Shown here: one piece after another, positions 1 through 64,000 of the stretch
Numbering within the stretch: the stretch's first letter is position 1
How the letters are laid out: the number at the start of each line of letters is the position of its first letter
The notes under the pieces: model-generated
The model's database searches: none
Told to the model about the DNA's origin: nothing
Seen by the model: only the letters and a program-made list of their open reading frames with translations
Assembly (NCBI GenBank): GCA_003142855.1
Contig: PLNW01000050.1
Coordinates: 1 to 64,000, forward strand
From: Myxococcales bacterium
GTDB lineage: Bacteria; Myxococcota_A; Polyangia; Fen-1088
DNA: 64,000 bases
Direction: 5' to 3'
Translations under genes and position numbers: made by a program

Positions 1-560
1 CGGGGAGGCGCGGCGGTCACGATGATGGCGTCGAAGGGCGCGGCCTCGGGCCAGCCCAGATAGCCATCGCCCACGCGAGTCTTCACCTGCGCGTACCCGA
101 GTTGCGCAAGGATGTCGACCGCGCGGTCCCTCAGCGGAGCCAGGAGCTCGATCGAGCAGACATGCGCGCCAAGCTCGGCGAGCACTGCGGCCTGGTAGCC
201 CGAGCCGGTGCCGATCTCAAGCACGCGGCTGCCGCGTCCCACGGCCGCCAGCTCCGTCATGAGGGCCACGATGTAGGGCTGGCTGATGGTCTGGCCCATG
301 CCGATGGGCACCGGCCGATCGTCGTAGGCGAAGCGGCGCACGGCTTCGGGCATGAACTTGTGTCGCGGCACCCTGCGCATTGCCGAGAGCACGGCCGCGT
401 TCTTCACCCCGCGCCCTCCGATCTGCTCCCGCACCATCCTCTCGCGCGCCATTCGGGTGGTATCGCCCGCTGTCACGGTGGCGTATCCGCCGGAGTGGGA
501 GACCTCGGCCCGGCCATAGGGCGGCGCGACCGCGCAGGCGATCCAGATCAGCACGCTCAC
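1..560 (-). CDS. pcm: Protein-L-isoaspartate O-methyltransferase, C-terminus runs off the window; possible N-terminal signal sequence
   Basis: Manual minus-strand translation gives ...[94 protein letters not shown]...[24 protein letters not shown], diagnostic PCMT motifs. The start (GTG 560) is a guess. Absent from the ORF track because it has no stop inside the window. Confidence 0.9.
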
Positions 561-1086
561 GGCCCGCCTGGCCCCGCGCAGGAAAAACCCAGCGTGGCCT
601 GGATCGGTGCTGGCTCCTGCGGACTCGCGCGCCCCGCACCCTCGCGACCGCAGTTCCTTGGTGGATCTCGGGATCGCGAAACTGCACCTCATCGGTGTCC
701 ACCTCCCATCCCGATACTGTGAAACCACGCCATACTGGTATCCACGTTGTTGATGGCCAGAACGCCGCCAGCCAACCTTCTGGACTTGCGGGGAACACAC
801 AATCTTCAAGATAGGACTGTCGCGTCAGGAACAAACGCGTGGAATTACAATTGGTTACGTATATGGTCATGTAACTGCTGTACATCATTCAACAATCTGT
901 CCACTCTTGCTGGGCGCCCTTGCCGCTACCATGTTGTCGTCGTTGATCTAATGAGTGGAGCCAGCTGCCGCTCCGCCGGGCGCCCCCGCAGTCTCGGGTC
1001 GAACCAGCAAGGGGTCAGGGGCGACCTGGCGGCGAGGGCCGCCACTAACGGCTTCGGTTACTCGTCATCACTGTCGGGCTCCCTGG

Positions 1087-2838
1087 CTACTTGTCTTCTT
1101 TCTTTCCACTGGACGGTTCGCCAGCATCGTCAGCATTGGCGGGATCGGGCATCTTGGGCTCGTCCTTCCGCCGCCTGGACTTGTACGGGCGTTGTTTCAT
1201 GGCCGGGTCGTAGATGCCGGGGATTACCTCCTTTGCGCCCATGCAGACGTCCACGATGACTAGGTACTTGGCCCTGGTTTCTTCATCGAGATGCGGCGCC
1301 ACCTCGATGGCAAACCGCACCCCGTGCATTCGCTTGAGGCCGTAGTTCGTGGCCGTCATCAGTGGCGAGTTCTTGATCCGCTCGCGGGGAGACGGCATGT
1401 ATTGCTTCGTGCCCTTGCGGCGTTGCGCGGTGAAGATGTGGAACTGCTCGATGGCTTCCACCGGAGACAACGCCGTCCACTCGGCGAGGAGCTCGACAGG
1501 AATGGGAGCCCCGGCTTGCCACTGCTCGATGATCACGGCGGGTAGCTTGTCGATGCAGCGCAACAGTTTCCTGACGTAGGGCTCTGATAATGCGGCCCGC
1601 TCGGCAAAGTCCAGGACGCTCACACGGTGCTCGTCCCGCATGACTCTCGCAGCGTTGGCTATTTCGTATGTCGACAGATTGGAGCGGGCCGTGTTTTCGA
1701 TGATGTTCATCCAACGCTCTTCGACCACCGGGGTGTCCTTGGGAAGAACTATCGCCGGAATCTCTTTCCAACCGAGGTCACGTGCGGCTGTGGTTCGCCG
1801 GAAACCCTTTCGAAGAAAGAACTCACCTCTGTCTCCCGGCGCCTCGACGACGGCGATGGGGTCATTGAGCCCCTCGCATGCCATGCTCGCGGCCAGCTCT
1901 CGCAGTTTTTCCTTATCGAGCGTGAGACGGCAATTCTGGAAATTTGGATCGTCGATGATCTTGTCGAGCTTGATCGACTCGACCCTACCGATCAGTGCCG
2001 CCGATCGGGCTTCGCCCTGCGGGCCGTGTCGGGCCACCTCCCGCTGGTGTCGCTTCCCGTTGAGCCGCTTGTGCATGTCGTTGTAAACTCGATCCAACTT
2101 GTATTGAAGAGTTTGGCGTTGTTGTTTCGCGCTGCCATCAGACTTTCCGACGGGCGCCGGTCCTGTCTCGAGCGGCCCCAACGGCGGGATAGGAGCGGGC
2201 TGCGCGGGACCTGTGCCGGATACGTCAGATGTCTCTGGCGGGAACTTCAACCCCAGAATTTCCAGCACATTTTCCACCTCACGTTGGCTCACCTCATCTG
2301 TCGTGCGGAACTCGGTCTCGGCGGGATCACGAGCATCGCCGTGTGCGCCTCTCCCCGGGCGATCGCTCGTCGGCTGAGCTTCGCTCTCTGGGTCTGCTTG
2401 GGGCCGATGATGGCCATCAGGGCCGGGACTGGCCACCTCCGGCTGGCCCCGCAGTACGGGCAACTGTTGGTGGAGCCGGGCACGAGCGGCATCGATCTTG
2501 GCCTGATTGCCCCGGATCAGCTCCTGCGCGCGGCGAGCGATACCGCTAGAGAGCGGCGATTCCTCATCACCCGATAGCTCGGCCGGCGCAAGGGTCGCTG
2601 GCGGCGCCGGGGTCTCTTTTCTCAGTAAGGCACGCGCTTGCGCCAGGTAGTCCCCGTCCCGAAGCTTGCGACGGTTTTCGATCTCGCCCAGGCTCAACTC
2701 ATTTTCCGCACCCGATTCGGCTTCAGCAGGCCTGGGAGCATCCTCTTCTGGCCGATCATTTGCAGATCGATCTTCGTGCTCGGCATCCGGCTGGGACTGA
2801 TGAAGTGGACCATTCTCATCTTTGAATTGCTGCGACAT
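1087..2838 (-). CDS. ParB/RepB/Spo0J-type partition protein
   Basis: ParB-like core: LDKIIDDPNFQNCRLTLDKEKLRELAASMACEGLNDPIAVVEAPGDRGEFFLRKGFRRTTAARDLGWKEIPAIVL...NIIENTARSNLSTYEIANAARVM then HTH. Start placed at ATG 2838 (MSQQFKDENG) rather than the ORF maximum 2916. Confidence 0.8.
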   Translation of the reverse strand: MSQQFKDENGPLHQSQPDAEHEDRSANDRPEEDAPRPAEAESGAENELSLGEIENRRKLRDGDYLAQARALLRKETPAPPATLAPAELSGDEESPLSSGIARRAQELIRGNQAKIDAARARLHQQLPVLRGQPEVASPGPDGHHRPQADPESEAQPTSDRPGRGAHGDARDPAETEFRTTDEVSQREVENVLEILGLKFPPETSDVSGTGPAQPAPIPPLGPLETGPAPVGKSDGSAKQQRQTLQYKLDRVYNDMHKRLNGKRHQREVARHGPQGEARSAALIGRVESIKLDKIIDDPNFQNCRLTLDKEKLRELAASMACEGLNDPIAVVEAPGDRGEFFLRKGFRRTTAARDLGWKEIPAIVLPKDTPVVEERWMNIIENTARSNLSTYEIANAARVMRDEHRVSVLDFAERAALSEPYVRKLLRCIDKLPAVIIEQWQAGAPIPVELLAEWTALSPVEAIEQFHIFTAQRRKGTKQYMPSPRERIKNSPLMTATNYGLKRMHGVRFAIEVAPHLDEETRAKYLVIVDVCMGAKEVIPGIYDPAMKQRPYKSRRRKDEPKMPDPANADDAGEPSSGKKEDK

Positions 2839-3139
2839 GATGTTTCTCCTGCTTGTTGTGGATGACTTCTGCAGTTCGTTGTGGATATCCCTTCTTTCGG
2901 AAATGCCTGGTCTCAACTTTCCCGCGGGCCGCTGCCCCGAGCTTCTCGACGATCACATCAGCGATGCCCCGGGCGCGCGTAGCCGCGATGGCCTCCAAGG
3001 CCGTGATGGCGAGATACCTCCCGACTCCGGACGATGACGTCGGACGTTGTGTCGATGCGCCATGACCATCGTCCGACGAAACCCCTAGGGGTTGGGGCCC
3101 GTCGGACGATTCGGACGGTCGTCCCGGCCGATTCCCCAA
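2816..3139 (-). CDS. Hypothetical small protein upstream of the parB-like gene
   Basis: ORF on the same strand; C-terminal half ITALEAIAATRARGIADVIVEKLGAAARGKVETRHFRKKGYPQRT looks protein-like. Short overlap with the next gene. Confidence 0.4.
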   Translation of the reverse strand: MGNRPGRPSESSDGPQPLGVSSDDGHGASTQRPTSSSGVGRYLAITALEAIAATRARGIADVIVEKLGAAARGKVETRHFRKKGYPQRTAEVIHNKQEKHHVAAIQR

Positions 3140-3211
3140 TGTTCTTCGAGCCGGCCATCTTGCAAAGCTGCCTCGTAGCTCCGCAGCTCCAATCTCGGAG
3201 CCAGGGTCCCC

Positions 3212-4829
3212 TCATGTCTCCACTTCCTCAACGAAAGTCCCGGCAACATCGTCCGAACCGTCCGGATCGTCCGACGCCTCGACTTCCTTGGTCCTGTTGT
3301 CGGCCGATCCGGCCGGACCATCCCCGGTAGTGGCACGCCCATCGTCCGAGGCCACCTGCGGGCATTCCCCGCCGGTTTTCGGTGGATCAGCCGAGGCCTC
3401 CAGCGCGGGTGGCGGTGCCATCGACATGGCGATTACCCGCTGCCTGTCGTGCCCAGCGGCGCGGGAGAACTCGATCCGAATCCCTGCCTTCCGCATATTT
3501 GGCGCGACCCGACGAAGCGCTCCTGCCATGGCACGAGCAGTTTGTGGCCACCCTTTACCTCGTCTCGCCCAGTCGTCAGCCCTTCCGTCCACGGCCCGTA
3601 GGAGGTCCTTCGCCGTCCCGGACCATTCGCCCCGCTCGCCAACCAACGCTATGACCAATGTGGCTAGCTGCGACGACTCCAGCGCGGTCTCGTTGCCGTC
3701 GGCGCGGTTGCGTTGGTATGCCGCCATGACCGCACCCGTGGGCAGGCCGAGCCCGGCCTCGGCGGCGGTCGCCCAGATCGCAAAATCCGCCATTCTCGGG
3801 AGCAGGGGCAAGCGCACATCGCGATGGGCGCGCAGTGCATGTGCGACGGCATCCAGCAGTGCACCGAAAATCCGCCCGGCCGATGCATTTACCGCCTTCC
3901 GAATTTCCGATTCTGTTTTTCGTCCCGCCTCCGGTATTGGTTGCAACTCGACACTAATGCAACGGTCGATCAGATCTCCCCGCGTGGCGATTTCCTCGAT
4001 GGCCGTGAGGATCACTGGGCGTGGCAAATCCGCCCCCAGTCGATAGCCGGCAAAGCGCGTCGGACAACCAGGGTTCAATGTGAGAAAGGTTGTCGAGCGC
4101 GATGATCCACCCGTTGGCGGCTGCAATCGCCAGGTCGCGTGTGTCGCGCGGTTCGGCCCGCAGGTCGGCCTTGTTGGGGTCGACGAACTTGCGGAGGATC
4201 CGGACCAGCATGGACTTGGCCGTGCCCTGCTCGCCATGCACCAACAAGATCGGATAGGGACCAGTCGGCCGCAGCGCCGCCACCAACCAGGCCAGGACAA
4301 GCGTCCAATCACCATCGTCAGTGAGGTTCAGGAGCTGCCTCAGGGCGAGCAGGTTGCCCCCGTGCTCCGGCACCGGCAACGCCAGCATTCCTTGAGCACG
4401 AATAAAACGAACAGGCGAGTCATCCACAACGCGGAAGGTGCCGACGCTCGCCGAGATCTCAACCACTCTCCACTTCTCGTCGCACAGGTCCACGTAGATG
4501 AGATCGACGCCATCACCAGCGACACGAGCGTGAACCTCCTGCTGCGCACCCTTGTATAGCGCCTGAGCCTCCAGCGTTGCCTGCGCCTCCGCAATCGCAC
4601 TCGATTTCGCGGCCTCCTGTGTCGCGCAGTAGTACAGCCGTTGCAGATGCCTCCGAAACCGTCGGCACGCCGTTGGCCATGTTTCCCGATGGTCCTCCAC
4701 AGGGAAAGTGGCGAAGGTTTCACCCTCGCCGTTGTGGAAGAGTGCGGCCTGGTCGTCTGTTGCGAACAAATCGGCAATTGCCGTGGCCTGGCTCATCCTG
4801 CCCTCCGCGCCTTCGCCGTCATTGGCCAA
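3212..4829 (-). pseudogene. Phage/ICE-type helicase-primase-like ATPase, split by a frameshift
   Basis: ORF 3954..4829 carries Walker-A-like LLVHGEQGTAKSMLVRILRKFVDP and LSDALCRLSTGGGFAT, then loses frame. ORF 3212..4315 resumes with RPVILTAIEEIATRGDLIDRCISVELQPI. Together they read as one protein with a missing piece near 4018-4024. Confidence 0.75.
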
Positions 4830-5051
4830 TTTTGTTGTACAATCAATTCCCTAGTACGGACAGGTATCGGCAGGCCGACGCGGGTCTTGGCTGCTGTCTT
4901 CGTTCGGGGTCTTCGGGATGTCATTGCGATACTAGTTTGGCCCCGGTGCTCCTATGGAGCATGTGGGGGGAAAAGTCTTGCTAGTCGCCCCATGCGCGGC
5001 CTGCCAATCCCAGTGGTGGCCTGCCACTTCCAGTGGTGGGAGAATGTGCCC

Positions 5052-6230
5052 ATGCCAAAGGTCCGCACCAGCGTTCGCCGACTGCGAAGCAGTAGAACTC
5101 ACAAGTCCAAGAGGCCACGCAAGGCTCTGCGGGCAGCACCGCCTATTGTGGGCCGCAATGTTCCTGAACGAAGTGCTCCTGTCGAGAAGACTCCAGCGCT
5201 CGCCAGCGACACCGCCACCGCGACCGCAGTGATCGCGCTCGCGGGTTCACCCACGACACGCGCTTCGCTGGCTGCCGCAGTGAAGGAACGCTTTGGTTTC
5301 TCGATCGACGGTCTTTGGGCTTGGCTTGAGCGGAAGGAGTATCTTTCGCCAACGCTGCCTGATGACTGGGATCCTATTCAGGGTGCCGGGGGCGTGTACG
5401 CGCACTGGCTCGACTCGGGCCACAAGATCCTGCCGACTCCGACCATCGATGTGCCAAAGAGACGACTCGGCTCTCCCAACAAGGCGCGGGCAAAGGCTAG
5501 AAGGGCGCGACGCAAGCGGGCTTGTCGGCTCTGCGGGATTGCATCCGTGCTGTGGCGCTGCTGGTTGGCGACCCGACCCAGGCACCTGGGCTACGTCGAG
5601 CAGTACGAGAGCACTCTGGCGGAGCTTGGGAGGAGCGTGGCCAAGACTGCCGAAACGTACGTGAACGCCACCAAGGCGTTCATTGCCGCTCACGATGCCC
5701 GGCTGCGGGAGCTGGGGGACGAGCGGATTGGCATGATCGAAAAGGTGGAACAGGCAGACAGGGCCAACCGCAGTGACACGAAGAAGCAGCTTCGTGACCA
5801 GTATGACCACCAGTTGCTGCGCGACGGGCTTGCGCCGATCAAGAGGCTCGGCATTCACAAACGCTTAAGTGCCGTACTGCGGAGTATTGTGGCGCGACTG
5901 GACATCCTTCGACAGATCACAGTCGGATTTTCGAGGAATGATTTGGGCCAACCGCAGCGCTGGGCTGGTTCGGGACGCCAGCTGGATCTGATGACTGCCG
6001 TCTGGAAGACGCTTTGGGATCAGGGTTTCACATGTCGGGAGATCGGCGAGAACCTAGCTTGCCCGGGCGGCAAAGTAATCGACTACGCCCGTCTCGTAAA
6101 CGATCGGATTCACCCACGCTTTCATCCTCCGAAGCAGCCCCGATCTGGCGATGTTGAATCGGACGAGTCCGCCACTTTCGCAGTCAAATCGGATGCGGAC
6201 TTGACTGATAGTGCGTCGCGGGTGGGGTGA
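5052..6230 (+). CDS. Hypothetical protein, coiled-coil-like centre
   Basis: 393 aa ORF from ATG 5052; YESTLAELGRSVAKTAETYVNATKAFIAAHDARLRELGDERIGMIEKVEQADRANRSDTKKQ looks like a real helical protein. Possible compensated frameshifts around 5510-5585. Confidence 0.5.
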   Translation: MPKVRTSVRRLRSSRTHKSKRPRKALRAAPPIVGRNVPERSAPVEKTPALASDTATATAVIALAGSPTTRASLAAAVKERFGFSIDGLWAWLERKEYLSPTLPDDWDPIQGAGGVYAHWLDSGHKILPTPTIDVPKRRLGSPNKARAKARRARRKRACRLCGIASVLWRCWLATRPRHLGYVEQYESTLAELGRSVAKTAETYVNATKAFIAAHDARLRELGDERIGMIEKVEQADRANRSDTKKQLRDQYDHQLLRDGLAPIKRLGIHKRLSAVLRSIVARLDILRQITVGFSRNDLGQPQRWAGSGRQLDLMTAVWKTLWDQGFTCREIGENLACPGGKVIDYARLVNDRIHPRFHPPKQPRSGDVESDESATFAVKSDADLTDSASRVG

Positions 6231-6461
6231 ACCGAAACTGACTTCTCCCCCAATAGCGCAGTCGGCGACTATCGGCTTGAATTGCATGCGTAATGAGATC
6301 GCTGCCTCAAGCTGTTCGCCTCGACGGCGTCGACATAGCTGACGTCCGGGCGAGCTGCGACCAGGTGGATCGCTGTTGGCTGGCGGTGGGGCGTCCGCGC
6401 CGTCAGCCACCACTCCGGTCCGGCGAGGCCGATCTCGTGGACGCGCGGTGGGGGCCAGGCC

Positions 6462-7454
6462 ATGGCTGATGGCCACCTCTCGGTGACGTTGGTTGCACAA
6501 CGCACCGGCTACAGCCCGTATCTCATCCGCAGGTGGTGCGAAACAGGCAAGCTGACCGCGATCAGAACTCCTGGGCGGCAGTGGCGGATACTCGCGTCTG
6601 CCGCGTTCGCTACGTTGGGCAGGTTGACCCCCACGGATCCCGTTGCGCAGCCCGCTCCCGCTGCGGGGTCGCCGCCGTTGCCTGCTCCCTCCGCTGCCGG
6701 GCAGGATGCTGGCGTCATGCCTCCCAACGACAACCTGCATGGCGGATCTGACTCGTGCGGACGTGAAATCACGAGTAATAACGAGCACTTGCCATGTGAC
6801 TCAGAACGAGCGACGGTGGATTCTAATGATCACGGCAATGCACCGCAGGCAATGTCTGGGCTTTCGCCATCCGACCGGCTGGACGCGGCAGCGATGGCGG
6901 CCCACCTGGGCGGCAAGCTGGCACCTGGAACCCTGGTGCGATGGGCACGCAAGCGTCGCATCCCTGCCTTCAAGGCCGGCCGCACCTGGCTGTTCGTCGC
7001 CGCGGACGTTGTCGCGGCCCTGGCCCAGGGCTATCCACCTGCAAGGGAAGTAGGAGATTCCAGTGATGTCGATCCAGGAGGTGAGCCCCGGCAGATTCGT
7101 GGTGCAAAAGTTCGCGGCCGATCCGCTCGGCGGCGCACCACGAAGGTGGTGCAAGCGAGCGCGGGGCCGAGCGGCGGCGGAGCAGCAGGAAAAGACGTTC
7201 GAGGCCGAGGCCAACGAGTGGACGGCGAGGCAGCGACTGATAGGCCAGGCACAGGCAAAGGGGGTCGCGCTGGCTTTGCCCTCGATGCCGACCAGCGCGA
7301 CCGGCTTTGCAGACTTCTTGGAAAAGGTCTACTTGCCGTGGACACGAACGAAGCTCGACCCACAGACCATGCGGGCGCGGGCGCCATCGATCATGATCCT
7401 GGCGCAGGACCTGGGCAACACGCCGCTACACCAAATCGAAAACCAGGTCGATGA
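6462..7454 (+). CDS. Excisionase/MerR-like helix-turn-helix protein with two HTH segments; C-terminus uncertain
   Basis: LSVTLVAQRTGYSPYLIRRWCETGKLTAIRTPGRQWRI and MAAHLGGKLAPGTLVRWARKRRIPAFKAGRTWLFVAADVVAAL resemble Xis-type winged HTH. The last ~130 codons overlap the integrase gene out of frame. Confidence 0.6.
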   Translation: MADGHLSVTLVAQRTGYSPYLIRRWCETGKLTAIRTPGRQWRILASAAFATLGRLTPTDPVAQPAPAAGSPPLPAPSAAGQDAGVMPPNDNLHGGSDSCGREITSNNEHLPCDSERATVDSNDHGNAPQAMSGLSPSDRLDAAAMAAHLGGKLAPGTLVRWARKRRIPAFKAGRTWLFVAADVVAALAQGYPPAREVGDSSDVDPGGEPRQIRGAKVRGRSARRRTTKVVQASAGPSGGGAAGKDVRGRGQRVDGEAATDRPGTGKGGRAGFALDADQRDRLCRLLGKGLLAVDTNEARPTDHAGAGAIDHDPGAGPGQHAATPNRKPGR

Positions 7455-8355
7455 ACTGGTCGCCAGGTGGCGCGCCGAGGGCTGCCGGTACTCGGCCGCC
7501 ATCGACCGTCTTGGCCGCCCGCTGAACCGCAAGCCGCGTCCGATCAGCGACGCCGGCATCAATGAACGCCTCAAGATCCTGCGCGCGATTCTTGGACACG
7601 CACATATGCAGGCCAAGGTTCTCGCCACTCGTCCGAGAATTCAGCTTCTCAAGAACAAGCGCGCCAATCCCGGCGCAGCCGAGCCGACTCGCTACTTCGC
7701 GCCTGAAGAGCGGGTTCGCTTCCATCGCTACGCCCGGACCGATGTGCGCGACGTGTTTGAAGTCGGACGCATGCTGGGCACCCGGCCGGGTGAACTGTTC
7801 CACCTCAGGGTCGGTTCCGTGGACTTCAAACAAAAGAAGATCTGGGTGCAAGCTACGCCGTGCCCACTGTGCCCAGGCAACACGTGGACACCAAAGACGG
7901 GCTGCTTTCGCGGCATCGACATCTGTCCCGACTTGATGCCCATCCTGCGCCGGCTGACCAAGGGCAAACCCGACGATGCGCTCTTGATCGAGAACACCCA
8001 CGGTGCGCCCTACTCACGCCTGGTGGGCAGCGGCGGCCAGTTCACCAAGACACTCCGGCGCGCCGGCCTCGACCGCAAGGGGCTGTCGATGTACAGCTTG
8101 CGCCACACCTTCGCCGCTGATCTGATCACTGCTGGCAGACCAATCCGGGAAGTGGCCGCCCTCCTGGGCAACACGCCCCGGACCTGCGAGTTGCACTACG
8201 CGCACCTCATGCCGGGAAGGACGGCTGAGGCGGTGAAGGCGCTCAAGGCGATCGAGCCCTGGCCCACGGCAAAGCCGGTGATGATTGCTGACAACGCCAA
8301 GCACGCCGAGAACACGGCGGCGACCAAGGCGCCGAAGACCATCAAGGCGGCGTAG
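7066..8355 (+). CDS. Tyrosine recombinase/integrase
   Basis: C-terminal catalytic motifs: ...MLGTRPGELFHLRVGSVDF..., GLSMYSLRHTFAADLITAGRPIREVAALLGNTPRTCELHYAHLM (R, HxxR, H, Y pattern). Confidence 0.9.
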   Translation: MSIQEVSPGRFVVQKFAADPLGGAPRRWCKRARGRAAAEQQEKTFEAEANEWTARQRLIGQAQAKGVALALPSMPTSATGFADFLEKVYLPWTRTKLDPQTMRARAPSIMILAQDLGNTPLHQIENQVDELVARWRAEGCRYSAAIDRLGRPLNRKPRPISDAGINERLKILRAILGHAHMQAKVLATRPRIQLLKNKRANPGAAEPTRYFAPEERVRFHRYARTDVRDVFEVGRMLGTRPGELFHLRVGSVDFKQKKIWVQATPCPLCPGNTWTPKTGCFRGIDICPDLMPILRRLTKGKPDDALLIENTHGAPYSRLVGSGGQFTKTLRRAGLDRKGLSMYSLRHTFAADLITAGRPIREVAALLGNTPRTCELHYAHLMPGRTAEAVKALKAIEPWPTAKPVMIADNAKHAENTAATKAPKTIKAA

Positions 8356-8385
8356 TCCCCCACGGCCACCAACAAGGAACCCTCG

Positions 8386-8883
8386 ATGACATCGGAACGC
8401 TACCGCGAATCAAGGAACATGCCTCGCCCACTTCCTTCAAGAGCGACCAAGGGCGCCCGGCCTTGTAGGTCCAACTCCTTCTACGAGGCCAGCCGCCCCA
8501 CGGAGGGCGTCGAGGGTCACCCTGTCGATGTTGTCATCGATCGCTTGCCAAAGGTGGCGAGCCTCTGTCGCAGACTGCTGCGCTTGGCGAAAAGATGGCA
8601 GTGCGAGGTCAGCGACGCGCAGGCCTTCATCGCATACGAAGATCTCCGGCTGGAATATTTGAGGTTGCGCGAGCAGGGCTACTTCGACGCTGGATACCAC
8701 TATGGCCTTCTCGCTGGGAGGGCAGAATCCCACGCCGCCAGCGCGGCGGACAATCCTGCTGTTCGCGCCTTCGCTCACCAAATTGGCTTGGCTGCCGCCG
8801 TGGCCAAGATCCCACAACCCCGGATCGCGGCGGCGCTGATGGAGATCGCGCGGGCCGTGGTGCTTGGCCTGCCGCTGCGATGA
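8386..8883 (+). CDS. Hypothetical protein
   Basis: 165 aa ORF immediately downstream of the integrase, same strand. Confidence 0.5.
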   Translation: MTSERYRESRNMPRPLPSRATKGARPCRSNSFYEASRPTEGVEGHPVDVVIDRLPKVASLCRRLLRLAKRWQCEVSDAQAFIAYEDLRLEYLRLREQGYFDAGYHYGLLAGRAESHAASAADNPAVRAFAHQIGLAAAVAKIPQPRIAAALMEIARAVVLGLPLR

Positions 8884-8925
8884 CAGCCGATGCTGCTTTC
8901 CCGGTGTGCCCGGCTGGTTCAACGG

Positions 8926-9789
8926 CTACGCTGCCCTGGTCATCTCGATCAGCACGGCCTTCCGCCCTGTCAGTCTCGCCGCCTCACCCACAGGCCCCGA
9001 CCCTGCGTATGGGTCGAGCACCACGCCGCCCTTGGGGACGAACACCTTCACAATTTGGGTCATCAACTCGACGGGCTTTGCGCTGACATGTGCCTTGGCA
9101 TTCCGGACCTTGGGCACCACGAAGATGTGGCTCATGCTGCCGAGGACATCGTCTGTGGCCAGCACTGTCGTTGGATAGCGGCCAAGGTCATTGGCGACGA
9201 AAGCTTCATGGCCGTAGGCGTTCAGCGACTCGTGGTAGACGGGGCGCCGGCGACCAGCCGCTCGCAGCGGATTGATTCGACTGGCCTGTTTCTTGTCCTC
9301 TTCATTGAGCCACGGAATGCGGGCCTCGTCGACGTTGATCGGAATCGGCTTGCCTGGAGCGCGAGCGATCAGAATCGGATCGTGCGCGGGGAGCAGATGG
9401 CAAAGAGATGGGGCTCGGCCTCCGCGATACATCCAAATCGCTTGATCCTTCACCTCGAAACCCGCCTGCCGCACCCGCCAGCCCAAGACGTCGTACAGCC
9501 GCCGGGCCGCGAAGGCCACTAGCACCGCGCCCGGCTTCAGAAGGCGCAGCACCTCGCGCCAGACTTCAACAGCGGGCACATCTTGATCCCAGTCAGCCAC
9601 GTGGAGCCCGTAGGGTGGATCGCAGACACAGGCGTCAAACACACCCTCTGGCAAGAGGGGCATGACGTCCCGGCAGTCGCCGTGGATCACTTCGACGGAT
9701 GGGTCGGCGTAGGCATCAGCAGCGCACACCACAACGCCGGACCCAAAGCTCTTGGCGGAGATCGGATCGGCGGTGGCGGGTGGAAGCAC
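8926..9789 (-). CDS. Site-specific DNA methyltransferase (N6-adenine/N4-cytosine type, beta-class motif order)
   Basis: VIHGDCRDVMPLLPEGVFDACVCDPPYG (motif IV) precedes VELMTQIVKVFVPKGGVVLDPYAGSGPVGEAARLTGRKAVLIE (motif I). Confidence 0.88.
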   Translation of the reverse strand: MLPPATADPISAKSFGSGVVVCAADAYADPSVEVIHGDCRDVMPLLPEGVFDACVCDPPYGLHVADWDQDVPAVEVWREVLRLLKPGAVLVAFAARRLYDVLGWRVRQAGFEVKDQAIWMYRGGRAPSLCHLLPAHDPILIARAPGKPIPINVDEARIPWLNEEDKKQASRINPLRAAGRRRPVYHESLNAYGHEAFVANDLGRYPTTVLATDDVLGSMSHIFVVPKVRNAKAHVSAKPVELMTQIVKVFVPKGGVVLDPYAGSGPVGEAARLTGRKAVLIEMTRAA

Positions 9790-9852
9790 CCATTCACGGT
9801 AGCTCGTTCCGCAGGCAAGTCAGCAGCAGCGGCGCCGCCGCCAACCGAATCG

Positions 9853-9918
9853 GTCAAAACGGTGAAAACCATCAAATCCGTCAAGACCGTCAAAACGATC
9901 AAAACCGTCAAGACCGTA
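9853..9918. repeat. 9-nt tandem repeat array, about 7 copies of (g/a)tcaa(a/g)ac(c/g)
   Basis: gtcaaaacg gtgaaaacc atcaaatcc gtcaagacc gtcaaaacg atcaaaacc gtcaagacc gta read directly. Confidence 0.85.
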
Positions 9919-9985
9919 CAGAGTGCCACCCTGTCGGCGGGAAACCCGATCACGGGATCTCCCGCCTTTGCACGCCCAGCCCATC

Positions 9986-10029
9986 GCCGGATTACCTCAT
10001 TCCTACCTCATGCAGCCGGATTACCTCAT
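9986..10029. repeat. Direct repeat GCCGGATTACCTCAT (9986-10000 and 10015-10029) with CTACCTCAT between
   Basis: Sequence gccggattacctcattcctacctcatgcagccggattacctcat, just outside the 3' end of the tRNA-Gly gene. Confidence 0.8.
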
Positions 10030-10048
10030 GGCGCATTGTAGGCACAAA

Positions 10049-10075
10049 AAAAGCCCTGGAATTACCAGGGCTTTT
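10049..10075 (-). terminator. Intrinsic terminator downstream of tRNA-Gly
   Basis: Perfect 11-bp stem AAAAGCCCTGG-AATTA-CCAGGGCTTTT with a T-run when read on the minus strand, directly after the tRNA 3' end. Confidence 0.85.
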
Positions 10076-10076
10076 G

Positions 10077-10148
10077 AGCGGGCGAAGGGACTTGAACCCT
10101 CGACGTTCACCTTGGCAAGGTGACACTCTACCACTGAGTTACGCCCGC
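10077..10148 (-). tRNA. tRNA-Gly (anticodon GCC)
   Basis: Reverse complement GCGGGCGTAACTCAGTGGTAGAGTGTCACCTTGCCAAGGTGAACGTCGAGGGTTCAAGTCCCTTCGCCCGCT: complete cloverleaf, anticodon loop TTGCCAA, discriminator U, no encoded CCA. Confidence 0.95.
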
Positions 10149-10263
10149 AGAGGGGGTCTGGTTTAAGCGGAAACCTCCTTTCCGTCAAGGGGTTGGCTGA
10201 CGGTTTTGCATTCGTCCTCTCGCGCCACGAACGCCCCCAGCGGCCATGGAGTTCCCGGCGCCA

Positions 10264-11685
10264 CTACGGGGTCTTGGCGAAGAAGCCAAAGTACTCGCGC
10301 GCGTTGCGGAAGCAGATGTCCCGCACCATGTTGCCGAGCAAGTCCATGTCGCCAGGAATGAGCCCGTTCTCGACGTCGTTTCCCAACAGGTTGCACAGCA
10401 GCCGGCGGAAGTACTCGTGGCGTGAGTACGACAGAAAGCTGCGCGAGTCGGTCAGCATGCCCACGAAACGCGAGAGCAGGCCGAGCGCGGAGAGCGCGTT
10501 CATCTGGCGCTCCATACCGTCCTTCTGATCCATGAACCACCAGGCCGCGCCGAACTGAATCTTGCCGGGGCACGAACCATCCTGAAAATTGCCCAGCATG
10601 GTGGCGATGACTTCGTTGTCGGCCGGATTCAGGTTGTAGATGATGGTCTTGCAGAGCTGGTTGGTGGAATCTAGACGGTCGAGCAGACGTGCGAGGCCGG
10701 CGGCCTGCGGATAGTCGCCGATGGAATCAAAACCAGTGTCAGGCCCTAGGGTGCGCATCACGCGCGTGCTGTTGTTGCGCATGGCCCCCAGGTGGAACTG
10801 CTGCGTCCAACCGCGGGCATGGTCCATGATGGCCAGCTCGTAGAGCATGGCCGAGCGGAACTGGTCGCGCTCGACTGGCGCCAGCGCCCGCTTGGCTCGC
10901 GCCTTGGCGAAGATGTCCTCGATCTGCTTGGCGGTATGGGGTTCGGCGACGATCTGCTCGAGGCCGTGATCGCTGACACGGCACCCGACCTGATGGAAGA
11001 AATCATGGCGTTTCTTGAGCGCGTCCAGGAAGGTGTCGAATGAGCTGATGGCCACGCCCGACACAGCCTGCAGCTTGTCCACCCACAGGTTCCAGGCGTC
11101 GAGGTCGGCCAAGGTCATGGCCTTGTCGGGCCGCCATGTAGGTAGCAGCTTGGTGGCGGCAGAAGCGTTCTTGCCGTGTCGCTGATGGGCTTCGAGTGAG
11201 TCCAACGGGTCGTCGGTGGAACAGACCACCATGACCTTGAAGTGCTTGAGCAACCCCTGGGTGGTGAAGTCGTCTTGGGCCAGCTTGCTGTTGCAGTGAT
11301 CGTAGATCTCGCGCGCCGTCGACGGATTGAGCAGCTTGCCCTTCACCCCGAAGGGATTCGCCAACTCCATGTGGGTCCAGTGGTACAGTGGGTTGCGCAG
11401 GGTGTAGGGCACCGTCTTGGCCCACATCTCGAACTTCTCCCAGTCGGACGCGTCGCCTGTGCAATAGCGTTCCGCCACGCCGTTGGAACGCATGGCACGC
11501 CACTTGTAATGGTCGCCGTTCAGCCAGATCTGGGTCAGCGTCCCGAACTTGTGATTGTCGGCCACCTGATCGGGAGGCAGGTGGCAGTGGTAGTCGATGA
11601 TGGGCTGATCCTTGGCGTCCTCGTGGTACAGGCGCTCCGCTGTCTTGGTCTCAAGCAGGAAACTCTCATCGAGAAAGGGTTTCAT
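10264..11685 (-). CDS. uxaC: Glucuronate/galacturonate (uronate) isomerase
   Basis: MKPFLDESFLLETKTAERLYHEDAKDQPIIDYHCHLPPDQVADN...NGDHYKWRAMRSNGV...; 473 aa, diagnostic UxaC. Confidence 0.96.
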   Translation of the reverse strand: MKPFLDESFLLETKTAERLYHEDAKDQPIIDYHCHLPPDQVADNHKFGTLTQIWLNGDHYKWRAMRSNGVAERYCTGDASDWEKFEMWAKTVPYTLRNPLYHWTHMELANPFGVKGKLLNPSTAREIYDHCNSKLAQDDFTTQGLLKHFKVMVVCSTDDPLDSLEAHQRHGKNASAATKLLPTWRPDKAMTLADLDAWNLWVDKLQAVSGVAISSFDTFLDALKKRHDFFHQVGCRVSDHGLEQIVAEPHTAKQIEDIFAKARAKRALAPVERDQFRSAMLYELAIMDHARGWTQQFHLGAMRNNSTRVMRTLGPDTGFDSIGDYPQAAGLARLLDRLDSTNQLCKTIIYNLNPADNEVIATMLGNFQDGSCPGKIQFGAAWWFMDQKDGMERQMNALSALGLLSRFVGMLTDSRSFLSYSRHEYFRRLLCNLLGNDVENGLIPGDMDLLGNMVRDICFRNAREYFGFFAKTP

Positions 11686-11754
11686 GGCCGCACGAAGCTA
11701 CCGCAGGTCGGCCTCGAAGGAAAGCAGCGCCAGGCCTAGCGGCAGGAAACGATG

Positions 11755-11988
11755 TCAGAGGGTCGTGATATCCGGCAGGCTTCCATCCGGGTTGCGCTTG
11801 GCCGCGGCCGCTTTCGCCGATGTGGCCGAGGCGGTGACCCGATTCTGAACGGTGATGCTCTGGAAATCCCCACCGTTGGAATTGGTGTTGTTCCACTCCC
11901 CGCACTTGCTGCAGGTCATGGCCGCTGGGTTGGAGTTGTTGGCGAAAGAAAGACTCCCCGTGGGCACCAAGTAAAGCGTCACGTACAC
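11755..11988 (-). CDS. Hypothetical short protein
   Basis: 77 aa ORF upstream of uxaC on the same strand; one CxxC pair; weak support. Confidence 0.25.
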   Translation of the reverse strand: MYVTLYLVPTGSLSFANNSNPAAMTCSKCGEWNNTNSNGGDFQSITVQNRVTASATSAKAAAAKRNPDGSLPDITTL

Positions 11989-12019
11989 TCAATGAATGAC
12001 GAGAAGCCCAGGAGTACCC

Positions 12020-13693
12020 ATGCCCAAGATTTTCAGAGGCCTCCCTTGTTTCTGCCTTCTCGTCAGTGCCTGCGGCGGCTCAGGCTCTTCTGTGAAAACC
12101 CCCGACGCATCCCCTGGCGGGAGCGCGGGCACCTCTGCGCCGGGCAGCGGAGGGATCACGCAAACCGGCGGCCTTGCGAGTGCGGGCGGCACGACTGACG
12201 GGAGCAAGCCGGTTGGCGGTACGGTGGCGAGTGGGGGCACGGCCGGCGCGTCGACCGCCACAGGCGGTGCGATTTCAGGAGCCGGCACCACCGCGCCCGG
12301 TGGAACGCAAGCGACGGGCGGCACGAACGAAGCGGGCGGCACGACGACGATGGGCGGCACCGCGATGACCGGCGGGATCCAGGCTAGCGGCGGCAGCACG
12401 AGCATGGGCGGCACGACGGCAGCGGGCGGGACCAAGGCACCAGGGGGCACGACGGCAGCGGGCGGGACCAATACCACGGGTGGCACCACGGCGGCTGGCG
12501 GGAGCAAGACAGCGGGTTCCACCGCGACGACGGGCGGCAGTAGCGCGACCGGCGGGGCTGGCGGAGGTGGTGCCGGCAGCGGGGGCGCGGGCACGCGTAC
12601 TGGTGGCTCGGCTGGCAGCGGAGCAGGCGGCGCGGCCGGCTCCTCGGCAAATACCGGCGCCCCCGAAACCAGCCCGCTGGGCTATGGCAAGGCCACGACC
12701 GGCGGTGGCAGCGTCTCTGCCACGACTGTTGCCGACATGGCGGCCATGCAGGCCGCTATTGATGCCTACTCGGCATCGGGCGGTCTGGTGCTCAAGTACA
12801 CGGGCCAGTTCAACTTCGCGAGCATCCCCGATCCCTGCGTGCAGCACACTTTGCCGGCCCAGACCATTGAAATCAAAAAGAAGAGCAACATCACGATTCT
12901 GGGTGCGGATGGCTCGGCTGCCAATTTCGGCATCCACATCGCGTCCTCCTCGAGCAATATCATCATTCGCAATATGACCATCGGTCTGACACCGGGTGGC
13001 GGCGATTCGGATATGATTTCGCTAGAAGGAATGAGTGGTGGCATTCCCACGGACATCTGGATCGACCACAATGAGTTGTTCAGTTCGATGCTTGATTGCG
13101 CCGGCGCAGGCGACACGTCCTTCGACGGTATGATCGACATCAAGAAAGGGGCCGACAACGTCACCATTTCGTACAATTACATGCACGACCATCACAAGGT
13201 GTCTATGAACGGCTACAGTGACGACGACTCTGCGGTTCGCCACGTCACCTTTCACCACAACCTCTTTGAGAACGTCGGCTCGCGAACCCCTCTGCAGCGT
13301 TTTGGCTATTCACATATGCTCAACAACTACCTGTACAAAGTCTTGGTTTCGGGCATCAATGTCCGCATGGGGGGCTACTCGCTGGTCGAGGCCAACTACT
13401 TCGAGACGGTGCTCAATCCAGTGACTGCGCGCGACAGTACGGCGGTTGGCTACTGGGACCTGCGCAACAACAACCTCGCGAGCAAAGCCGACGTGTCTGC
13501 CGGCAATGCCTTTGGCATCACTTGGGACGCAGGCAACTCGGGCACCGTCAACGCAACTGACTGGACCACGACCGCGGCCTTCCCGGAACCGCTAGGCTAC
13601 ACCTACACCGCGGACCCCTTCCAGTGCGTGCACGATGGTCTGCGGGCGGTGGCCGGCGCGGGCAAGGGCTTGGCTACGCTGAAGTGCAAGTAG
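12020..13693 (+). CDS. Pectate lyase-like (PL1-type) lipoprotein with Gly/Thr/Ala-rich linker
   Basis: Lipobox CLLVSACGG; long GGT/GGS linker; catalytic domain DIWIDHNEL...DGMIDIKKGADNVTISYNYMHDHHKVSMNG...VRHVTFHHNLFENVGSRTPLQRFGYSHMLNNYL. Confidence 0.9.
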   Translation: MPKIFRGLPCFCLLVSACGGSGSSVKTPDASPGGSAGTSAPGSGGITQTGGLASAGGTTDGSKPVGGTVASGGTAGASTATGGAISGAGTTAPGGTQATGGTNEAGGTTTMGGTAMTGGIQASGGSTSMGGTTAAGGTKAPGGTTAAGGTNTTGGTTAAGGSKTAGSTATTGGSSATGGAGGGGAGSGGAGTRTGGSAGSGAGGAAGSSANTGAPETSPLGYGKATTGGGSVSATTVADMAAMQAAIDAYSASGGLVLKYTGQFNFASIPDPCVQHTLPAQTIEIKKKSNITILGADGSAANFGIHIASSSSNIIIRNMTIGLTPGGGDSDMISLEGMSGGIPTDIWIDHNELFSSMLDCAGAGDTSFDGMIDIKKGADNVTISYNYMHDHHKVSMNGYSDDDSAVRHVTFHHNLFENVGSRTPLQRFGYSHMLNNYLYKVLVSGINVRMGGYSLVEANYFETVLNPVTARDSTAVGYWDLRNNNLASKADVSAGNAFGITWDAGNSGTVNATDWTTTAAFPEPLGYTYTADPFQCVHDGLRAVAGAGKGLATLKCK

Positions 13694-13904
13694 GCTTCGC
13701 AGATTCCCCGGATGGCTGGGCCGCGCGGCGAAAATGCGCCCGCTGGGCCGACAGGAAGCGGGTCGCCAGGCTCGCGACTCACGGGCGCCATCTGGATCCC
13801 GTCGGAGGGCGTGGCTGGTCATCCTTGGTGTCGCGGTTGACGTCCGAGTGTTTATCGGACATCCTCGCGTGCGATGACCCAAAAGGAAGGGTCGGCTACC
13901 CTAT

Positions 13905-15173
13905 ATGCCCATGACGATGAGTATCTCGAAGTATTCTATGGGGGTTGGTGACCGCTTTGGCCTGGAAGGGGTGGCGCAGTTGCGGGCCTTTCAGGCAGCC
14001 AAGCATCGCGGCGTTGCGATCACGCCGGTGTGGAACAAGTCGAACCGCGAACACTCCCTGATCGGTACACGTCCTGAGGACGTGCGCGCCGAGGCAGAGG
14101 CCGCGGTCAAGTCGTGCCAGTGGAGGGACGCCTATTTCGTCGACGCCGATCATATCGGCCTGGCCACCGTCGACAAGTTCCTCGCCAGCAGCGATTTCTT
14201 CACCATCGACGTCGCGGACTCCATCGGCAAGTCGGCCTCCGACGCGGCCATCGCCGAGTACGTGGCCGACATGCAGCGCTTCGCAGGGGCGCTGCGCATT
14301 CCGGGTGTGGCCGAGCCGGTGACCGTCACGGCGGCGTCCCTGCAAGCGATCGCCGCGAAGTATCTTTTCGCGGTCGAAGAGGCGGGCCGCATCTACCGCC
14401 ACATCGCGCAGGCGAAGGGCGAGGGAAACTTCGTCACCGAGGTGTCCTTCGACGAGGCCAACACCCCGCAGACGCCCGCCGAGCTGTTTTTCATTCTGGC
14501 TGCGGCGGCACGCCAGAAGATCCCGGTGGCCACAGTCGCGCCCAAGTTCACCGGCGAGTTTCTCAAGGGGATCGACTACGTGGGCGACAGCCAGCGGTTT
14601 GCTCGCGAATTCGACGAGGATCTCGCGGTCTTGGCATTTGCCCGGCAAACCTTCGGACTGCCCGCGTCGCTCAAGCTGAGCATTCATTCGGGCAGCGACA
14701 AGTTCTCGCTCTACCCCATCATCCACCGGGCCATCAAGAAGGCCGACGCCGGTCTTCACCTGAAGACCGCGGGCACCACCTGGCTGGAGGAAGTCATCGG
14801 GCTTGCCGCGGCGGGGGGCGACGGGTTGGCCTTCGTCAAGGCTCTGTATCGCGAGGCCTACGGCCGCTACGAAGAAATGGCCAAGCCCTATCTCACCGTC
14901 ATTTCCATCAACCGCACGGTGTTGCCGACGCCGGCCGAGGTGGACTCGTTCAGCGCCCAGGATTATGTCCAGACGCTGGAGCACAACCAGGCCTGCAAGC
15001 GCTTCAATATCCATTTCCGCCAGATGGTGCACATCAGCTTCCGCCTGGCGGCCGAGAAGCAGGCGCAGTACCTGGCTCTGCTCAAATCCAATCGCGCCAG
15101 CATCGAATCCCATGTGACCGACAACATCCTCAAGCGCCATATCGAGCCGTTGTTTCTGGGAACCGGCGGGTGA
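13905..15173 (+). CDS. uxaE: Tagaturonate/fructuronate epimerase family protein
   Basis: 422 aa; SISKYSMGVGDRFGLEGVAQLRAF...ITPVWNKSNREHSLIGT...YFVDADHIGL...LSIHSGSDKFSLYPIIHRAIKKADAGLHLKTAGTTWLEEVIGLA, characteristic of UxaE. Confidence 0.88.
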   Translation: MPMTMSISKYSMGVGDRFGLEGVAQLRAFQAAKHRGVAITPVWNKSNREHSLIGTRPEDVRAEAEAAVKSCQWRDAYFVDADHIGLATVDKFLASSDFFTIDVADSIGKSASDAAIAEYVADMQRFAGALRIPGVAEPVTVTAASLQAIAAKYLFAVEEAGRIYRHIAQAKGEGNFVTEVSFDEANTPQTPAELFFILAAAARQKIPVATVAPKFTGEFLKGIDYVGDSQRFAREFDEDLAVLAFARQTFGLPASLKLSIHSGSDKFSLYPIIHRAIKKADAGLHLKTAGTTWLEEVIGLAAAGGDGLAFVKALYREAYGRYEEMAKPYLTVISINRTVLPTPAEVDSFSAQDYVQTLEHNQACKRFNIHFRQMVHISFRLAAEKQAQYLALLKSNRASIESHVTDNILKRHIEPLFLGTGG

Positions 15174-15210
15174 CGTTTGAGACCTTTCGACCCATCTATT
15201 AGGAGCGACC

Positions 15211-16044
15211 ATGGACCCTAAGAATTTCGTCAGTGCCTACGATTTCACGGGAAAGACAATTGCTATTACGGGTGGCGGGGGGGTCTTGTGCGGTGAGATG
15301 GCCCGGGCATTGGCGGGCTGTCACGCCAACGTGGTTGTTCTAGACCGCGATGTGGGGCTGGCCGAGAAGGTGCTCGCCACTCTGAAAGGCACGAAAGGAG
15401 GCCACCAGGCTGCCTTCATCGATGTGCTGGACAAGGCGGCGGTTCAGCAAGCAGCCGACAAGGTCATCAAGGAGTACGGCAAGATCGACGGACTCATCAA
15501 TGGTGCCGGTGGCAACAATCCCAAGGCCACCACCAACCCCGAGCAATCATTCTTCGACATTCCGCCCGAAGCCATCCAGTTCGTGTCGACCCTGAACCTG
15601 CAGGGGACCATCCTGCCCAGTCAGGCCTTCGGCCGGTGCATGGTCAAGCAGAAGGAAGGCGTGATCCTGAATATCTCGTCAATGAATGCCTTCCGGCCGC
15701 TCACCAGGATTCCCGCGTATTCTGCGGCCAAGGCCGCTGTAAGCAATTTCACCCAGTGGTTGGCGGTGCACCTGGCACAAGAGTATTCGGCGAACATCCG
15801 GGTGAACGCCATCGCCCCGGGATTCTTCCTCACCGAGCAGAATCGCTTCCTGCTCACCGACAAGGAGACCGGGGGGCTCACCGCTCGCGGTCACAAGATC
15901 ATCGACCACACGCCCATGGCCAGATTCGGAACGCCCGGGGACTTGGTGGGCGCGGTGCTATGGCTGCTGTCGCCCGCGTCGAACTTCGTGACTGGAATCG
16001 TACTGCCCATTGATGGGGGCTTCTCGGCCTACAGTGGTGTGTAA
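15211..16044 (+). CDS. SDR-family oxidoreductase, probable D-mannonate oxidoreductase (fructuronate reductase)
   Basis: [64 protein letters not shown] and FLTEQN signatures match the SDR mannonate/fructuronate oxidoreductase subgroup. Confidence 0.8.
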
Positions 16045-16091
16045 ACTACCGCGGTGCGCTGACTGAAACGGAATTGACTGAAGGAATCATC

Positions 16092-17501
16092 ATGGCAAAG
16101 CAGAGTTTTGGAATGGTCGGGCTGGGCGTAATGGGAGAAAACCTAGCTCTCAACATCGAGAGCCATGGATTTTCTGTGGTCGGCTTCGATCTCGACGGCA
16201 AGAAAGTCGACAACTTCGCGGCCCGAACCAAAGGCAAGCAGGTGGTGGCCGCGCGCACGGTGGCCGAGTTCGTCGCCAACCTGGACACGCCCCGACGGGT
16301 GCTGATGATGGTTCCCGCGGGCAAAGCTGTCGACGCGGTGATCGCCGACCTGCGCCCCCATCTCAAATCGGGCGATCTCTTGATCGATGGCGGCAACACG
16401 TTGTTCGTGGACACTGATCGGCGCATCAAAGAGTTGCAGGGCACGGGAATCTATTACATCGGCACCGGGGTCAGCGGCGGCGAAGAGGGTGCCCTGCACG
16501 GACCGGCCATCATGCCCGGCGGCAACCCGGAGGCGTGGCCGTTGGTGAAACCGATTCTGCAAGCCATCGCAGCCAAGGCCGAGGATGGCGCGCCCTGTTG
16601 CGAGTGGATCGGAAGTGGCGGAGCGGGTCACTTCGTCAAGATGGTGCACAACGGAATCGAATACGGCGACATGCAGATGATCTGCGAAGCATACTTCATC
16701 ATGGAGAGGTTGCTGGGCATGTCCGCCGACGAGATGAGTCGGGTGTTTGCCGAATGGAACAAGGGAGAACTGAGCAGCTACCTGGTGGGCATCACCGCCG
16801 AGATTCTCAGCAAGAAGGATCCCGAGACCGGCAAGCCCATGGTGCAAATCATTCTCGACACCGCCGAGCAAAAGGGCACTGGCAAGTGGACCAGCCAGGT
16901 GTCGCTCGACTTGGGCGTCCCGGCCCCCACCATTGCCGACGCCGTGTTTGCCCGCACGCTGAGCGCCCTGAAGAAGGAGCGGGTGGCTGCTTCGGGCGTG
17001 CTGGCAGGACCTACAGCGAAGTTCACCGGAGACAAGGCCGCCTTCATCGAAATGATTCGCAAGGCCTTGTTCAGCTCGAAGATCTGTTCTTATGCGCAAG
17101 GCTTCCAACTCCTGCGCGCGGCCGACCATGAATACCACTGGGACCTGCAATTTGGCGTCATCTCGTCGCTGTGGCGCGCCGGGTGCATCATCCGGGCGCA
17201 ATTCCTGGGTCGGATCAAGGACGCCTATGCGCGCAGCGCCGCCCTGGCCAATCTCCTCCTTGATCCCTATTTCGCAGGCGTGACGGCGTCCTACCAGCAG
17301 GACTGGCGCAAGGTCGTCTCTGCGGCCGCGGAAAATGGCATCGCCATTCCCGCCTTCATGAGCGCCCTGGCCTACTACGATGGCTACCGCACGGGCGTTC
17401 TTCCTGCCAATTTGCTGCAAGCACAGCGCGACTACTTTGGCGCGCACACCTACCAGCGTGTCGACAAGGAGGGCAAGTTCCACACGCAATGGACAGCGTA
17501 G
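16092..17501 (+). CDS. gnd: 6-phosphogluconate dehydrogenase, decarboxylating
   Basis: [35 protein letters not shown]...[21 protein letters not shown]...[22 protein letters not shown]. Confidence 0.96.
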
Positions 17502-17531
17502 GCCTGGCCCTGTTGCTACGCTAGGAGAGAC

Positions 17532-18788
17532 ATGAGCACGTTTTTCGGTCACGGATCCATGGAGCAACGGCTCACCCCTAAAGATGTGAAGGACATCTGC
17601 GCGGCGACGTTGGCCGATCTTCCGCTCGACGGAAAACGCGTGCTCGTGCTCATCCCGGATCACACGCGACACGCTCCCATCGACCTGTTCTTTCATGTGT
17701 TGAGCGATCTGCTGCAATCTCGCGTCAGCGTGCTGGATTACATGGTGGCCACCGGCACCCACGCCGCCATGGAGCCGGATCGGCTCTACCGTCACATCGG
17801 ACTGACGCCGTCGGAACACGCGCAAAGCTACCCGAAAGTCCGCCTCTTCAACCACGAGCACCACAAACGCGACCAACTGATCTCGCTGGGCACGCTTGCC
17901 GGTGAAGAAGTGGCGCAGCTCACCAATGGGCTTTTCTCTCGCGACATTCCCGTCACGATCAATCGCAAGGCCACCGAGTACGACCACATTCTCATCGTCT
18001 CACCCGTGGTCCCGCACGAGGCCATGGGATTTGCCGGGGGCAACAAGTACTTCTTCCCGGGCATTGCGGGACTCGACGTGGTGGAGAAGTTCCACTGGCT
18101 GGCGGCGGTCATCACCAATCCAGTGGTCAACGGCGTGAAGGACACGCCCACCCGCCGGGTGATCAATCGCGCGGTGCAGTTTCTGGCCACGCCACGCACC
18201 TGCTTCGCCTTTGCCGTCGACGATCATCATCAGCTGGCCTGCCTGTTCGGCGGCGACCCCGCAGAATCCTGGTCGCGCGCGGCTGACTATTCGGCGCAAC
18301 TGCACATCAAGTACCTCGACAAGCCGGTTCGTCGCGTGCTGGGCTTGACGCCTTCCATCTACGAAGAGGTGTGGGTCGCGGGCAAGGCCATGTACAAGCT
18401 GGAGCCCATCGTGGCCGACGGCGGCGAGTTGGTCATCCACGGGCCGCACGTCAAGGCCGTGTCGTTCATGCACGGCAAGCAGATCGAACGCATCGGCTAC
18501 CACGTGCTCGACTACTTCGTGAAGCAGTGGGAGCGTTTCGCCGAGGAATCGAAGCTGATCCTGGCGCACTCGACCAACGTCAAGGGCATCGGCCGATTCG
18601 AGAACGGCGTCGAGTACCCGCGAATCACCGTGACCTTGGCCACCGGCATTCCCAAGGCGAAATGCGAAGCCATCAACCTCGCCTATCGCGACGTGAATTC
18701 GATCGACATTGAACGTTGGAAACAGGATGAAGACACCCTCGTCGTGGAAGAGGCCGGACAGGTGCTCTATCGTCTGAAGGACAAATAG
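17532..18788 (+). CDS. LarA-like nickel-dependent hydroxyacid racemase/epimerase
   Basis: LIPDHTRHAPID, VATGTHAAM, VVPHEAMGFAGGNKYFFPGIAG: the DHTR, TGTH, PH and GGxK catalytic/cofactor motifs of the LarA family are present. Confidence 0.85.
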   Translation: MSTFFGHGSMEQRLTPKDVKDICAATLADLPLDGKRVLVLIPDHTRHAPIDLFFHVLSDLLQSRVSVLDYMVATGTHAAMEPDRLYRHIGLTPSEHAQSYPKVRLFNHEHHKRDQLISLGTLAGEEVAQLTNGLFSRDIPVTINRKATEYDHILIVSPVVPHEAMGFAGGNKYFFPGIAGLDVVEKFHWLAAVITNPVVNGVKDTPTRRVINRAVQFLATPRTCFAFAVDDHHQLACLFGGDPAESWSRAADYSAQLHIKYLDKPVRRVLGLTPSIYEEVWVAGKAMYKLEPIVADGGELVIHGPHVKAVSFMHGKQIERIGYHVLDYFVKQWERFAEESKLILAHSTNVKGIGRFENGVEYPRITVTLATGIPKAKCEAINLAYRDVNSIDIERWKQDEDTLVVEEAGQVLYRLKDK

Positions 18789-18823
18789 CGCCGAAAGCGC
18801 AGTGACAGGAGCAGGAATTCAAC

Positions 18824-19906
18824 ATGAGCGACAGTTTGAACGTTCGCCCCGCAGGTGGTCTCGATTTCGTATCGGTCGGCGCCCTGGTGCACCGATTGGA
18901 TCCCGGCATTGTCCCCTGGCGCAAGGCTAGCAGTTGCCAGATCCACGTGAGTGGCGGCGAGTTCAACGTGGCCGCCAATTTGGCCGACTGTTTTCGCATG
19001 AACACCGGGATCGCGACCGCCATGGTGGATTATCCCATTGGCGACATGATTCACGAGCGGGTCCGGGCCATGGGCGTGACGCCGTTTTACAAGCGCTTCA
19101 AGCACAACGGCGTGAACGGGCCCAACATGGCCATGGTGTACAGCGATCGCGGGCACGGTGTGCGCGCGCCTGTCGTGTTCTACAATCGCAGCAATGAGGC
19201 CGGCGCGCAGCTCAAGCCTGGCGACTTCGATTGGGGCGCCATCTTCAAGAACGGCGTGCGCTGGTTCCACAGTGGCGGCATCTTTGCAGCCCTGTCCGAG
19301 ACCACCGGCGAGGTTATCATCGAAGGCATGAAGGCCGCCAAAGCCGCGGGCGCTATTTGCAGCTTCGATCTCAATTTCCGCGAGAAGCTGTGGAACATCT
19401 GGGGCGGGGCACACAAGGCGGCCGAGGTCGTCGGGCGCATCGTGGCCAATGCCGACGTGCTGGTGGGCAACGAGGAGGATCTGCAAAAGGGATTGAACAT
19501 TGCCGGCCAGGACGTCGAGAAGCGCTCCAAGCTCGACCCCGGTGCGTTCTTCGCCATGATCGACAAGGTCACGGCCAAGTTCCCGCAAGTCAAGGTCGTG
19601 TGCACGACCCTGCGCGAGGTTGCCTCGACCAATCGCCACGCCTGGGGCGCGGTGGCCTGGGTCAACGGCAAGACCCATGTTTCGCCCACCTGCGACCTCG
19701 ATGTGCACGATCGCGTGGGCGGCGGCGACGGCTTTGCCAGCGGCTTCATCTACGGACTGCTCTCCGGCGAATCAGCCGACGAAGCCCTCAAGCTCGGCTG
19801 GGCCCACGGGGCGTTGCTCACCACCACACCGGGTGACACCACCATGGTGACGCTGGAACAGGTGAAGGCCTTCGCCAAGGGCGGCTCGGCGCGCATTCAA
19901 CGCTAG
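18824..19906 (+). CDS. PfkB-family sugar/sugar-acid kinase (KDG kinase-like)
   Basis: GGEFNVAANLADCF N-terminal motif; DLDVHDRVGGGDGFASGFIYGLL C-terminal PfkB signature. Confidence 0.85.
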   Translation: MSDSLNVRPAGGLDFVSVGALVHRLDPGIVPWRKASSCQIHVSGGEFNVAANLADCFRMNTGIATAMVDYPIGDMIHERVRAMGVTPFYKRFKHNGVNGPNMAMVYSDRGHGVRAPVVFYNRSNEAGAQLKPGDFDWGAIFKNGVRWFHSGGIFAALSETTGEVIIEGMKAAKAAGAICSFDLNFREKLWNIWGGAHKAAEVVGRIVANADVLVGNEEDLQKGLNIAGQDVEKRSKLDPGAFFAMIDKVTAKFPQVKVVCTTLREVASTNRHAWGAVAWVNGKTHVSPTCDLDVHDRVGGGDGFASGFIYGLLSGESADEALKLGWAHGALLTTTPGDTTMVTLEQVKAFAKGGSARIQR

Positions 19907-20058
19907 CTAGAGTCTGTCGGGAAATTCGGACGGCTGATCGCGCTGGCTGGCCATCCCGTGGCGCTGCAGGCGTACAGGGGAGAATCCCTGCGATTTCCTG
20001 GTCCGTACCGACTTTTTGCGGCGTACAGCCCTCGGACCATTGCGCCTCGACTTGACGA

Positions 20059-20089
20059 ATGCATATAGTTACGCATAATTGGTATGCAT
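20059..20089. promoter_or_regulatory. Putative VapB operator: inverted repeat ATGCATA...TATGCAT overlapping the vapB start
   Basis: atgcatatagttacgcataattggtatgcat; AT-rich; the right arm overlaps the vapB ATG at 20088. Confidence 0.5.
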
Positions 20090-20276
20090 GAGAACCACGG
20101 TCGACCTTGACGAAGATCTGATGCGTTCCGCACTGGACGAGACGCACGCGCGGACGAAAACCGACGTTATCGAGATGGGGCTCCGCGCCCTGCTTGAACG
20201 TGAAGCGCGGCGAAGGCTGCGCGCCCTGGAAGGGAAAATTCCAGACCTGGCTGCCGTGCGGCGACGCAGGTCATGA
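20088..20276 (+). CDS. vapB: VapB-type antitoxin
   Basis: MRTTVDLDEDLMRSALDETHARTKTDVIEMGLRALLEREARRRLRALEGKIPDL, RHH-type VapB. Confidence 0.85.
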   Translation: MRTTVDLDEDLMRSALDETHARTKTDVIEMGLRALLEREARRRLRALEGKIPDLAAVRRRRS

Positions 20277-20659
20277 AGCCGGTTCTGGTCGACACCTCTG
20301 TCTGGCGCTACTTCTTTGCTGGGCGAGCGACTGCTCGTCCTTTGGCGACACTCTTGGAAGAGGAGGGCATCGTTTTCGTGCATCCGCTGGTCGTGGGAGA
20401 GCTCGTCTTGGGTGGGCTTTCCTCGGATCAGGAACGCCTACTGCAAAGACTTCCGACCGTCGAATGGGTTCCCTACGAGGAGGTTCTCTCTTTCATAAAG
20501 CGACGTCGACTGGCTCGCCGGGGGATAGGCTGGGTCGATGCCGAGATCATCACCAGCGGCCTGACATCCGGGGCCGAGGTGTGGTCATTCGATCGCGCGG
20601 TCGTCGCGGTTGCTGGCGAGCTCGGCGCGGCGTTCGATGCGAATGTCGGAACATCGTGA
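20273..20659 (+). CDS. vapC: VapC-type PIN-domain toxin
   Basis: MKPVLVDTSVWRYFFAG...HPLVVGELVLGGL...GWVDAEIITSGL...VWSFDRAVVAVA; 4-nt overlap with vapB. Confidence 0.88.
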   Translation: MKPVLVDTSVWRYFFAGRATARPLATLLEEEGIVFVHPLVVGELVLGGLSSDQERLLQRLPTVEWVPYEEVLSFIKRRRLARRGIGWVDAEIITSGLTSGAEVWSFDRAVVAVAGELGAAFDANVGTS

Positions 20660-21079
20660 CTCGCGACAGCCCAGCTGCGCGCGAGGTGAACCGGTCCACC
20701 GAATTTCGCAACGTGTAGTGCCCACGCGACTTGAGTGCGGTGGGCATTGGGCGTGAACACCCTCATTTTTAACCTGAACTGATGGGACGCCGACGCGGGT
20801 GCGATGGGATAGACTGTCTCGCGTGGTCGAGAGCCCCTCGTCAGAACCCAGAATACGCGGCAAGACCCGCCCCGGCTGGCTGCGCGGACGCCCTCCACGT
20901 CGCGCTGGCGCGGGTCGGGAGGGGGTCCCGGACGCTCAAACCCCTCATGGATTTACCTATGGTCTGTAAAGCGTTGAAAGAGCCGGCGGAGCCTGGCGGC
21001 CTGCGTGATTTCGTTGGGCAGGTCGATACCCGGTGCAAACGCCTGATCGATCTGTGCCATCAGTCACCTGCCTTTGGTG

Positions 21080-21435
21080 CGAAGGTTGGGCTGTCGACGA
21101 CAATCCGGAGGTCCCTCGTACCGCACTGGTCGAGAATCTCCCCGGCGGGATCTAGCAGCCGGAAGACGTGAAAGCCGAAGGCAACCTGGAAACTGGCGGC
21201 GTGCGCTTCTACCAGATGACGGGCGCGGGACGGTGATCCGGCGCAACAAGTTCCACGACTTCTTCGACGGGCTCGGCATCTGCCCGACAGAATCAGCCGC
21301 AGCGACCAACGAAACCGACTTCTACGAAAATCAGAGCTACAACAACGGCGACGACGGCATCGAGACCGACGGCCGCTGTTCCAACGTCCGTCTCTGGGCC
21401 AACATCTTTCACGACACTCTCTCTCTGGCGCCTAT
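21080..21435 (+). pseudogene. Remnant of a secreted right-handed beta-helix (pectate-lyase-like) protein
   Basis: Broken frames: GWAVDDNPEVPRTALVENLPGGI*QPEDVKAEGNLETGGVRFYQMTGAGR then GTVIRRNKFHDFFDGLGICP...DFYENQSYNNGDDGIETDGRCSNVRLWANIFHDTLSLAPI; contains a stop and a frameshift, truncated at the cupin gene end. Confidence 0.65.
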
Positions 21436-21802
21436 CAGCGCGCCTTGGCGTAGTCGCGCAGCCCCTGGAAGTCCACCACCACCACGGGTTCGTTGCCTAC
21501 TACCCAGGCGTCGTGCCCCGCCGTGAACATGGACACGTCCCCGGCCTTGCACTCGAACTCGGTGCCGTCGTCCATGCGGACCGCCAGCGTCCCCGACAGG
21601 TGGTACTGGAAATGCGGCGCCTCGCAGCTTGCAGTCTTGACGATCGGCTTCACGCTGGTGGACCACCTCCAGCCGGGCAAGAACGTGGCCCGCCCCACTG
21701 TGGCCCCACCCAGAGTCACCAACTCGACTTTTCCTCTGGGAAACTCCCGTACCTCCTCTGGCTTGCCGATGTGCTTGACCTCGGACTTTTCACCTGTGTC
21801 CA
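21435..21802 (-). CDS. Cupin-domain protein
   Basis: MDTGEKSEVKHIGKPEEVREFPRGKVELVTLGGATVGRATFLPGWRWSTSVKPI...APHFQYHLSGTLAVRMDDGTEFECKAGDVSMFTAGHDAWV. Confidence 0.8.
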
Positions 21803-21957
21803 TGGCACCCTCCTCTCCCGCAGGCCCCCTTTCCCCGGCAGCAGCCGAGTACGTCATCTGGCCTGCTCGACTATTGGATGCCAGCCGTCGCATTGGGTAC
21901 TAGCCGCGAACATGCAAAGGTTGCGCGACTCACCGCAAGTCGTGCGGCCCAGGCTCC

Positions 21958-24585
21958 TCACTCGTCCTTGGGCCCGCGGTGCTGCATCTTTGCCAGCTGG
22001 ACCAGCTCGTTCTTGAGCCGCGTGGTTTCGCGGGTCGCCTCGTCGACGCCGCGCCAGGCGTACCACTCGGCCTGGTTGTCGGCCATCGACTCGATGGCCT
22101 CATAGTCCATGTCGGGATGGATCTGCAATAGGTAATCGCGCCGTTGGGCATCGACCAAGACGACTCGGTAGGCCTTAGCGGCGCGGGCCAGGATCTTGGC
22201 CGCTGCCACGGGCGCTACCTGCTCGCCCCGGCTGCCCGGTCCCAGCATCTCCTGCAAGCTGCGATAGGCGCGTTCGATGTCGGCGCGCGGAACGCTCCAG
22301 TGAACCCCCAGGGCCTCGAAGTGATCGACCCGATCGATCTTCGCGGCGCGCGCGTTCAGGTGGTCAGCCAGGGTTTCACCGCCCGCGTGCTCGGCCGGCA
22401 GCCATTCCAGCGCAGCGAAGATGTGCAGGACGAACAAGATCTGGATGGCCGTGTCCTTGCCGATCCCGCCGCGGGCGAAGATGTCCGAGGCGGACGTCAC
22501 CCCATCCATGACGTGCTCCACGAAGCGCAATTCCCGCGGGGACAGCCCCATGAGCGGGATGATGGGCGCACGGCTGGGCACCACGCGCGGAGCCTCGCCC
22601 AGGTGGGGCTCGATGATCTTCATGACATCGGCCAGGTTCAGCGAGCGCAGCGCCGAACGGATACCATGGATGACCACGCTGACCACGGGGATGCGCTTGA
22701 TGTTCGGGCGCTGGGGCACCTCGCCGGTAATTTTGTACTGGCCGTCGGGCCACTCGAAACTGCGGCGAAGCTGCTCCATTTCCAGCGGGCTACCACCCAC
22801 CCCGCCGCGAAGGATGGCGATGTTGGCGCGGGTGGATCGGCAGGTCAGCTTGAGAGTCCCATTCAGCTGCCGACGCCGGCCGATGGCCAGCAAGAGCACC
22901 GGAATGGGCAAGGGCGGTTGCATGCGCAGCGCCCCGCCCAACGCCAGCGCCGCCATGTCCTGCGCCGTGCGTGGATTCTTGAAGGCGCCCTCCGAGGGTA
23001 AAGTGGGCACTTTCACCGACGATGCCATCGGGCGTTCTGGCGCCAAAGCCGGCGGCGTGTCTGGGCGGCTCGCGGCCGGGGCCGATCGCGACGGGACAGG
23101 CTGGGGCGCATGGCTGGGCGAGACCACGGGATCGCGCCCCGCAGCCGGCCCCTGCTGCGAGACTGGCTCGACAGGGGCAGCCGCCATGTCGTCGACACTG
23201 GGTGGGGGCGTGATGATGGGCGCCTCGGGCGCCCGGGCCGAACCCTCCCGATACGTGGGCCGCAGGTCGCGTGCGAACTCAATTTCGGCCGGGGGTACCG
23301 CCGAATCTTGAGCCGTGGGCTGGTCGCTGACCCTCTCGGGTACAGCCTCGGCGCTGGCGTCCGGATTCGCGGCGGAGACAGAACCCGGTTCGGCCGAGAA
23401 AGACGGCGTCTCGAGAATCAGGTCCGGCGTGGGTGTGAAGGCAGGAGGCGGAACCGGCTGGCCCCAACCGGCGCCCGCTGTCACGTCGGTCGACAGTTCC
23501 AGCGCGTCGAGGATCTCGAGACGAATTTCACCCGTGGCCGCCGCGGCCAAGAAGGCTGCCCCGCGAGCCACGGCACCCTCGACGTCGCCCGCTTTGTATG
23601 GCTCGCGGCCGAACAGCCTGGCCACCTGCGCACGCACGGCCGGCATCCGGGCCAGACCACCCACAAGGATCAACCCCGTCACCTCGTTGAGTTCCATCCC
23701 CGCCTGGACCGCCGCCTCCCGACACACGGTTTCGATAGCGTCGAACAGAGGCCGCGCCACGCTCTCGACCAGCGGCCGATCAAGAGTGCCCACCTGCGTG
23801 CCCGTGACCCCGATGAGCGACGCCAAAAATGGCATGCTGACATCTACCATCGCCAGGGTGGAAAGGTTGATGCGCGCGTTCTCGCATTGCTCGCGCAGCA
23901 GGGCGTAGCAGATGCGGTTCTTCAGGATCTGGCGTTCGTGGTCAGGGGACACGCTGTGGGCCATGGCGCGAACCAGCTGGCCGTCCAGCCAGCTGGCGCC
24001 GATGGTCGCATCCACGCTGCGGCCCAGGGGCCTCACCTGGCCGGGCGCTAGCGCGATGATGGCAGCTTCCAACTTCCAGCTACCCACGTCCACCACTGCG
24101 ACGGTGCCCGTGAGCGCACGCTCGATCATGTGCGCGGCCGCGGCTAGGCTGGTCGAGACCGCGGTGCCGAGCGGCTTGACGCCGGCTCTGCCCACGGCCT
24201 CGTCCAGCGCCCGGCGCGCCTCGGGGCTGGCCCACGCCGCCCGTGACAGCGCCACCCCCTCGATCTCCGCCCCAGCGGCCGCCCGCCCCGCGCTGAGCGC
24301 CTCTTTGAGCAACCAAGAAACCAGTTCCTCGGGCAGGTAGCTGGTTTCGCCCAGCCTCACCGCGCCGCCGCCCAGATGGCGCGCGGGACCGAAGAGCACC
24401 TCACCGGGCGCCACCATCAGGTGCGCCCGAGCTGCCGATCCCACCAGCGGCCCGCTCCGGCCCAGGGCCACCACCGACGCAACATAGGCCTGCCCACCCG
24501 TGGCCGCTACCGGCGTAGCGCGACCCCGCTGCACACACGCGATGTGCAGACGAGCACTCCCTACGTCCACTCCAAGAACTGACAC
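21958..24585 (-). CDS. Hsp70-like nucleotide-binding-domain protein fused to a DUF4388-like region and a J-like C-terminal domain
   Basis: MSVLGVDVGSARLHIACV...VAVVDVGSWKLEAAIIAL...TGLILVGGLARMPAVRAQVARLFGREP (actin-fold/Hsp70 motifs), Pro-rich linker, then ...VDHFEALGVHWSVPRADIERAYRSLQEML.... Confidence 0.8.
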   Translation of the reverse strand: MSVLGVDVGSARLHIACVQRGRATPVAATGGQAYVASVVALGRSGPLVGSAARAHLMVAPGEVLFGPARHLGGGAVRLGETSYLPEELVSWLLKEALSAGRAAAGAEIEGVALSRAAWASPEARRALDEAVGRAGVKPLGTAVSTSLAAAAHMIERALTGTVAVVDVGSWKLEAAIIALAPGQVRPLGRSVDATIGASWLDGQLVRAMAHSVSPDHERQILKNRICYALLREQCENARINLSTLAMVDVSMPFLASLIGVTGTQVGTLDRPLVESVARPLFDAIETVCREAAVQAGMELNEVTGLILVGGLARMPAVRAQVARLFGREPYKAGDVEGAVARGAAFLAAAATGEIRLEILDALELSTDVTAGAGWGQPVPPPAFTPTPDLILETPSFSAEPGSVSAANPDASAEAVPERVSDQPTAQDSAVPPAEIEFARDLRPTYREGSARAPEAPIITPPPSVDDMAAAPVEPVSQQGPAAGRDPVVSPSHAPQPVPSRSAPAASRPDTPPALAPERPMASSVKVPTLPSEGAFKNPRTAQDMAALALGGALRMQPPLPIPVLLLAIGRRRQLNGTLKLTCRSTRANIAILRGGVGGSPLEMEQLRRSFEWPDGQYKITGEVPQRPNIKRIPVVSVVIHGIRSALRSLNLADVMKIIEPHLGEAPRVVPSRAPIIPLMGLSPRELRFVEHVMDGVTSASDIFARGGIGKDTAIQILFVLHIFAALEWLPAEHAGGETLADHLNARAAKIDRVDHFEALGVHWSVPRADIERAYRSLQEMLGPGSRGEQVAPVAAAKILARAAKAYRVVLVDAQRRDYLLQIHPDMDYEAIESMADNQAEWYAWRGVDEATRETTRLKNELVQLAKMQHRGPKDE

Positions 24586-24677
24586 CGTTTCACACTGTCC
24601 CTTGGGCCTGATTGTAACAGAAGTGCCTCAAACCGGCACGGTGCCCTTGCCTTGAAGGACCCTGCCTCTGCCCGAAC

Positions 24678-27305
24678 CTAGAAAATACTGCCGGTACCGG
24701 CGATCGCGATAGTCGTCGTTCCTGAATACGATACCGTGAGCAGCTTCTTGGCCGCATCGTAGGTGAAATCTGTCCCCGAGGTCAGCGTCACTCCGTTGCG
24801 CGTGACACCGGAGGCGCCGCTGCAATACACCTCCAGCTTTCCATCGGTTCCCAGGTCGCCGAACTTGATGGCAAGCGTGCCGCCGGCCAGCGAAGAGGTG
24901 ATGGTCTGCACCGCGCTCCCGGTGTAGTAGTCAAATGAACTGCTGCCGCTGGCGGCCGGGAAGACTTCGATCCTGAGGTTGGCAGCCCAGCCCGCCGTCC
25001 AGTTGTTGTTGGATTGCAGAATGTCACCACGCGGAATGATCGCCCCCTCCTTCACATATAGCGGGATAGTCGCCAGCGGAGCCGTAGCGGTCACGCTTGC
25101 CCCGCCGGCGTGAGTTGTCGCCTTGTCGTTGTAGTCGATCCAGTTCCCGGCCGGCAGGTATACCGAGCGGCTTGTGCCACCGGCAGTGGTCACCGGCGCC
25201 ACCAGAATCTCTCCGCCAAACATGTACTGATTCCAGGTGTCGGTGACGCTCGTATCGTTCGGGTAGGCCAGAATCATAGCCCGCATGATGGGCATACCGG
25301 TCTGCGTGGCCTTGTACGCGTAGGACCTGGTGTAGGGGATCAGATCGTGATGCGCCTGGGTTTGGGCCGTGGCAATGTCAATCAATGCCTGATCGAAGCT
25401 GGTCCAGACGGTTCGGTTGGGTCCATTCAGCACTTCCATCATGGGAGTGTAGGCGTCGAACTGCAGCCACCGGGCTAGGACTTCCTTGTTCGGGTTGCCG
25501 TTGTACCCGCCCGCATCCGAACCAAATATCGGGAAGTTCATCGCCCCGGCCCGAAGCCCAACCTTGATCGACCCGACCAATCCAGCAAAGTTAGCACTGG
25601 GATCGCCACCCCAATGAGCAGAATACTGCCGGGACTTGTCGAATAAGTTCCTGGCAAACATCAAGAAATCGGTGCCGTTGACGGCGGACATCCCTTCATA
25701 CGACAACTTGTTAAACAGATAGACATTCTCATTCTGCGCTGAATCCGGTTGGTCACCTTCTTCGCCCCGGTCGATCTTGTAGCCGCGCACACCCAGCTTC
25801 ACAAAAGTATCCAGCTTCCCCTTGAACCAGCTATAGGCGGCGGGGAGGCGCACATCCGCCGCCGGGGAGTCGGTATAGGTGTTCACCGCGAAGTTGTAGT
25901 TGCTGGCTTTCGCCTCGGTCAGGAGCTGGTTGAAGCACCGGTTGCCCGTCCAAAGAATCAACTTCATGCCCCTGGTATTCAAATCGGTGATCATCTGCGC
26001 GGGATTGGGGAAGGTGCTATCGAAGTCCATATTGCCCCATCCCCCCGACTTACCGCTCTGATTCAGCGGGGTTCCGTACGGCCGGTCAATCCATATGGCG
26101 GAGGCCGGAATCTGGTGGAGCCGCAGGTTGTCTGCGTCCTTGATAACCAGTGCCTGACTGCTGGTGACTCCTTGCGCGGCCCAATCGTCATGATTGTCAT
26201 CGCGCCACCAGATTGAATCAAAGGCCCAGACCGGAGGCATGACCGAAGGTCCGGCCAGACTGTTGTAGCGACCCAGGATGTCCGCATAGGCAGGACCGTA
26301 GATGACGTCGTATTGCAATTGCGGGCTGTCGAAGTTGAAACTGGTCTTGTTGCTCACCGCCACCGTATAGTGGCCTTTCGCCACCGATTCGGCGTAGATG
26401 CCGTATTTCTTGGAGGTCGCATAGAACGGCGCCCGCGCGCTGCTGTAGTTGATATCGGAATTCGTCTGGAACCCGAGCAGATCTGCATCTGCGCCTCGGT
26501 TGTCGAGGTTGCCACTAGTGCCCAGGTGATAGCCCCAGATTCCGTAGTAGTGTTCACTCTGATCGTTGAACTGTTCCTTGACGTTGGTGGGTGTGCCGCT
26601 GTTGTAGGTCAGCAGAACCTGCAGCACCTCTGGGCTGGTGAAAGTGAATTTCACATGGGCGGTGTTTGTGGTTCCACTCAAGGCCAGGGTGGCATCCAGC
26701 GTGGTGCCGGTCGTGATGAATCCGCTGGCGCCGGTAGCGGTATAGGCCGTGCCCACCGTGAAGGTCGACGCCGACTGCAACAACAGGACCTCTCCAGAGG
26801 ACTTTTCGGTCACCTTGTAGGAGTAGGGGCTGGCGGTCAGTTCCAGCCTCAACGCGGTGGACTCCAGGACCGTGCCTGAGCCCGCATCGGGCGTGACGAC
26901 CGGGCCGGTATCGCCTGCCGCCGGGCGATTGTCGACCGCCCCATCGGGCGCGACCACCGGGCCGGTGTCGCCTGCCACCAGTCGACTGTCGACCGCCCCA
27001 TCGGGCACACCGACCGGCGCATCGGGCGTGCTCACCGGACGGCTGTCACCCGCGGCCGGACGATTGTCGGTTGCCCCATCCGGCCTTGCCACGGGCGCAT
27101 CCGGTGCGCCGACAGGCCCGTCCGTGGGTGTGAGGAGGGCAAGGTCAGCGCTCGTCGCGTCGAGACTGGGGACGTTCGGGGCATCAGCGGCGACTGACGA
27201 GCCATCTTGGGTCACCGAGCCCGTCTTGCCGCCGCCTCCGCTGCAGCCAAAGAGCACGAGCGGGGCTGCGAACAGGGCGAGGGCAAGAGAACATCGACTA
27301 GCCAT
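24678..27305 (-). CDS. GH31-family glycosidase (alpha-xylosidase/alpha-glucosidase-like) lipoprotein
   Basis: Lipobox LFGCSG; GPAYADILGRYNSLAGPSVMPPVWAFDSIWWRDDNHDDW...YKIDRGEEGD...SIKVGLRAGAMNFPIFGSDAGGY. Confidence 0.88.
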   Translation of the reverse strand: MASRCSLALALFAAPLVLFGCSGGGGKTGSVTQDGSSVAADAPNVPSLDATSADLALLTPTDGPVGAPDAPVARPDGATDNRPAAGDSRPVSTPDAPVGVPDGAVDSRLVAGDTGPVVAPDGAVDNRPAAGDTGPVVTPDAGSGTVLESTALRLELTASPYSYKVTEKSSGEVLLLQSASTFTVGTAYTATGASGFITTGTTLDATLALSGTTNTAHVKFTFTSPEVLQVLLTYNSGTPTNVKEQFNDQSEHYYGIWGYHLGTSGNLDNRGADADLLGFQTNSDINYSSARAPFYATSKKYGIYAESVAKGHYTVAVSNKTSFNFDSPQLQYDVIYGPAYADILGRYNSLAGPSVMPPVWAFDSIWWRDDNHDDWAAQGVTSSQALVIKDADNLRLHQIPASAIWIDRPYGTPLNQSGKSGGWGNMDFDSTFPNPAQMITDLNTRGMKLILWTGNRCFNQLLTEAKASNYNFAVNTYTDSPAADVRLPAAYSWFKGKLDTFVKLGVRGYKIDRGEEGDQPDSAQNENVYLFNKLSYEGMSAVNGTDFLMFARNLFDKSRQYSAHWGGDPSANFAGLVGSIKVGLRAGAMNFPIFGSDAGGYNGNPNKEVLARWLQFDAYTPMMEVLNGPNRTVWTSFDQALIDIATAQTQAHHDLIPYTRSYAYKATQTGMPIMRAMILAYPNDTSVTDTWNQYMFGGEILVAPVTTAGGTSRSVYLPAGNWIDYNDKATTHAGGASVTATAPLATIPLYVKEGAIIPRGDILQSNNNWTAGWAANLRIEVFPAASGSSSFDYYTGSAVQTITSSLAGGTLAIKFGDLGTDGKLEVYCSGASGVTRNGVTLTSGTDFTYDAAKKLLTVSYSGTTTIAIAGTGSIF
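26880..27130 (-). repeat. Imperfect repeats in the GH31 lipoprotein linker (PDGAVDNRPAAGDTGPVV-type)
   Basis: Translated linker ARPDGATDNRPAAGDSRPVSTPDAPVGVPDGAVDSRLVAGDTGPVVAPDGAVDNRPAAGDTGPVVTPDAG. Confidence 0.8.
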
Positions 27306-27645
27306 TTCGATTCCTTTCGGTCCGTCAGTCCGCTGCAGACCGAGACAGGCGGCAAGACGCGTATCTTACCACGGGTGGTCCGTCGTGCGAATGGCCCAGC
27401 ACTTGACCCGATCCTACAGGTCGGTGGCCGTCGCCGGCCGCAAAGGCAGGGTTCTCCGACCCAAGAAGACCCCTTCGAATGGCTTAGGTACGGGGCGTGA
27501 AGCGAACTCGATTGCCCCTCACCCCCCCTGACGGACCCTATGGCCAGGAAGGCCGACTTTCGAGTATAAGGGAGTTTAGGTAGACGGTAAGCGATAGAAT
27601 GAGTTGCTCTGCGGGAGTTTCATGCCCGGAAAGGACAGTCTGATC

Positions 27646-29214
27646 ATGCCTCGAAATTCGTTGGCCATCCTGGTCGCCGGTTCCGGCTTGCTCGTCATGT
27701 CGGCCGCCTATGCACAATCCAAGGACGAGCCGTCGGCTGAGCCTGCTGAGCAACGCCCCCCAACGCTGACTCCGCCCATCGCCCCGCCAACCCAACCAAC
27801 CATCTCTCCGACTTCCGTAAATCCATGGTTCATTCGGCCTCCCTTCGTTCTGACGGCCGGCGCTGAGGCCGATTGGAAGCTGACGATCTACGGCTTCGCG
27901 GAGGCCGACTTCATGCTCGACTCCACCCGGAGCTTCAACGACAGCTTGAACAACGGCGTCGTTGCCCACATCCAGACGCAGGCCGGTGAGAAACAACGCT
28001 TGCAAGCCACCATCCGCAACAGCCGCCTCGGATTCAAAGTAGAGACACCAGAATTATACGGCATTCGCTCATCGGTCCTGCTCGAGTTTGACTTGTTTGG
28101 CAATCAGCCGAGCATCAATAGCGGCGGGGGATCCGGCACCACGACCGAAGCCGCGTATTTCAACAATGCGGCCCTCCGTGTTCGGCACGCGTACTTCAAG
28201 ATGGAGGATGACTTCGTCGACGTTCTGGTGGGCCAGACGTACTATCTCCTGGGGTGGCAGAATTACTTCTTCGGAGCCTCGTGCGGCTTTCTCGGAATGC
28301 CAAATGAACTGTTCAATCGAACCGTGCAGCTTCGCCTGAGCCACACCTTCGCGACGAATCCAATGAACTTCGAAATCGCGGCGGGGGCGTTCCGCCCGGC
28401 TCAGCGCGATTCCGTGCTGCCGGATGGCCAAGGGGGCTTGCGCCTCGCCGTCAACCATTGGAAGGGGATCACAACCCCGGGCAGCGGTGGAACAGGTGCA
28501 CTGGCGGCCTCCATCGGTGTGTCTGGTCTGGTGCGATCGCTAAAGGTCGACCCGCACGCACCCCTGCCGGCCCCGCAGATACCGCTCATCGGGTGGGCAC
28601 TCGCGGTCGACGCGCTCATTCCCATCATCCCGGCGAAGGACAGCACCGATCGCGGAAACGCGTTGACTCTAACCGGAGAGTTCGTGAGGGGTACCGGGGA
28701 TGCCGACCAATACACGGGAATGACAGCGGGCGCGACCATGCCCAATGTGTACCCCTTGCCTGACCTCACCCCGACTAGTGCCTCGGGAGCCGCGACGCCG
28801 CAGCCAGCGACCGGGGCAGCACCCCTGGTCGGCGCTCCGTACACGCCCAACGTCGACCCCGGACTGGTGGCGTTCGATTTGAACGACCATCTTCACACCA
28901 TTAATTGGCAGACATTTATCGTCGGCATCCAGTACTACCTGCCTCCCAAGGGGCGCGTCTTCATCAGCGGAAACTACAGTCAGGGAAAGTCAAACAATAT
29001 CGGGAATCTCTATCATCCCAATTCGCCCACGCAGCCGTGGGTGAATTCCTTGGCGGTATTTCAGTCTTCGCGGTACGTCGATGGGAACATCTTCTTCGAC
29101 ATAACGCGCGCCATCCGGACGGGCTTTTCCTATCAACGGGTCGATCAGAATCTGGCAGACGGCACGAGCGCCCACAACAATCGCTTCGAGCTGACTTTTC
29201 TCCATTTCCTATAG
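27646..29214 (+). CDS. Outer-membrane porin-like beta-barrel protein (DcaP-like)
   Basis: Signal peptide; LTIYGFAEADFMLDSTRSFND...RLQATIRNSRLGFKVETPELYGIRSSVLLEFDLFG...; C-terminal RFELTFLHFL ends in aromatic/hydrophobic residues. Confidence 0.7.
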   Translation: MPRNSLAILVAGSGLLVMSAAYAQSKDEPSAEPAEQRPPTLTPPIAPPTQPTISPTSVNPWFIRPPFVLTAGAEADWKLTIYGFAEADFMLDSTRSFNDSLNNGVVAHIQTQAGEKQRLQATIRNSRLGFKVETPELYGIRSSVLLEFDLFGNQPSINSGGGSGTTTEAAYFNNAALRVRHAYFKMEDDFVDVLVGQTYYLLGWQNYFFGASCGFLGMPNELFNRTVQLRLSHTFATNPMNFEIAAGAFRPAQRDSVLPDGQGGLRLAVNHWKGITTPGSGGTGALAASIGVSGLVRSLKVDPHAPLPAPQIPLIGWALAVDALIPIIPAKDSTDRGNALTLTGEFVRGTGDADQYTGMTAGATMPNVYPLPDLTPTSASGAATPQPATGAAPLVGAPYTPNVDPGLVAFDLNDHLHTINWQTFIVGIQYYLPPKGRVFISGNYSQGKSNNIGNLYHPNSPTQPWVNSLAVFQSSRYVDGNIFFDITRAIRTGFSYQRVDQNLADGTSAHNNRFELTFLHFL

Positions 29215-29242
29215 CTGGCCCGGTGCTGCGAGAGGATGAACC

Positions 29243-29605
29243 ATGCGAGTACAAATGAAGAAAGTGCGATCCTCACTGATTGTCGGCGCTGCGGCGTTCA
29301 TGGCGGTTGCCGCCGGCCTGGCATGCTCCGAGAGCTCGTTTCAACCAATCACGGAGGGCGCTCAGCCATGGGTGCCCCCATCAGGCTGGAATGAGCTTCC
29401 CTGCTCAACTGGGTACTACGAACCCATCGACTCCGGCACCTGCAAAGGTTGCACAGGGGCAATCGCGTACGCTCTTTGCGTTGGGACCAGCTTCACCCAA
29501 TGCACGTGCGGAGGACCGTACTGGCCCGGTGCGGTGTGCCCGAAAGGGACTCCTTGTTCTGGCAACGATTTTCCGCCGTTCAACTGGATCCAGTTTCCGG
29601 ACTAG
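29243..29605 (+). CDS. Cys-rich putative lipoprotein
   Basis: VAAGLACSESS lipobox, multiple Cys residues, directly downstream of the porin. Confidence 0.65.
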   Translation: MRVQMKKVRSSLIVGAAAFMAVAAGLACSESSFQPITEGAQPWVPPSGWNELPCSTGYYEPIDSGTCKGCTGAIAYALCVGTSFTQCTCGGPYWPGAVCPKGTPCSGNDFPPFNWIQFPD

Positions 29606-29617
29606 CGCTGGCCCTGG

Positions 29618-29781
29618 CTAGCACTACTGATTGAATTTCTCCCGTCGCCGTCGCTGCTGCGGGGCCCGTCCGCTTTCTCGCTTCTCGGTCAGATACGTCA
29701 AGTATCTTCCCTCGGCGCTCGTCGCGGCCGGGCCTCCTCGCGACGCGCCAGCTCGGTCCGAATTTCAATCAGTAGTGCTAG
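29618..29781. repeat. Long inverted-repeat (MITE-like) element or bidirectional hairpin, 18-bp perfect terminal inverted repeats
   Basis: Left CTAGCACTACTGATTGAA (29618-29635); right TTCAATCAGTAGTGCTAG (29764-29781), exact reverse complements; inner AGATAC-GTCAA-GTATCT hairpin near the centre. Confidence 0.85.
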
Positions 29782-29815
29782 GTGCACGTCCAACCGGCGT
29801 CGCGTCGGGGCTCAA

Positions 29816-30310
29816 TTATTCTTGCGCACCCTCCTGGATCCAATTCTTGATGAGATCCTGCTTTTCTTGGAGAAGCGCAGTTCCAGTGATGAAGAACACG
29901 GTCCCGGTGGTCAAGAACGTGTTGATGTCCGCCGGCATTTCGCTTCCGCACGACAGCGGCGCCGGCGCCGGATCCTGGACCTTCAAGAACAGCATGCTGC
30001 TTCCCGGATCGCCCGGGACCACCCGCATTCCCATTTGGTTGCAGCTCGTCCCAATGCATGGCCGCTCGAAGAGGCCCCAGTACGCGCGCACCTTCGAACT
30101 CATATCGAGGCCGCTGTTGCCGGGGGTCAGTGCGTTCGCGCCGGCCACGCCGTAATAGTGGCAATAGTCGTTGGCGCAGGTCGGTTGGATGACTTCTGTG
30201 TAGACTTTGGTGAACGAGTTGGCAGCCGGCGGGGCACCTGAGCCGCATCCGAGGCTGAGAGCTGCGGAAACGGAGAGTGCGAAAACCGCTCCCAGAAGAG
30301 TGTGTCTCAT
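29816..30310 (-). CDS. Putative lipoprotein with CX4CH motif
   Basis: MRHTLLGAVFALSVSAALSLGCGSG lipobox; PTCANDYCHYYG (CX4CH); DPGSSMLFLKVQDP; MPADINTFLTTG. Confidence 0.7.
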   Translation of the reverse strand: MRHTLLGAVFALSVSAALSLGCGSGAPPAANSFTKVYTEVIQPTCANDYCHYYGVAGANALTPGNSGLDMSSKVRAYWGLFERPCIGTSCNQMGMRVVPGDPGSSMLFLKVQDPAPAPLSCGSEMPADINTFLTTGTVFFITGTALLQEKQDLIKNWIQEGAQE

Positions 30311-30943
30311 CGATTCCTCCACAAGCCCATGTTTGACACTGGATTCCGAAAATTTACAATGCTCTCCTGGCTCGAACCACTCATTTTGATCGCTGGTCTT
30401 CAAGATGCCCGGATGGCCTCGACAAACGGTCTCGACCGTCTCGATGATCAAGATCGGGGAGGTGAATATGCCGCTGGTCGATGGCCGCGAGCGCCGTCTT
30501 GGTCGCGTGAGCCGGCCCAGCAGGCCGCAAAGCGAGGTGCTTGCTCACCTCGGCATCCACCTGCCCGAGTGGGTCGGAACCGACGAGATCCACAAGCCCG
30601 TTTGTAGTCCAGACCCACGAGCATCGACCACATGATTCCAGGCACTTAGGTGGGCTTGGTCGGGTCTGCTGCGCAACTTCGGCTGGATGATATGGAGAAA
30701 TCGCGACAGCGAGGTGCGGCATAGGCACCACGGCGATGAAATCTGTAGTTGACCTGGCTGTCCATCCGTGCTCGATCCCGTCCGAGGCAAGCTGGCCCCT
30801 GAGCGAGCTTTGCAGTTTATCGACAGCCAGATATGCGCTACGATGTTTCGGGTCACGAGTATTCGGCCCGCATCGGGAATAGCCACAAGGCGTTGAGAAA
30901 GCGTATTCGCGACGATGCACGAATTGGCACCATGGAGGATGTG

Positions 30944-32893
30944 ATGCGAACCAGAACCCGGAAAGCGATACACGTTTCGACGCGCGGTTGTTTGTCTTTG
31001 TTTGTTGCCGGAACCCTGTTTTTGGGCTGCAGCTCGTCCAAAGGTTCGAGTTCGGCCGCCGGGTCGCCGGGTTCGGGCGGCGCCACCTACGCGGGCGGGA
31101 CCGTGAGCGGTGGTTCGCTTGCTACGACCGGCGGCGATTCGACGCCAAGCGGGGGCGTTTCGTTGGTCGGTGGCGTGGCAACGTCAGGCGGGACGGTAGC
31201 ATCCGGCGGTGTCACCAGCAGCGCCGGCGCTTCCAGCAACGGCGGGGCTAGCAGTGTGGGTGGTGTAACGGGCATGGGCGGGGCTAGCAGTTCGAATACC
31301 GGGGGCGCGGCCGGCGCTGCCAGCATGGGCGGCACCCCAGGCACCGGCGGCGCTGCCAGCACAGGCGGTACTCCAGGCGCCGGCGGCGCCACCAAGACAG
31401 GCGGCTCGGTTGCCACCGGCGGCACCAGCGGTGCCAGCAAGACAGGCGGCTCCGTTGGCACGGGCGGCGCTGGCGCTTCGGCAACCGGGGGCGCGGCCGG
31501 CGCAGCAGGCGCCGGCGGCGCAGCAGGCACCGGTGGTGGCAAGGACGCGAGCCCGCCTGCGGGAGATGCGGGCGTCGGGTGGGATACTGTCGACGCCATC
31601 CTGGCCCGAATTGTCGCGCCGACATTCCCGAACCTCGATTGCGACGTGACCCAGTACGGAGGCGCAGGCGACGGGACCACTGACAACACAACAGCATTCG
31701 CCAAGGCCATTGCGGACTGTTCTAGCAAAGGTGGCGGCCGGGTCGTCGTGCCTGCAGGCACGTTTTTTACCGGACCCATCGAGATACTCAGCAACATCAA
31801 TTTGAACGTGGGTACGGGCGCGACGCTCAAATTCTCGACCGACCCGACCAAGTACCTTCCCGTGGTCGAGGTCTCCTGGGAAAGCAGCCTCCTCTATAAT
31901 TACCATCCACTCATTTGGGCCCACGATGCGACCAATATTGCGATCACCGGCGGCGGGACCATCGATGGAAACGCGACCAGCAGCGATTGGTACGCATGGG
32001 CTGGGAAGGAGACTGCAGACCAAACCGCTTTGCGCACCCAGAACGCCAACGGCGTGCCCATAGCGCAGCGAATCTACGGGTCAGGCCACTATTTGAGGCC
32101 GGGTCTCATCGAATTCATGAACTGCACCAACATCTTGTTCGACGGGTTCACGGCCAAGAACTCGCCGTTCTGGACGATTCACCCGGTGCTCAGCACGAAC
32201 ATCACCGCGACCAACATTACCGCCTTGGGCAGCGTGGGCAATACCGATGGATTCGACCCCGAATCGTGCTCGGACGTTCTCGTCAAGAACGCCACCATCC
32301 AAGTGGGGGACGATGCCATCGCGATCAAGGCGGGTCGCGATCGGGACGGGTGGACCTACTACAAGACGACCCAAAACGTCGTGGTTCAGAATTGCACGCT
32401 TACAGCGAAGGTGGGCGGGGTGTCCATGGGAAGCGAAATGTCCGCCGGCATTCGCAACATCTACATCGAGGATAGCACTTTCTCGAATTCAGCCGGAAAT
32501 CTCCAATATGCGATCTATGTCAAAGCGGCCGTCACCCGCGGCGGGTTCATCCAGGACATCTACGCCAGACGGCTGACCGTCGCAACGGTGAGCAATCTTC
32601 TCTATATGACTGGTCACTACGTGAGTGGGGCCGTGATCGGGGCCACGAAGTACGCGACTTTCAGCAATATCAATATCGACACTGCGACTGTGGCTCGTAC
32701 GAGCAGCAGCGCCTTCCTGGTGGCAGGCGCCGACGCCACCGCACTGGCCACCGGCATCAACCTCGCCAACATCACAGTAACCCAGTCGGCCACTCCCGTG
32801 CTTTCGTCGGGATCGGGGCACTACACCGGTCTGACCGTGTCGAACGTGATGGTGAACGGGACGGCCTTCAACCCTCCCTCATCGGCGCCGTAG
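30944..32893 (+). CDS. GH28-family polygalacturonase-like lipoprotein with Gly-rich linker
   Basis: TLFLGCSSSKG lipobox; GGAGDGTTDNTTAFAKAIADCSSKGGGRVVVPAGTFFTGPI; GNTDGFDPESCSDVLVKNATIQVGDDAIAIKAGRDRDG. Confidence 0.88.
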   Translation: MRTRTRKAIHVSTRGCLSLFVAGTLFLGCSSSKGSSSAAGSPGSGGATYAGGTVSGGSLATTGGDSTPSGGVSLVGGVATSGGTVASGGVTSSAGASSNGGASSVGGVTGMGGASSSNTGGAAGAASMGGTPGTGGAASTGGTPGAGGATKTGGSVATGGTSGASKTGGSVGTGGAGASATGGAAGAAGAGGAAGTGGGKDASPPAGDAGVGWDTVDAILARIVAPTFPNLDCDVTQYGGAGDGTTDNTTAFAKAIADCSSKGGGRVVVPAGTFFTGPIEILSNINLNVGTGATLKFSTDPTKYLPVVEVSWESSLLYNYHPLIWAHDATNIAITGGGTIDGNATSSDWYAWAGKETADQTALRTQNANGVPIAQRIYGSGHYLRPGLIEFMNCTNILFDGFTAKNSPFWTIHPVLSTNITATNITALGSVGNTDGFDPESCSDVLVKNATIQVGDDAIAIKAGRDRDGWTYYKTTQNVVVQNCTLTAKVGGVSMGSEMSAGIRNIYIEDSTFSNSAGNLQYAIYVKAAVTRGGFIQDIYARRLTVATVSNLLYMTGHYVSGAVIGATKYATFSNINIDTATVARTSSSAFLVAGADATALATGINLANITVTQSATPVLSSGSGHYTGLTVSNVMVNGTAFNPPSSAP

Positions 32894-33027
32894 TGCGGTT
32901 TGCCTGCGCCGAGGTGATCCCGCGTCGATGGATGATCGCCTAACTGCAGCTCGGAACGTCTTGGAAATCATGGGCCCAGCAAGAAGATGGCGAGGTTGCA
33001 TGCCAGAACTTCGGGAAAGGTAGGTCG

Positions 33028-36000
33028 ATGAGGAAGTTAGCTCGCTTCGGGCAGTCGGTGGTGGTTGCCATGCTCGCGCTTGGGCTGGCCTGCTCGGGAA
33101 GCCCGCACGGCACCCCGCTGGGTGGTGCTTCGGCGGGCGCAGGAGCGGGCGGCGGTTCCCCTGCATCGGGCGGGACAACGGAGAGCGGAGGTATGATAAG
33201 CACGGGCGGTTTCTCGTCGCCCGGCGGCGCGTCGAGCGGGGGAGGGGCAGGCGGTGCTGGCGGCTCCGCGGCGACAGGTGGCATTCCCAGCGGGGCAGGG
33301 GCAGGAAACAGCGGCGGTTTTTCCTCGGCAGGGGGCGCGTCGAGCAGCGGCGGCGTGATCGTGAGTGGTGGCTCGTCAGCGAGCGGTGGCTCGCGCGCTG
33401 GCTCAGGTGGTGTGGGCGGTTCCGCAGCAAGTGGTGGCTCGATAAGTGGTGGGTCACGGGCATCAGGTGGAACCTTAGTGGGAGGCAGCGCGGCGGGTGG
33501 CGTGACGTCGCGGGGCGGGACCTCCACTGGGGGAATCTCGACCGGAACTGGAGGTTCAACAGTACAGTCATCGGGTGGAAACGCTCCCCTGGCGCCAACC
33601 GACCTCAACATTGCCGAGCGTGCAGCGTCCCTGAATGTGGAGGGAACGCCGGCCTTCGGATGGGTTCCCAACGATCCAGATGGGAATGAGATTCAGTCCG
33701 CCTACCAAATACAGGTGACACGCGTCAGTGACGGCGTGCTGATTTGGGATAGTGGCAAGATTGCCTCTAGTTCCCAATCCTTCGTCCCCTATTCCGGACC
33801 TGCGCTGACCGCCGGCACGAGCTACACTTGGACCGTTCGTACGTGGGACCGCGGTGGCCTGGCCTCTCCTTGGGCAGCGACCGCGAGTTTCGACACGGGC
33901 ATCAGTGATGCGGACTGGAAGGCCAGTTGGATTCGGCGAACCACCACGGAGACTGACGACTACACGCTTGCCCGGCGCGAGGTGACAATTGGCGCCAGTC
34001 CGGTCACCAGGGCTCGTGCCTACGTGTCCGCGTATCACCAGTACGAGCTGCGATTGAATGGGACTGTTGTGGATCGTGGACCGGCCTTCTCGTATCCGGG
34101 GGAAGGTTACTACCAAGCCACTGACATCACCAGCCAAGTGAAGGCGGGCTCTCCGCTTGCCATCGGCATCATTTATCACTGGTACGGCGCCGGAAAAGGT
34201 CGCCCGGCGGCAGTGCCTGGTCTGCTGGGTCGATTCGTCGTTCAGCACGCCGACGGCACACAGGATGTCATCCTGACGGACGGGAACTGGCACGTTCGCC
34301 GTGCGTCTCAATGGCAAACGGGGGCTCCAACCCGGAGTTTGCTTCTCGATCTTTCCCAAGAGTACGTGGAACAAATCGACTCCACCCAAGCGCCAACCGG
34401 TTGGGACCAGCCTGGCTACGTTGACACAGCATCACCCTGGACTGTCGCCCAGGTGGTGGGCGTGCACCCCGCTAGCGTGTTTACCCACCTGACCGGCCAG
34501 GAACCACGCGTGGTTCGCAGTGTGGCGACGCCCGTCTCGGTCAAAACCCTTTCTGACGGCGCCGTGGTGGCTGACTTCGGCACCGTCATACCGGCACGAC
34601 CAGACATACAATTCCAGTCTGGGAAGTCCGGCCGAACCCTGAATATCCTCACCGGCTACGAGCTAACCTCCGACGGGCACGTGTCAGCCGCCGTGAATTC
34701 GACTCAAGAAACTACCATGTCCTTCACCTACACTGAAAGCGACGGGGCGCAGGAGTTCTTGCCTTTCACGTACCTTGGCTGGCGCTACTTGCAGATATCG
34801 GCCCCAGGAGAGACGCTTTCAGCGAGCCAGATTTCTGCGATTGTTGAACATTCAGACTCGCCCCCGCAATACGCCGCGACCTTCACGAGTTCGGATGCGA
34901 CGGTCAATGCGGTGTTCGCTCTGGTGCAGCGCTCGGCGCTGTACTCCATGCAACAGCAGTTCGTGGACACTCCGACGCGGGAAAAGGGGCAATTCCTGGG
35001 GGACGCAGTAAACGATTCCTACGCGACGATGCTGGGATTGGGGGAGCGGTCTTTGACACGCAAGGCGGTGCGGGAGTTCATCGCGTCTCAGGTGCATTAC
35101 TGGACTGATGGCCGCCTCAATGCGGTCTATCCCAATGGAGATGGTCAGCGCGACATTCCCGACTACACGGAAAGGTTCCCGAATTGGCTTCTTCGATACT
35201 ATCAGACAACCGGCGACAGCGCACTGTTGGCCGATGCCCACGACACCGCACAAAACGTCGCCGAATACATATGGAAATACGTTAATGCCACGACCGGGCT
35301 GGTGACAAACCTTGCGGGCGGCAGTGGCCAGTATCAGTACGGCATCGTTGATTGGCCGGCGGGGGAACGGTTCAGTTACGACATGACCACGGCTGTTCGA
35401 ACGACCGTGAACATTCTGGCCGTGGATGCAATGCGAAGTATGGCGGCCATTGCCACAGCTCTGGGGCGTCCGACCACTGAAACAAGCCTCTACAAAGGAC
35501 GCGCCGATCAACTCACGACGGCCATCAACGCAAAACTGCTACGCTCCGACGGAATCTACATTGACGGTCTAACGTCGGCGGGAAAACAAAGCACGCACGC
35601 CTCGCAGATCGCGAACTCTTACGCAGTTGCGTTTGGGGTGGCTCCCTCGTCGAGCTGGTCACAAATAGGCACCTACGTGGCTGGCCTCGGCATGCAACAA
35701 GGTCCGATGACCGCGCATTGTCTGCTGCAGGCGCTCGGCGATGCTGGCATGACTGACCAAATGATAACGCGCCTGACGGACAAGACTGGGCTGGGATGGG
35801 CCAACATTCTCTCACAGGGGGGGACCTTCACCTGGGAATCGTGGACCGCGCCTGGCGAAGGGAATAGTGAGTCCCACGGCTGGGGTGCGCAGGCCATCGT
35901 CGACATTGTTGAATCGTTGTTGGGTTTGCAGGTGACCGCCCCGGGGGCGTCCGCGATTCTCATTGCGCCGCCCGCAGTCGGTCTCACCTATGCCAACGGC

Positions 36001-36237
36001 GCTGTTCGCACCGAGCGTGGCGCCGTGCAGATCGACTGGAAGCGGCCAGCCGGCGGAGGCTTGACGCTGAACGTGACCGTTCCTGACAATGTGAGTGCAA
36101 CCGTGGTGCTGCCCATAAGCAAGCCGGGAAGTACCTCCGGCAGTGGCGCGGGCCAACCTGCCTTTGTGTCGGAAAATACCGTACAGGCCACGTATACCGT
36201 CGGATCGGGACAGTCCTCCTTCGTCGTGGGAAGCTAG
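33028..36237 (+). CDS. GH78-family alpha-L-rhamnosidase-like lipoprotein with Gly/Ser-rich linker
   Basis: LGLACSGSP lipobox; LTAGTSYTWTVRTWDRGGLASPWA, ASWIRR, YVSAYHQYELRLNGTVVDRGPAFSYPGEGYYQATDITSQVKAG, TPTREKGQFLGDAVNDSYATMLGLGER, TWESWTAPGEGNSESHGWGAQ. Confidence 0.92.
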   Translation: MRKLARFGQSVVVAMLALGLACSGSPHGTPLGGASAGAGAGGGSPASGGTTESGGMISTGGFSSPGGASSGGGAGGAGGSAATGGIPSGAGAGNSGGFSSAGGASSSGGVIVSGGSSASGGSRAGSGGVGGSAASGGSISGGSRASGGTLVGGSAAGGVTSRGGTSTGGISTGTGGSTVQSSGGNAPLAPTDLNIAERAASLNVEGTPAFGWVPNDPDGNEIQSAYQIQVTRVSDGVLIWDSGKIASSSQSFVPYSGPALTAGTSYTWTVRTWDRGGLASPWAATASFDTGISDADWKASWIRRTTTETDDYTLARREVTIGASPVTRARAYVSAYHQYELRLNGTVVDRGPAFSYPGEGYYQATDITSQVKAGSPLAIGIIYHWYGAGKGRPAAVPGLLGRFVVQHADGTQDVILTDGNWHVRRASQWQTGAPTRSLLLDLSQEYVEQIDSTQAPTGWDQPGYVDTASPWTVAQVVGVHPASVFTHLTGQEPRVVRSVATPVSVKTLSDGAVVADFGTVIPARPDIQFQSGKSGRTLNILTGYELTSDGHVSAAVNSTQETTMSFTYTESDGAQEFLPFTYLGWRYLQISAPGETLSASQISAIVEHSDSPPQYAATFTSSDATVNAVFALVQRSALYSMQQQFVDTPTREKGQFLGDAVNDSYATMLGLGERSLTRKAVREFIASQVHYWTDGRLNAVYPNGDGQRDIPDYTERFPNWLLRYYQTTGDSALLADAHDTAQNVAEYIWKYVNATTGLVTNLAGGSGQYQYGIVDWPAGERFSYDMTTAVRTTVNILAVDAMRSMAAIATALGRPTTETSLYKGRADQLTTAINAKLLRSDGIYIDGLTSAGKQSTHASQIANSYAVAFGVAPSSSWSQIGTYVAGLGMQQGPMTAHCLLQALGDAGMTDQMITRLTDKTGLGWANILSQGGTFTWESWTAPGEGNSESHGWGAQAIVDIVESLLGLQVTAPGASAILIAPPAVGLTYANGAVRTERGAVQIDWKRPAGGGLTLNVTVPDNVSATVVLPISKPGSTSGSGAGQPAFVSENTVQATYTVGSGQSSFVVGS

Positions 36238-36350
36238 GTCGAACATTTCGCAGAATTGGGTTGGGTCTCTCCGGTTGAGTCGTGCTCGTCTGGTACCAAA
36301 ACAGGATCGTCGAAGAGCGAAGGGAGTCTCGTAGGTTGACGGGGGTGTCG

Positions 36351-37949
36351 ATGAGCTTGCGGTGGGCTGGAAAAGGTGTAGAAGGCCGCCCGTCGGAGAC
36401 GGGCCGTGTTGCATCGTCCTTTCTCCGGCGCGGTTGGGCCGGGATGAAGCGAGGGATGGGCGACCAGCCGGGGACGCCAGGGCGCGGGGCCAATCTCTGG
36501 TGGCTGCGGCTGTTGGTTGCGCTCGGGCTCGCGGCCCTGCTCATTCCCATCGGGCGTGTGCGCCTGATTGACGGAGACGAAGGGTACTACCTGCAGGCCG
36601 CGCGCCTGGTTTCCGAGGGCAAGCGTATCTACACCGACTTCTTCTACCCGCAGATGCCGTTTGGGGCCCATGTCTACGCGGCTTGGTTCTGGCTATGGGG
36701 ACGCGGGTGGTACGCCGCGCGGCTGCTTTCCAGTTTACTCGCGGTGGGCACCGGCCTCTTGCTGCTGGAGATCTTGTTGCGCACTTGCCGGCGCAAGCGC
36801 TGGGCCGTGCTCGGCGCTGCGGTGTACCTGGTCACCGGACAGGCCGCAGGCTGGCTCACCATCTCCAAGTCCTTCGGCCTCACCGCTTTCCTGCTTTCCC
36901 TGGGCGTTCTGCTGCTGGAAGCCGCGCAGACTCCCCTGCTGGTGGCCTGTGGTGGACTGGCATTGGCTCTGGCCTTCGAGTGTCGCCTGTATGTCATCGT
37001 GGCTTTTCCATGCGCACTGCTGTTTCTTCTGCGGCGTCATGGATTTTCGCGCCACGGACTGAAGTTCGTCTTGGCTTTGGCTGCCGGCGCAGGGGCAGGC
37101 GCGCTCTTGCTCCTCCCCTATGTTTTGCGCGATTGGCAGAATTTCTATTTCGGCAACTGGACCTACCACAGCATTCGCGAGTGGGGACAGGCCGGCTTCA
37201 TTACCAACCTGCCCAACAAGAAGGTGACGTTGCTGTCGGTTCTCTCCCTCGACCGGGAGAGGTTGCCCGGCAGCTTGCAGTTTCTCGGGTTGACGGTGGC
37301 GGCGCTATGGGCCTTGCTGTCTCCCTATTCGGGCCGCAACCGGCTTTCTTGCTATCTGTGGCTGGCGTTGTTCCTGACCAGCCTGGTTCCCAGCCCAACC
37401 GATCCACAGTATTTCTGTTTGCTGGTCCCGTTCCTGGTGGTGGAAGCCATGGTGGCCTTGGCTTCGCTGCGCGCGTGGAAGGCGTGGGCTCTGTTGGCCG
37501 CGCTTGCCCTTCCCTATTTGATCTTGGGAGCGCGCGATCTCAAGCGATACACAACCACCGGCGAGGCCGTTCCGGGAGTGTGGACCCAGGATCGCGTGCC
37601 CCGCTGGACCATTGCAACCGTCCTGACGGTGGCGCAAAAGATCGACGCCGCTGGCCAGTCCATGGGCGCGACTTGGTGGCCTGGCTACTTTGTCTCGACT
37701 CGAACGCCCCTGATTCCCACTTTGGCCAATGATTTCGGTTTTCGTGCCGCCCCCCGATTGCCGCTCCAGGAGCGACGCCGCATCGGCATCGTCACCCACG
37801 ACGAAGTGGTGGACATGATGGACCGGCACTCTCCGCCCTTGTTCGTGGTGGGAAGCTGGGCGGCGTGGCCCGCGGCGGGCTACTTGCCAAAGAAAGGCTA
37901 TCGGCAGGTCGATTCATTCCTCAACGCGAGCCTCTACGTCACACCCTGA
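36351..37949 (+). CDS. Polytopic membrane glycosyltransferase-like protein (GT39/PMT-type topology)
   Basis: N-terminal LIDGDEGYYLQAARLVSEGKRIYTDFFYPQMPFGAHVYAAWF followed by many hydrophobic segments. Confidence 0.7.
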   Translation: MSLRWAGKGVEGRPSETGRVASSFLRRGWAGMKRGMGDQPGTPGRGANLWWLRLLVALGLAALLIPIGRVRLIDGDEGYYLQAARLVSEGKRIYTDFFYPQMPFGAHVYAAWFWLWGRGWYAARLLSSLLAVGTGLLLLEILLRTCRRKRWAVLGAAVYLVTGQAAGWLTISKSFGLTAFLLSLGVLLLEAAQTPLLVACGGLALALAFECRLYVIVAFPCALLFLLRRHGFSRHGLKFVLALAAGAGAGALLLLPYVLRDWQNFYFGNWTYHSIREWGQAGFITNLPNKKVTLLSVLSLDRERLPGSLQFLGLTVAALWALLSPYSGRNRLSCYLWLALFLTSLVPSPTDPQYFCLLVPFLVVEAMVALASLRAWKAWALLAALALPYLILGARDLKRYTTTGEAVPGVWTQDRVPRWTIATVLTVAQKIDAAGQSMGATWWPGYFVSTRTPLIPTLANDFGFRAAPRLPLQERRRIGIVTHDEVVDMMDRHSPPLFVVGSWAAWPAAGYLPKKGYRQVDSFLNASLYVTP

Positions 37950-37961
37950 CCTCCAGGCGAC

Positions 37962-39803
37962 CTACTTCTTGAACAGCCGACCCATGATTCCGCCCCGCGG
38001 GGAATGGGAATCCTTGCGTGCCGCGCTTTTCCGGGTTCGCCGCATCTCCAAAAGGCGCATCTCGCGCGTCGCCTCGATGAACTCCTTGTCCTGCTTGACA
38101 GCCTCGCGGAAGGCGCGTTCGGCGCGGTCGGGCTCGTTGAGGAATTTCCAGATCTGGCCGAGCCAGTAGTGGCCGCGCGCGAAGCGTGGCTGGGCCGCGA
38201 CCACGTCCGCAATGATCCGCTGCGCCTCACGCACAACGGCTTCTTTGCGCCCGCGCGGATTGTCGAAGCGCGCCCAGGCCCAGTAGGCCCGATACTGGGG
38301 CTCACCCGGGTTGGCCTTGCTGGCGGCCGCGAAGAACTCGATGGCCTTGGCGTGATCGCCCCGCCTGAGCAGGACTTCCCCCTTGAGAAAGCTGGTCTCA
38401 GCGTCGAGCACGGTGGGAATGGTGCTGCCCACTGGTTTCTTTCCGCCGCGCCCGTCCAGGTACTCGGCCCGCCGCGTGGGATCGCCCAGGACCATGGCTG
38501 CCTCGCTCATGCGGGCTAGGATGCGCTCGGCCTCGGGCACCAGTTCGGACAGGCCAGCGCCAGCCAGCCGGTCGGGATGGTAGCGCCGGGCTGCGCGGAT
38601 GAAGGCCGAACTGACCTCGCCGGCAGGGGCTGACTCGGACACGCCCAACAACTCGAAATGCGACAAGGTGTTGAGTTTCTCGGTCAGTTCCAAGATCGCG
38701 GTTCGCAACGCAACGTCAGGCGCTGGCACAGACTGGATCGGGGACGCGACAGCCCGCGCGCCGACAACTCGCGGCGAGGACTCTGGCGTTGGAGACGAGC
38801 GCCTAGGGATTGCGCTGGCACGCCATGGCGACGCAGCGTCGGGCGAGGGAGCCGGCCGAACTGGGTTTGCCGCCGGAACAGGCGCCGCTTCGGCCGGTGC
38901 GGGCGCCGCAGCCGCCGGAATGATCGCTGATGGCCGCGGGGCTGGCGCAGCCGGCGGCACCTCGGCCTGGGCCGGACTGTCGAGCGCTGAAGGGAAACTA
39001 TCCGAGGACGTGTAGCGCAGCTTGGTCACAGGCGCCGGATCGCCCTGCGCCGGAGCATCGCCAATGTTCTGCCGCTCAAGCAGATCCGCGTAGTACAGGG
39101 AAAGCAAAGCCGTGCGCAACTCTAGCGGCCGCGCGGTCAGGGAATCGATTGCGTCCAGGCTCATCCAGCGCGCGCGCAGGGCCGCCACCACGGGATCGTC
39201 GGCTGGGATGCCCATGGCGGCGATGAACGACGGCGACACGGCTGCCAGGCGAAACTCCTGGCCCCACAGTCGCGACAACTCTCGGGTGACGCGGGGCAAG
39301 TCGTAGGCCGAGTGGATGGCGGGATAGAACAAGGTGCGCGGATCGACCCGCATGATGGCCAAGTCATCGCCCTCGCCGAAGCTGTGCGTATCGAGGTAGA
39401 TGGCAAACGATCCCTCTGCCACACAGAACAGGCGCGTGAGCTTGCGCCGTATCTGATCCTTGAGTACGGCGGAGAGCGATTCCTTGTTGAGAGCGCCCAT
39501 TCCCTGCAACGCCTCGCCCAGACGCATCCCGCTGGTCACCATGGCATCGGCCCGGGTCACAGCTTCCTGTGGCACCAGCCCATATTCGACCAATACCCGA
39601 TCCAGGCGATCGATGTCCACCGGGCGCTGCACGTGCACCGGCATGCCGGTGCGCAGATAGATATCACTCTCATCACCGGTTCCGTCGCTGATATTCAGGC
39701 GGCCGGTGACCTGCTTGCGAAACAGTTGCTGCAACAGGCGCGCCACCGGCCGCTCTTGCAACGATCCGGACGCAGAGGGGCGCTTTTCGTGCGTCGAGGC
39801 CAT
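37962..39803 (-). CDS. DUF4388-like + DnaJ domain + TPR protein
   Basis: N-terminal SGSLQERPVARLLQQLFRKQVTGRLNISDGTGDESDIYLRTGMPVHVQRP; J domain LSHFELLGVSESAPAGEVSSAFIRAARRYHPDRLAG (HPD present); C-terminal TPR-like repeats. Confidence 0.85.
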   Translation of the reverse strand: MASTHEKRPSASGSLQERPVARLLQQLFRKQVTGRLNISDGTGDESDIYLRTGMPVHVQRPVDIDRLDRVLVEYGLVPQEAVTRADAMVTSGMRLGEALQGMGALNKESLSAVLKDQIRRKLTRLFCVAEGSFAIYLDTHSFGEGDDLAIMRVDPRTLFYPAIHSAYDLPRVTRELSRLWGQEFRLAAVSPSFIAAMGIPADDPVVAALRARWMSLDAIDSLTARPLELRTALLSLYYADLLERQNIGDAPAQGDPAPVTKLRYTSSDSFPSALDSPAQAEVPPAAPAPRPSAIIPAAAAPAPAEAAPVPAANPVRPAPSPDAASPWRASAIPRRSSPTPESSPRVVGARAVASPIQSVPAPDVALRTAILELTEKLNTLSHFELLGVSESAPAGEVSSAFIRAARRYHPDRLAGAGLSELVPEAERILARMSEAAMVLGDPTRRAEYLDGRGGKKPVGSTIPTVLDAETSFLKGEVLLRRGDHAKAIEFFAAASKANPGEPQYRAYWAWARFDNPRGRKEAVVREAQRIIADVVAAQPRFARGHYWLGQIWKFLNEPDRAERAFREAVKQDKEFIEATREMRLLEMRRTRKSAARKDSHSPRGGIMGRLFKK

Positions 39804-39919
39804 CACCACTTCCCGAAGCCTGTGGAGTTTGGGACCGTCATACCCAGCGTGCAAACATATACATCAAAATCCCGCCGCAAGGCAGCTCTGACGACCGCCG
39901 GTTCCGGGTGTAGAGTTTC

Positions 39920-40864
39920 ATGTGCGTGTCTATCGTGGTGTTCGTCAATCCCGGATCGCGGGCCAATCGCCGAGATCCGGACCATGCGCGACGTTTCTCC
40001 CGAATTTTGGGTGAGACGGGCCACGTACTGGCCCCGGCTAGCTCCGATGCGCTGGCGGCTGAAGCGCGCCAGGTGGCAGAGGCCCAGCCTTCGATCATCG
40101 GCGTACACGGTGGCGACGGCACCCTGCATTGGACGGTCACGGCGCTGCTGCGTGCCTACGGCGAGCGTCCCCTGCCCCCGCTGGCGCTGTTGCCCGGCGG
40201 CACCATGAACGTGGTGGCGTCCTCGCTGGGCATCCTGGTGCAACCCGAAACGCTGCTGGCGCAGTTGGCCGCCGCGCAGAGGGACGTCCGTCCGCACTCG
40301 GTCGTGCTGCGCCGGTGTATGAAGGTTCAGGACGAATACGGCTTCGTTTTCGGAACCGGCCTCATCAGCAACTTCCTCGAGGAATACTACGCCAAGGGCG
40401 ACTACGGGGCGACCCGCGCGATCTGGCTCCTGCTGCGCTCCATCGTGTCTGAAGCCTTCACCGGGCGCTACGCCAAACGCATCTTTCGTCGCTTCCACGG
40501 CCGGGTCTTTGTCGACGGGCAGATCCTTCCCTGGGCAACGCTGCTCGGGCTGGGCGCCGCCACGGTCAGCGAGGTCGGCCTCGGCTTCAAGCTCAACCAC
40601 CGCGCCGACGATCATCCCGGCCGCTTCAGTGTCCTCGCGATTCATTCATCACCGCTGGGCTTGACCCGGGATCTGTCAGCGGTGCGCTGGGGCCGCGGCA
40701 TCTCGCCCCGCCGCGCCTGGAGCGCGCTGGCCACGCGCCTGGTCATCGAGCCCGACGAGCCCGAAACCCTATACACCGTGGACGGCGATCTCTACCGAGC
40801 GCGCGGCAACCTGTCGGTGGAGCTGGGACCCGCTCTTTCGTTCATCAGGCCGCGAAGCGGTTGA
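39920..40864 (+). CDS. Diacylglycerol/lipid kinase family protein
   Basis: VFVNPGSRANRRDPDHARRF...IIGVHGGDGTLHWTVTALL...LALLPGGTMNVVASSLGI. Confidence 0.88.
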   Translation: MCVSIVVFVNPGSRANRRDPDHARRFSRILGETGHVLAPASSDALAAEARQVAEAQPSIIGVHGGDGTLHWTVTALLRAYGERPLPPLALLPGGTMNVVASSLGILVQPETLLAQLAAAQRDVRPHSVVLRRCMKVQDEYGFVFGTGLISNFLEEYYAKGDYGATRAIWLLLRSIVSEAFTGRYAKRIFRRFHGRVFVDGQILPWATLLGLGAATVSEVGLGFKLNHRADDHPGRFSVLAIHSSPLGLTRDLSAVRWGRGISPRRAWSALATRLVIEPDEPETLYTVDGDLYRARGNLSVELGPALSFIRPRSG

Positions 40865-40900
40865 AATGCGCCCCGCCCCGGCGATACCATTGACCTTCTC

Positions 40901-41692
40901 ATGAGTACCTCCTTTCCGCTCGACGGCATGCGCGTTCGTTTCTCGGGCGAAACCAACGTGGGGATCACGCGGGACCACAACGAGGATTCATTCTATCTGC
41001 CCACCCACGATCGCCTGGCCATCGTGGCCGACGGCATGGGGGGCCACGCCTCGGGCGAGGTGGCCAGCCGGCTGGCTGTGGAAACCATCGCCAACCACTT
41101 TCAGACCACCCAGGACGAGCAGGAGCTGACCTGGCCCTACAAGATGGATCGCGGTCATCGCTTCCAGACCAACCGGCTGGTCAGTGCCATCAAGCTGGCC
41201 AATCTCAAAATCTACGAGGAGGCGGAACGCAACAGCAACTGCCACGGCATGGGAACCACGGTGGTTTCCGTCCTGTTTGCCGGCGGCGCCCTCTTGATCG
41301 GCCACGTGGGCGATAGCCGCCTGTACCGTCTGCGCGACGGAAAGCTTGAGCAGATGACCCAGGACCACTCCCTGCTCAACGACTACATCAAGATGAAGCG
41401 TCTCTCCGCGACCGAGATCGCGAATTTTCAGCACAAAAACGTCATCGTGCGCGCCCTGGGCATGAAACCCTCGGTCGAGGTGGACGTGATTGTGGATCAA
41501 CCACGCCTGGGCGACCTGTATCTGCTATGCACCGACGGTCTCTCGGGCATGGTGCCCGACGCCGAGCTCGCTGAAATTGCAACCAGCGTGAGTGATCTCG
41601 ACAAGCTGTGTGAACGTCTGATCACCGCGGCCAATGCTCACGGCGGCCTCGACAACATCACGGTGGTGTGCGCGCGCTTGGAGCCACTCTAA
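40901..41692 (+). CDS. PP2C-family protein serine/threonine phosphatase
   Basis: GETNVGITRDHNEDSFYL, IVADGMGGHASGEVASRLAV, GHVGDSRLYRLRDGKLEQMTQDHSLL, LYLLCTDGLSGMV. Confidence 0.95.
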   Translation: MSTSFPLDGMRVRFSGETNVGITRDHNEDSFYLPTHDRLAIVADGMGGHASGEVASRLAVETIANHFQTTQDEQELTWPYKMDRGHRFQTNRLVSAIKLANLKIYEEAERNSNCHGMGTTVVSVLFAGGALLIGHVGDSRLYRLRDGKLEQMTQDHSLLNDYIKMKRLSATEIANFQHKNVIVRALGMKPSVEVDVIVDQPRLGDLYLLCTDGLSGMVPDAELAEIATSVSDLDKLCERLITAANAHGGLDNITVVCARLEPL

Positions 41693-44493
41693 TCCCCGTC
41701 GTCAAGCGCGCTTCGCCCATTCTTGATCGCCTGCTGGTCGCGGGTCCCGACCCGGAGGGTGCGCGGCCGCGCTTGGAACGACTGCTCGAGGCCGGGGCCT
41801 CGCTGCCCGAGGACGAAGCGAGCCTGGGCCTGTTGGCGGCGCTGCTGTCGAGTGGCAGCTTCCTCACGGATCTGCTACTGGCCGACGTGGGTCGTTTGGC
41901 CGCGTTGCTGGCCGATCCCTTTCTCGACCGGCCCAAGCCGCGCGAGCGCACCGTGGCCGAGGTCAAAGCCGCGATGGCCGGCTGTTCCGAGCTGGCCGAC
42001 CTGCAGCGCCGGCTGCGCCGCTATCGACAGGTCGAGATGTTGCGTCTGGGCGCGCGCGAGCTGAAGCCCGGCAACACCCTGGAAGTGGCACGCGATCTCT
42101 CGGCCCTGGCGGATGCATGTCTGGATGCAGCGGTGGCTTTGTGCGAATCCCAATTGCAGTCGGGCTACGGCGCCCCAGTGTGTGCCGATGACAGCCCCGG
42201 CTTCGTGGTGCTGGCCATGGGCAAACTGGGCGGCGAGGAATTGAACTTCTCCTCGGACATTGACCTCATCTACGTGTACTCGTCCGACGAGGGACGCGCG
42301 GGCTCGCTCACTCTGCACGAGTACTACAGCCGGCTGTCACAGATGGTCACGCGCGCGCTCGCCGAGATCACCGGCGATGGTTTTGTGTTTCGCGTGGACT
42401 TGCGCTTGCGGCCTGAAGGCGGAAGCGGTGCCATCTGCAACTCGCTGGCCGCAGCCGAGAGCTACTACGAAACCTTTGGCCGCACCTGGGAGCGCCAGGC
42501 CCTGCTGCGCGCGCGACCGGCCGCGGGCGATCTCGACCTGGGTGCGCGCTTTCTCAGGACCGTCGAGCCCTTCGTGTTCCCGCGCTCGTCGGGACCGCGC
42601 ACCTTGGACGAAGTCCGCTCGCTGCGCCAGCAGTTCGTGGACAGCACCCGTCATCCCGGCTGGAACGTAAAGCTGGGGCAAGGCGGGATTCGCGACGTCG
42701 AGCTGGTGGCGCAGGCGCTGCAGTTGCTCTACGCCGGCAAGCGGCCTGACCTGCGCGAGCGCGCCACCCTGCCCGCGCTGCACAAGCTGGGGCTGGCGGG
42801 ACTGCTGACCGCGCAGGAGGTCCGCACGCTGACCGGCGCGTATCACCTGTGGCGCGCGGTCGAACACCGCATTCAGCTTGAGCAAGGCGCGCAGACCCAC
42901 GAGCTGCCGGCTGAGCCGAGCGGCCGCGAGCGGCTGGCGCGACGGCTGGGCCTGGCCGGCTACGCCGAGCTGGATGCGCTGGTGGCTGAGCAGCGCCAGG
43001 CGGTCGGCGCGGTGGCCGAGACCCTGGGCGAGCCGGAGCAGGGACCGTCGGCCATCGTGCTGCGCCTGCTCGATCCGGCCCTGCCCCAGCCGCAACTCTT
43101 GGCTGACCTGCAATCCTGCGGCTTTTCCGACGTGGATGCGGCCGCGGAAAACCTGGAACTGGTGCGCGGTCGCCTGGCGCCCACCTGGCTGGAAGAAGCC
43201 ATTGCCTCTCCCAATCCCGATCGCGCCTTGGATCGATTTCGCGATCTGTCGGTGCGCGCATCGACCGGGCTGGAAACCATGTTGCGCGAAGATCGCCAGC
43301 TCTTGACTATTTTGGCGGCCCTGTTTGGCACCAGCGAGCGGCTGTCGCGCCACCTGCTCACCCATCCTGCCACTTGGCCCAATCTGCTCTCGGGTCCAGG
43401 CGATCCACGGCCGGATCCGGTCGAGTGGCAAGCCCGGCTGCCAACCCGCCTGGCCGGCTGCGACTACGAAGAGGCCCTGCGCGAAATGCGCCGCTTTCAA
43501 GCCGAAGAAATCCTGCGCATCGGATTTCACGATGTGGCCGGCAATCTGGCCCACGAGGAGGTGTCCGCCCAACTGGGCCGCTTGGCCGAGGCCTGCCTGG
43601 CCCAGGCGGTGAATCGCGTGGCGGCAGAACTGGAGGCGCGCCTGGGAAGACCCGACGCCGAGCTGACCATTCTGGTGCTGGGCAGTTGTGGCGCGCGCGA
43701 GATGCGCTACGGCTCAGACTTGGAGTTGGTTTTCCTCTACCAACACGGAGGCACGACTTCTGCAGGGATCGACTATCAGGACTGGTTCGGCCGCCTGGCC
43801 CAGCGGCTGATCAGCGCGCTCGGCGCCTTGCTGGAAGAGGGGCGTCTGTACAACGTCGACACGCGACTGCGGCCCTCGGGATCGCAGGGGCTTCTGGTCA
43901 CCACCTACCAGGCCTTCGAGGACTACCATCACGAATTTGCAGCGCCCTGGGAACGCATGGCGCTGCTGCGCGCGCGGCCGGCGTTCGTGTTGCCCGGCGC
44001 GGGCGCGCCTAGTGATTTCGGCAATCGGCTAGAAACCATCGCCTATCAAACCCCGCCCAATGAAGACGCCCTGCGCGCGGACCTGCTGCACCTGCGCCAG
44101 CGCATCGAGAGCGAGCGCGCGGGCGACCCGGCCGAGTCGTTGCATCTGCGCTTTGCGCCTGGCGGGCTCACTGACCTCGAGTTCATCGCAGCCTGGGGCC
44201 AGCTTCGCCAGGGCGAGCGCGACCCGTCCCTGCGCACCACCCATCCGCCGACTGCTCTGCAGCGCATGGCCGAGCGGGGAGAGGTCGCCGGCGACATGCT
44301 CGACGACTATCGCTTTCTGCAAAGGGCCGGCCTGCGCCTGCGACTAATACGCGATCAGCACGACGACCGGTTGCATGCCGAGGACCGGTCGCCCTTGGCG
44401 CGCAGCCTGGACCTGAGCGAGGACCAACTTTCCTACGAGCTGAGCAAACGCATGGCGCGCGTGCGCGCGGAGTTTTTGCGAAGGTTGGGGTGA
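41668..44493 (+). CDS. glnE: Bifunctional glutamine-synthetase adenylyltransferase/deadenylase-like protein
   Basis: 941 aa; VLAMGKLGGEELNFSSDIDLIYVYSSDEG and C-terminal LGSCGAREMRYGSDLELVFLYQ; RLRPEGGSGAICNSLAAAESYYETFGRTWERQALLRARP. Short overlap with the PP2C gene. Confidence 0.93.
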   Translation: MRALGATLIPVVKRASPILDRLLVAGPDPEGARPRLERLLEAGASLPEDEASLGLLAALLSSGSFLTDLLLADVGRLAALLADPFLDRPKPRERTVAEVKAAMAGCSELADLQRRLRRYRQVEMLRLGARELKPGNTLEVARDLSALADACLDAAVALCESQLQSGYGAPVCADDSPGFVVLAMGKLGGEELNFSSDIDLIYVYSSDEGRAGSLTLHEYYSRLSQMVTRALAEITGDGFVFRVDLRLRPEGGSGAICNSLAAAESYYETFGRTWERQALLRARPAAGDLDLGARFLRTVEPFVFPRSSGPRTLDEVRSLRQQFVDSTRHPGWNVKLGQGGIRDVELVAQALQLLYAGKRPDLRERATLPALHKLGLAGLLTAQEVRTLTGAYHLWRAVEHRIQLEQGAQTHELPAEPSGRERLARRLGLAGYAELDALVAEQRQAVGAVAETLGEPEQGPSAIVLRLLDPALPQPQLLADLQSCGFSDVDAAAENLELVRGRLAPTWLEEAIASPNPDRALDRFRDLSVRASTGLETMLREDRQLLTILAALFGTSERLSRHLLTHPATWPNLLSGPGDPRPDPVEWQARLPTRLAGCDYEEALREMRRFQAEEILRIGFHDVAGNLAHEEVSAQLGRLAEACLAQAVNRVAAELEARLGRPDAELTILVLGSCGAREMRYGSDLELVFLYQHGGTTSAGIDYQDWFGRLAQRLISALGALLEEGRLYNVDTRLRPSGSQGLLVTTYQAFEDYHHEFAAPWERMALLRARPAFVLPGAGAPSDFGNRLETIAYQTPPNEDALRADLLHLRQRIESERAGDPAESLHLRFAPGGLTDLEFIAAWGQLRQGERDPSLRTTHPPTALQRMAERGEVAGDMLDDYRFLQRAGLRLRLIRDQHDDRLHAEDRSPLARSLDLSEDQLSYELSKRMARVRAEFLRRLG

Positions 44494-44544
44494 AGCCGCT
44501 GAACGGGACGGCTACACCCGAGCCGCCCCAATACTCGGCTGCCG

Positions 44545-45090
44545 CTATTTTCGCGGAAAATCTGGAACAGACCTCTTCCCATCGACGAGTTGATGCCAGT
44601 CGTCGCCGATGGGCTTCTCTTTGACCAGGTCAGGGAAAGAGCGCTTCAGTGGCTCGTAAAGATGTTTGCGCAGAAGCCCCTCGATAATGTTGATCCCATC
44701 GACCAGGGCCTTTGCGGTGTTGAATTCGTCCTGCCCGGTGTAGTCAGAAGTCAGGTGTGCAAGTTCCTTGTTTGCGCGTCGAAGCAGTCCTCCGATCACT
44801 GATCGTTCCTTGTTGGGCAAGTCCTCCATGGGCGCACTGGTGCCGCCCAACATATCCACGAAAACGGCGTCATTCCGCTTGCCGTCAACCGTCTTCAGTC
44901 CCAGGAACTCCGCGAACATCCTGATACTGATAAGTGCCGAATCTTTCGCCGCTCTAAGCAGATCGCAGTCGGGATGTCCAATTCGCTCCCTAAACCATGG
45001 TTGCCGGTCTCGGAAGGTCGTAAGGAGACAAAGCCGATGCGGAATGTGTTTATCGAGAAACGCGACCTTCTGAGCTTCCGTTAGTTCCAT
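44545..45090 (-). CDS. Hypothetical protein
   Basis: 181 aa ORF, no family recognised with certainty. Confidence 0.55.
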   Translation of the reverse strand: MELTEAQKVAFLDKHIPHRLCLLTTFRDRQPWFRERIGHPDCDLLRAAKDSALISIRMFAEFLGLKTVDGKRNDAVFVDMLGGTSAPMEDLPNKERSVIGGLLRRANKELAHLTSDYTGQDEFNTAKALVDGINIIEGLLRKHLYEPLKRSFPDLVKEKPIGDDWHQLVDGKRSVPDFPRK

Positions 45091-45190
45091 GCGTTCCTTT
45101 CAGCCTTTCGCGTCTGTGGCTCGAAGATTCGTCAGCCTCGGCAGGACGGTCGAGACGCCTCCAGATCATCGTGCCCTCTCCGGAAGCGAT

Positions 45191-45988
45191 CTAGTACGCG
45201 GAGACACCACGAACAGCGCGCGCATGGCTGGGGACCTCCAGGCCGTCGCCACGGTCGCGGGGGCGCTTTTCTGCCGAGACCGCCGGCATCTGCGACCAGG
45301 TTTGACCCTCGAGTAGTCGTCCTGCCTTCTTCTTGTTCCGCCCGCCCCATTGTTTGAAAAAGAACGGCACACCGGCGCGGATGCATTGATCACGGATGTC
45401 GGTGACCCAGACAGGATCCATTGGACGGGCCTTCGGCCCCGACTCGCCGCCGACAATCACCCAGTCGATCCCTCGCAGGTCTAGGTTGGGAAGCGGCCCG
45501 AGGAGTGGCTCAAGGGACAGGAACTTCACCGCGGCACCAACACCACGGAGATCGTCGATGCGTCTCGTGTAGGTTGCCGTCTCGACGCTCACGCCCATCC
45601 AGATATTCGGCGCCCAGTCGAACTGGCGGTCGTGTGCGGCGAGACGCCCGGCGCGTTTGGTGAGCACCTGGAAGCGATGCCAATGCGCATCGCGCATGAC
45701 GCCGAAAACGCGCTGGATGAATTCAAGCGGCACATCCTCGTGGAAGAGATCACTCATCGAGTTGACGAAGATGGTCTGTGGCTTCTTCCAACGCAGCGGC
45801 AGATCGAGCGCGCGCGGCTGCAGGGTGAGCTTGAAGCCATTGCGGTAGTTTGGCTGACCCATCGCTTGCAGGCGCTCGGCCATGCGCTCGGCGTAGCAGT
45901 GTCTACAGCCCGGTCCCATCTTGTCGCATCCTGTCACTGGATTCCATGTGGATTCTGTCCACTCAATGGCGGATCCGAGGGCCATCAC
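45191..45988 (-). CDS. DUF5131 / phage Gp37-Gp68 family protein (radical-SAM-like Cys motif)
   Basis: [37 protein letters not shown]...[34 protein letters not shown]...[27 protein letters not shown]...PFFFKQWGG. Confidence 0.9.
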
Positions 45989-46326
45989 TGCACCATCCTG
46001 AGAAGGTGATTTGCGATCCGCAGCGCGATGGGCGCACCCGCCTGGTTACCCACAGCGAAGCAGAGAAGGTAGAGAGGGCAATTGGTGGAGTTGCGCAGGA
46101 CCTTCGGCTCCGGCGCGACGGCAGCAAACACCGCCTTCAACCGCGCATTGAAGCTCCATCGTGGCACGGACGTTTCTCGGCGTCTCTCAACTGCGCTACC
46201 ACTGGCCTCGTCGAATTGCCGGATGCAGGTCAGCAGCCTGTGCGTAGCCGCATCCAGGTGCGCCGCCAAATCCACTATCTCCCGACTCAAATCCTCGACG
46301 GAGAACATGATTGCATAGCTGAACAT
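45985..46326 (-). pseudogene. Chimeric remnant ORF: DUF222/HNH-like N-terminus joined to a TcmP-like C-terminus
   Basis: LSREIVDLAAHLDAATHRLLTCIRQFDEA (HNH/DUF222-like) then [34 protein letters not shown] (recalls three-Cys-motif-partner C-termini). Identification from memory, moderate. Confidence 0.4.
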
Positions 46327-46463
46327 ATGTCCAGTCCTCTGTCAACGCATTTTTGCGTGAGTATTCGTGTTCGCGAAGACGCCGGCTCGCGTGCCTGTAG
46401 TTGGGTCAGTGATACGCTAGGCGGATGGAAGGGATAATCTACACACTTGACCCGGAGGCAGCC

Positions 46464-47321
46464 GTGACTCGTTCAATTCGACCTGGAACTGGTTGTTGTG
46501 TTTTCTCCGCTCTTCTCTTCGCCGCCCTGGCTGGCTGTGGTTCAGGCGGCTCGGGCAATTGCACACGCGTGGCCGGAGGGACACCTCCTGCCGTCGATGA
46601 GGTAACGGGGCTCCAGTTCAGTACGGCAACCACGATCCCGTCCAATCCCGCGCCTGCCGTACAGGTCACGGTGACCGATGTGGCAAAAGCCCAGGACGCA
46701 TACCAGGCGACGCTTGCACTGCCGGTGTTTCCACCGGGAACCTACAATTGCCCCGCAGACTGGGGTATCACCTACCAGCTAACCTTCCTTCTCGCAAACG
46801 GCAGCAACCTGACGGTGACAGAGAACCCGAGCGGCTGCCCGGTCGCGAACATCCCAGGCACATGCGTGCGATCCGTGGGCCCCACCTATTGGAGCCAGCT
46901 CGCACAGGACCTCGGCATACCCGAAGCTGAGATCAAAGATCCCTATCCCGCGAACGTAGGAGGAGACGCGTCCGCGCAAGACGGAGCGACGATCGATGCG
47001 CGCGGTTGCCTGGGCACCGCTCCGCTGTGTGCTAGCGGGACGGCGGGCGGAGAGTGCGGAGACTCGCTCACGGACGCCCAGTGCGTAGGCAGCACGTGGA
47101 AGTGTCCCACGGGAACGATTGCCGCGAGTCTCTGTGGTTGCTTCGACTGGCAGCCGACGTGCTCCCCAGGCACGGCCGGCGGCGCATGCGGGTCCGAGAC
47201 CGTCTCGCCGATTTGCGGTGGGGGACACTGGAGCTGCCCGGACGGGACGGTGTCCTCCGACGACTGTGCCTGCGTGCTCTCCGGCGACGGGGTAGCCGCA
47301 AACGACGGCGGCTGTCCCTGA
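46464..47321 (+). CDS. Cys-rich putative lipoprotein
   Basis: LLFAALAGCGSGGSG lipobox; repeated Cys-rich units CASGTAGGECGD...CVGSTWKCPTGTIAASLCGC and CSPGTAGGACGS...CGGGHWSCPDGTVSSDDCAC. Confidence 0.75.
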   Translation: MTRSIRPGTGCCVFSALLFAALAGCGSGGSGNCTRVAGGTPPAVDEVTGLQFSTATTIPSNPAPAVQVTVTDVAKAQDAYQATLALPVFPPGTYNCPADWGITYQLTFLLANGSNLTVTENPSGCPVANIPGTCVRSVGPTYWSQLAQDLGIPEAEIKDPYPANVGGDASAQDGATIDARGCLGTAPLCASGTAGGECGDSLTDAQCVGSTWKCPTGTIAASLCGCFDWQPTCSPGTAGGACGSETVSPICGGGHWSCPDGTVSSDDCACVLSGDGVAANDGGCP

Positions 47322-47519
47322 AGGCCGAACGGGACTCGCCAACCGTCCTATACCAAGAAGCTGCCCCAGTAGGTCGCAGGGCAACACATCGTTCGGCCTC
47401 GGTGTGGACCATCTGCCGCGGCCGCTCGACCGGCAGCGCGCGGCCGTCCGGCGCGGTCAACGTACGCCTGTGATGCACTTGACCCCGGCGCGCGCAGGTG
47501 TCACTGTTACACCATGGCG

Positions 47520-47762
47520 ATGAGCATCAGCATTAAGCAGCTTCATCAGACCACAGGCGTGCATGTGCGACGGGCCGCCCAGTCCAGTTCTCCCATCGAC
47601 GTCACGGATCGGGGCAAGCCGGTTGCCGTGCTGGCCAACCCCGCCCTTCTAACACCCACACGCCGACGCCGCACCTTGCTGGCCGAGTACAAGGCGCTGC
47701 TTTCACGCAAAACCTCGGGCAGTGTGCTTCGCGATCTGGATGCGGTCCGGGGCGACCGATGA
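47520..47762 (+). CDS. Phd/YefM-type antitoxin
   Basis: MSISIKQLHQTTGVHVRRAAQSSSPIDVTDRGKPVAVLANP, prevent-host-death fold signature. Confidence 0.8.
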   Translation: MSISIKQLHQTTGVHVRRAAQSSSPIDVTDRGKPVAVLANPALLTPTRRRRTLLAEYKALLSRKTSGSVLRDLDAVRGDR

Positions 47763-48187
47763 TCGCGTGCGACACCTCCGCGGTGGCCAAGTTCTACGTG
47801 CCGGAGAAGGAATCGCCTTCCATTCGCCGGTTGCTTGAGCAAGCGGATCGGGTTTGCGTGTCCGAGCTGGTGCGGCCCGAGATCATGGCGGTCTTCCACC
47901 GCCGCCTGCGCGAAGGGAGCTGGAACCGGCGAGACTTTCTCGCGGCAGTTCGCCAGTTCCAGCACGATGACGTGGCCGGCTTCTGGACCTGGTTGCCCGT
48001 CGATGGCTTCATTCTCAAGGCTGCCGCCGAGATCTTCGCCACGCTGCCTCCGACGGTCTTCCTGCGCTCATCGGACTGCATTCACTTGGTCACGGCCCTG
48101 CATCATGACTTCACCGAGTTCCTTACCTTCGACGCCCAGCAAACCCGAGCCGCAGCAGCGCTGGGCCTGACCGCGGTGACTGGGTGA
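47759..48187 (+). CDS. VapC-type PIN-domain toxin
   Basis: MIACDTSAVAKFYVPEKES...VSELVRPEIMAVFHRRL...SSDCIHLVTALHHDFTEFLTFDAQQTRAAAALGL; 4-nt overlap with the antitoxin. Confidence 0.88.
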   Translation: MIACDTSAVAKFYVPEKESPSIRRLLEQADRVCVSELVRPEIMAVFHRRLREGSWNRRDFLAAVRQFQHDDVAGFWTWLPVDGFILKAAAEIFATLPPTVFLRSSDCIHLVTALHHDFTEFLTFDAQQTRAAAALGLTAVTG

Positions 48188-48195
48188 CGGCCTTT

Positions 48196-49686
48196 CTACT
48201 GCAGGACGCGGACGAGCGCTGCGCTCGCGGCTGGGACATACACTGAAACGGTGTTTCCCGAAACCGTCTGAATGTAGGGTGCATTGCGAGGCCAATCGCC
48301 CGCGACCGAGACCTGGGCGTCAGCAAGGGTCACGGACCCTGCCGGTGCCGTCAGTGAGCCGGCAGGCGTGCCCTGCACATAGATCGCGCTGGCGCTGCTC
48401 ACCGCGGATCCCAGATCCACGGTGGCGTGGACGCCACTCGCGTCGTTCCTGTTGTTGAGCACCACGCTGGTAAATCCGTCCGCCTTGATGGCCCACGCGG
48501 TGAAGTATTGGGCGCTGGTGGTGACGGTCGTGGAAACCATCGAGCCTGTGCCAGCTTGGGTGAAAAGAAGCATACCGTAGTATTCCGGCTGTACCGCCAT
48601 TACGACGCCACCGCTCTCCTTGAGCGGCTCATAGTAGAAGGGAACCGTTCCATCCATTCCATTCTCATCGCCCTCGAAATTGACGCCGCTGCCGCCGCGC
48701 TTGGCAACCTCGAACATATAGTCGATCGCCCAGAGAGCCGAGATCAGGGTGTCGCTTAGACCCTGCTGACCGTGACCGGAGCAGGTGTTGTTTTCATCCA
48801 TGCGCCAGCCTGGGAGGTTGTTCTTTGTCGCTGCAGCCTGGATGGTATCGAAGATGTCGGTGAGTTGGGTCGTTGTTATCTGGAGGTTGGCCAATGAGCA
48901 TTCCGACGAACTGGATGCGGCAACGTAGGAGTGCTGCGCCAGAAGAGTGAACTTGTTCCCATATTTCGCCGTCATGGTGTCAGCAAATGGAGCACTGAAC
49001 GATACGGCAGATCTACTGGTGCAGCCCGGGCCAACCAACAAAGCCCCTGGCGTGGCGACGATGGCATCCGCGAAGCTCTCGTAGTCGGTTGTTTGAGACT
49101 CCCAGCTCCCAAATTTGTCGGGCTCGTTGCCGATCTCGATTCCGACGATGCTCGACGGACACTGGCTCATGACATAGGCCGCCTCTGCTGAGGAGGCGGG
49201 CACGTCGTCCACCTGAAAATTGACGCCATAGATGGCCTTGCTTCCCGTTGCGGCCAGAAAGTCGCAGAGGTGGTCGACTCCGCCGGTCGTGACCTTTGTG
49301 TTGAATGGCGGGCCGTTTGGCTGCGAGGGTGCGGTCCCTGTGCCAACCCAAGTGCAACGTTCAACATCGTTGGCTCCCAGCCGCAGCATCGGAGAACCAA
49401 GAAGCCTGTAGAGCGCAATCAGATTCGTGTTGTTGCTGGTGAGCGAGCCATTCATGATGTGCGTCTTTTCGCTGCTGAACCCGGTGAAGTCGGCACCGAT
49501 CGTCCCTAGCGTGGTGCCGGGGTCCACCGTCACTGTGGCCGGGGTCCCCGAGCCCGAGGGACCGCCAGGCACGGGCGTTCCCCATCCGGGGCTCGTGCCC
49601 GGGAGTGTTCCATCCTCGGGATACAGGCTGAATCCGCAGCTTGAGACCAAGGCGAGGAGGCCGACGACAGGAGCAAGGCCGCGCAT
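48196..49686 (-). CDS. GH79-like glycosidase (beta-glucuronidase/heparanase-like) lipoprotein
   Basis: LALVSSCGFS lipobox; IVGIEIGNEPDKFGSW; WRMDENNTCSGHGQQGLSDTLISALWAIDYMFEVAKRGGSGVNFEG. Confidence 0.7.
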   Translation of the reverse strand: MRGLAPVVGLLALVSSCGFSLYPEDGTLPGTSPGWGTPVPGGPSGSGTPATVTVDPGTTLGTIGADFTGFSSEKTHIMNGSLTSNNTNLIALYRLLGSPMLRLGANDVERCTWVGTGTAPSQPNGPPFNTKVTTGGVDHLCDFLAATGSKAIYGVNFQVDDVPASSAEAAYVMSQCPSSIVGIEIGNEPDKFGSWESQTTDYESFADAIVATPGALLVGPGCTSRSAVSFSAPFADTMTAKYGNKFTLLAQHSYVAASSSSECSLANLQITTTQLTDIFDTIQAAATKNNLPGWRMDENNTCSGHGQQGLSDTLISALWAIDYMFEVAKRGGSGVNFEGDENGMDGTVPFYYEPLKESGGVVMAVQPEYYGMLLFTQAGTGSMVSTTVTTSAQYFTAWAIKADGFTSVVLNNRNDASGVHATVDLGSAVSSASAIYVQGTPAGSLTAPAGSVTLADAQVSVAGDWPRNAPYIQTVSGNTVSVYVPAASAALVRVLQ

Positions 49687-49874
49687 CAGAATGTCCCCTG
49701 GGCTGACGGTCCCGAAGGATGCGACCCGGATCCTGCCGGCACAAGGACTGCGCATCGAGTTCGGTCCTTCTTGAAGGAGACGGCACCGATTGTAGCCGAT
49801 GTGCGCCGGCGTGTCGCCAGGCAAACCTCAGGCCGACAGTTGCACTTGCGCCGACTCTGTGGTTTCTGTGCTCT

Positions 49875-50573
49875 GTGGTGACAAGAGTCAGCCAACCGGC
49901 CGTGCGTCGTCTCGCCGCTCTCATTGCGAGCCTGTGGTGTTTGCCCGCAACTGCTCAGCCGACGGAGACCGGAGAATTTCGCACTCCCGATCTGGTCGAG
50001 CTTTCGCGCCGCGATGCCAGCATCCATCTCGACATCCGCTATGCCACCAGCGACAACTTCACTGGCCACAAACTCTACGCCGAGGCGCGGGCGTTTCTGC
50101 AGCGACCGGCAGCCGAGGCGTTGCTGCGCGCGCATCGGGCACTCAAGGCACAGGGCTACGGCCTGCTGGTCTTTGACGGCTACCGTCCCTGGTCGGTGAC
50201 CAAGACTTTCTGGCAGGTGACCCCGCCTGACAAGCACAAGTTCGTGGCCGACCCGCAGAAGGGATCGCGCCACAACCGCGGCTGCGCGGTCGACGTGGGC
50301 CTGTACCATCTGCGCACGGGAAAGGAAGTCGCCATGCCCAGCGCCTTTGATGAAATGTCGGAGCGGGCGGCCGCTGACTACCCGGGCGGCACAGTTGAAC
50401 AGCGGCGCACGCGCGCGCTTCTGCGCCAGGCTCTGGAGAAAGAGGGATTCAAGGTCAACCCCGACGAATGGTGGCACTTTGACTACCAGGACTGGCGCCT
50501 GTATCGCGTCCTGGATGTGCCGTTTTCCGAGATCCACGTCAGCCCGCGCGCGCCCGACGCCGGGCGATTGTGA
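49875..50573 (+). CDS. M15 family D-Ala-D-Ala dipeptidase (VanX/DdpX-like), secreted
   Basis: IHLDIRYATSDNFTGHKLYAEARAFLQRPAAEALLRAHRALKAQGYGLLVFDGYRPWSVTKTFW...GSRHNRGCAVDVGL...EWWHFDY. Confidence 0.88.
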   Translation: MVTRVSQPAVRRLAALIASLWCLPATAQPTETGEFRTPDLVELSRRDASIHLDIRYATSDNFTGHKLYAEARAFLQRPAAEALLRAHRALKAQGYGLLVFDGYRPWSVTKTFWQVTPPDKHKFVADPQKGSRHNRGCAVDVGLYHLRTGKEVAMPSAFDEMSERAAADYPGGTVEQRRTRALLRQALEKEGFKVNPDEWWHFDYQDWRLYRVLDVPFSEIHVSPRAPDAGRL

Positions 50574-51006
50574 TTGAGACGCGACAGCGGTCGTCGACGT
50601 GGGTATTTCTGCGGTATTTTTGCCCACGACAAGGAAACATGAACCATGTCGGCGACAGCCAGGTGGCCCAGACCTCGGGCACGAAACCCACTGTGGCGCG
50701 ATCGCCGGCACGCACGATGGGGGTGCGCAGCAGCAGGGGATCGTCGAGCAGCGCCTGCTCGATGCGCGGGCCGGTCGGCGCCGCGTACTTGAGGCCACGC
50801 TCAAGGTAACGCTTGCCCTGGCGATCGATCAGGTTCTCGACCCCGGCCACGGCATTGGCGATCTTGCGCAGCTCACCGGCGGACGGACCCTTGCAGGCCA
50901 AGTCGATCATCTGGAAGGACACGCGGCGCTCTTTGAAAAAGCGCTCGGCCTTGCGCGTATCAGGGCACTTGCGGGTTCCGAAGATCTGGACGTTGTCAGC
51001 GGGCAT
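50539..51006 (-). CDS. ArsC/Spx-family reductase-like protein
   Basis: VQIFGTRKCPDTRKAERFFKERRVSFQMIDLACKGPSAGELRKIANAVAGVENLIDRQGKRY; overlaps the end of the convergent dipeptidase gene. Confidence 0.75.
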   Translation of the reverse strand: MPADNVQIFGTRKCPDTRKAERFFKERRVSFQMIDLACKGPSAGELRKIANAVAGVENLIDRQGKRYLERGLKYAAPTGPRIEQALLDDPLLLRTPIVRAGDRATVGFVPEVWATWLSPTWFMFPCRGQKYRRNTHVDDRCRVSITIARRRARAG

Positions 51007-51100
51007 GCAACGCCATAATCGCACGGCTCACGGTTGATGGGGACATTGCCGGCAGGTTGACGTACTATCCCCAAACTTCCGCCCACAAGGGATAGGACCC

Positions 51101-52813
51101 ATGCTCCAGCACAGCATCCAGCTCCACAGCATCGACTACGTTTTGCTCGTCACGTACTTCCTGTTCGTGCTGGGCATAGGCTTCGTTCTCCGTCGCACGG
51201 TCAGCGGCAGCAAGGACTTCTTCGAGTCTGGACGCTCGCTGCCAGCCTGGATTTGCGCTCTTGGCTTCATCGGGGCGAACCTGGGCGCGCAAGAGGTCAT
51301 GGGCATGGCGGCCTCCGGCGCCAAGTACGGCATGATGACCAGCCACTTCTATTGGATCGGCGCCGTCCCGGCCATGGTCTTCGTCGCCATCTTCATGATG
51401 CCGTTCTACTACGGCTCCAAGGCGCGCTCGGTTCCCGAGTACCTGAAGCTGCGTTTCGACGAAAAGACTCGCGGATTCAACGCCCTCACCTTCGCCTGCA
51501 TGACCATCATGTCGTCGGGGATCTCCATGTATGCGCTGGCCAAGTTGCTCAACGCCATCCTGGGCTGGAACTTCCACGGCTGCATTCTCGTCTCGGGCGT
51601 CATCGTCCTGGCCTACATCTTCATGGGAGGCCTGACGTCGGCCATCTACAACGAGGTGCTGCAGTTCTTTCTGATCGTCTTCGGCTTTCTGCCCCTGGTG
51701 TTGCTCGGACTCAAGGACGTGGGTGGCTGGGACGGCTTGGTTGCCAAACTGGTCAAGCCAGCCATCAACGCGGGATTCGCCCCCGACACCTGGACCCATT
51801 CGTGGTCCCACACCGGCTCGGCCGCGACCAATCCCATGGGAGTGGAATGGTTCGGTCTGGCCATGGGGCTGGGATTCGTGCTCTCCTTCGGCTATTGGTG
51901 CACTGACTTTCTCGTGGTGCAACGGGCGATGGCCGCCAAGGACATGGGGGCTGCCCGACGAACACCAATACTCGCGGCGGTGCCCAAGATGTTCTTCCCC
52001 GCGCTGGTGATCCTACCCGGCCTCATCGCCATCGCGCTGCACAGCGCGGGCGGCAACTTTCATCTTCCGTCGAAAAACGGCGGACTGGATTACGACATGG
52101 TGGTTCCCACCATGCTGGCCCACTACTTTCCCACCGGCATGCTCGGGCTCGGCCTGACGGCCTTGATGGCTTCCTTTATGAGCGGGATGGCCGGCAACGT
52201 GACGGCCTTCAACACGGTCTTCACCTACGACCTGTACCAGGGCTATATCAAGAAGGACGGCAGCGACGCGCACTATCTGGCGGTGGGGCGCTGGACCACC
52301 GTGGTCGGCATTCTCGCTTCGATGGCCGCGGCCTATGCGGCAGCGTCCTTCAACAACATCATGGACATCCTGCAGCTTGTGTTTGCCTTCGTGAACGCGC
52401 CTCTGTTCGCCACCTTCCTGCTGGGCATGTTCTGGAAGCGCACCACCGGCCACGGCGCGTTCTTCGGCCTGATAGCGGGCACCGTGGCCGCCGCCATCCA
52501 CCACGGACTCTCCCTGCCTCACGGCGCCAGTGCTGGCATCAAGGGCGGCTGGCTGGGCGCTGTCCACGTCTACCCGAGCGAAATGGCGCAGAACTTTTGG
52601 ACCGCGATCTTCGCCTGGTCGACCTGCTTTATCGCGACCATCCTCATTTCACTTCTCACCCGCCAGAAGAAAACCGACGAGGAGCTGGGCGGGTTGGTCT
52701 ATTCCCTCACCTCCAAGATCAAGGAACGCGATGCCCGCTGGTGGCAGCGCCCGGCCCTGCTCGGCAGCATCGTGCTGGCGCTCGCCGTTGTTCTCAACCT
52801 CCTATTCTGGTAA
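51101..52813 (+). CDS. Sodium:solute symporter (SSS/SGLT family)
   Basis: IDYVLLVTYFLFVLGIGFVLRRTVSGSKDFFESGRSLPAWICALGFIGANLGAQEVMGMAASGAKYGMMTSHFYWIGAVPAMVFV...; ~14 hydrophobic segments. Confidence 0.93.
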   Translation: MLQHSIQLHSIDYVLLVTYFLFVLGIGFVLRRTVSGSKDFFESGRSLPAWICALGFIGANLGAQEVMGMAASGAKYGMMTSHFYWIGAVPAMVFVAIFMMPFYYGSKARSVPEYLKLRFDEKTRGFNALTFACMTIMSSGISMYALAKLLNAILGWNFHGCILVSGVIVLAYIFMGGLTSAIYNEVLQFFLIVFGFLPLVLLGLKDVGGWDGLVAKLVKPAINAGFAPDTWTHSWSHTGSAATNPMGVEWFGLAMGLGFVLSFGYWCTDFLVVQRAMAAKDMGAARRTPILAAVPKMFFPALVILPGLIAIALHSAGGNFHLPSKNGGLDYDMVVPTMLAHYFPTGMLGLGLTALMASFMSGMAGNVTAFNTVFTYDLYQGYIKKDGSDAHYLAVGRWTTVVGILASMAAAYAAASFNNIMDILQLVFAFVNAPLFATFLLGMFWKRTTGHGAFFGLIAGTVAAAIHHGLSLPHGASAGIKGGWLGAVHVYPSEMAQNFWTAIFAWSTCFIATILISLLTRQKKTDEELGGLVYSLTSKIKERDARWWQRPALLGSIVLALAVVLNLLFW

Positions 52814-52818
52814 CCGCC

Positions 52819-53055
52819 ATGCATCTCGACGTCAGAATTCCCATCGGTCTCCTGTTTGTCGTCTTTGGCGCAATCCTCGCCATCTTCGGCCTGTTCTCCG
52901 ACCCGGCGATCTACCAAAGCCACTCCCTTGGTCTGAACATCAATTTCTCTTGGGGCCTGGTGCAAATCGCCTTCGGTGCGGTAATGCTGTGGCTAGCTTA
53001 CCGCGGGAGAAAGGCAAAGGCGCAGATTCCTGGGGGAACCAGTCATGTGGAGTAG
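52819..53055 (+). CDS. Small membrane protein (78 aa) adjacent to the symporter
   Basis: MHLDVRIPIGLLFVVFGAILAIFGLFSDPAIYQSHSLGLNINFSWGLVQIAFGAVMLWLAYRGRKAK, two TM helices. Confidence 0.7.
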   Translation: MHLDVRIPIGLLFVVFGAILAIFGLFSDPAIYQSHSLGLNINFSWGLVQIAFGAVMLWLAYRGRKAKAQIPGGTSHVE

Positions 53056-53097
53056 GCTGGGCGGCTGGTCATGATTCAAGGACAAGCACTTTGTTCT

Positions 53098-53250
53098 CCC
53101 CTCTCCCGCCGGGAGAGGGGCCGGGGGCGAGGGTGATGATTTCTTTGGGCAAGACGCTCAGGCGAGGCAGGTGCTGTTCCGCGAGTCCGCGGCATGGGTT
53201 CACGGCCGACACAGTGCCCTCACCCCAGCCCTCTCCCAAAGGGAGAGGGA
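53098..53250. repeat. REPIN-like pair of inverted palindromes (copy 1)
   Basis: ccctctcccgccgggagaggggccgggggcgagggtg (53098-53135) and gccctcaccccagccctctcccaaagggagaggga (53216-53250) in opposite orientation, ~80-bp spacer. Confidence 0.8.
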
Positions 53251-53311
53251 GAAGCAGTTCCGGAAGCCCCAGTCCGCACATCACGATCAGTCATTTAGGT
53301 GGGATCAAACC

Positions 53312-56194
53312 ATGAAACGTCTCTCATGCCTCTTGGCGGTTGCCCTTTTCACAATTCCGGTCTGCGCCATCGCCAACACCGCGAATTCTCCAGCTTCCAT
53401 CCCCATCCCACGTGAGCGTCTGTTGATGGATTTCGGCTGGAAATTCCATCTCGGCAATGATTGGGGCATTGGCCAGGGCCTGACAAAGGCCGGCGCGGGT
53501 TATGGTCCAGCCAGTATGGACTACAGCGACGCGAGCTGGCGCCAGGTCCAGCTGCCCCACGACTGGGCCATCGAACTCCCCTTCGACGCCAAGGCCGACG
53601 GCTCGCACGGATTCAAGGCGCTGGGCACCGCCTTTCCGCAGAACAGCGTCAGTTGGTATCGACGCACGTTCAATCTTGCAAAGGAAGATGGCAACCGTCG
53701 GGTTTGGCTGGAATTCGATGGTGTGTTTCGCGACTGCACGGTTTTCGTGAACGGCTGGTTTATTGGCCATCACCAAAGCGGATACACCAGCTTCCGCTAC
53801 GACATCACAGATGTGGCGAATTTCGGTGAAAAGAACCTGGTCGCGGTTCGCGTCGATGCGACACAGACCGAAGGATGGTTCTATGAAGGCGCGGGCATCT
53901 ATCGCCATGTCTGGCTGGTGAAGACCGCGCCGGTCGCCATCGCGCCCGACGGTATCTTCGTCACGAGCAGTTTCGCGAACAACATGCCGACCGGTTCGGC
54001 CAAGGTCCAGGTGCAAACCGAGCTGCGAAATGCCCAGCCCGCGCCGGCGTCTGTCGTGGTCGCGTGGGAAATACTCGCGCCCGACGGCAAGGTGCGTGCG
54101 CGGGGCCGGAAGACGGCGCGCGTCTCCGGGGCGGCGGCTGCCACGATTCGGTACGAGAGCACGGTCGATAAGCCTGAACTCTGGTCGCCTGAGACGCCGA
54201 AACTCTACAAGCTTGTGACCACCGTCATTGAAGGTGGTAAGACGACAGACCGCATCGAGACGTCCTTCGGCATCCGCACAGTGGCTTTCGATGCGCAAAA
54301 GGGATTCCTGCTCAACGGCAAGCCGTACGTCATCAAGGGCACATGCAACCATCAGGACCACGCGGGCGTGGGCGCGGCCATGCCCGACCAGGTCCAGTAT
54401 TTCCGCATCGCGCGGCTCAAGGAGATGGGCAGCAATGCCTATCGCACCTCGCACAATCCGCCGACGCCCGAGCTGCTCGAAGCCTGCGACAGGCTGGGCA
54501 TGTTGGTGATGGACGAAAACCGCCTGCTGGGTAGCGATGCCGCCAATACCGACAGTCTTGAAAGCCTCGTCAAACGCGACCGCAATCACCCCAGCGTCTT
54601 CATCTGGTCGCTTGCCAACGAGGAGTGGGGCACGCAAGGCACGCCCGCGGGCAAGCGCGTGGCCGCAGCCATGCAGGCCGCGATCCGTCGCCTCGATCCC
54701 ACCCGTCCGCTGATCTACGCGGCGCCGGTGGGCAATGAATTCGCCGGCATCAACGAGGTCATCGAGGTGCGCGGCTGGAACTACCACATTGGTCAGGATG
54801 CCGACGCCTACCACGCGGCCCATCCGCATCAGCCCAACCTTGGCACCGAACAGGGCAGCACAGTGGGCACGCGCGGCATCTACGCCAACGATCCCGTGCG
54901 TGGCTACGTCAGCGCCTACGATGACAATGCCCCGGATTGGGCCAACAGCGCGCAGGCCTGGTGGACCTTCTACGACGCCCGCCCCTGGCTGTCGGGCGGA
55001 TTTGTGTGGACGGGCTTCGACTACCGGGGCGAGCCGACGCCCTACGACTGGCCCTGCATCAATTCGCATTTCGGTATTTTTGATACCTGTGGGTTCGCCA
55101 AAGACAATTTCTGGTACTACCGCTCGTGGTGGCAGGACACGCCGGTGTTGCACCTGCTTCCGCATTGGAATTGGCCCGGCAAAGAAGGGCAGATAATCGA
55201 CGTCCGCGCGCTGAGCAATTGCGACGAGGTCGAACTCTTTCTCAATGGCCAGAGCCTTGGCAAGCAGGCCATGCAGCGCGACTCGCAGCTCAAATGGAAG
55301 GTGAAATACGCGCCCGGCATACTGTCCGCCAAGGGCAGCAAGGCCGGCAAGGTCGTCGCCGAGGAAAGGATCGAGACCACCGGCGCACCTGCGGCCGTGC
55401 AACTGCACCCAGGCCGGACGGAGATTGATGCCAACGGCGAGGATGTCTCCATCATCACTGTGGCGGTTGTCGATGAAAAGGGCCGCGTCGTCCCGGTGGC
55501 GAACCATCCCATCAGCTTCGAGCTGGAAGGCCCTGGTCGCATTCTTGGCGTGGGCAACGGCGACCCAAGCTCCCACGAGCCTGACACACTTGTTGCCGCC
55601 GCAGCGTCTCGTTTACTGCCAATCAACGGCTGGCGCTACAAGAAGGGAATCAATGCTTACGACGCGAACATTCCCGAGATCGCGGAGAAATTCGACGACT
55701 CCGGTTGGCAGAGTGCCGATGTGAACAAGGAGCAGGGTCCACTCGGCCTGCACGACAGGGCGGTCTTTCGTACGCGTTTCCAGGTCTCAGCGAAGGATTT
55801 GGCCATGCCTGTGGTTGAACTCTGGTTTGGCAAGATTGACGGCGGCGTCGCCGTCTTTCTCAATGGCCAGAAGATCGGCAGCGCGGGCGACTCGCGCGCC
55901 GCCTCGGTCTACGACGTGAAGAAGCTACTGCGCGCCGGCGAAAACATCCTCGCGGTCACCTTGGCGAACTACGGCCCCGTGGCCGGCCTCAACAAGGGCG
56001 TGGCCTTGCGCCTGCAGGCCACCCCCGCGGCGGTGGCCTGGAGCCGCAGCGTCTTCAATGGCCTGGCCCAGATCATTGTGCAATCCTCGAAAGAGCCGGG
56101 CACGCTCAAGCTCACCGCGCGCGCCAAGGGGCTCTCGTCAGTGAGCATCCCGATCGCGACCCGTGCGGTAGCCGCTCGGGCTGCATTGCCTTGA
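53312..56194 (+). CDS. GH2-family beta-galactosidase-like enzyme
   Basis: VSWYRRTFNLAKEDGNRRVWLEFDGVFRDCTVFVNGWFIGHHQSGYTSFRYDITD; SVFIWSLANEEWG; GFVWTGFDYRGEPTPYDWPCINSHFGIFDTCGFAKDNFWYYRSWW. Confidence 0.93.
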   Translation: MKRLSCLLAVALFTIPVCAIANTANSPASIPIPRERLLMDFGWKFHLGNDWGIGQGLTKAGAGYGPASMDYSDASWRQVQLPHDWAIELPFDAKADGSHGFKALGTAFPQNSVSWYRRTFNLAKEDGNRRVWLEFDGVFRDCTVFVNGWFIGHHQSGYTSFRYDITDVANFGEKNLVAVRVDATQTEGWFYEGAGIYRHVWLVKTAPVAIAPDGIFVTSSFANNMPTGSAKVQVQTELRNAQPAPASVVVAWEILAPDGKVRARGRKTARVSGAAAATIRYESTVDKPELWSPETPKLYKLVTTVIEGGKTTDRIETSFGIRTVAFDAQKGFLLNGKPYVIKGTCNHQDHAGVGAAMPDQVQYFRIARLKEMGSNAYRTSHNPPTPELLEACDRLGMLVMDENRLLGSDAANTDSLESLVKRDRNHPSVFIWSLANEEWGTQGTPAGKRVAAAMQAAIRRLDPTRPLIYAAPVGNEFAGINEVIEVRGWNYHIGQDADAYHAAHPHQPNLGTEQGSTVGTRGIYANDPVRGYVSAYDDNAPDWANSAQAWWTFYDARPWLSGGFVWTGFDYRGEPTPYDWPCINSHFGIFDTCGFAKDNFWYYRSWWQDTPVLHLLPHWNWPGKEGQIIDVRALSNCDEVELFLNGQSLGKQAMQRDSQLKWKVKYAPGILSAKGSKAGKVVAEERIETTGAPAAVQLHPGRTEIDANGEDVSIITVAVVDEKGRVVPVANHPISFELEGPGRILGVGNGDPSSHEPDTLVAAAASRLLPINGWRYKKGINAYDANIPEIAEKFDDSGWQSADVNKEQGPLGLHDRAVFRTRFQVSAKDLAMPVVELWFGKIDGGVAVFLNGQKIGSAGDSRAASVYDVKKLLRAGENILAVTLANYGPVAGLNKGVALRLQATPAAVAWSRSVFNGLAQIIVQSSKEPGTLKLTARAKGLSSVSIPIATRAVAARAALP

Positions 56195-56205
56195 ACAGCG
56201 ATCAG

Positions 56206-56508
56206 TCAGCTATGACTGGCTTCCGCATGCAACTTCAACCCTAGAGCGTCAATGACCTTGAGAATTGTGTCGAAGCCAGGACTGCGCTCACCGGAAAGCG
56301 CCTTGTAAAGGCTTTCGCGCGATAGACCAGCATCTCGCGCGACCTGCGCCATGCCCCTGGCACGAGCAATGTCGCCAAGTGCCTTGGCAATAAACGCGGC
56401 GTCCCCGTCAGCTTCTTCAAGGCAGGCTTCGAGATAGGCTGCCATTTCGTCAGGGGTCCTGAGGTGTTCAGTAACATCATAGCGCGTTGTGGTGGTGGTC
56501 CTGGCCAT
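56206..56508 (-). CDS. HigA-like addiction-module antidote protein
   Basis: ARTTTTTRYDVTEHLRTPDEMAAYLEACLEEADGDAAFIAKALGDIARARGMAQVARDAGLSRESLYKALSGERSPGFDTILKVIDALGLKL. Confidence 0.88.
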   Translation of the reverse strand: MARTTTTTRYDVTEHLRTPDEMAAYLEACLEEADGDAAFIAKALGDIARARGMAQVARDAGLSRESLYKALSGERSPGFDTILKVIDALGLKLHAEASHS

Positions 56509-56557
56509 TGTGTTTACTCCTGAAGGTTCCGTGCGAGCCGTAAGGATCACTAGAATA

Positions 56558-56577
56558 GTGTAGCCGCGCGGCTACAC
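56558..56577. promoter_or_regulatory. Perfect 20-bp palindrome, candidate operator of the HigA-like gene
   Basis: GTGTAGCCGCGCGGCTACAC between the divergent genes (higA-like start 56508, GH5-like start 56641). Confidence 0.65.
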
Positions 56578-56640
56578 GTTGTCAATGCCCAGATAGAAGG
56601 TATTGTGACCCCCCAAACCGATCGTCGTGGAGGCTACCCT

Positions 56641-59600
56641 ATGCGTTCCCGAACCCCTTGGATGTTGCTTCTGCCGTTGTTCTTTTCACAGATCCTCTTT
56701 GCCGCTGATCTCAGCTCCGCCGCTGAGCTCAACTGGGTGAAAAACGGCGATTTCGTTTCCCGAGAAGCCTGGACGGGCAATGCCCTGTTCGTGGAACAAG
56801 GCCGCGACGGCGGTCGGGCCGCTGTGCTGGTGAACCAACAAGCCCGGTGGTCCTTCTACAAGCAATCCATCGCCCTTCCGAAGCCCGCGCCTCCGGTGGT
56901 GGAAGTCTCCTTTGGCATGAAGTCCCAGGATGTGAAGCCGGGTGCCAAGCCCTGGGAGCTGGCCCGCATGAACGTGACCTTCTTCGATGAGAAAGGGGGC
57001 CAAGTCGGCGGCTGGCCCGAAGATCCGGGCCGCGTGGTCGGCACCACCGATTGGAAGAGCTATGCCCATCATTATGCGGTACCCGCGGGAGCGGCGACCG
57101 TGGTGATTTCGCTGGACCTCGGCAACGCCGTCGGCAGGGTCTGGTTCGACCGGGTGAAATTGTTTGTATACGATTTTGATTCGAGGCCCCTGCCCGCCGG
57201 GACTGTCGCCACCCACCTGAAATCAAGAAGTCCTTCGCAGACCCCGACCGACAACTGGCTTCTGAATGCGGGTTTCGAGGACATCGTTTTGACCGATTGG
57301 TCCGCTTTCAGTCTGGCCACGCCGGGCCGTGAATCCATCCATTGCCTCTTCCTCGAAAACACCAAGCCGGAATGGAACGTATCGACCCAAACGGTGGACT
57401 TCAAGGGGCAAAGCGCCGCCACCTTGGTGCTGTCCGGCTGGATCAGGACCGAGGACGTGAAGAAAGGCAACGAACCCTTCATGGCCGCACGGTTCAGTGT
57501 GGACTTCAAGGACGCCAACAATCAGCAGGTGGGGGGTTGGCAGGGCGGCGTGGGAACCATCGACGGCACCACTGCATGGACGAGATACGAAAAGGCCTAT
57601 CCGGTCCCCGCGGGGGCGGTGCGGGCGGAGGTGGGCGCAGGGTTGCCCCATTGCACGGGCCGGGCCTGGTTCGATGACCTGGCCGTCAACCTGCTGGGCG
57701 TTTCGGGAAAACGCCTGACGGCCGAGCTCGTCTCGGAGCAAAGAAGCGACCAAAGCGACTGGCAGGCCTTTGTGCCGGGGCAAAGCGCGGACGCCACGTC
57801 CCTGGACCTTTCGTCGCTCAATGAAACCCCGGCCGGAAGCCATGGATTCACGACCGTGCAGGGCGGCCGATATGTCTTTGCCGACGGTACCCCCGTGCGT
57901 TTTTGGGGCACCGACCTTGTCGGCGGCAACGCGTTCCTTTCCCACGAAAGGGCCGACGCCGTCGCCAAACGCATGGCCCGATTGGGCATCAACCTGGTCC
58001 GCCTGCACCACATGGATGCACCCTGGGCCACCCCCAATATGTTCGATCCCAAGGCGGAGGACACCCTGACCTTCTCCGAGGATTCCCTGGACAAGCTGGA
58101 TTACCTGCTCGCCGCTTTGAAGAAGAACGGCATCTACGTGTACCCAGACCTCCTCGTGCACCGCAAATTCCGGGAAGGCGACGGTGTGGCTGATTTTGCC
58201 CTGCTGGGGAATGGGGCCAAAGGCGTGGCGCACTTTTCCCGACGGGTCATCGAGTTGAACAAGAAGTACGCCAAGATGCTGTTCACGCACAAGAACCCCT
58301 ATACCGGGAAGTCCCTGGCCGAGGATCCTTTCTTCGTGGGTACTGAACTGGTGAATGAGTCCTCAATCTTTACGGGTTACGGGATCGAGGATTTTCCCCC
58401 AGCCTTCGAGGCCGAGCTGCAGAAGCTCTACCAGGCTTGGGGTGGCAAGGGCAAAATCACCCGTTTCGCCTGGAACTGGAGCACGCAATCCCTCAAGGCG
58501 GTTCGAAATCTGGAAAACGCGGAACAGAGCATGCGCTTTTTGGCAGCCACCACGGAAGCCACCAACGAGGACATGCGCCAGTACCTCCGGTCATTGGGCG
58601 CAAAATCGCTCTTCACCATGAGCAACCAGGGGCTTCCGCTCCTTGTTGACCTGCGCGCCAACGCCAAGATGGACCACATTGACACCCACGCTTATTGGGA
58701 CCTGCTCTGGAGGGTCGACGCGAACGGGGGCACCGACTATGCGCCTTTCGACAACACTTCGCAGTTGCTAAACCCGTTCAAGGGTTCACTCGTCTTTGGC
58801 ATCGCTTCCGAAACGGTCTTGGACAAGGCCACAGTCGTCACCGAATGGAACGATTGCGCCCCCAACGAGTACCGCCTAGAAGGCCCGGTCCTGATGGCCT
58901 GCTACGGCTCGCTCCAGGATTGGGGCGGCATGCTTCAGTTCGACTTCACCCCTGACCTGCCCGGATCGGTGAAGCTTTCGAGTCTCAGCATCAACACGCG
59001 TCCCGCCAATGAAGTGATGTACCAAGCGGGCGCGTACATATTCCGAAAGGGCTTATTGAAGGCGTCCGGCGTGACTGTGGTGGAACCTTTGTCGGACAAG
59101 AAGGTGTTGGCTCCCGGAAGCGCCAGTTCTTGGCTGGCGGACCATCCCTGGCTTCCCTATGCGGCCGCGGTCCGCAAGCAATTCACCGGCAAGGTCGAAC
59201 AGCCCCTGCCCGCGTTGGATCAGGTGACCGCGCTTTTCGACGAGGCGGGCAAGAAGATCATCTCTGCCACCAGTGAATTGGCGCTCGATTACGGCCGGGG
59301 AGTGCTGAAAGTGGACGCACCTTGCGTGCAGGGGTTCGTGGGGACGGTAGGGACGGGACAAGCCTTGAGGGCCTCCGACCTGACGTTGAAGGCGGACCCG
59401 AGGAACCCCTGGGCCGGCGTTTTGGCAATCAGCCTGGATGACAAGCCGCTTACGCAATCCGCCCGCTTCGTGGTTTTCGCAGCCGCCAAGGAGGAAAACT
59501 CCGGGCAGGTGTGGAATGCCACCCGAACCGCCTTGAAGGATCCGGGCCAGGCGCCGGTGATGGAGCAATGGGTGAAAGGGACCGTGACGTTGAAAGTGAA

Positions 59601-59745
59601 GGGGAAGGGAACCTTCACCGCGAGAACCCTGGATGCTTCGGGAAAACCGGGCAAGCCCCTGCCCGCCTCATTGAAGCACGGCGAACTGACCATCCCGCTC
59701 TCGCCGAAGAATGCCAGCGGCTATTACGAAGTCATTCGGAGATAG
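56641..59745 (+). CDS. GH5-like secreted glycosidase with two N-terminal jelly-roll-like modules
   Basis: Signal peptide MRSRTPWMLLLPLFFSQILFAADL; DGTPVRFWGTDLVGGNAFLSHERADAVAKRMARLGINLVRLHHMD...GTELVNESSIF...ATVVTEWNDCAPNEYR. Confidence 0.75.
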   Translation: MRSRTPWMLLLPLFFSQILFAADLSSAAELNWVKNGDFVSREAWTGNALFVEQGRDGGRAAVLVNQQARWSFYKQSIALPKPAPPVVEVSFGMKSQDVKPGAKPWELARMNVTFFDEKGGQVGGWPEDPGRVVGTTDWKSYAHHYAVPAGAATVVISLDLGNAVGRVWFDRVKLFVYDFDSRPLPAGTVATHLKSRSPSQTPTDNWLLNAGFEDIVLTDWSAFSLATPGRESIHCLFLENTKPEWNVSTQTVDFKGQSAATLVLSGWIRTEDVKKGNEPFMAARFSVDFKDANNQQVGGWQGGVGTIDGTTAWTRYEKAYPVPAGAVRAEVGAGLPHCTGRAWFDDLAVNLLGVSGKRLTAELVSEQRSDQSDWQAFVPGQSADATSLDLSSLNETPAGSHGFTTVQGGRYVFADGTPVRFWGTDLVGGNAFLSHERADAVAKRMARLGINLVRLHHMDAPWATPNMFDPKAEDTLTFSEDSLDKLDYLLAALKKNGIYVYPDLLVHRKFREGDGVADFALLGNGAKGVAHFSRRVIELNKKYAKMLFTHKNPYTGKSLAEDPFFVGTELVNESSIFTGYGIEDFPPAFEAELQKLYQAWGGKGKITRFAWNWSTQSLKAVRNLENAEQSMRFLAATTEATNEDMRQYLRSLGAKSLFTMSNQGLPLLVDLRANAKMDHIDTHAYWDLLWRVDANGGTDYAPFDNTSQLLNPFKGSLVFGIASETVLDKATVVTEWNDCAPNEYRLEGPVLMACYGSLQDWGGMLQFDFTPDLPGSVKLSSLSINTRPANEVMYQAGAYIFRKGLLKASGVTVVEPLSDKKVLAPGSASSWLADHPWLPYAAAVRKQFTGKVEQPLPALDQVTALFDEAGKKIISATSELALDYGRGVLKVDAPCVQGFVGTVGTGQALRASDLTLKADPRNPWAGVLAISLDDKPLTQSARFVVFAAAKEENSGQVWNATRTALKDPGQAPVMEQWVKGTVTLKVKGKGTFTARTLDASGKPGKPLPASLKHGELTIPLSPKNASGYYEVIRR

Positions 59746-59799
59746 GGCGGAAGCCGGCGCGGACCGAGGTCGGGACTACGGCGGCAGAAATTCGACGAG

Positions 59800-59945
59800 T
59801 CGTCAGGCGAGCCGTCTGGATGCGCAGTGCAAGGACTCCGGGAACTATTACGCTAACAGCGAGCGGCACGGGTCTGGCGCAGGCGACCGTCGACCCGACC
59901 AGCCAGGCGGTGCCCGGGTTGCCACCGTTGCCCGCCGGGAGATGA
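59800..59945 (+). pseudogene. Possible C-terminal remnant of a glycosidase (GH2-type tail)
   Basis: RRAVWMRSARTPGTITLTASGTGLAQATVDPTSQAVPGLPPLPAGR* resembles GH2 C-terminal domains, with no intact upstream gene in frame. Confidence 0.35.
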
Positions 59946-60167
59946 CGGCTGCTCAGCGCTGACCCACAGTAACCGTGCCTTGCCAGCGTCGCTGATCCAG
60001 GCCAAACCAAATGAGTCGTTGACAAAGTCAATGCAGCTGCCATACCATTTTTGCCGCATCAGGACGCCACGATGGCTCGCGGTGTCCGGCCGCAGGCGGG
60101 GTGGATGCAATTCCAGGGAGACTGCACCCGATTCCCAACTGTGAAATATCCAATTCGGAGACAACGC

Positions 60168-61040
60168 ATGCATAGAGCGAATCAGCAGAACAATAGTTTC
60201 CTGCGTACGGCCACCCGTCTCGGACTCTTGGGTGCACTGGCGGCAAGTTTGACCGGGGCCTGCGTGAGCTCAAGCAACAACAACCCGACTGGCGGAGCGA
60301 CAGCCGGCAGCTCAGCGGGTGGAGTGACCAGCGCGGGTGGAGTGACCACCGCAGGTGGAGTGACCACCGCAGGTGGAGTGACCACCGCAGGTGGGTCGAC
60401 CACCGCATCCACCGCGGCCTCGTATGCTGCCTGCACCACGGACGCGGGCGTGGTTACTGGGAACGCGTGCGCGCCAAATCCGCTGATATTTGCCCTCGAT
60501 GCCAATTGCACGATTGGTCTCTGGTCAGGCGATGGCATCTCATCCGGATACTTCTTTCAACCGTGGTGCAACAATGCCACCACGACCTGCACTTTGACGA
60601 TGGCCTGCGCCACCAACTCAATGCACATCGCGGGGTCGTATACGGGCACTAGCACAGCAGCACTCATGGATGGCAATGCCGGATTTGGGGCGAATCTGCA
60701 AGTGAACTCCTCCGACGCTGGTCCCGGATGCCAAATGATCGACGGATCGGGGCTAACCGGCCTAACGCTGGACGTGAACGTAACGACGCTCCCTGCCGGC
60801 AATCATTTGTACGTAGGTATGACTTTGGCCAATGGTAATAGTGCTGATGGTCCGACCCTCGTTCTCACCCCCGGCGCGCAAACTGTTAAGATACCTTGGG
60901 GCAGCTTCAAGAACAAAATGCTGTGCGGGTCCATTCCCGGACCGGGCATCACGAATTTCTACATCGACTTTGACTGGTTCAATGATGGCCCCGCCACCCA
61001 CGCGGTGGACGTCACGATCTCCAATTTTGGATTCTACTAG
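60168..61040 (+). CDS. Lipoprotein with GGVTTA-repeat linker and CBM-like domain
   Basis: LAASLTGACVSSS lipobox; 18-nt tandem repeats encoding AGGVTT; C-terminal LTLDVNVTTLPAGNHLYVGMTL...NFYIDFDWFNDGPATHAVDVTISNFGFY. Confidence 0.75.
   Translation: MHRANQQNNSFLRTATRLGLLGALAASLTGACVSSSNNNPTGGATAGSSAGGVTSAGGVTTAGGVTTAGGVTTAGGSTTASTAASYAACTTDAGVVTGNACAPNPLIFALDANCTIGLWSGDGISSGYFFQPWCNNATTTCTLTMACATNSMHIAGSYTGTSTAALMDGNAGFGANLQVNSSDAGPGCQMIDGSGLTGLTLDVNVTTLPAGNHLYVGMTLANGNSADGPTLVLTPGAQTVKIPWGSFKNKMLCGSIPGPGITNFYIDFDWFNDGPATHAVDVTISNFGFY
60319..60400 (+). repeat. 18-nt tandem repeat (gcaggtggagtgaccacc, AGGVTT), about 4 units
   Basis: ggtggagtgaccagcgcgggtggagtgaccaccgcaggtggagtgaccaccgcaggtggagtgaccaccgcaggtggg read directly. 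Confidence 0.9.
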
Positions 61041-61106
61041 ACCCAGCATTTGACGATTGATTCGAGCGGGCTTGGCGTTGCTGGGCTCGCTCGTTTTGTA
61101 TCCACC

Positions 61107-63020
61107 ATGAACAATTGCACGATATCTGTCATGCTTCTGTCGGTCTTGTTGGGCGGTTGCCTGCGCCCACCCGCGGGCTCTGGCGCAGAGGCGCTCGCTC
61201 AGTTGCGCGACTCAGACACTCGCTCTGCAGGCATCGTTCCCTGTAACGCTGGCGCGAGTTGCACAGTTTCGGGCCTGGAATGCACGAATTCATCGGGCAT
61301 CTTGTGTACCTGTGTTGGCCCCAAGGGGGCCGCGTACGTTACTTGCAATAGTGCAAGAACTCCGTCTTCGTCGGGACAACCAACGGCTCTTGCTGCGGAC
61401 TCATCGCAAGTCCTTGCGGCGAACGGTTCATCGAATCCCGAGGGTGTGCGTTGTTCGGACAGCCCACCCTGGAAGGCTGCCGGGGAACCCGCCTATCGCA
61501 TCAGCGTCGATGCGAAACAACTAGGCCCGGCATGGAATCGATTCTACGAAAGAATCGTGGCCGCAGATCACGCGAACACGGTTCTTGAGACCGCCTGGGG
61601 CCGCAATATCCAGGGCGCCTTGCGAAAGGGTCACCAGCTAGCCGGCTTCCAATACGTGCGGTTTCACGGCATTCTCGACAGCGACATCGGCGCCTACACC
61701 GAGGTAGGCGACAGGCCCGTGTACAACTGGGCGCGCCTCGACAAGGTGTACGATGCGATCATCGCCGCCGGCATGCGGCCGTTCGTGGAGATTGGCTTCA
61801 CGCCTCCGCCGCTCGCGTCGAACCCCGCAAAGACCCTACATTGGTACAACCATGCGCCCGCCAACATCAGTCCGCCCAAGGATTGGCAGCGCTGGATGGA
61901 TCTCATGGCGGCCTTGGTGCAGCATCTGGAAGGGCGCTACGGTATCCAAGAGGTGAGAGAGCATTGGTACTTCGAAATCTGGAATGAATCTTCCTGGATG
62001 TACTCCCTGGGAATGGCCGGCTACAACGAACTGTACGACTACACGGTGCGGGGCCTGCTGCGCGGCGATCCGGACGTCAAAGTGGGCGGGCCCGCAGAGT
62101 CGGGCGGAGGCTCGGCCGTCGGCATCACCAATCTTGTCGAGTATTGCCGTAAGCACAGTCGCAAGCTCGACTTCGTGACTTATCACACCTACGGACAGGC
62201 CGACGATTCGACCGTCGCGCTTTCGCTTCCAACATGGACTTTCCACGAGTCGATGGCCAGCACGGTCAAGCAGGTTGACTTCAAGGGCGACGTATTTGCG
62301 ACCGAATGGGGCGCTTCCTATTCCGCTGCCCTGGTGCGCGACACGGAAATCAGTGCAAGCTTCGTCGCGAAAACCATTCACCTGATCGGCACTGACAACG
62401 GTGTTGCGCCGCCCAGTGGACTTGCCTACTGGACGATATCCGATCTGTACGAAGAGTTCGACAGTGGAGACAAGCTTGCGTTTCGCGAGGGAAACTACGG
62501 CCTCATGCTCAAGGGCGATCCGCGATATCCGGATTCCTACGACGTGGCGAAGCCGGCCTTCAATGCGTATCGCTTGTTGCACATGATGGGCGAGACACGC
62601 ATAGCCACAAGCGGAGGTCGCACCGGCGACGGGGTTAACGCCGTCGCCACGCTGAGCGCGGACGGAAAGGCTCTGCAGCTGTTGGTCTACAACCACGTGG
62701 ATGGCGGACAGGGCGACGCTCTAGCCTCCAGCGTGGTGTCCGTCCAATTCAACAATCTTCCATTTGCTTCCGGAAGGATGCGGGTGCGGCACTATCTCGT
62801 CGATCATACGCATTCCAACGCTTATGACGCCTTTGCTGAAATGGGCAGACCGCCGGAGCCCACGCGATCCCAGTGGGCCGATCTGCGCCGCGCGAGCGAG
62901 CTTTGTTACTACGAGACTACAGTTTCTGCCAAGGATGGGGCCTGGTCCGTAACGTTTCCACAGAACACCTACAGCGTTGGGCTCCTCGTGCTCAGTCCTC
63001 AGCCCGATACCGTTCCGTAG
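61107..63020 (+). CDS. GH39-like glycosidase (beta-xylosidase type) lipoprotein
   Basis: LLGGCLRPP lipobox; FQYVRFHGILDSDIGAYTEVGDRPVYNWARLDKVYDAIIAAGMRPFVEIGFTP; WYFEIWNESSW (acid/base); VFATEWGASYS (nucleophile). Confidence 0.85.
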   Translation: MNNCTISVMLLSVLLGGCLRPPAGSGAEALAQLRDSDTRSAGIVPCNAGASCTVSGLECTNSSGILCTCVGPKGAAYVTCNSARTPSSSGQPTALAADSSQVLAANGSSNPEGVRCSDSPPWKAAGEPAYRISVDAKQLGPAWNRFYERIVAADHANTVLETAWGRNIQGALRKGHQLAGFQYVRFHGILDSDIGAYTEVGDRPVYNWARLDKVYDAIIAAGMRPFVEIGFTPPPLASNPAKTLHWYNHAPANISPPKDWQRWMDLMAALVQHLEGRYGIQEVREHWYFEIWNESSWMYSLGMAGYNELYDYTVRGLLRGDPDVKVGGPAESGGGSAVGITNLVEYCRKHSRKLDFVTYHTYGQADDSTVALSLPTWTFHESMASTVKQVDFKGDVFATEWGASYSAALVRDTEISASFVAKTIHLIGTDNGVAPPSGLAYWTISDLYEEFDSGDKLAFREGNYGLMLKGDPRYPDSYDVAKPAFNAYRLLHMMGETRIATSGGRTGDGVNAVATLSADGKALQLLVYNHVDGGQGDALASSVVSVQFNNLPFASGRMRVRHYLVDHTHSNAYDAFAEMGRPPEPTRSQWADLRRASELCYYETTVSAKDGAWSVTFPQNTYSVGLLVLSPQPDTVP

Positions 63021-63138
63021 ACGGTCGGCTCATTGATGGCACGCCGGCACGAAAGCGCGGAAGCAGAGGAGCGATGGTCGCGACTCCCTCCTATAGGCGT
63101 TAAGAGGCGGAATTGCGCCGGAAGAACTGGGGTAGATC

Positions 63139-63293
63139 GCCCTCTCCCCCTGGGAGAGGGCTGGGGAGAGGGTACTGCATTTGCACGTCGAATCGTGCCG
63201 CGGGCGCAATCACCACAATTTGCTGACTTCAGCGTCTGGCTCACAGGAAGTTTCGCCCTCACCCCCAGGCCCCTCTCCCGAAAGGGAGAGGGG
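63139..63293. repeat. REPIN-like pair of inverted palindromes (copy 2)
   Basis: gccctctccccctgggagagggctggggagagggta (63139-63174) and gccctcacccccaggcccctctcccgaaagggagaggggtg (63255-63293), opposite orientation, ~80-bp spacer. Confidence 0.8.
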
Positions 63294-63381
63294 TGACCCA
63301 TTGAAGGCTTGTGTCCTCGAATCACGAATGGCCATTTCATTCCGCCGTTGAGCCGCTTAACGCCTATGCGACTCCCTCCCG

Positions 63382-64000
63382 TCACTTCGCGGGCGCCGGC
63401 AGCGCAATGTCCTTGAGCGAGTACGAGCTCGTGGCAGCTCTCAGCATTGCCTCCATCACTTTCGGCTGAACCACGCTGTTGCTCCCGCGGTCGATGAGTG
63501 CGAAGCCTTTGCCTCCTCGATCGCCATTGTCCCAATACACGGGGACGAGCCCGCGATCGACCGCGGCTTTGGTCACGTACTCCATGTAGTAGCGTCGATA
63601 GTCCTCGTAGCCGTCCTGTTGGACAGCGCCATACTCACCGATAAGCACCGGGACCCCTTGATCGACGTAGCGCGATTTGAGCTTGTCGAACTGAGACAGG
63701 ATGTAGTCCTCCTGACCCCAATCATCCCTGTTCGGCGAAGCACGACCCCAGGTATGCGTCTGGCCCATGAGCGCGTATAAATAGGGGTCATAGCAGTGAA
63801 CCGACAAGATCAACCGGTTCTTCGCCGAGTCGGTCGGTAACTTGAAGCCCTTGAGCGTTTCATCGATGTTCGTGTTGTAGCCGGGGACGATCAAGTGGCG
63901 CCTGCCGTTGTTGCCACCACTTGCCCGCACCAGATTCACAAAGGCCTGATCGAGGTCGTTGACGATTTCGATATGACGAGGATCGGCCTTGCCATAGCCG
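63382..64000 (-). CDS. GH5-family endoglucanase-like protein, N-terminus beyond the window
   Basis: GYGKADPRHIEIVNDLDQAFVNLVRASGGNNGRRHLIVPGYNTNI...LILSVHCYDPY...VPVLIGEYGAVQQDGYEDYRRYYMEYVTKAAVDRGLVPVYWDNGD; open to the window end. Confidence 0.88.
   Translation of the reverse strand, partial: GYGKADPRHIEIVNDLDQAFVNLVRASGGNNGRRHLIVPGYNTNIDETLKGFKLPTDSAKNRLILSVHCYDPYLYALMGQTHTWGRASPNRDDWGQEDYILSQFDKLKSRYVDQGVPVLIGEYGAVQQDGYEDYRRYYMEYVTKAAVDRGLVPVYWDNGDRGGKGFALIDRGSNSVVQPKVMEAMLRAATSSYSLKDIALPAPAK

Follow-up and report, generated by a model that had tools for sequence, protein, structure and literature searches.

The stretch of DNA analysed here (64,000 nucleotides, hereafter the window), from an uncultured soil bacterium of the Myxococcales, carries seven neighboring genes between positions 10,264 and 19,906, and profile searches placed every one of them where the preliminary description had put it and in the family named there. 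A uronate isomerase gene, uxaC, lies on the minus strand (10264..11685; PF02614, 672 bits; NF002794, 640 bits, above cut-off), its predicted conversions being galacturonate to tagaturonate and glucuronate to fructuronate. It is divergent from an operon on the plus strand that consists of uxaE, encoding a short form of tagaturonate/fructuronate 3-epimerase (13905..15173; PF16257, 189 bits), a UxaD-like SDR fructuronate reductase/D-mannonate oxidoreductase (15211..16044; NF006132, 363 bits against a cut-off of 281), gnd for decarboxylating 6-phosphogluconate dehydrogenase (16092..17501; TIGR00873, 696 bits, above cut-off), a larA/gntE-like gene for a predicted nickel-pincer-nucleotide hexonate 2-epimerase (17532..18788; PF09861) and a PfkB-family sugar-acid kinase, predicted to be a D-gluconate (or D-mannonate) 6-kinase (18824..19906; PF00294). 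The spacers between these five genes, in order 37, 47, 30 and 35 bp, are compatible with a single transcript. Also on the plus strand, and set apart from the operon by 212 bp, is the gene for a pectate lyase of secreted type (11996..13693; PF00544, 167 bits), whose linker consists of repeats rich in Gly, Thr and Ala; a family of 18-nt repeats (D1) occurs within this gene. Scans for repeats and promoters returned nothing relevant to the operon, and a UxaR-type regulator was not identified at the cluster.

The best PDB matches of UxaE (6IL9, 6ILA and 9LHU) are all UxaE proteins, and alongside its profile match it keeps the catalytic Glu and Asp as E49 and D82 in the alignment to 6IL9 (for the roles of this pair in the C. 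laeviribosi enzyme see PMC11194214). The SDR belongs by its NF006132 score to the D-mannonate oxidoreductase subfamily and shares the YSxxKAA motif with its best PDB match, 4WUV.

For the LarA-like protein the best PDB match is 4NAR (E 1.4e-64), i.e., GntE2 of T. maritima, and its best family is NF052594 (‘putative hexonate epimerase’), although its score of 165 bits does not reach the equivalog cut-off of 500. The catalytic residues D72, H108, H174 and K298 of LarA are present as D43, H77, H162 and K285, and the NPN-binding R75, K184 and H200 as R46, K172 and H188 (residue roles from PMC7583248). All seven, together with E163 and W281, which lie at positions of the hexonate-group signature (a loop EV/S after the catalytic His and a W in alpha-11), are invariant among 14 homologues. 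The catalytic and cofactor-binding residues are the same as in GntE1 (LarAH19) and GntE2 (LarAH20), two LarA homologues for which the interconversion of D-mannonate and D-gluconate was demonstrated (PMC7583248, PMC11770544), and both the residue following the second catalytic His (E) and the alpha-11 W are those of hexonate groups 18-20. The second loop residue, however, is A instead of the V or S of GntE1/GntE2 (V in the other LarA type of the family), and the protein is nearer to model NF052594, which describes group 18 and whose activity is predicted only, than to either of them. The genome also encodes cofactor synthesis, with LarC (432 bits) and LarE (TIGR00268, 316 bits) found by profile searches and a LarB-like ORF, named from reading its sequence, overlapping larC. 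We predict that the LarA-like protein epimerizes D-mannonate and D-gluconate, or their 6-phosphates.

By similarity alone the PfkB protein is closest to KDG kinases, both in PDB (nearest solved relative 2AFB, E 5.4e-44) and in NCBIfam. It has the same fold family as the KDG kinases of T. maritima (2AFB), T. thermophilus (1V19) and E. coli (KdgK), retains their nucleotide/anion-hole motif GGGD, and has arginines aligning with R105 and R167 of the T. thermophilus enzyme. Residues shared by KDG kinases are, however, replaced at seven positions, the replacements being fixed throughout the clade to which the window protein belongs: GE to GA (20), G to S (43), R to N (101), G to A (103), E to D (108), D to N (121) and H to N (124). 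This clade is tight (67-96% identity) and spans about six phyla. Its members always adjoin LarA in the sampled loci, although those outside the family were found via LarA and so are not an unbiased sample of this pairing, and the LarA types involved are distant from one another, i.e., they are scattered over the LarA tree, on which the kinase type switches at least 10 times. One locus (L063) has a KdgK-like and a window-type kinase side by side. The window kinase (PF00294) has neither an FGGY nor a P-loop GntK domain; in two other LarA clusters (L101 and L074) an FGGY protein with gluconokinase as its best NCBIfam match takes the place of the kinase. A PPi-phosphofructokinase-like gene of other clusters might be an alternative gluconate kinase, but its score assigns it to diphosphate-fructose-6-phosphate phosphotransferase, and a later step, within the pentose phosphate pathway, would suit it better. 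The window-type PfkB most likely represents a new family of kinases that act on gluconate or mannonate.

Outside the window, the genome gave no match to UxuA (PF03786), UxaA (PF04295) or ILVD/EDD (PF00920), and UxuA is also missing from 17 other relatives (18 genomes in all). Two weak, below-cut-off MR_MLE matches, the only enolase-superfamily matches in the genome, were examined as ManD-type dehydratases and read as enolases instead. These negative results hold provisionally, since the assembly is a draft (94% completeness, 8% contamination) in which not even IlvD was found. The preliminary description had seen no UxuA, UxaA or KDPG aldolase in the window; a search of the genome bears this out for the two dehydratases, but the lack of KDPG aldolase is confined to the window, as two copies are encoded elsewhere, one of them on contig C23 beside its own KdgK-like kinase. 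The window PfkB is therefore not the sole candidate for a KDG kinase. A query combining FGGY gluconokinase, GntK and KduI recovered no GntK from the genome, its sole match being an FGGY gene whose sequence looks like that of a glycerol kinase. The gnd of the cluster is the only copy detected (a single PF00393 match) and, given that zwf is present, must have a housekeeping role too. It is unlikely to be a housekeeping copy that just happens to lie in this cluster, as gnd and larA are neighbors in 43 of the 76 loci that we recovered outside the family.

Conservation of the neighborhood, which had been left to be checked, extends across genera and phyla, and the gene set is not a product of chance. 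Within the family the module is conserved in two gene orders, with uxaC divergent beside uxaE in four relatives (L035, L038, L039 and L044) and a pectate lyase present in L035, L036 and L038, absent from L039 and L044. Three close relatives (L040, L042 and L043) keep larA and pfkB and have only a remnant of the cluster gnd. Where gnd or pfkB looks interrupted in L036, L038, L043 and L048, the break falls on an NN scaffold join, and we take it to be an assembly gap. Outside the family, besides Gnd, the SDR accompanies LarA in 50 and UxaE in 24 of the 76 loci, UxuA in none. Several related loci, L046 and L050 among them, have LarA and no uronate gene. Seeds for transaldolase, rpe and rpiB detected nothing near LarA, and transketolase and phosphoglucose isomerase were near it in isolated loci only.

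Gene identities, operon layout, catalytic residues, the absence of dehydratases from the assembly and conservation can all be read from the sequences; what we infer is which substrates LarA and PfkB act on, the order in which they do so, and the flux. In the proposed pathway UxaC would convert D-galacturonate to D-tagaturonate, UxaE would epimerize this to D-fructuronate, and the SDR would reduce the latter to D-mannonate. Inversion at C2 by the nickel-pincer LarA-like enzyme would then yield D-gluconate, the kinase, of a previously undescribed PfkB subfamily, would phosphorylate it to 6-phosphogluconate, and Gnd would release ribulose 5-phosphate and CO2, giving back the reductant spent by the SDR. 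Pectin and hexuronates handled by this operon probably enter the pentose phosphate pathway with no dehydratase step, PfkB standing in for gluconokinase. The preliminary description had drawn the same line from galacturonate to ribulose 5-phosphate, and this line, taken through mannonate and 6-phosphogluconate, is supported by the catalytic residues, the lack of dehydratases, LarB/C/E and the deep conservation; the freedom from KDPG aldolase that it implied is not. We consider it likely that this PfkB defines a novel sugar-acid kinase family (gluconate/mannonate 6-kinases) derived from KDG kinases and that, with LarA, it replaces the dehydratase branch, making a stand-alone route from hexuronates to the pentose phosphate pathway in uncultured bacteria of several phyla.

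The middle of the pathway might also run in reverse, PfkB acting as a D-mannonate 6-kinase and LarA epimerizing 6-phosphomannonate to 6-phosphogluconate, with the overall route unchanged. Such an order has a precedent in L. suebicus, where a mannonate kinase and a 6-phosphomannonate 2-epimerase were demonstrated and free mannonate is not epimerized (PMC6978723), though genes are as yet not assigned to these activities, and the high KM of GntE1 and GntE2 for D-mannonate (120 and 17 mM) leaves room for another native substrate. Nevertheless, GntE2 and others turn over free D-mannonate with a kcat of up to 197 per second (PMC7583248), and FGGY proteins with gluconokinase as their best match stand in for the kinase in two LarA clusters; we regard the reversed order as rather unlikely.

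A canonical scheme of Entner-Doudoroff type, with PfkB as a KDG kinase working with a KDPG aldolase, a missed or unknown-family dehydratase supplying KDG, and LarA and Gnd only passing gluconate in or out, would agree with the nearest relatives of PfkB, with the KDPG aldolases of the genome and with an incomplete assembly. It is nonetheless highly improbable in light of UxuA being found in 0/18 genomes and 0/76 related loci, of a genome without UxaA, EDD or ManD and with a separate kdgK-kdgA pair, of the co-occurrence of both kinase types in L063, and of a window clade that has lost residues common to KDG kinases. That LarA acts on some other sugar acid (e.g., altronate, galactonate or an aldarate) in a cluster of mixed sugar-acid genes would suit a merely predicted family model whose cut-off the protein does not reach, as well as the loci having LarA without uronate genes, but we give this very little credence, its closest solved relative being a demonstrated D-gluconate 2-epimerase and the frequent adjacency of Gnd pointing to gluconate or 6-phosphogluconate.

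If this dehydratase-free route is correct, uncultured bacteria would commonly use pectin and uronates by a pathway for which there has so far been an argument from Thermotoga and measurements from a single Lactobacillus; it would be redox-neutral as far as ribulose 5-phosphate, and ‘KDG kinase’ annotations beside larA or gnd would be misannotations. The LarA and PfkB pair could also serve the metabolic engineering of pectin waste.

The idea of the pathway is already known from Thermotoga (2012); what is new is that the kinase belongs to another enzyme family. As cited in PMC6978723, Rodionova et al. 2012 proposed it for the pel-gnd-uxaE-uxaD-gntE-gntK locus of T. maritima, and the Thermotoga locus mentioned in the preliminary description, joining uxaE, gnd and a gluconate kinase, indeed exists as the UxaR-regulated aldH-pelB-gnd-uxaRED-gntEK (PMC3750489). 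Both clusters comprise a pectate lyase, Gnd, UxaE, an SDR mannonate oxidoreductase, a LarA-type GntE and a kinase, and the same route to ribulose 5-phosphate is deduced for both, but the kinase is GntK in T. maritima and PfkB in the window, and T. maritima has a co-regulated kdgA-kdgK-uxuB-uxuA operon (PMC3750489), whereas no uxuA was found in the Myxococcales genome. The galacturonate-phosphoketolase pathway of L. suebicus (PMC6978723) likewise joins an upper isomerase route to mannonate with 6-phosphogluconate and leaves the lower KDG enzymes unused, as in the scheme for the window. Only in L. suebicus was the route shown to proceed via 6-phosphomannonate, with gluconate kinase homologues as the gene candidates (PMC6978723), and the window PfkB, if our reading holds, would supply a gene for the kinase step that lacks an assigned one there.

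The uronate gene set of the preliminary description was recovered in full, all seven genes lying where it had placed them and belonging to the families it had named. Five of these (uxaE, SDR, gnd, larA and pfkB) follow one another on the + strand with intergenic gaps of 37, 47, 30 and 35 bp, i.e., an operon-like spacing, while uxaC is oriented divergently and a pectate lyase gene sits between it and the uxaE-pfkB genes. The N-terminal half of the pectate lyase contains a long Gly/Thr/Ala-rich linker coded by 18-nt repeats (12100-12650). At 4641-9789, immediately next to uxaC, ORFs that by eye resemble an integrase/recombinase (7063-8355) and a DNA methyltransferase (8926-9789, - strand) suggest a mobile element adjoining the cluster, and a 570-aa ORF resembling a sodium:solute symporter (51101-52813) is possibly a sugar-acid transporter.

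The alignment of UxaE retains the Glu/Asp pair (E49, D82) of the retro-aldol mechanism, whose roles have been described (PMC11194214), and the SDR scores over the cut-off of the D-mannonate oxidoreductase family. The LarA-like protein (17532-18788) scores under the cut-off of its family model; its closest solved relative is T. maritima GntE2 (4NAR), and it retains every catalytic and every NPN-binding residue that PMC7583248 names. The nearest solved relative of the PfkB kinase (18824-19906) is the KDG kinase 2AFB. In the proposed route, UxaC would convert galacturonate to tagaturonate, UxaE tagaturonate to fructuronate, the SDR fructuronate to mannonate, LarA mannonate to gluconate, PfkB gluconate to 6-phosphogluconate, and Gnd the latter to ribulose 5-phosphate and CO2. 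As the SDR consumes and Gnd regenerates one NAD(P)H, the route would be redox-neutral up to ribulose 5-phosphate, a property likewise remarked for L. suebicus (PMC6978723). The LarA and PfkB steps might also be swapped, mannonate being converted via 6-phosphomannonate to 6-phosphogluconate. This order is the one measured in L. suebicus (PMC6978723) and stays viable given the high KM that GntE enzymes show for mannonate in its free form (PMC7583248); we consider it the less likely of the two, and favor epimerization before phosphorylation.

The genome containing the window is a 6.0-Mb draft in 166 contigs (94% complete, 8% contamination). The genome-wide search suggested earlier returned neither mannonate dehydratase (UxuA) nor altronate dehydratase (UxaA) in this draft, and two weak enolase-superfamily matches, considered as possible ManD-type dehydratases, read as enolases. 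UxuA was also missing in 17 further relatives searched (9 of the 18 genomes, the window's included, are of good quality). The ILVD/EDD family has no members in the draft, hence dihydroxy-acid dehydratase (IlvD) is missing too, pointing to either branched-chain auxotrophy or a draft gap. The hint of a genome devoid of KDPG aldolase was mistaken, as two are encoded outside the window. One of them forms a pair with a KDG-kinase-like gene on contig C23 (L033:9932-11716), whose product shares 47% identity with the window PfkB; with such a pair present, the genome does not need the latter for KDG phosphorylation. The pair has no evident KDG source in this genome (UxuA, UxaA and EDD without match; KduI queried with a single E. 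coli sequence). LarC with an overlapping LarB-like ORF, and LarE, are encoded, which equips the genome to synthesize the nickel-pincer cofactor. The window's gnd is the only copy in the genome, and zwf is also present once. A composite query for another gluconokinase (FGGY gluconokinase, E. coli GntK and E. coli KduI), being a single-sequence search less sensitive than a profile, matched only an FGGY gene genome-wide, and this reads as a glycerol kinase.

Window-type PfkBs form a single clade with a clear stem, separate from KdgK-like genes and solved KDG kinases, and span Myxococcota, Ignavibacteriae, Bacteroidetes, Chloroflexi, Marinimicrobia and Vicinamibacteria. Residues fixed in this clade versus KDG kinases include 20 E->A, 43 G->S, 101 R->N, 103 G->A, 108 E->D, 121 D->N and 124 H->N. 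The clade keeps the catalytic Asp of GGGD as well as the arginines that match R105 and R167 of T. thermophilus in the alignment, residues which we take to engage the carboxylate and phosphate acceptor. The natural reading of these residues is that a six-carbon sugar acid would still be accepted, but no longer one of the 2-keto-3-deoxy type. In the LarA tree the partners of window-type kinases are dispersed, with at least ten changes of kinase type; the same kinase clade beside scattered LarAs indicates that PfkB was re-paired with distantly related LarAs, and this suggests that the two proteins are functionally coupled rather than that the cluster descended as one.

Two gene orders occur in the window family, uxaE-SDR-gnd-larA-pfkB (window type) and SDR-larA-pfkB-gnd-uxaE, between which LarA is just 46-49% identical and PfkB 75-77%. 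In three close relatives little of gnd is left between SDR/uxaE and larA beyond remnants of the first and last codons (L040:14986-15189, L042:8745-8974, L043:17232-17444), with larA and pfkB intact or almost so and no gap letters at the junction, which is apparently common to L040 and L043 and different in L042; these remnants are unaccounted for unless gnd sits elsewhere in those genomes. Three other family loci (L046, L049, L050) lack uronate genes; their LarA, of 43-48% identity, is an orphan or, in L049, accompanied by gnd only. On L067, a contig assigned to Syntrophaceae, larA and pfkB share 79-87% identity with those of the window; as it belongs to the fen_ series that also includes some relatives, this contig is probably misbinned.

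Scanning the LarA alignment against one genome per species gave 80 loci from many phyla, 76 once duplicates of family genomes were taken out. The uxaE-gnd-larA neighborhood, whose conservation the preliminary description had proposed to check, recurs outside the window family: Gnd is present in 43 of the 76 loci and UxaE in 24, alongside SDR (50), UxaC (13) and KDPG aldolase (7), and UxuA in none, though absences are soft as loci were picked via LarA and many are incomplete. The kinase place is taken by window-type PfkB (11), KdgK-like PfkB (8), FGGY (3, one weak; the two examined best match gluconokinase TIGR01314) or a PPi-phosphofructokinase-like gene (24). No locus combines window-type PfkB with an FGGY or a PFK-like gene, and a single one (L063) combines it with a KdgK-like gene. 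The PPi-phosphofructokinase-like gene beside LarA/Gnd (PF00365, motif GGNDS; e.g., L117:7694-8989, L111:12216-13505) perhaps encodes a kinase for sedoheptulose/fructose phosphate that acts after ribulose 5-phosphate. A HAD-like protein of ~300 aa with a GIDSDGCAFDTMEIKHKECF motif and no specific family match (e.g., L117:3928-4827) also lies beside LarA/Gnd, at 29 of the 76 loci in many phyla.

A literature search of open-licence papers for PfkB gluconokinases and mannonate kinases found nothing besides the L. suebicus paper. The pathway was proposed earlier for the T. maritima pel-gnd-uxaE-uxaD-gntE-gntK locus, and GntE activity was demonstrated afterwards (PMC7583248, PMC11770544). Thermotoga employs a gluconokinase in the kinase role and retains the dehydratase branch kdgA-kdgK-uxuB-uxuA, whereas the window has a PfkB subfamily in its place and the branch was not found in its genome; on both grounds we regard the window cluster as a variant of the Thermotoga module.
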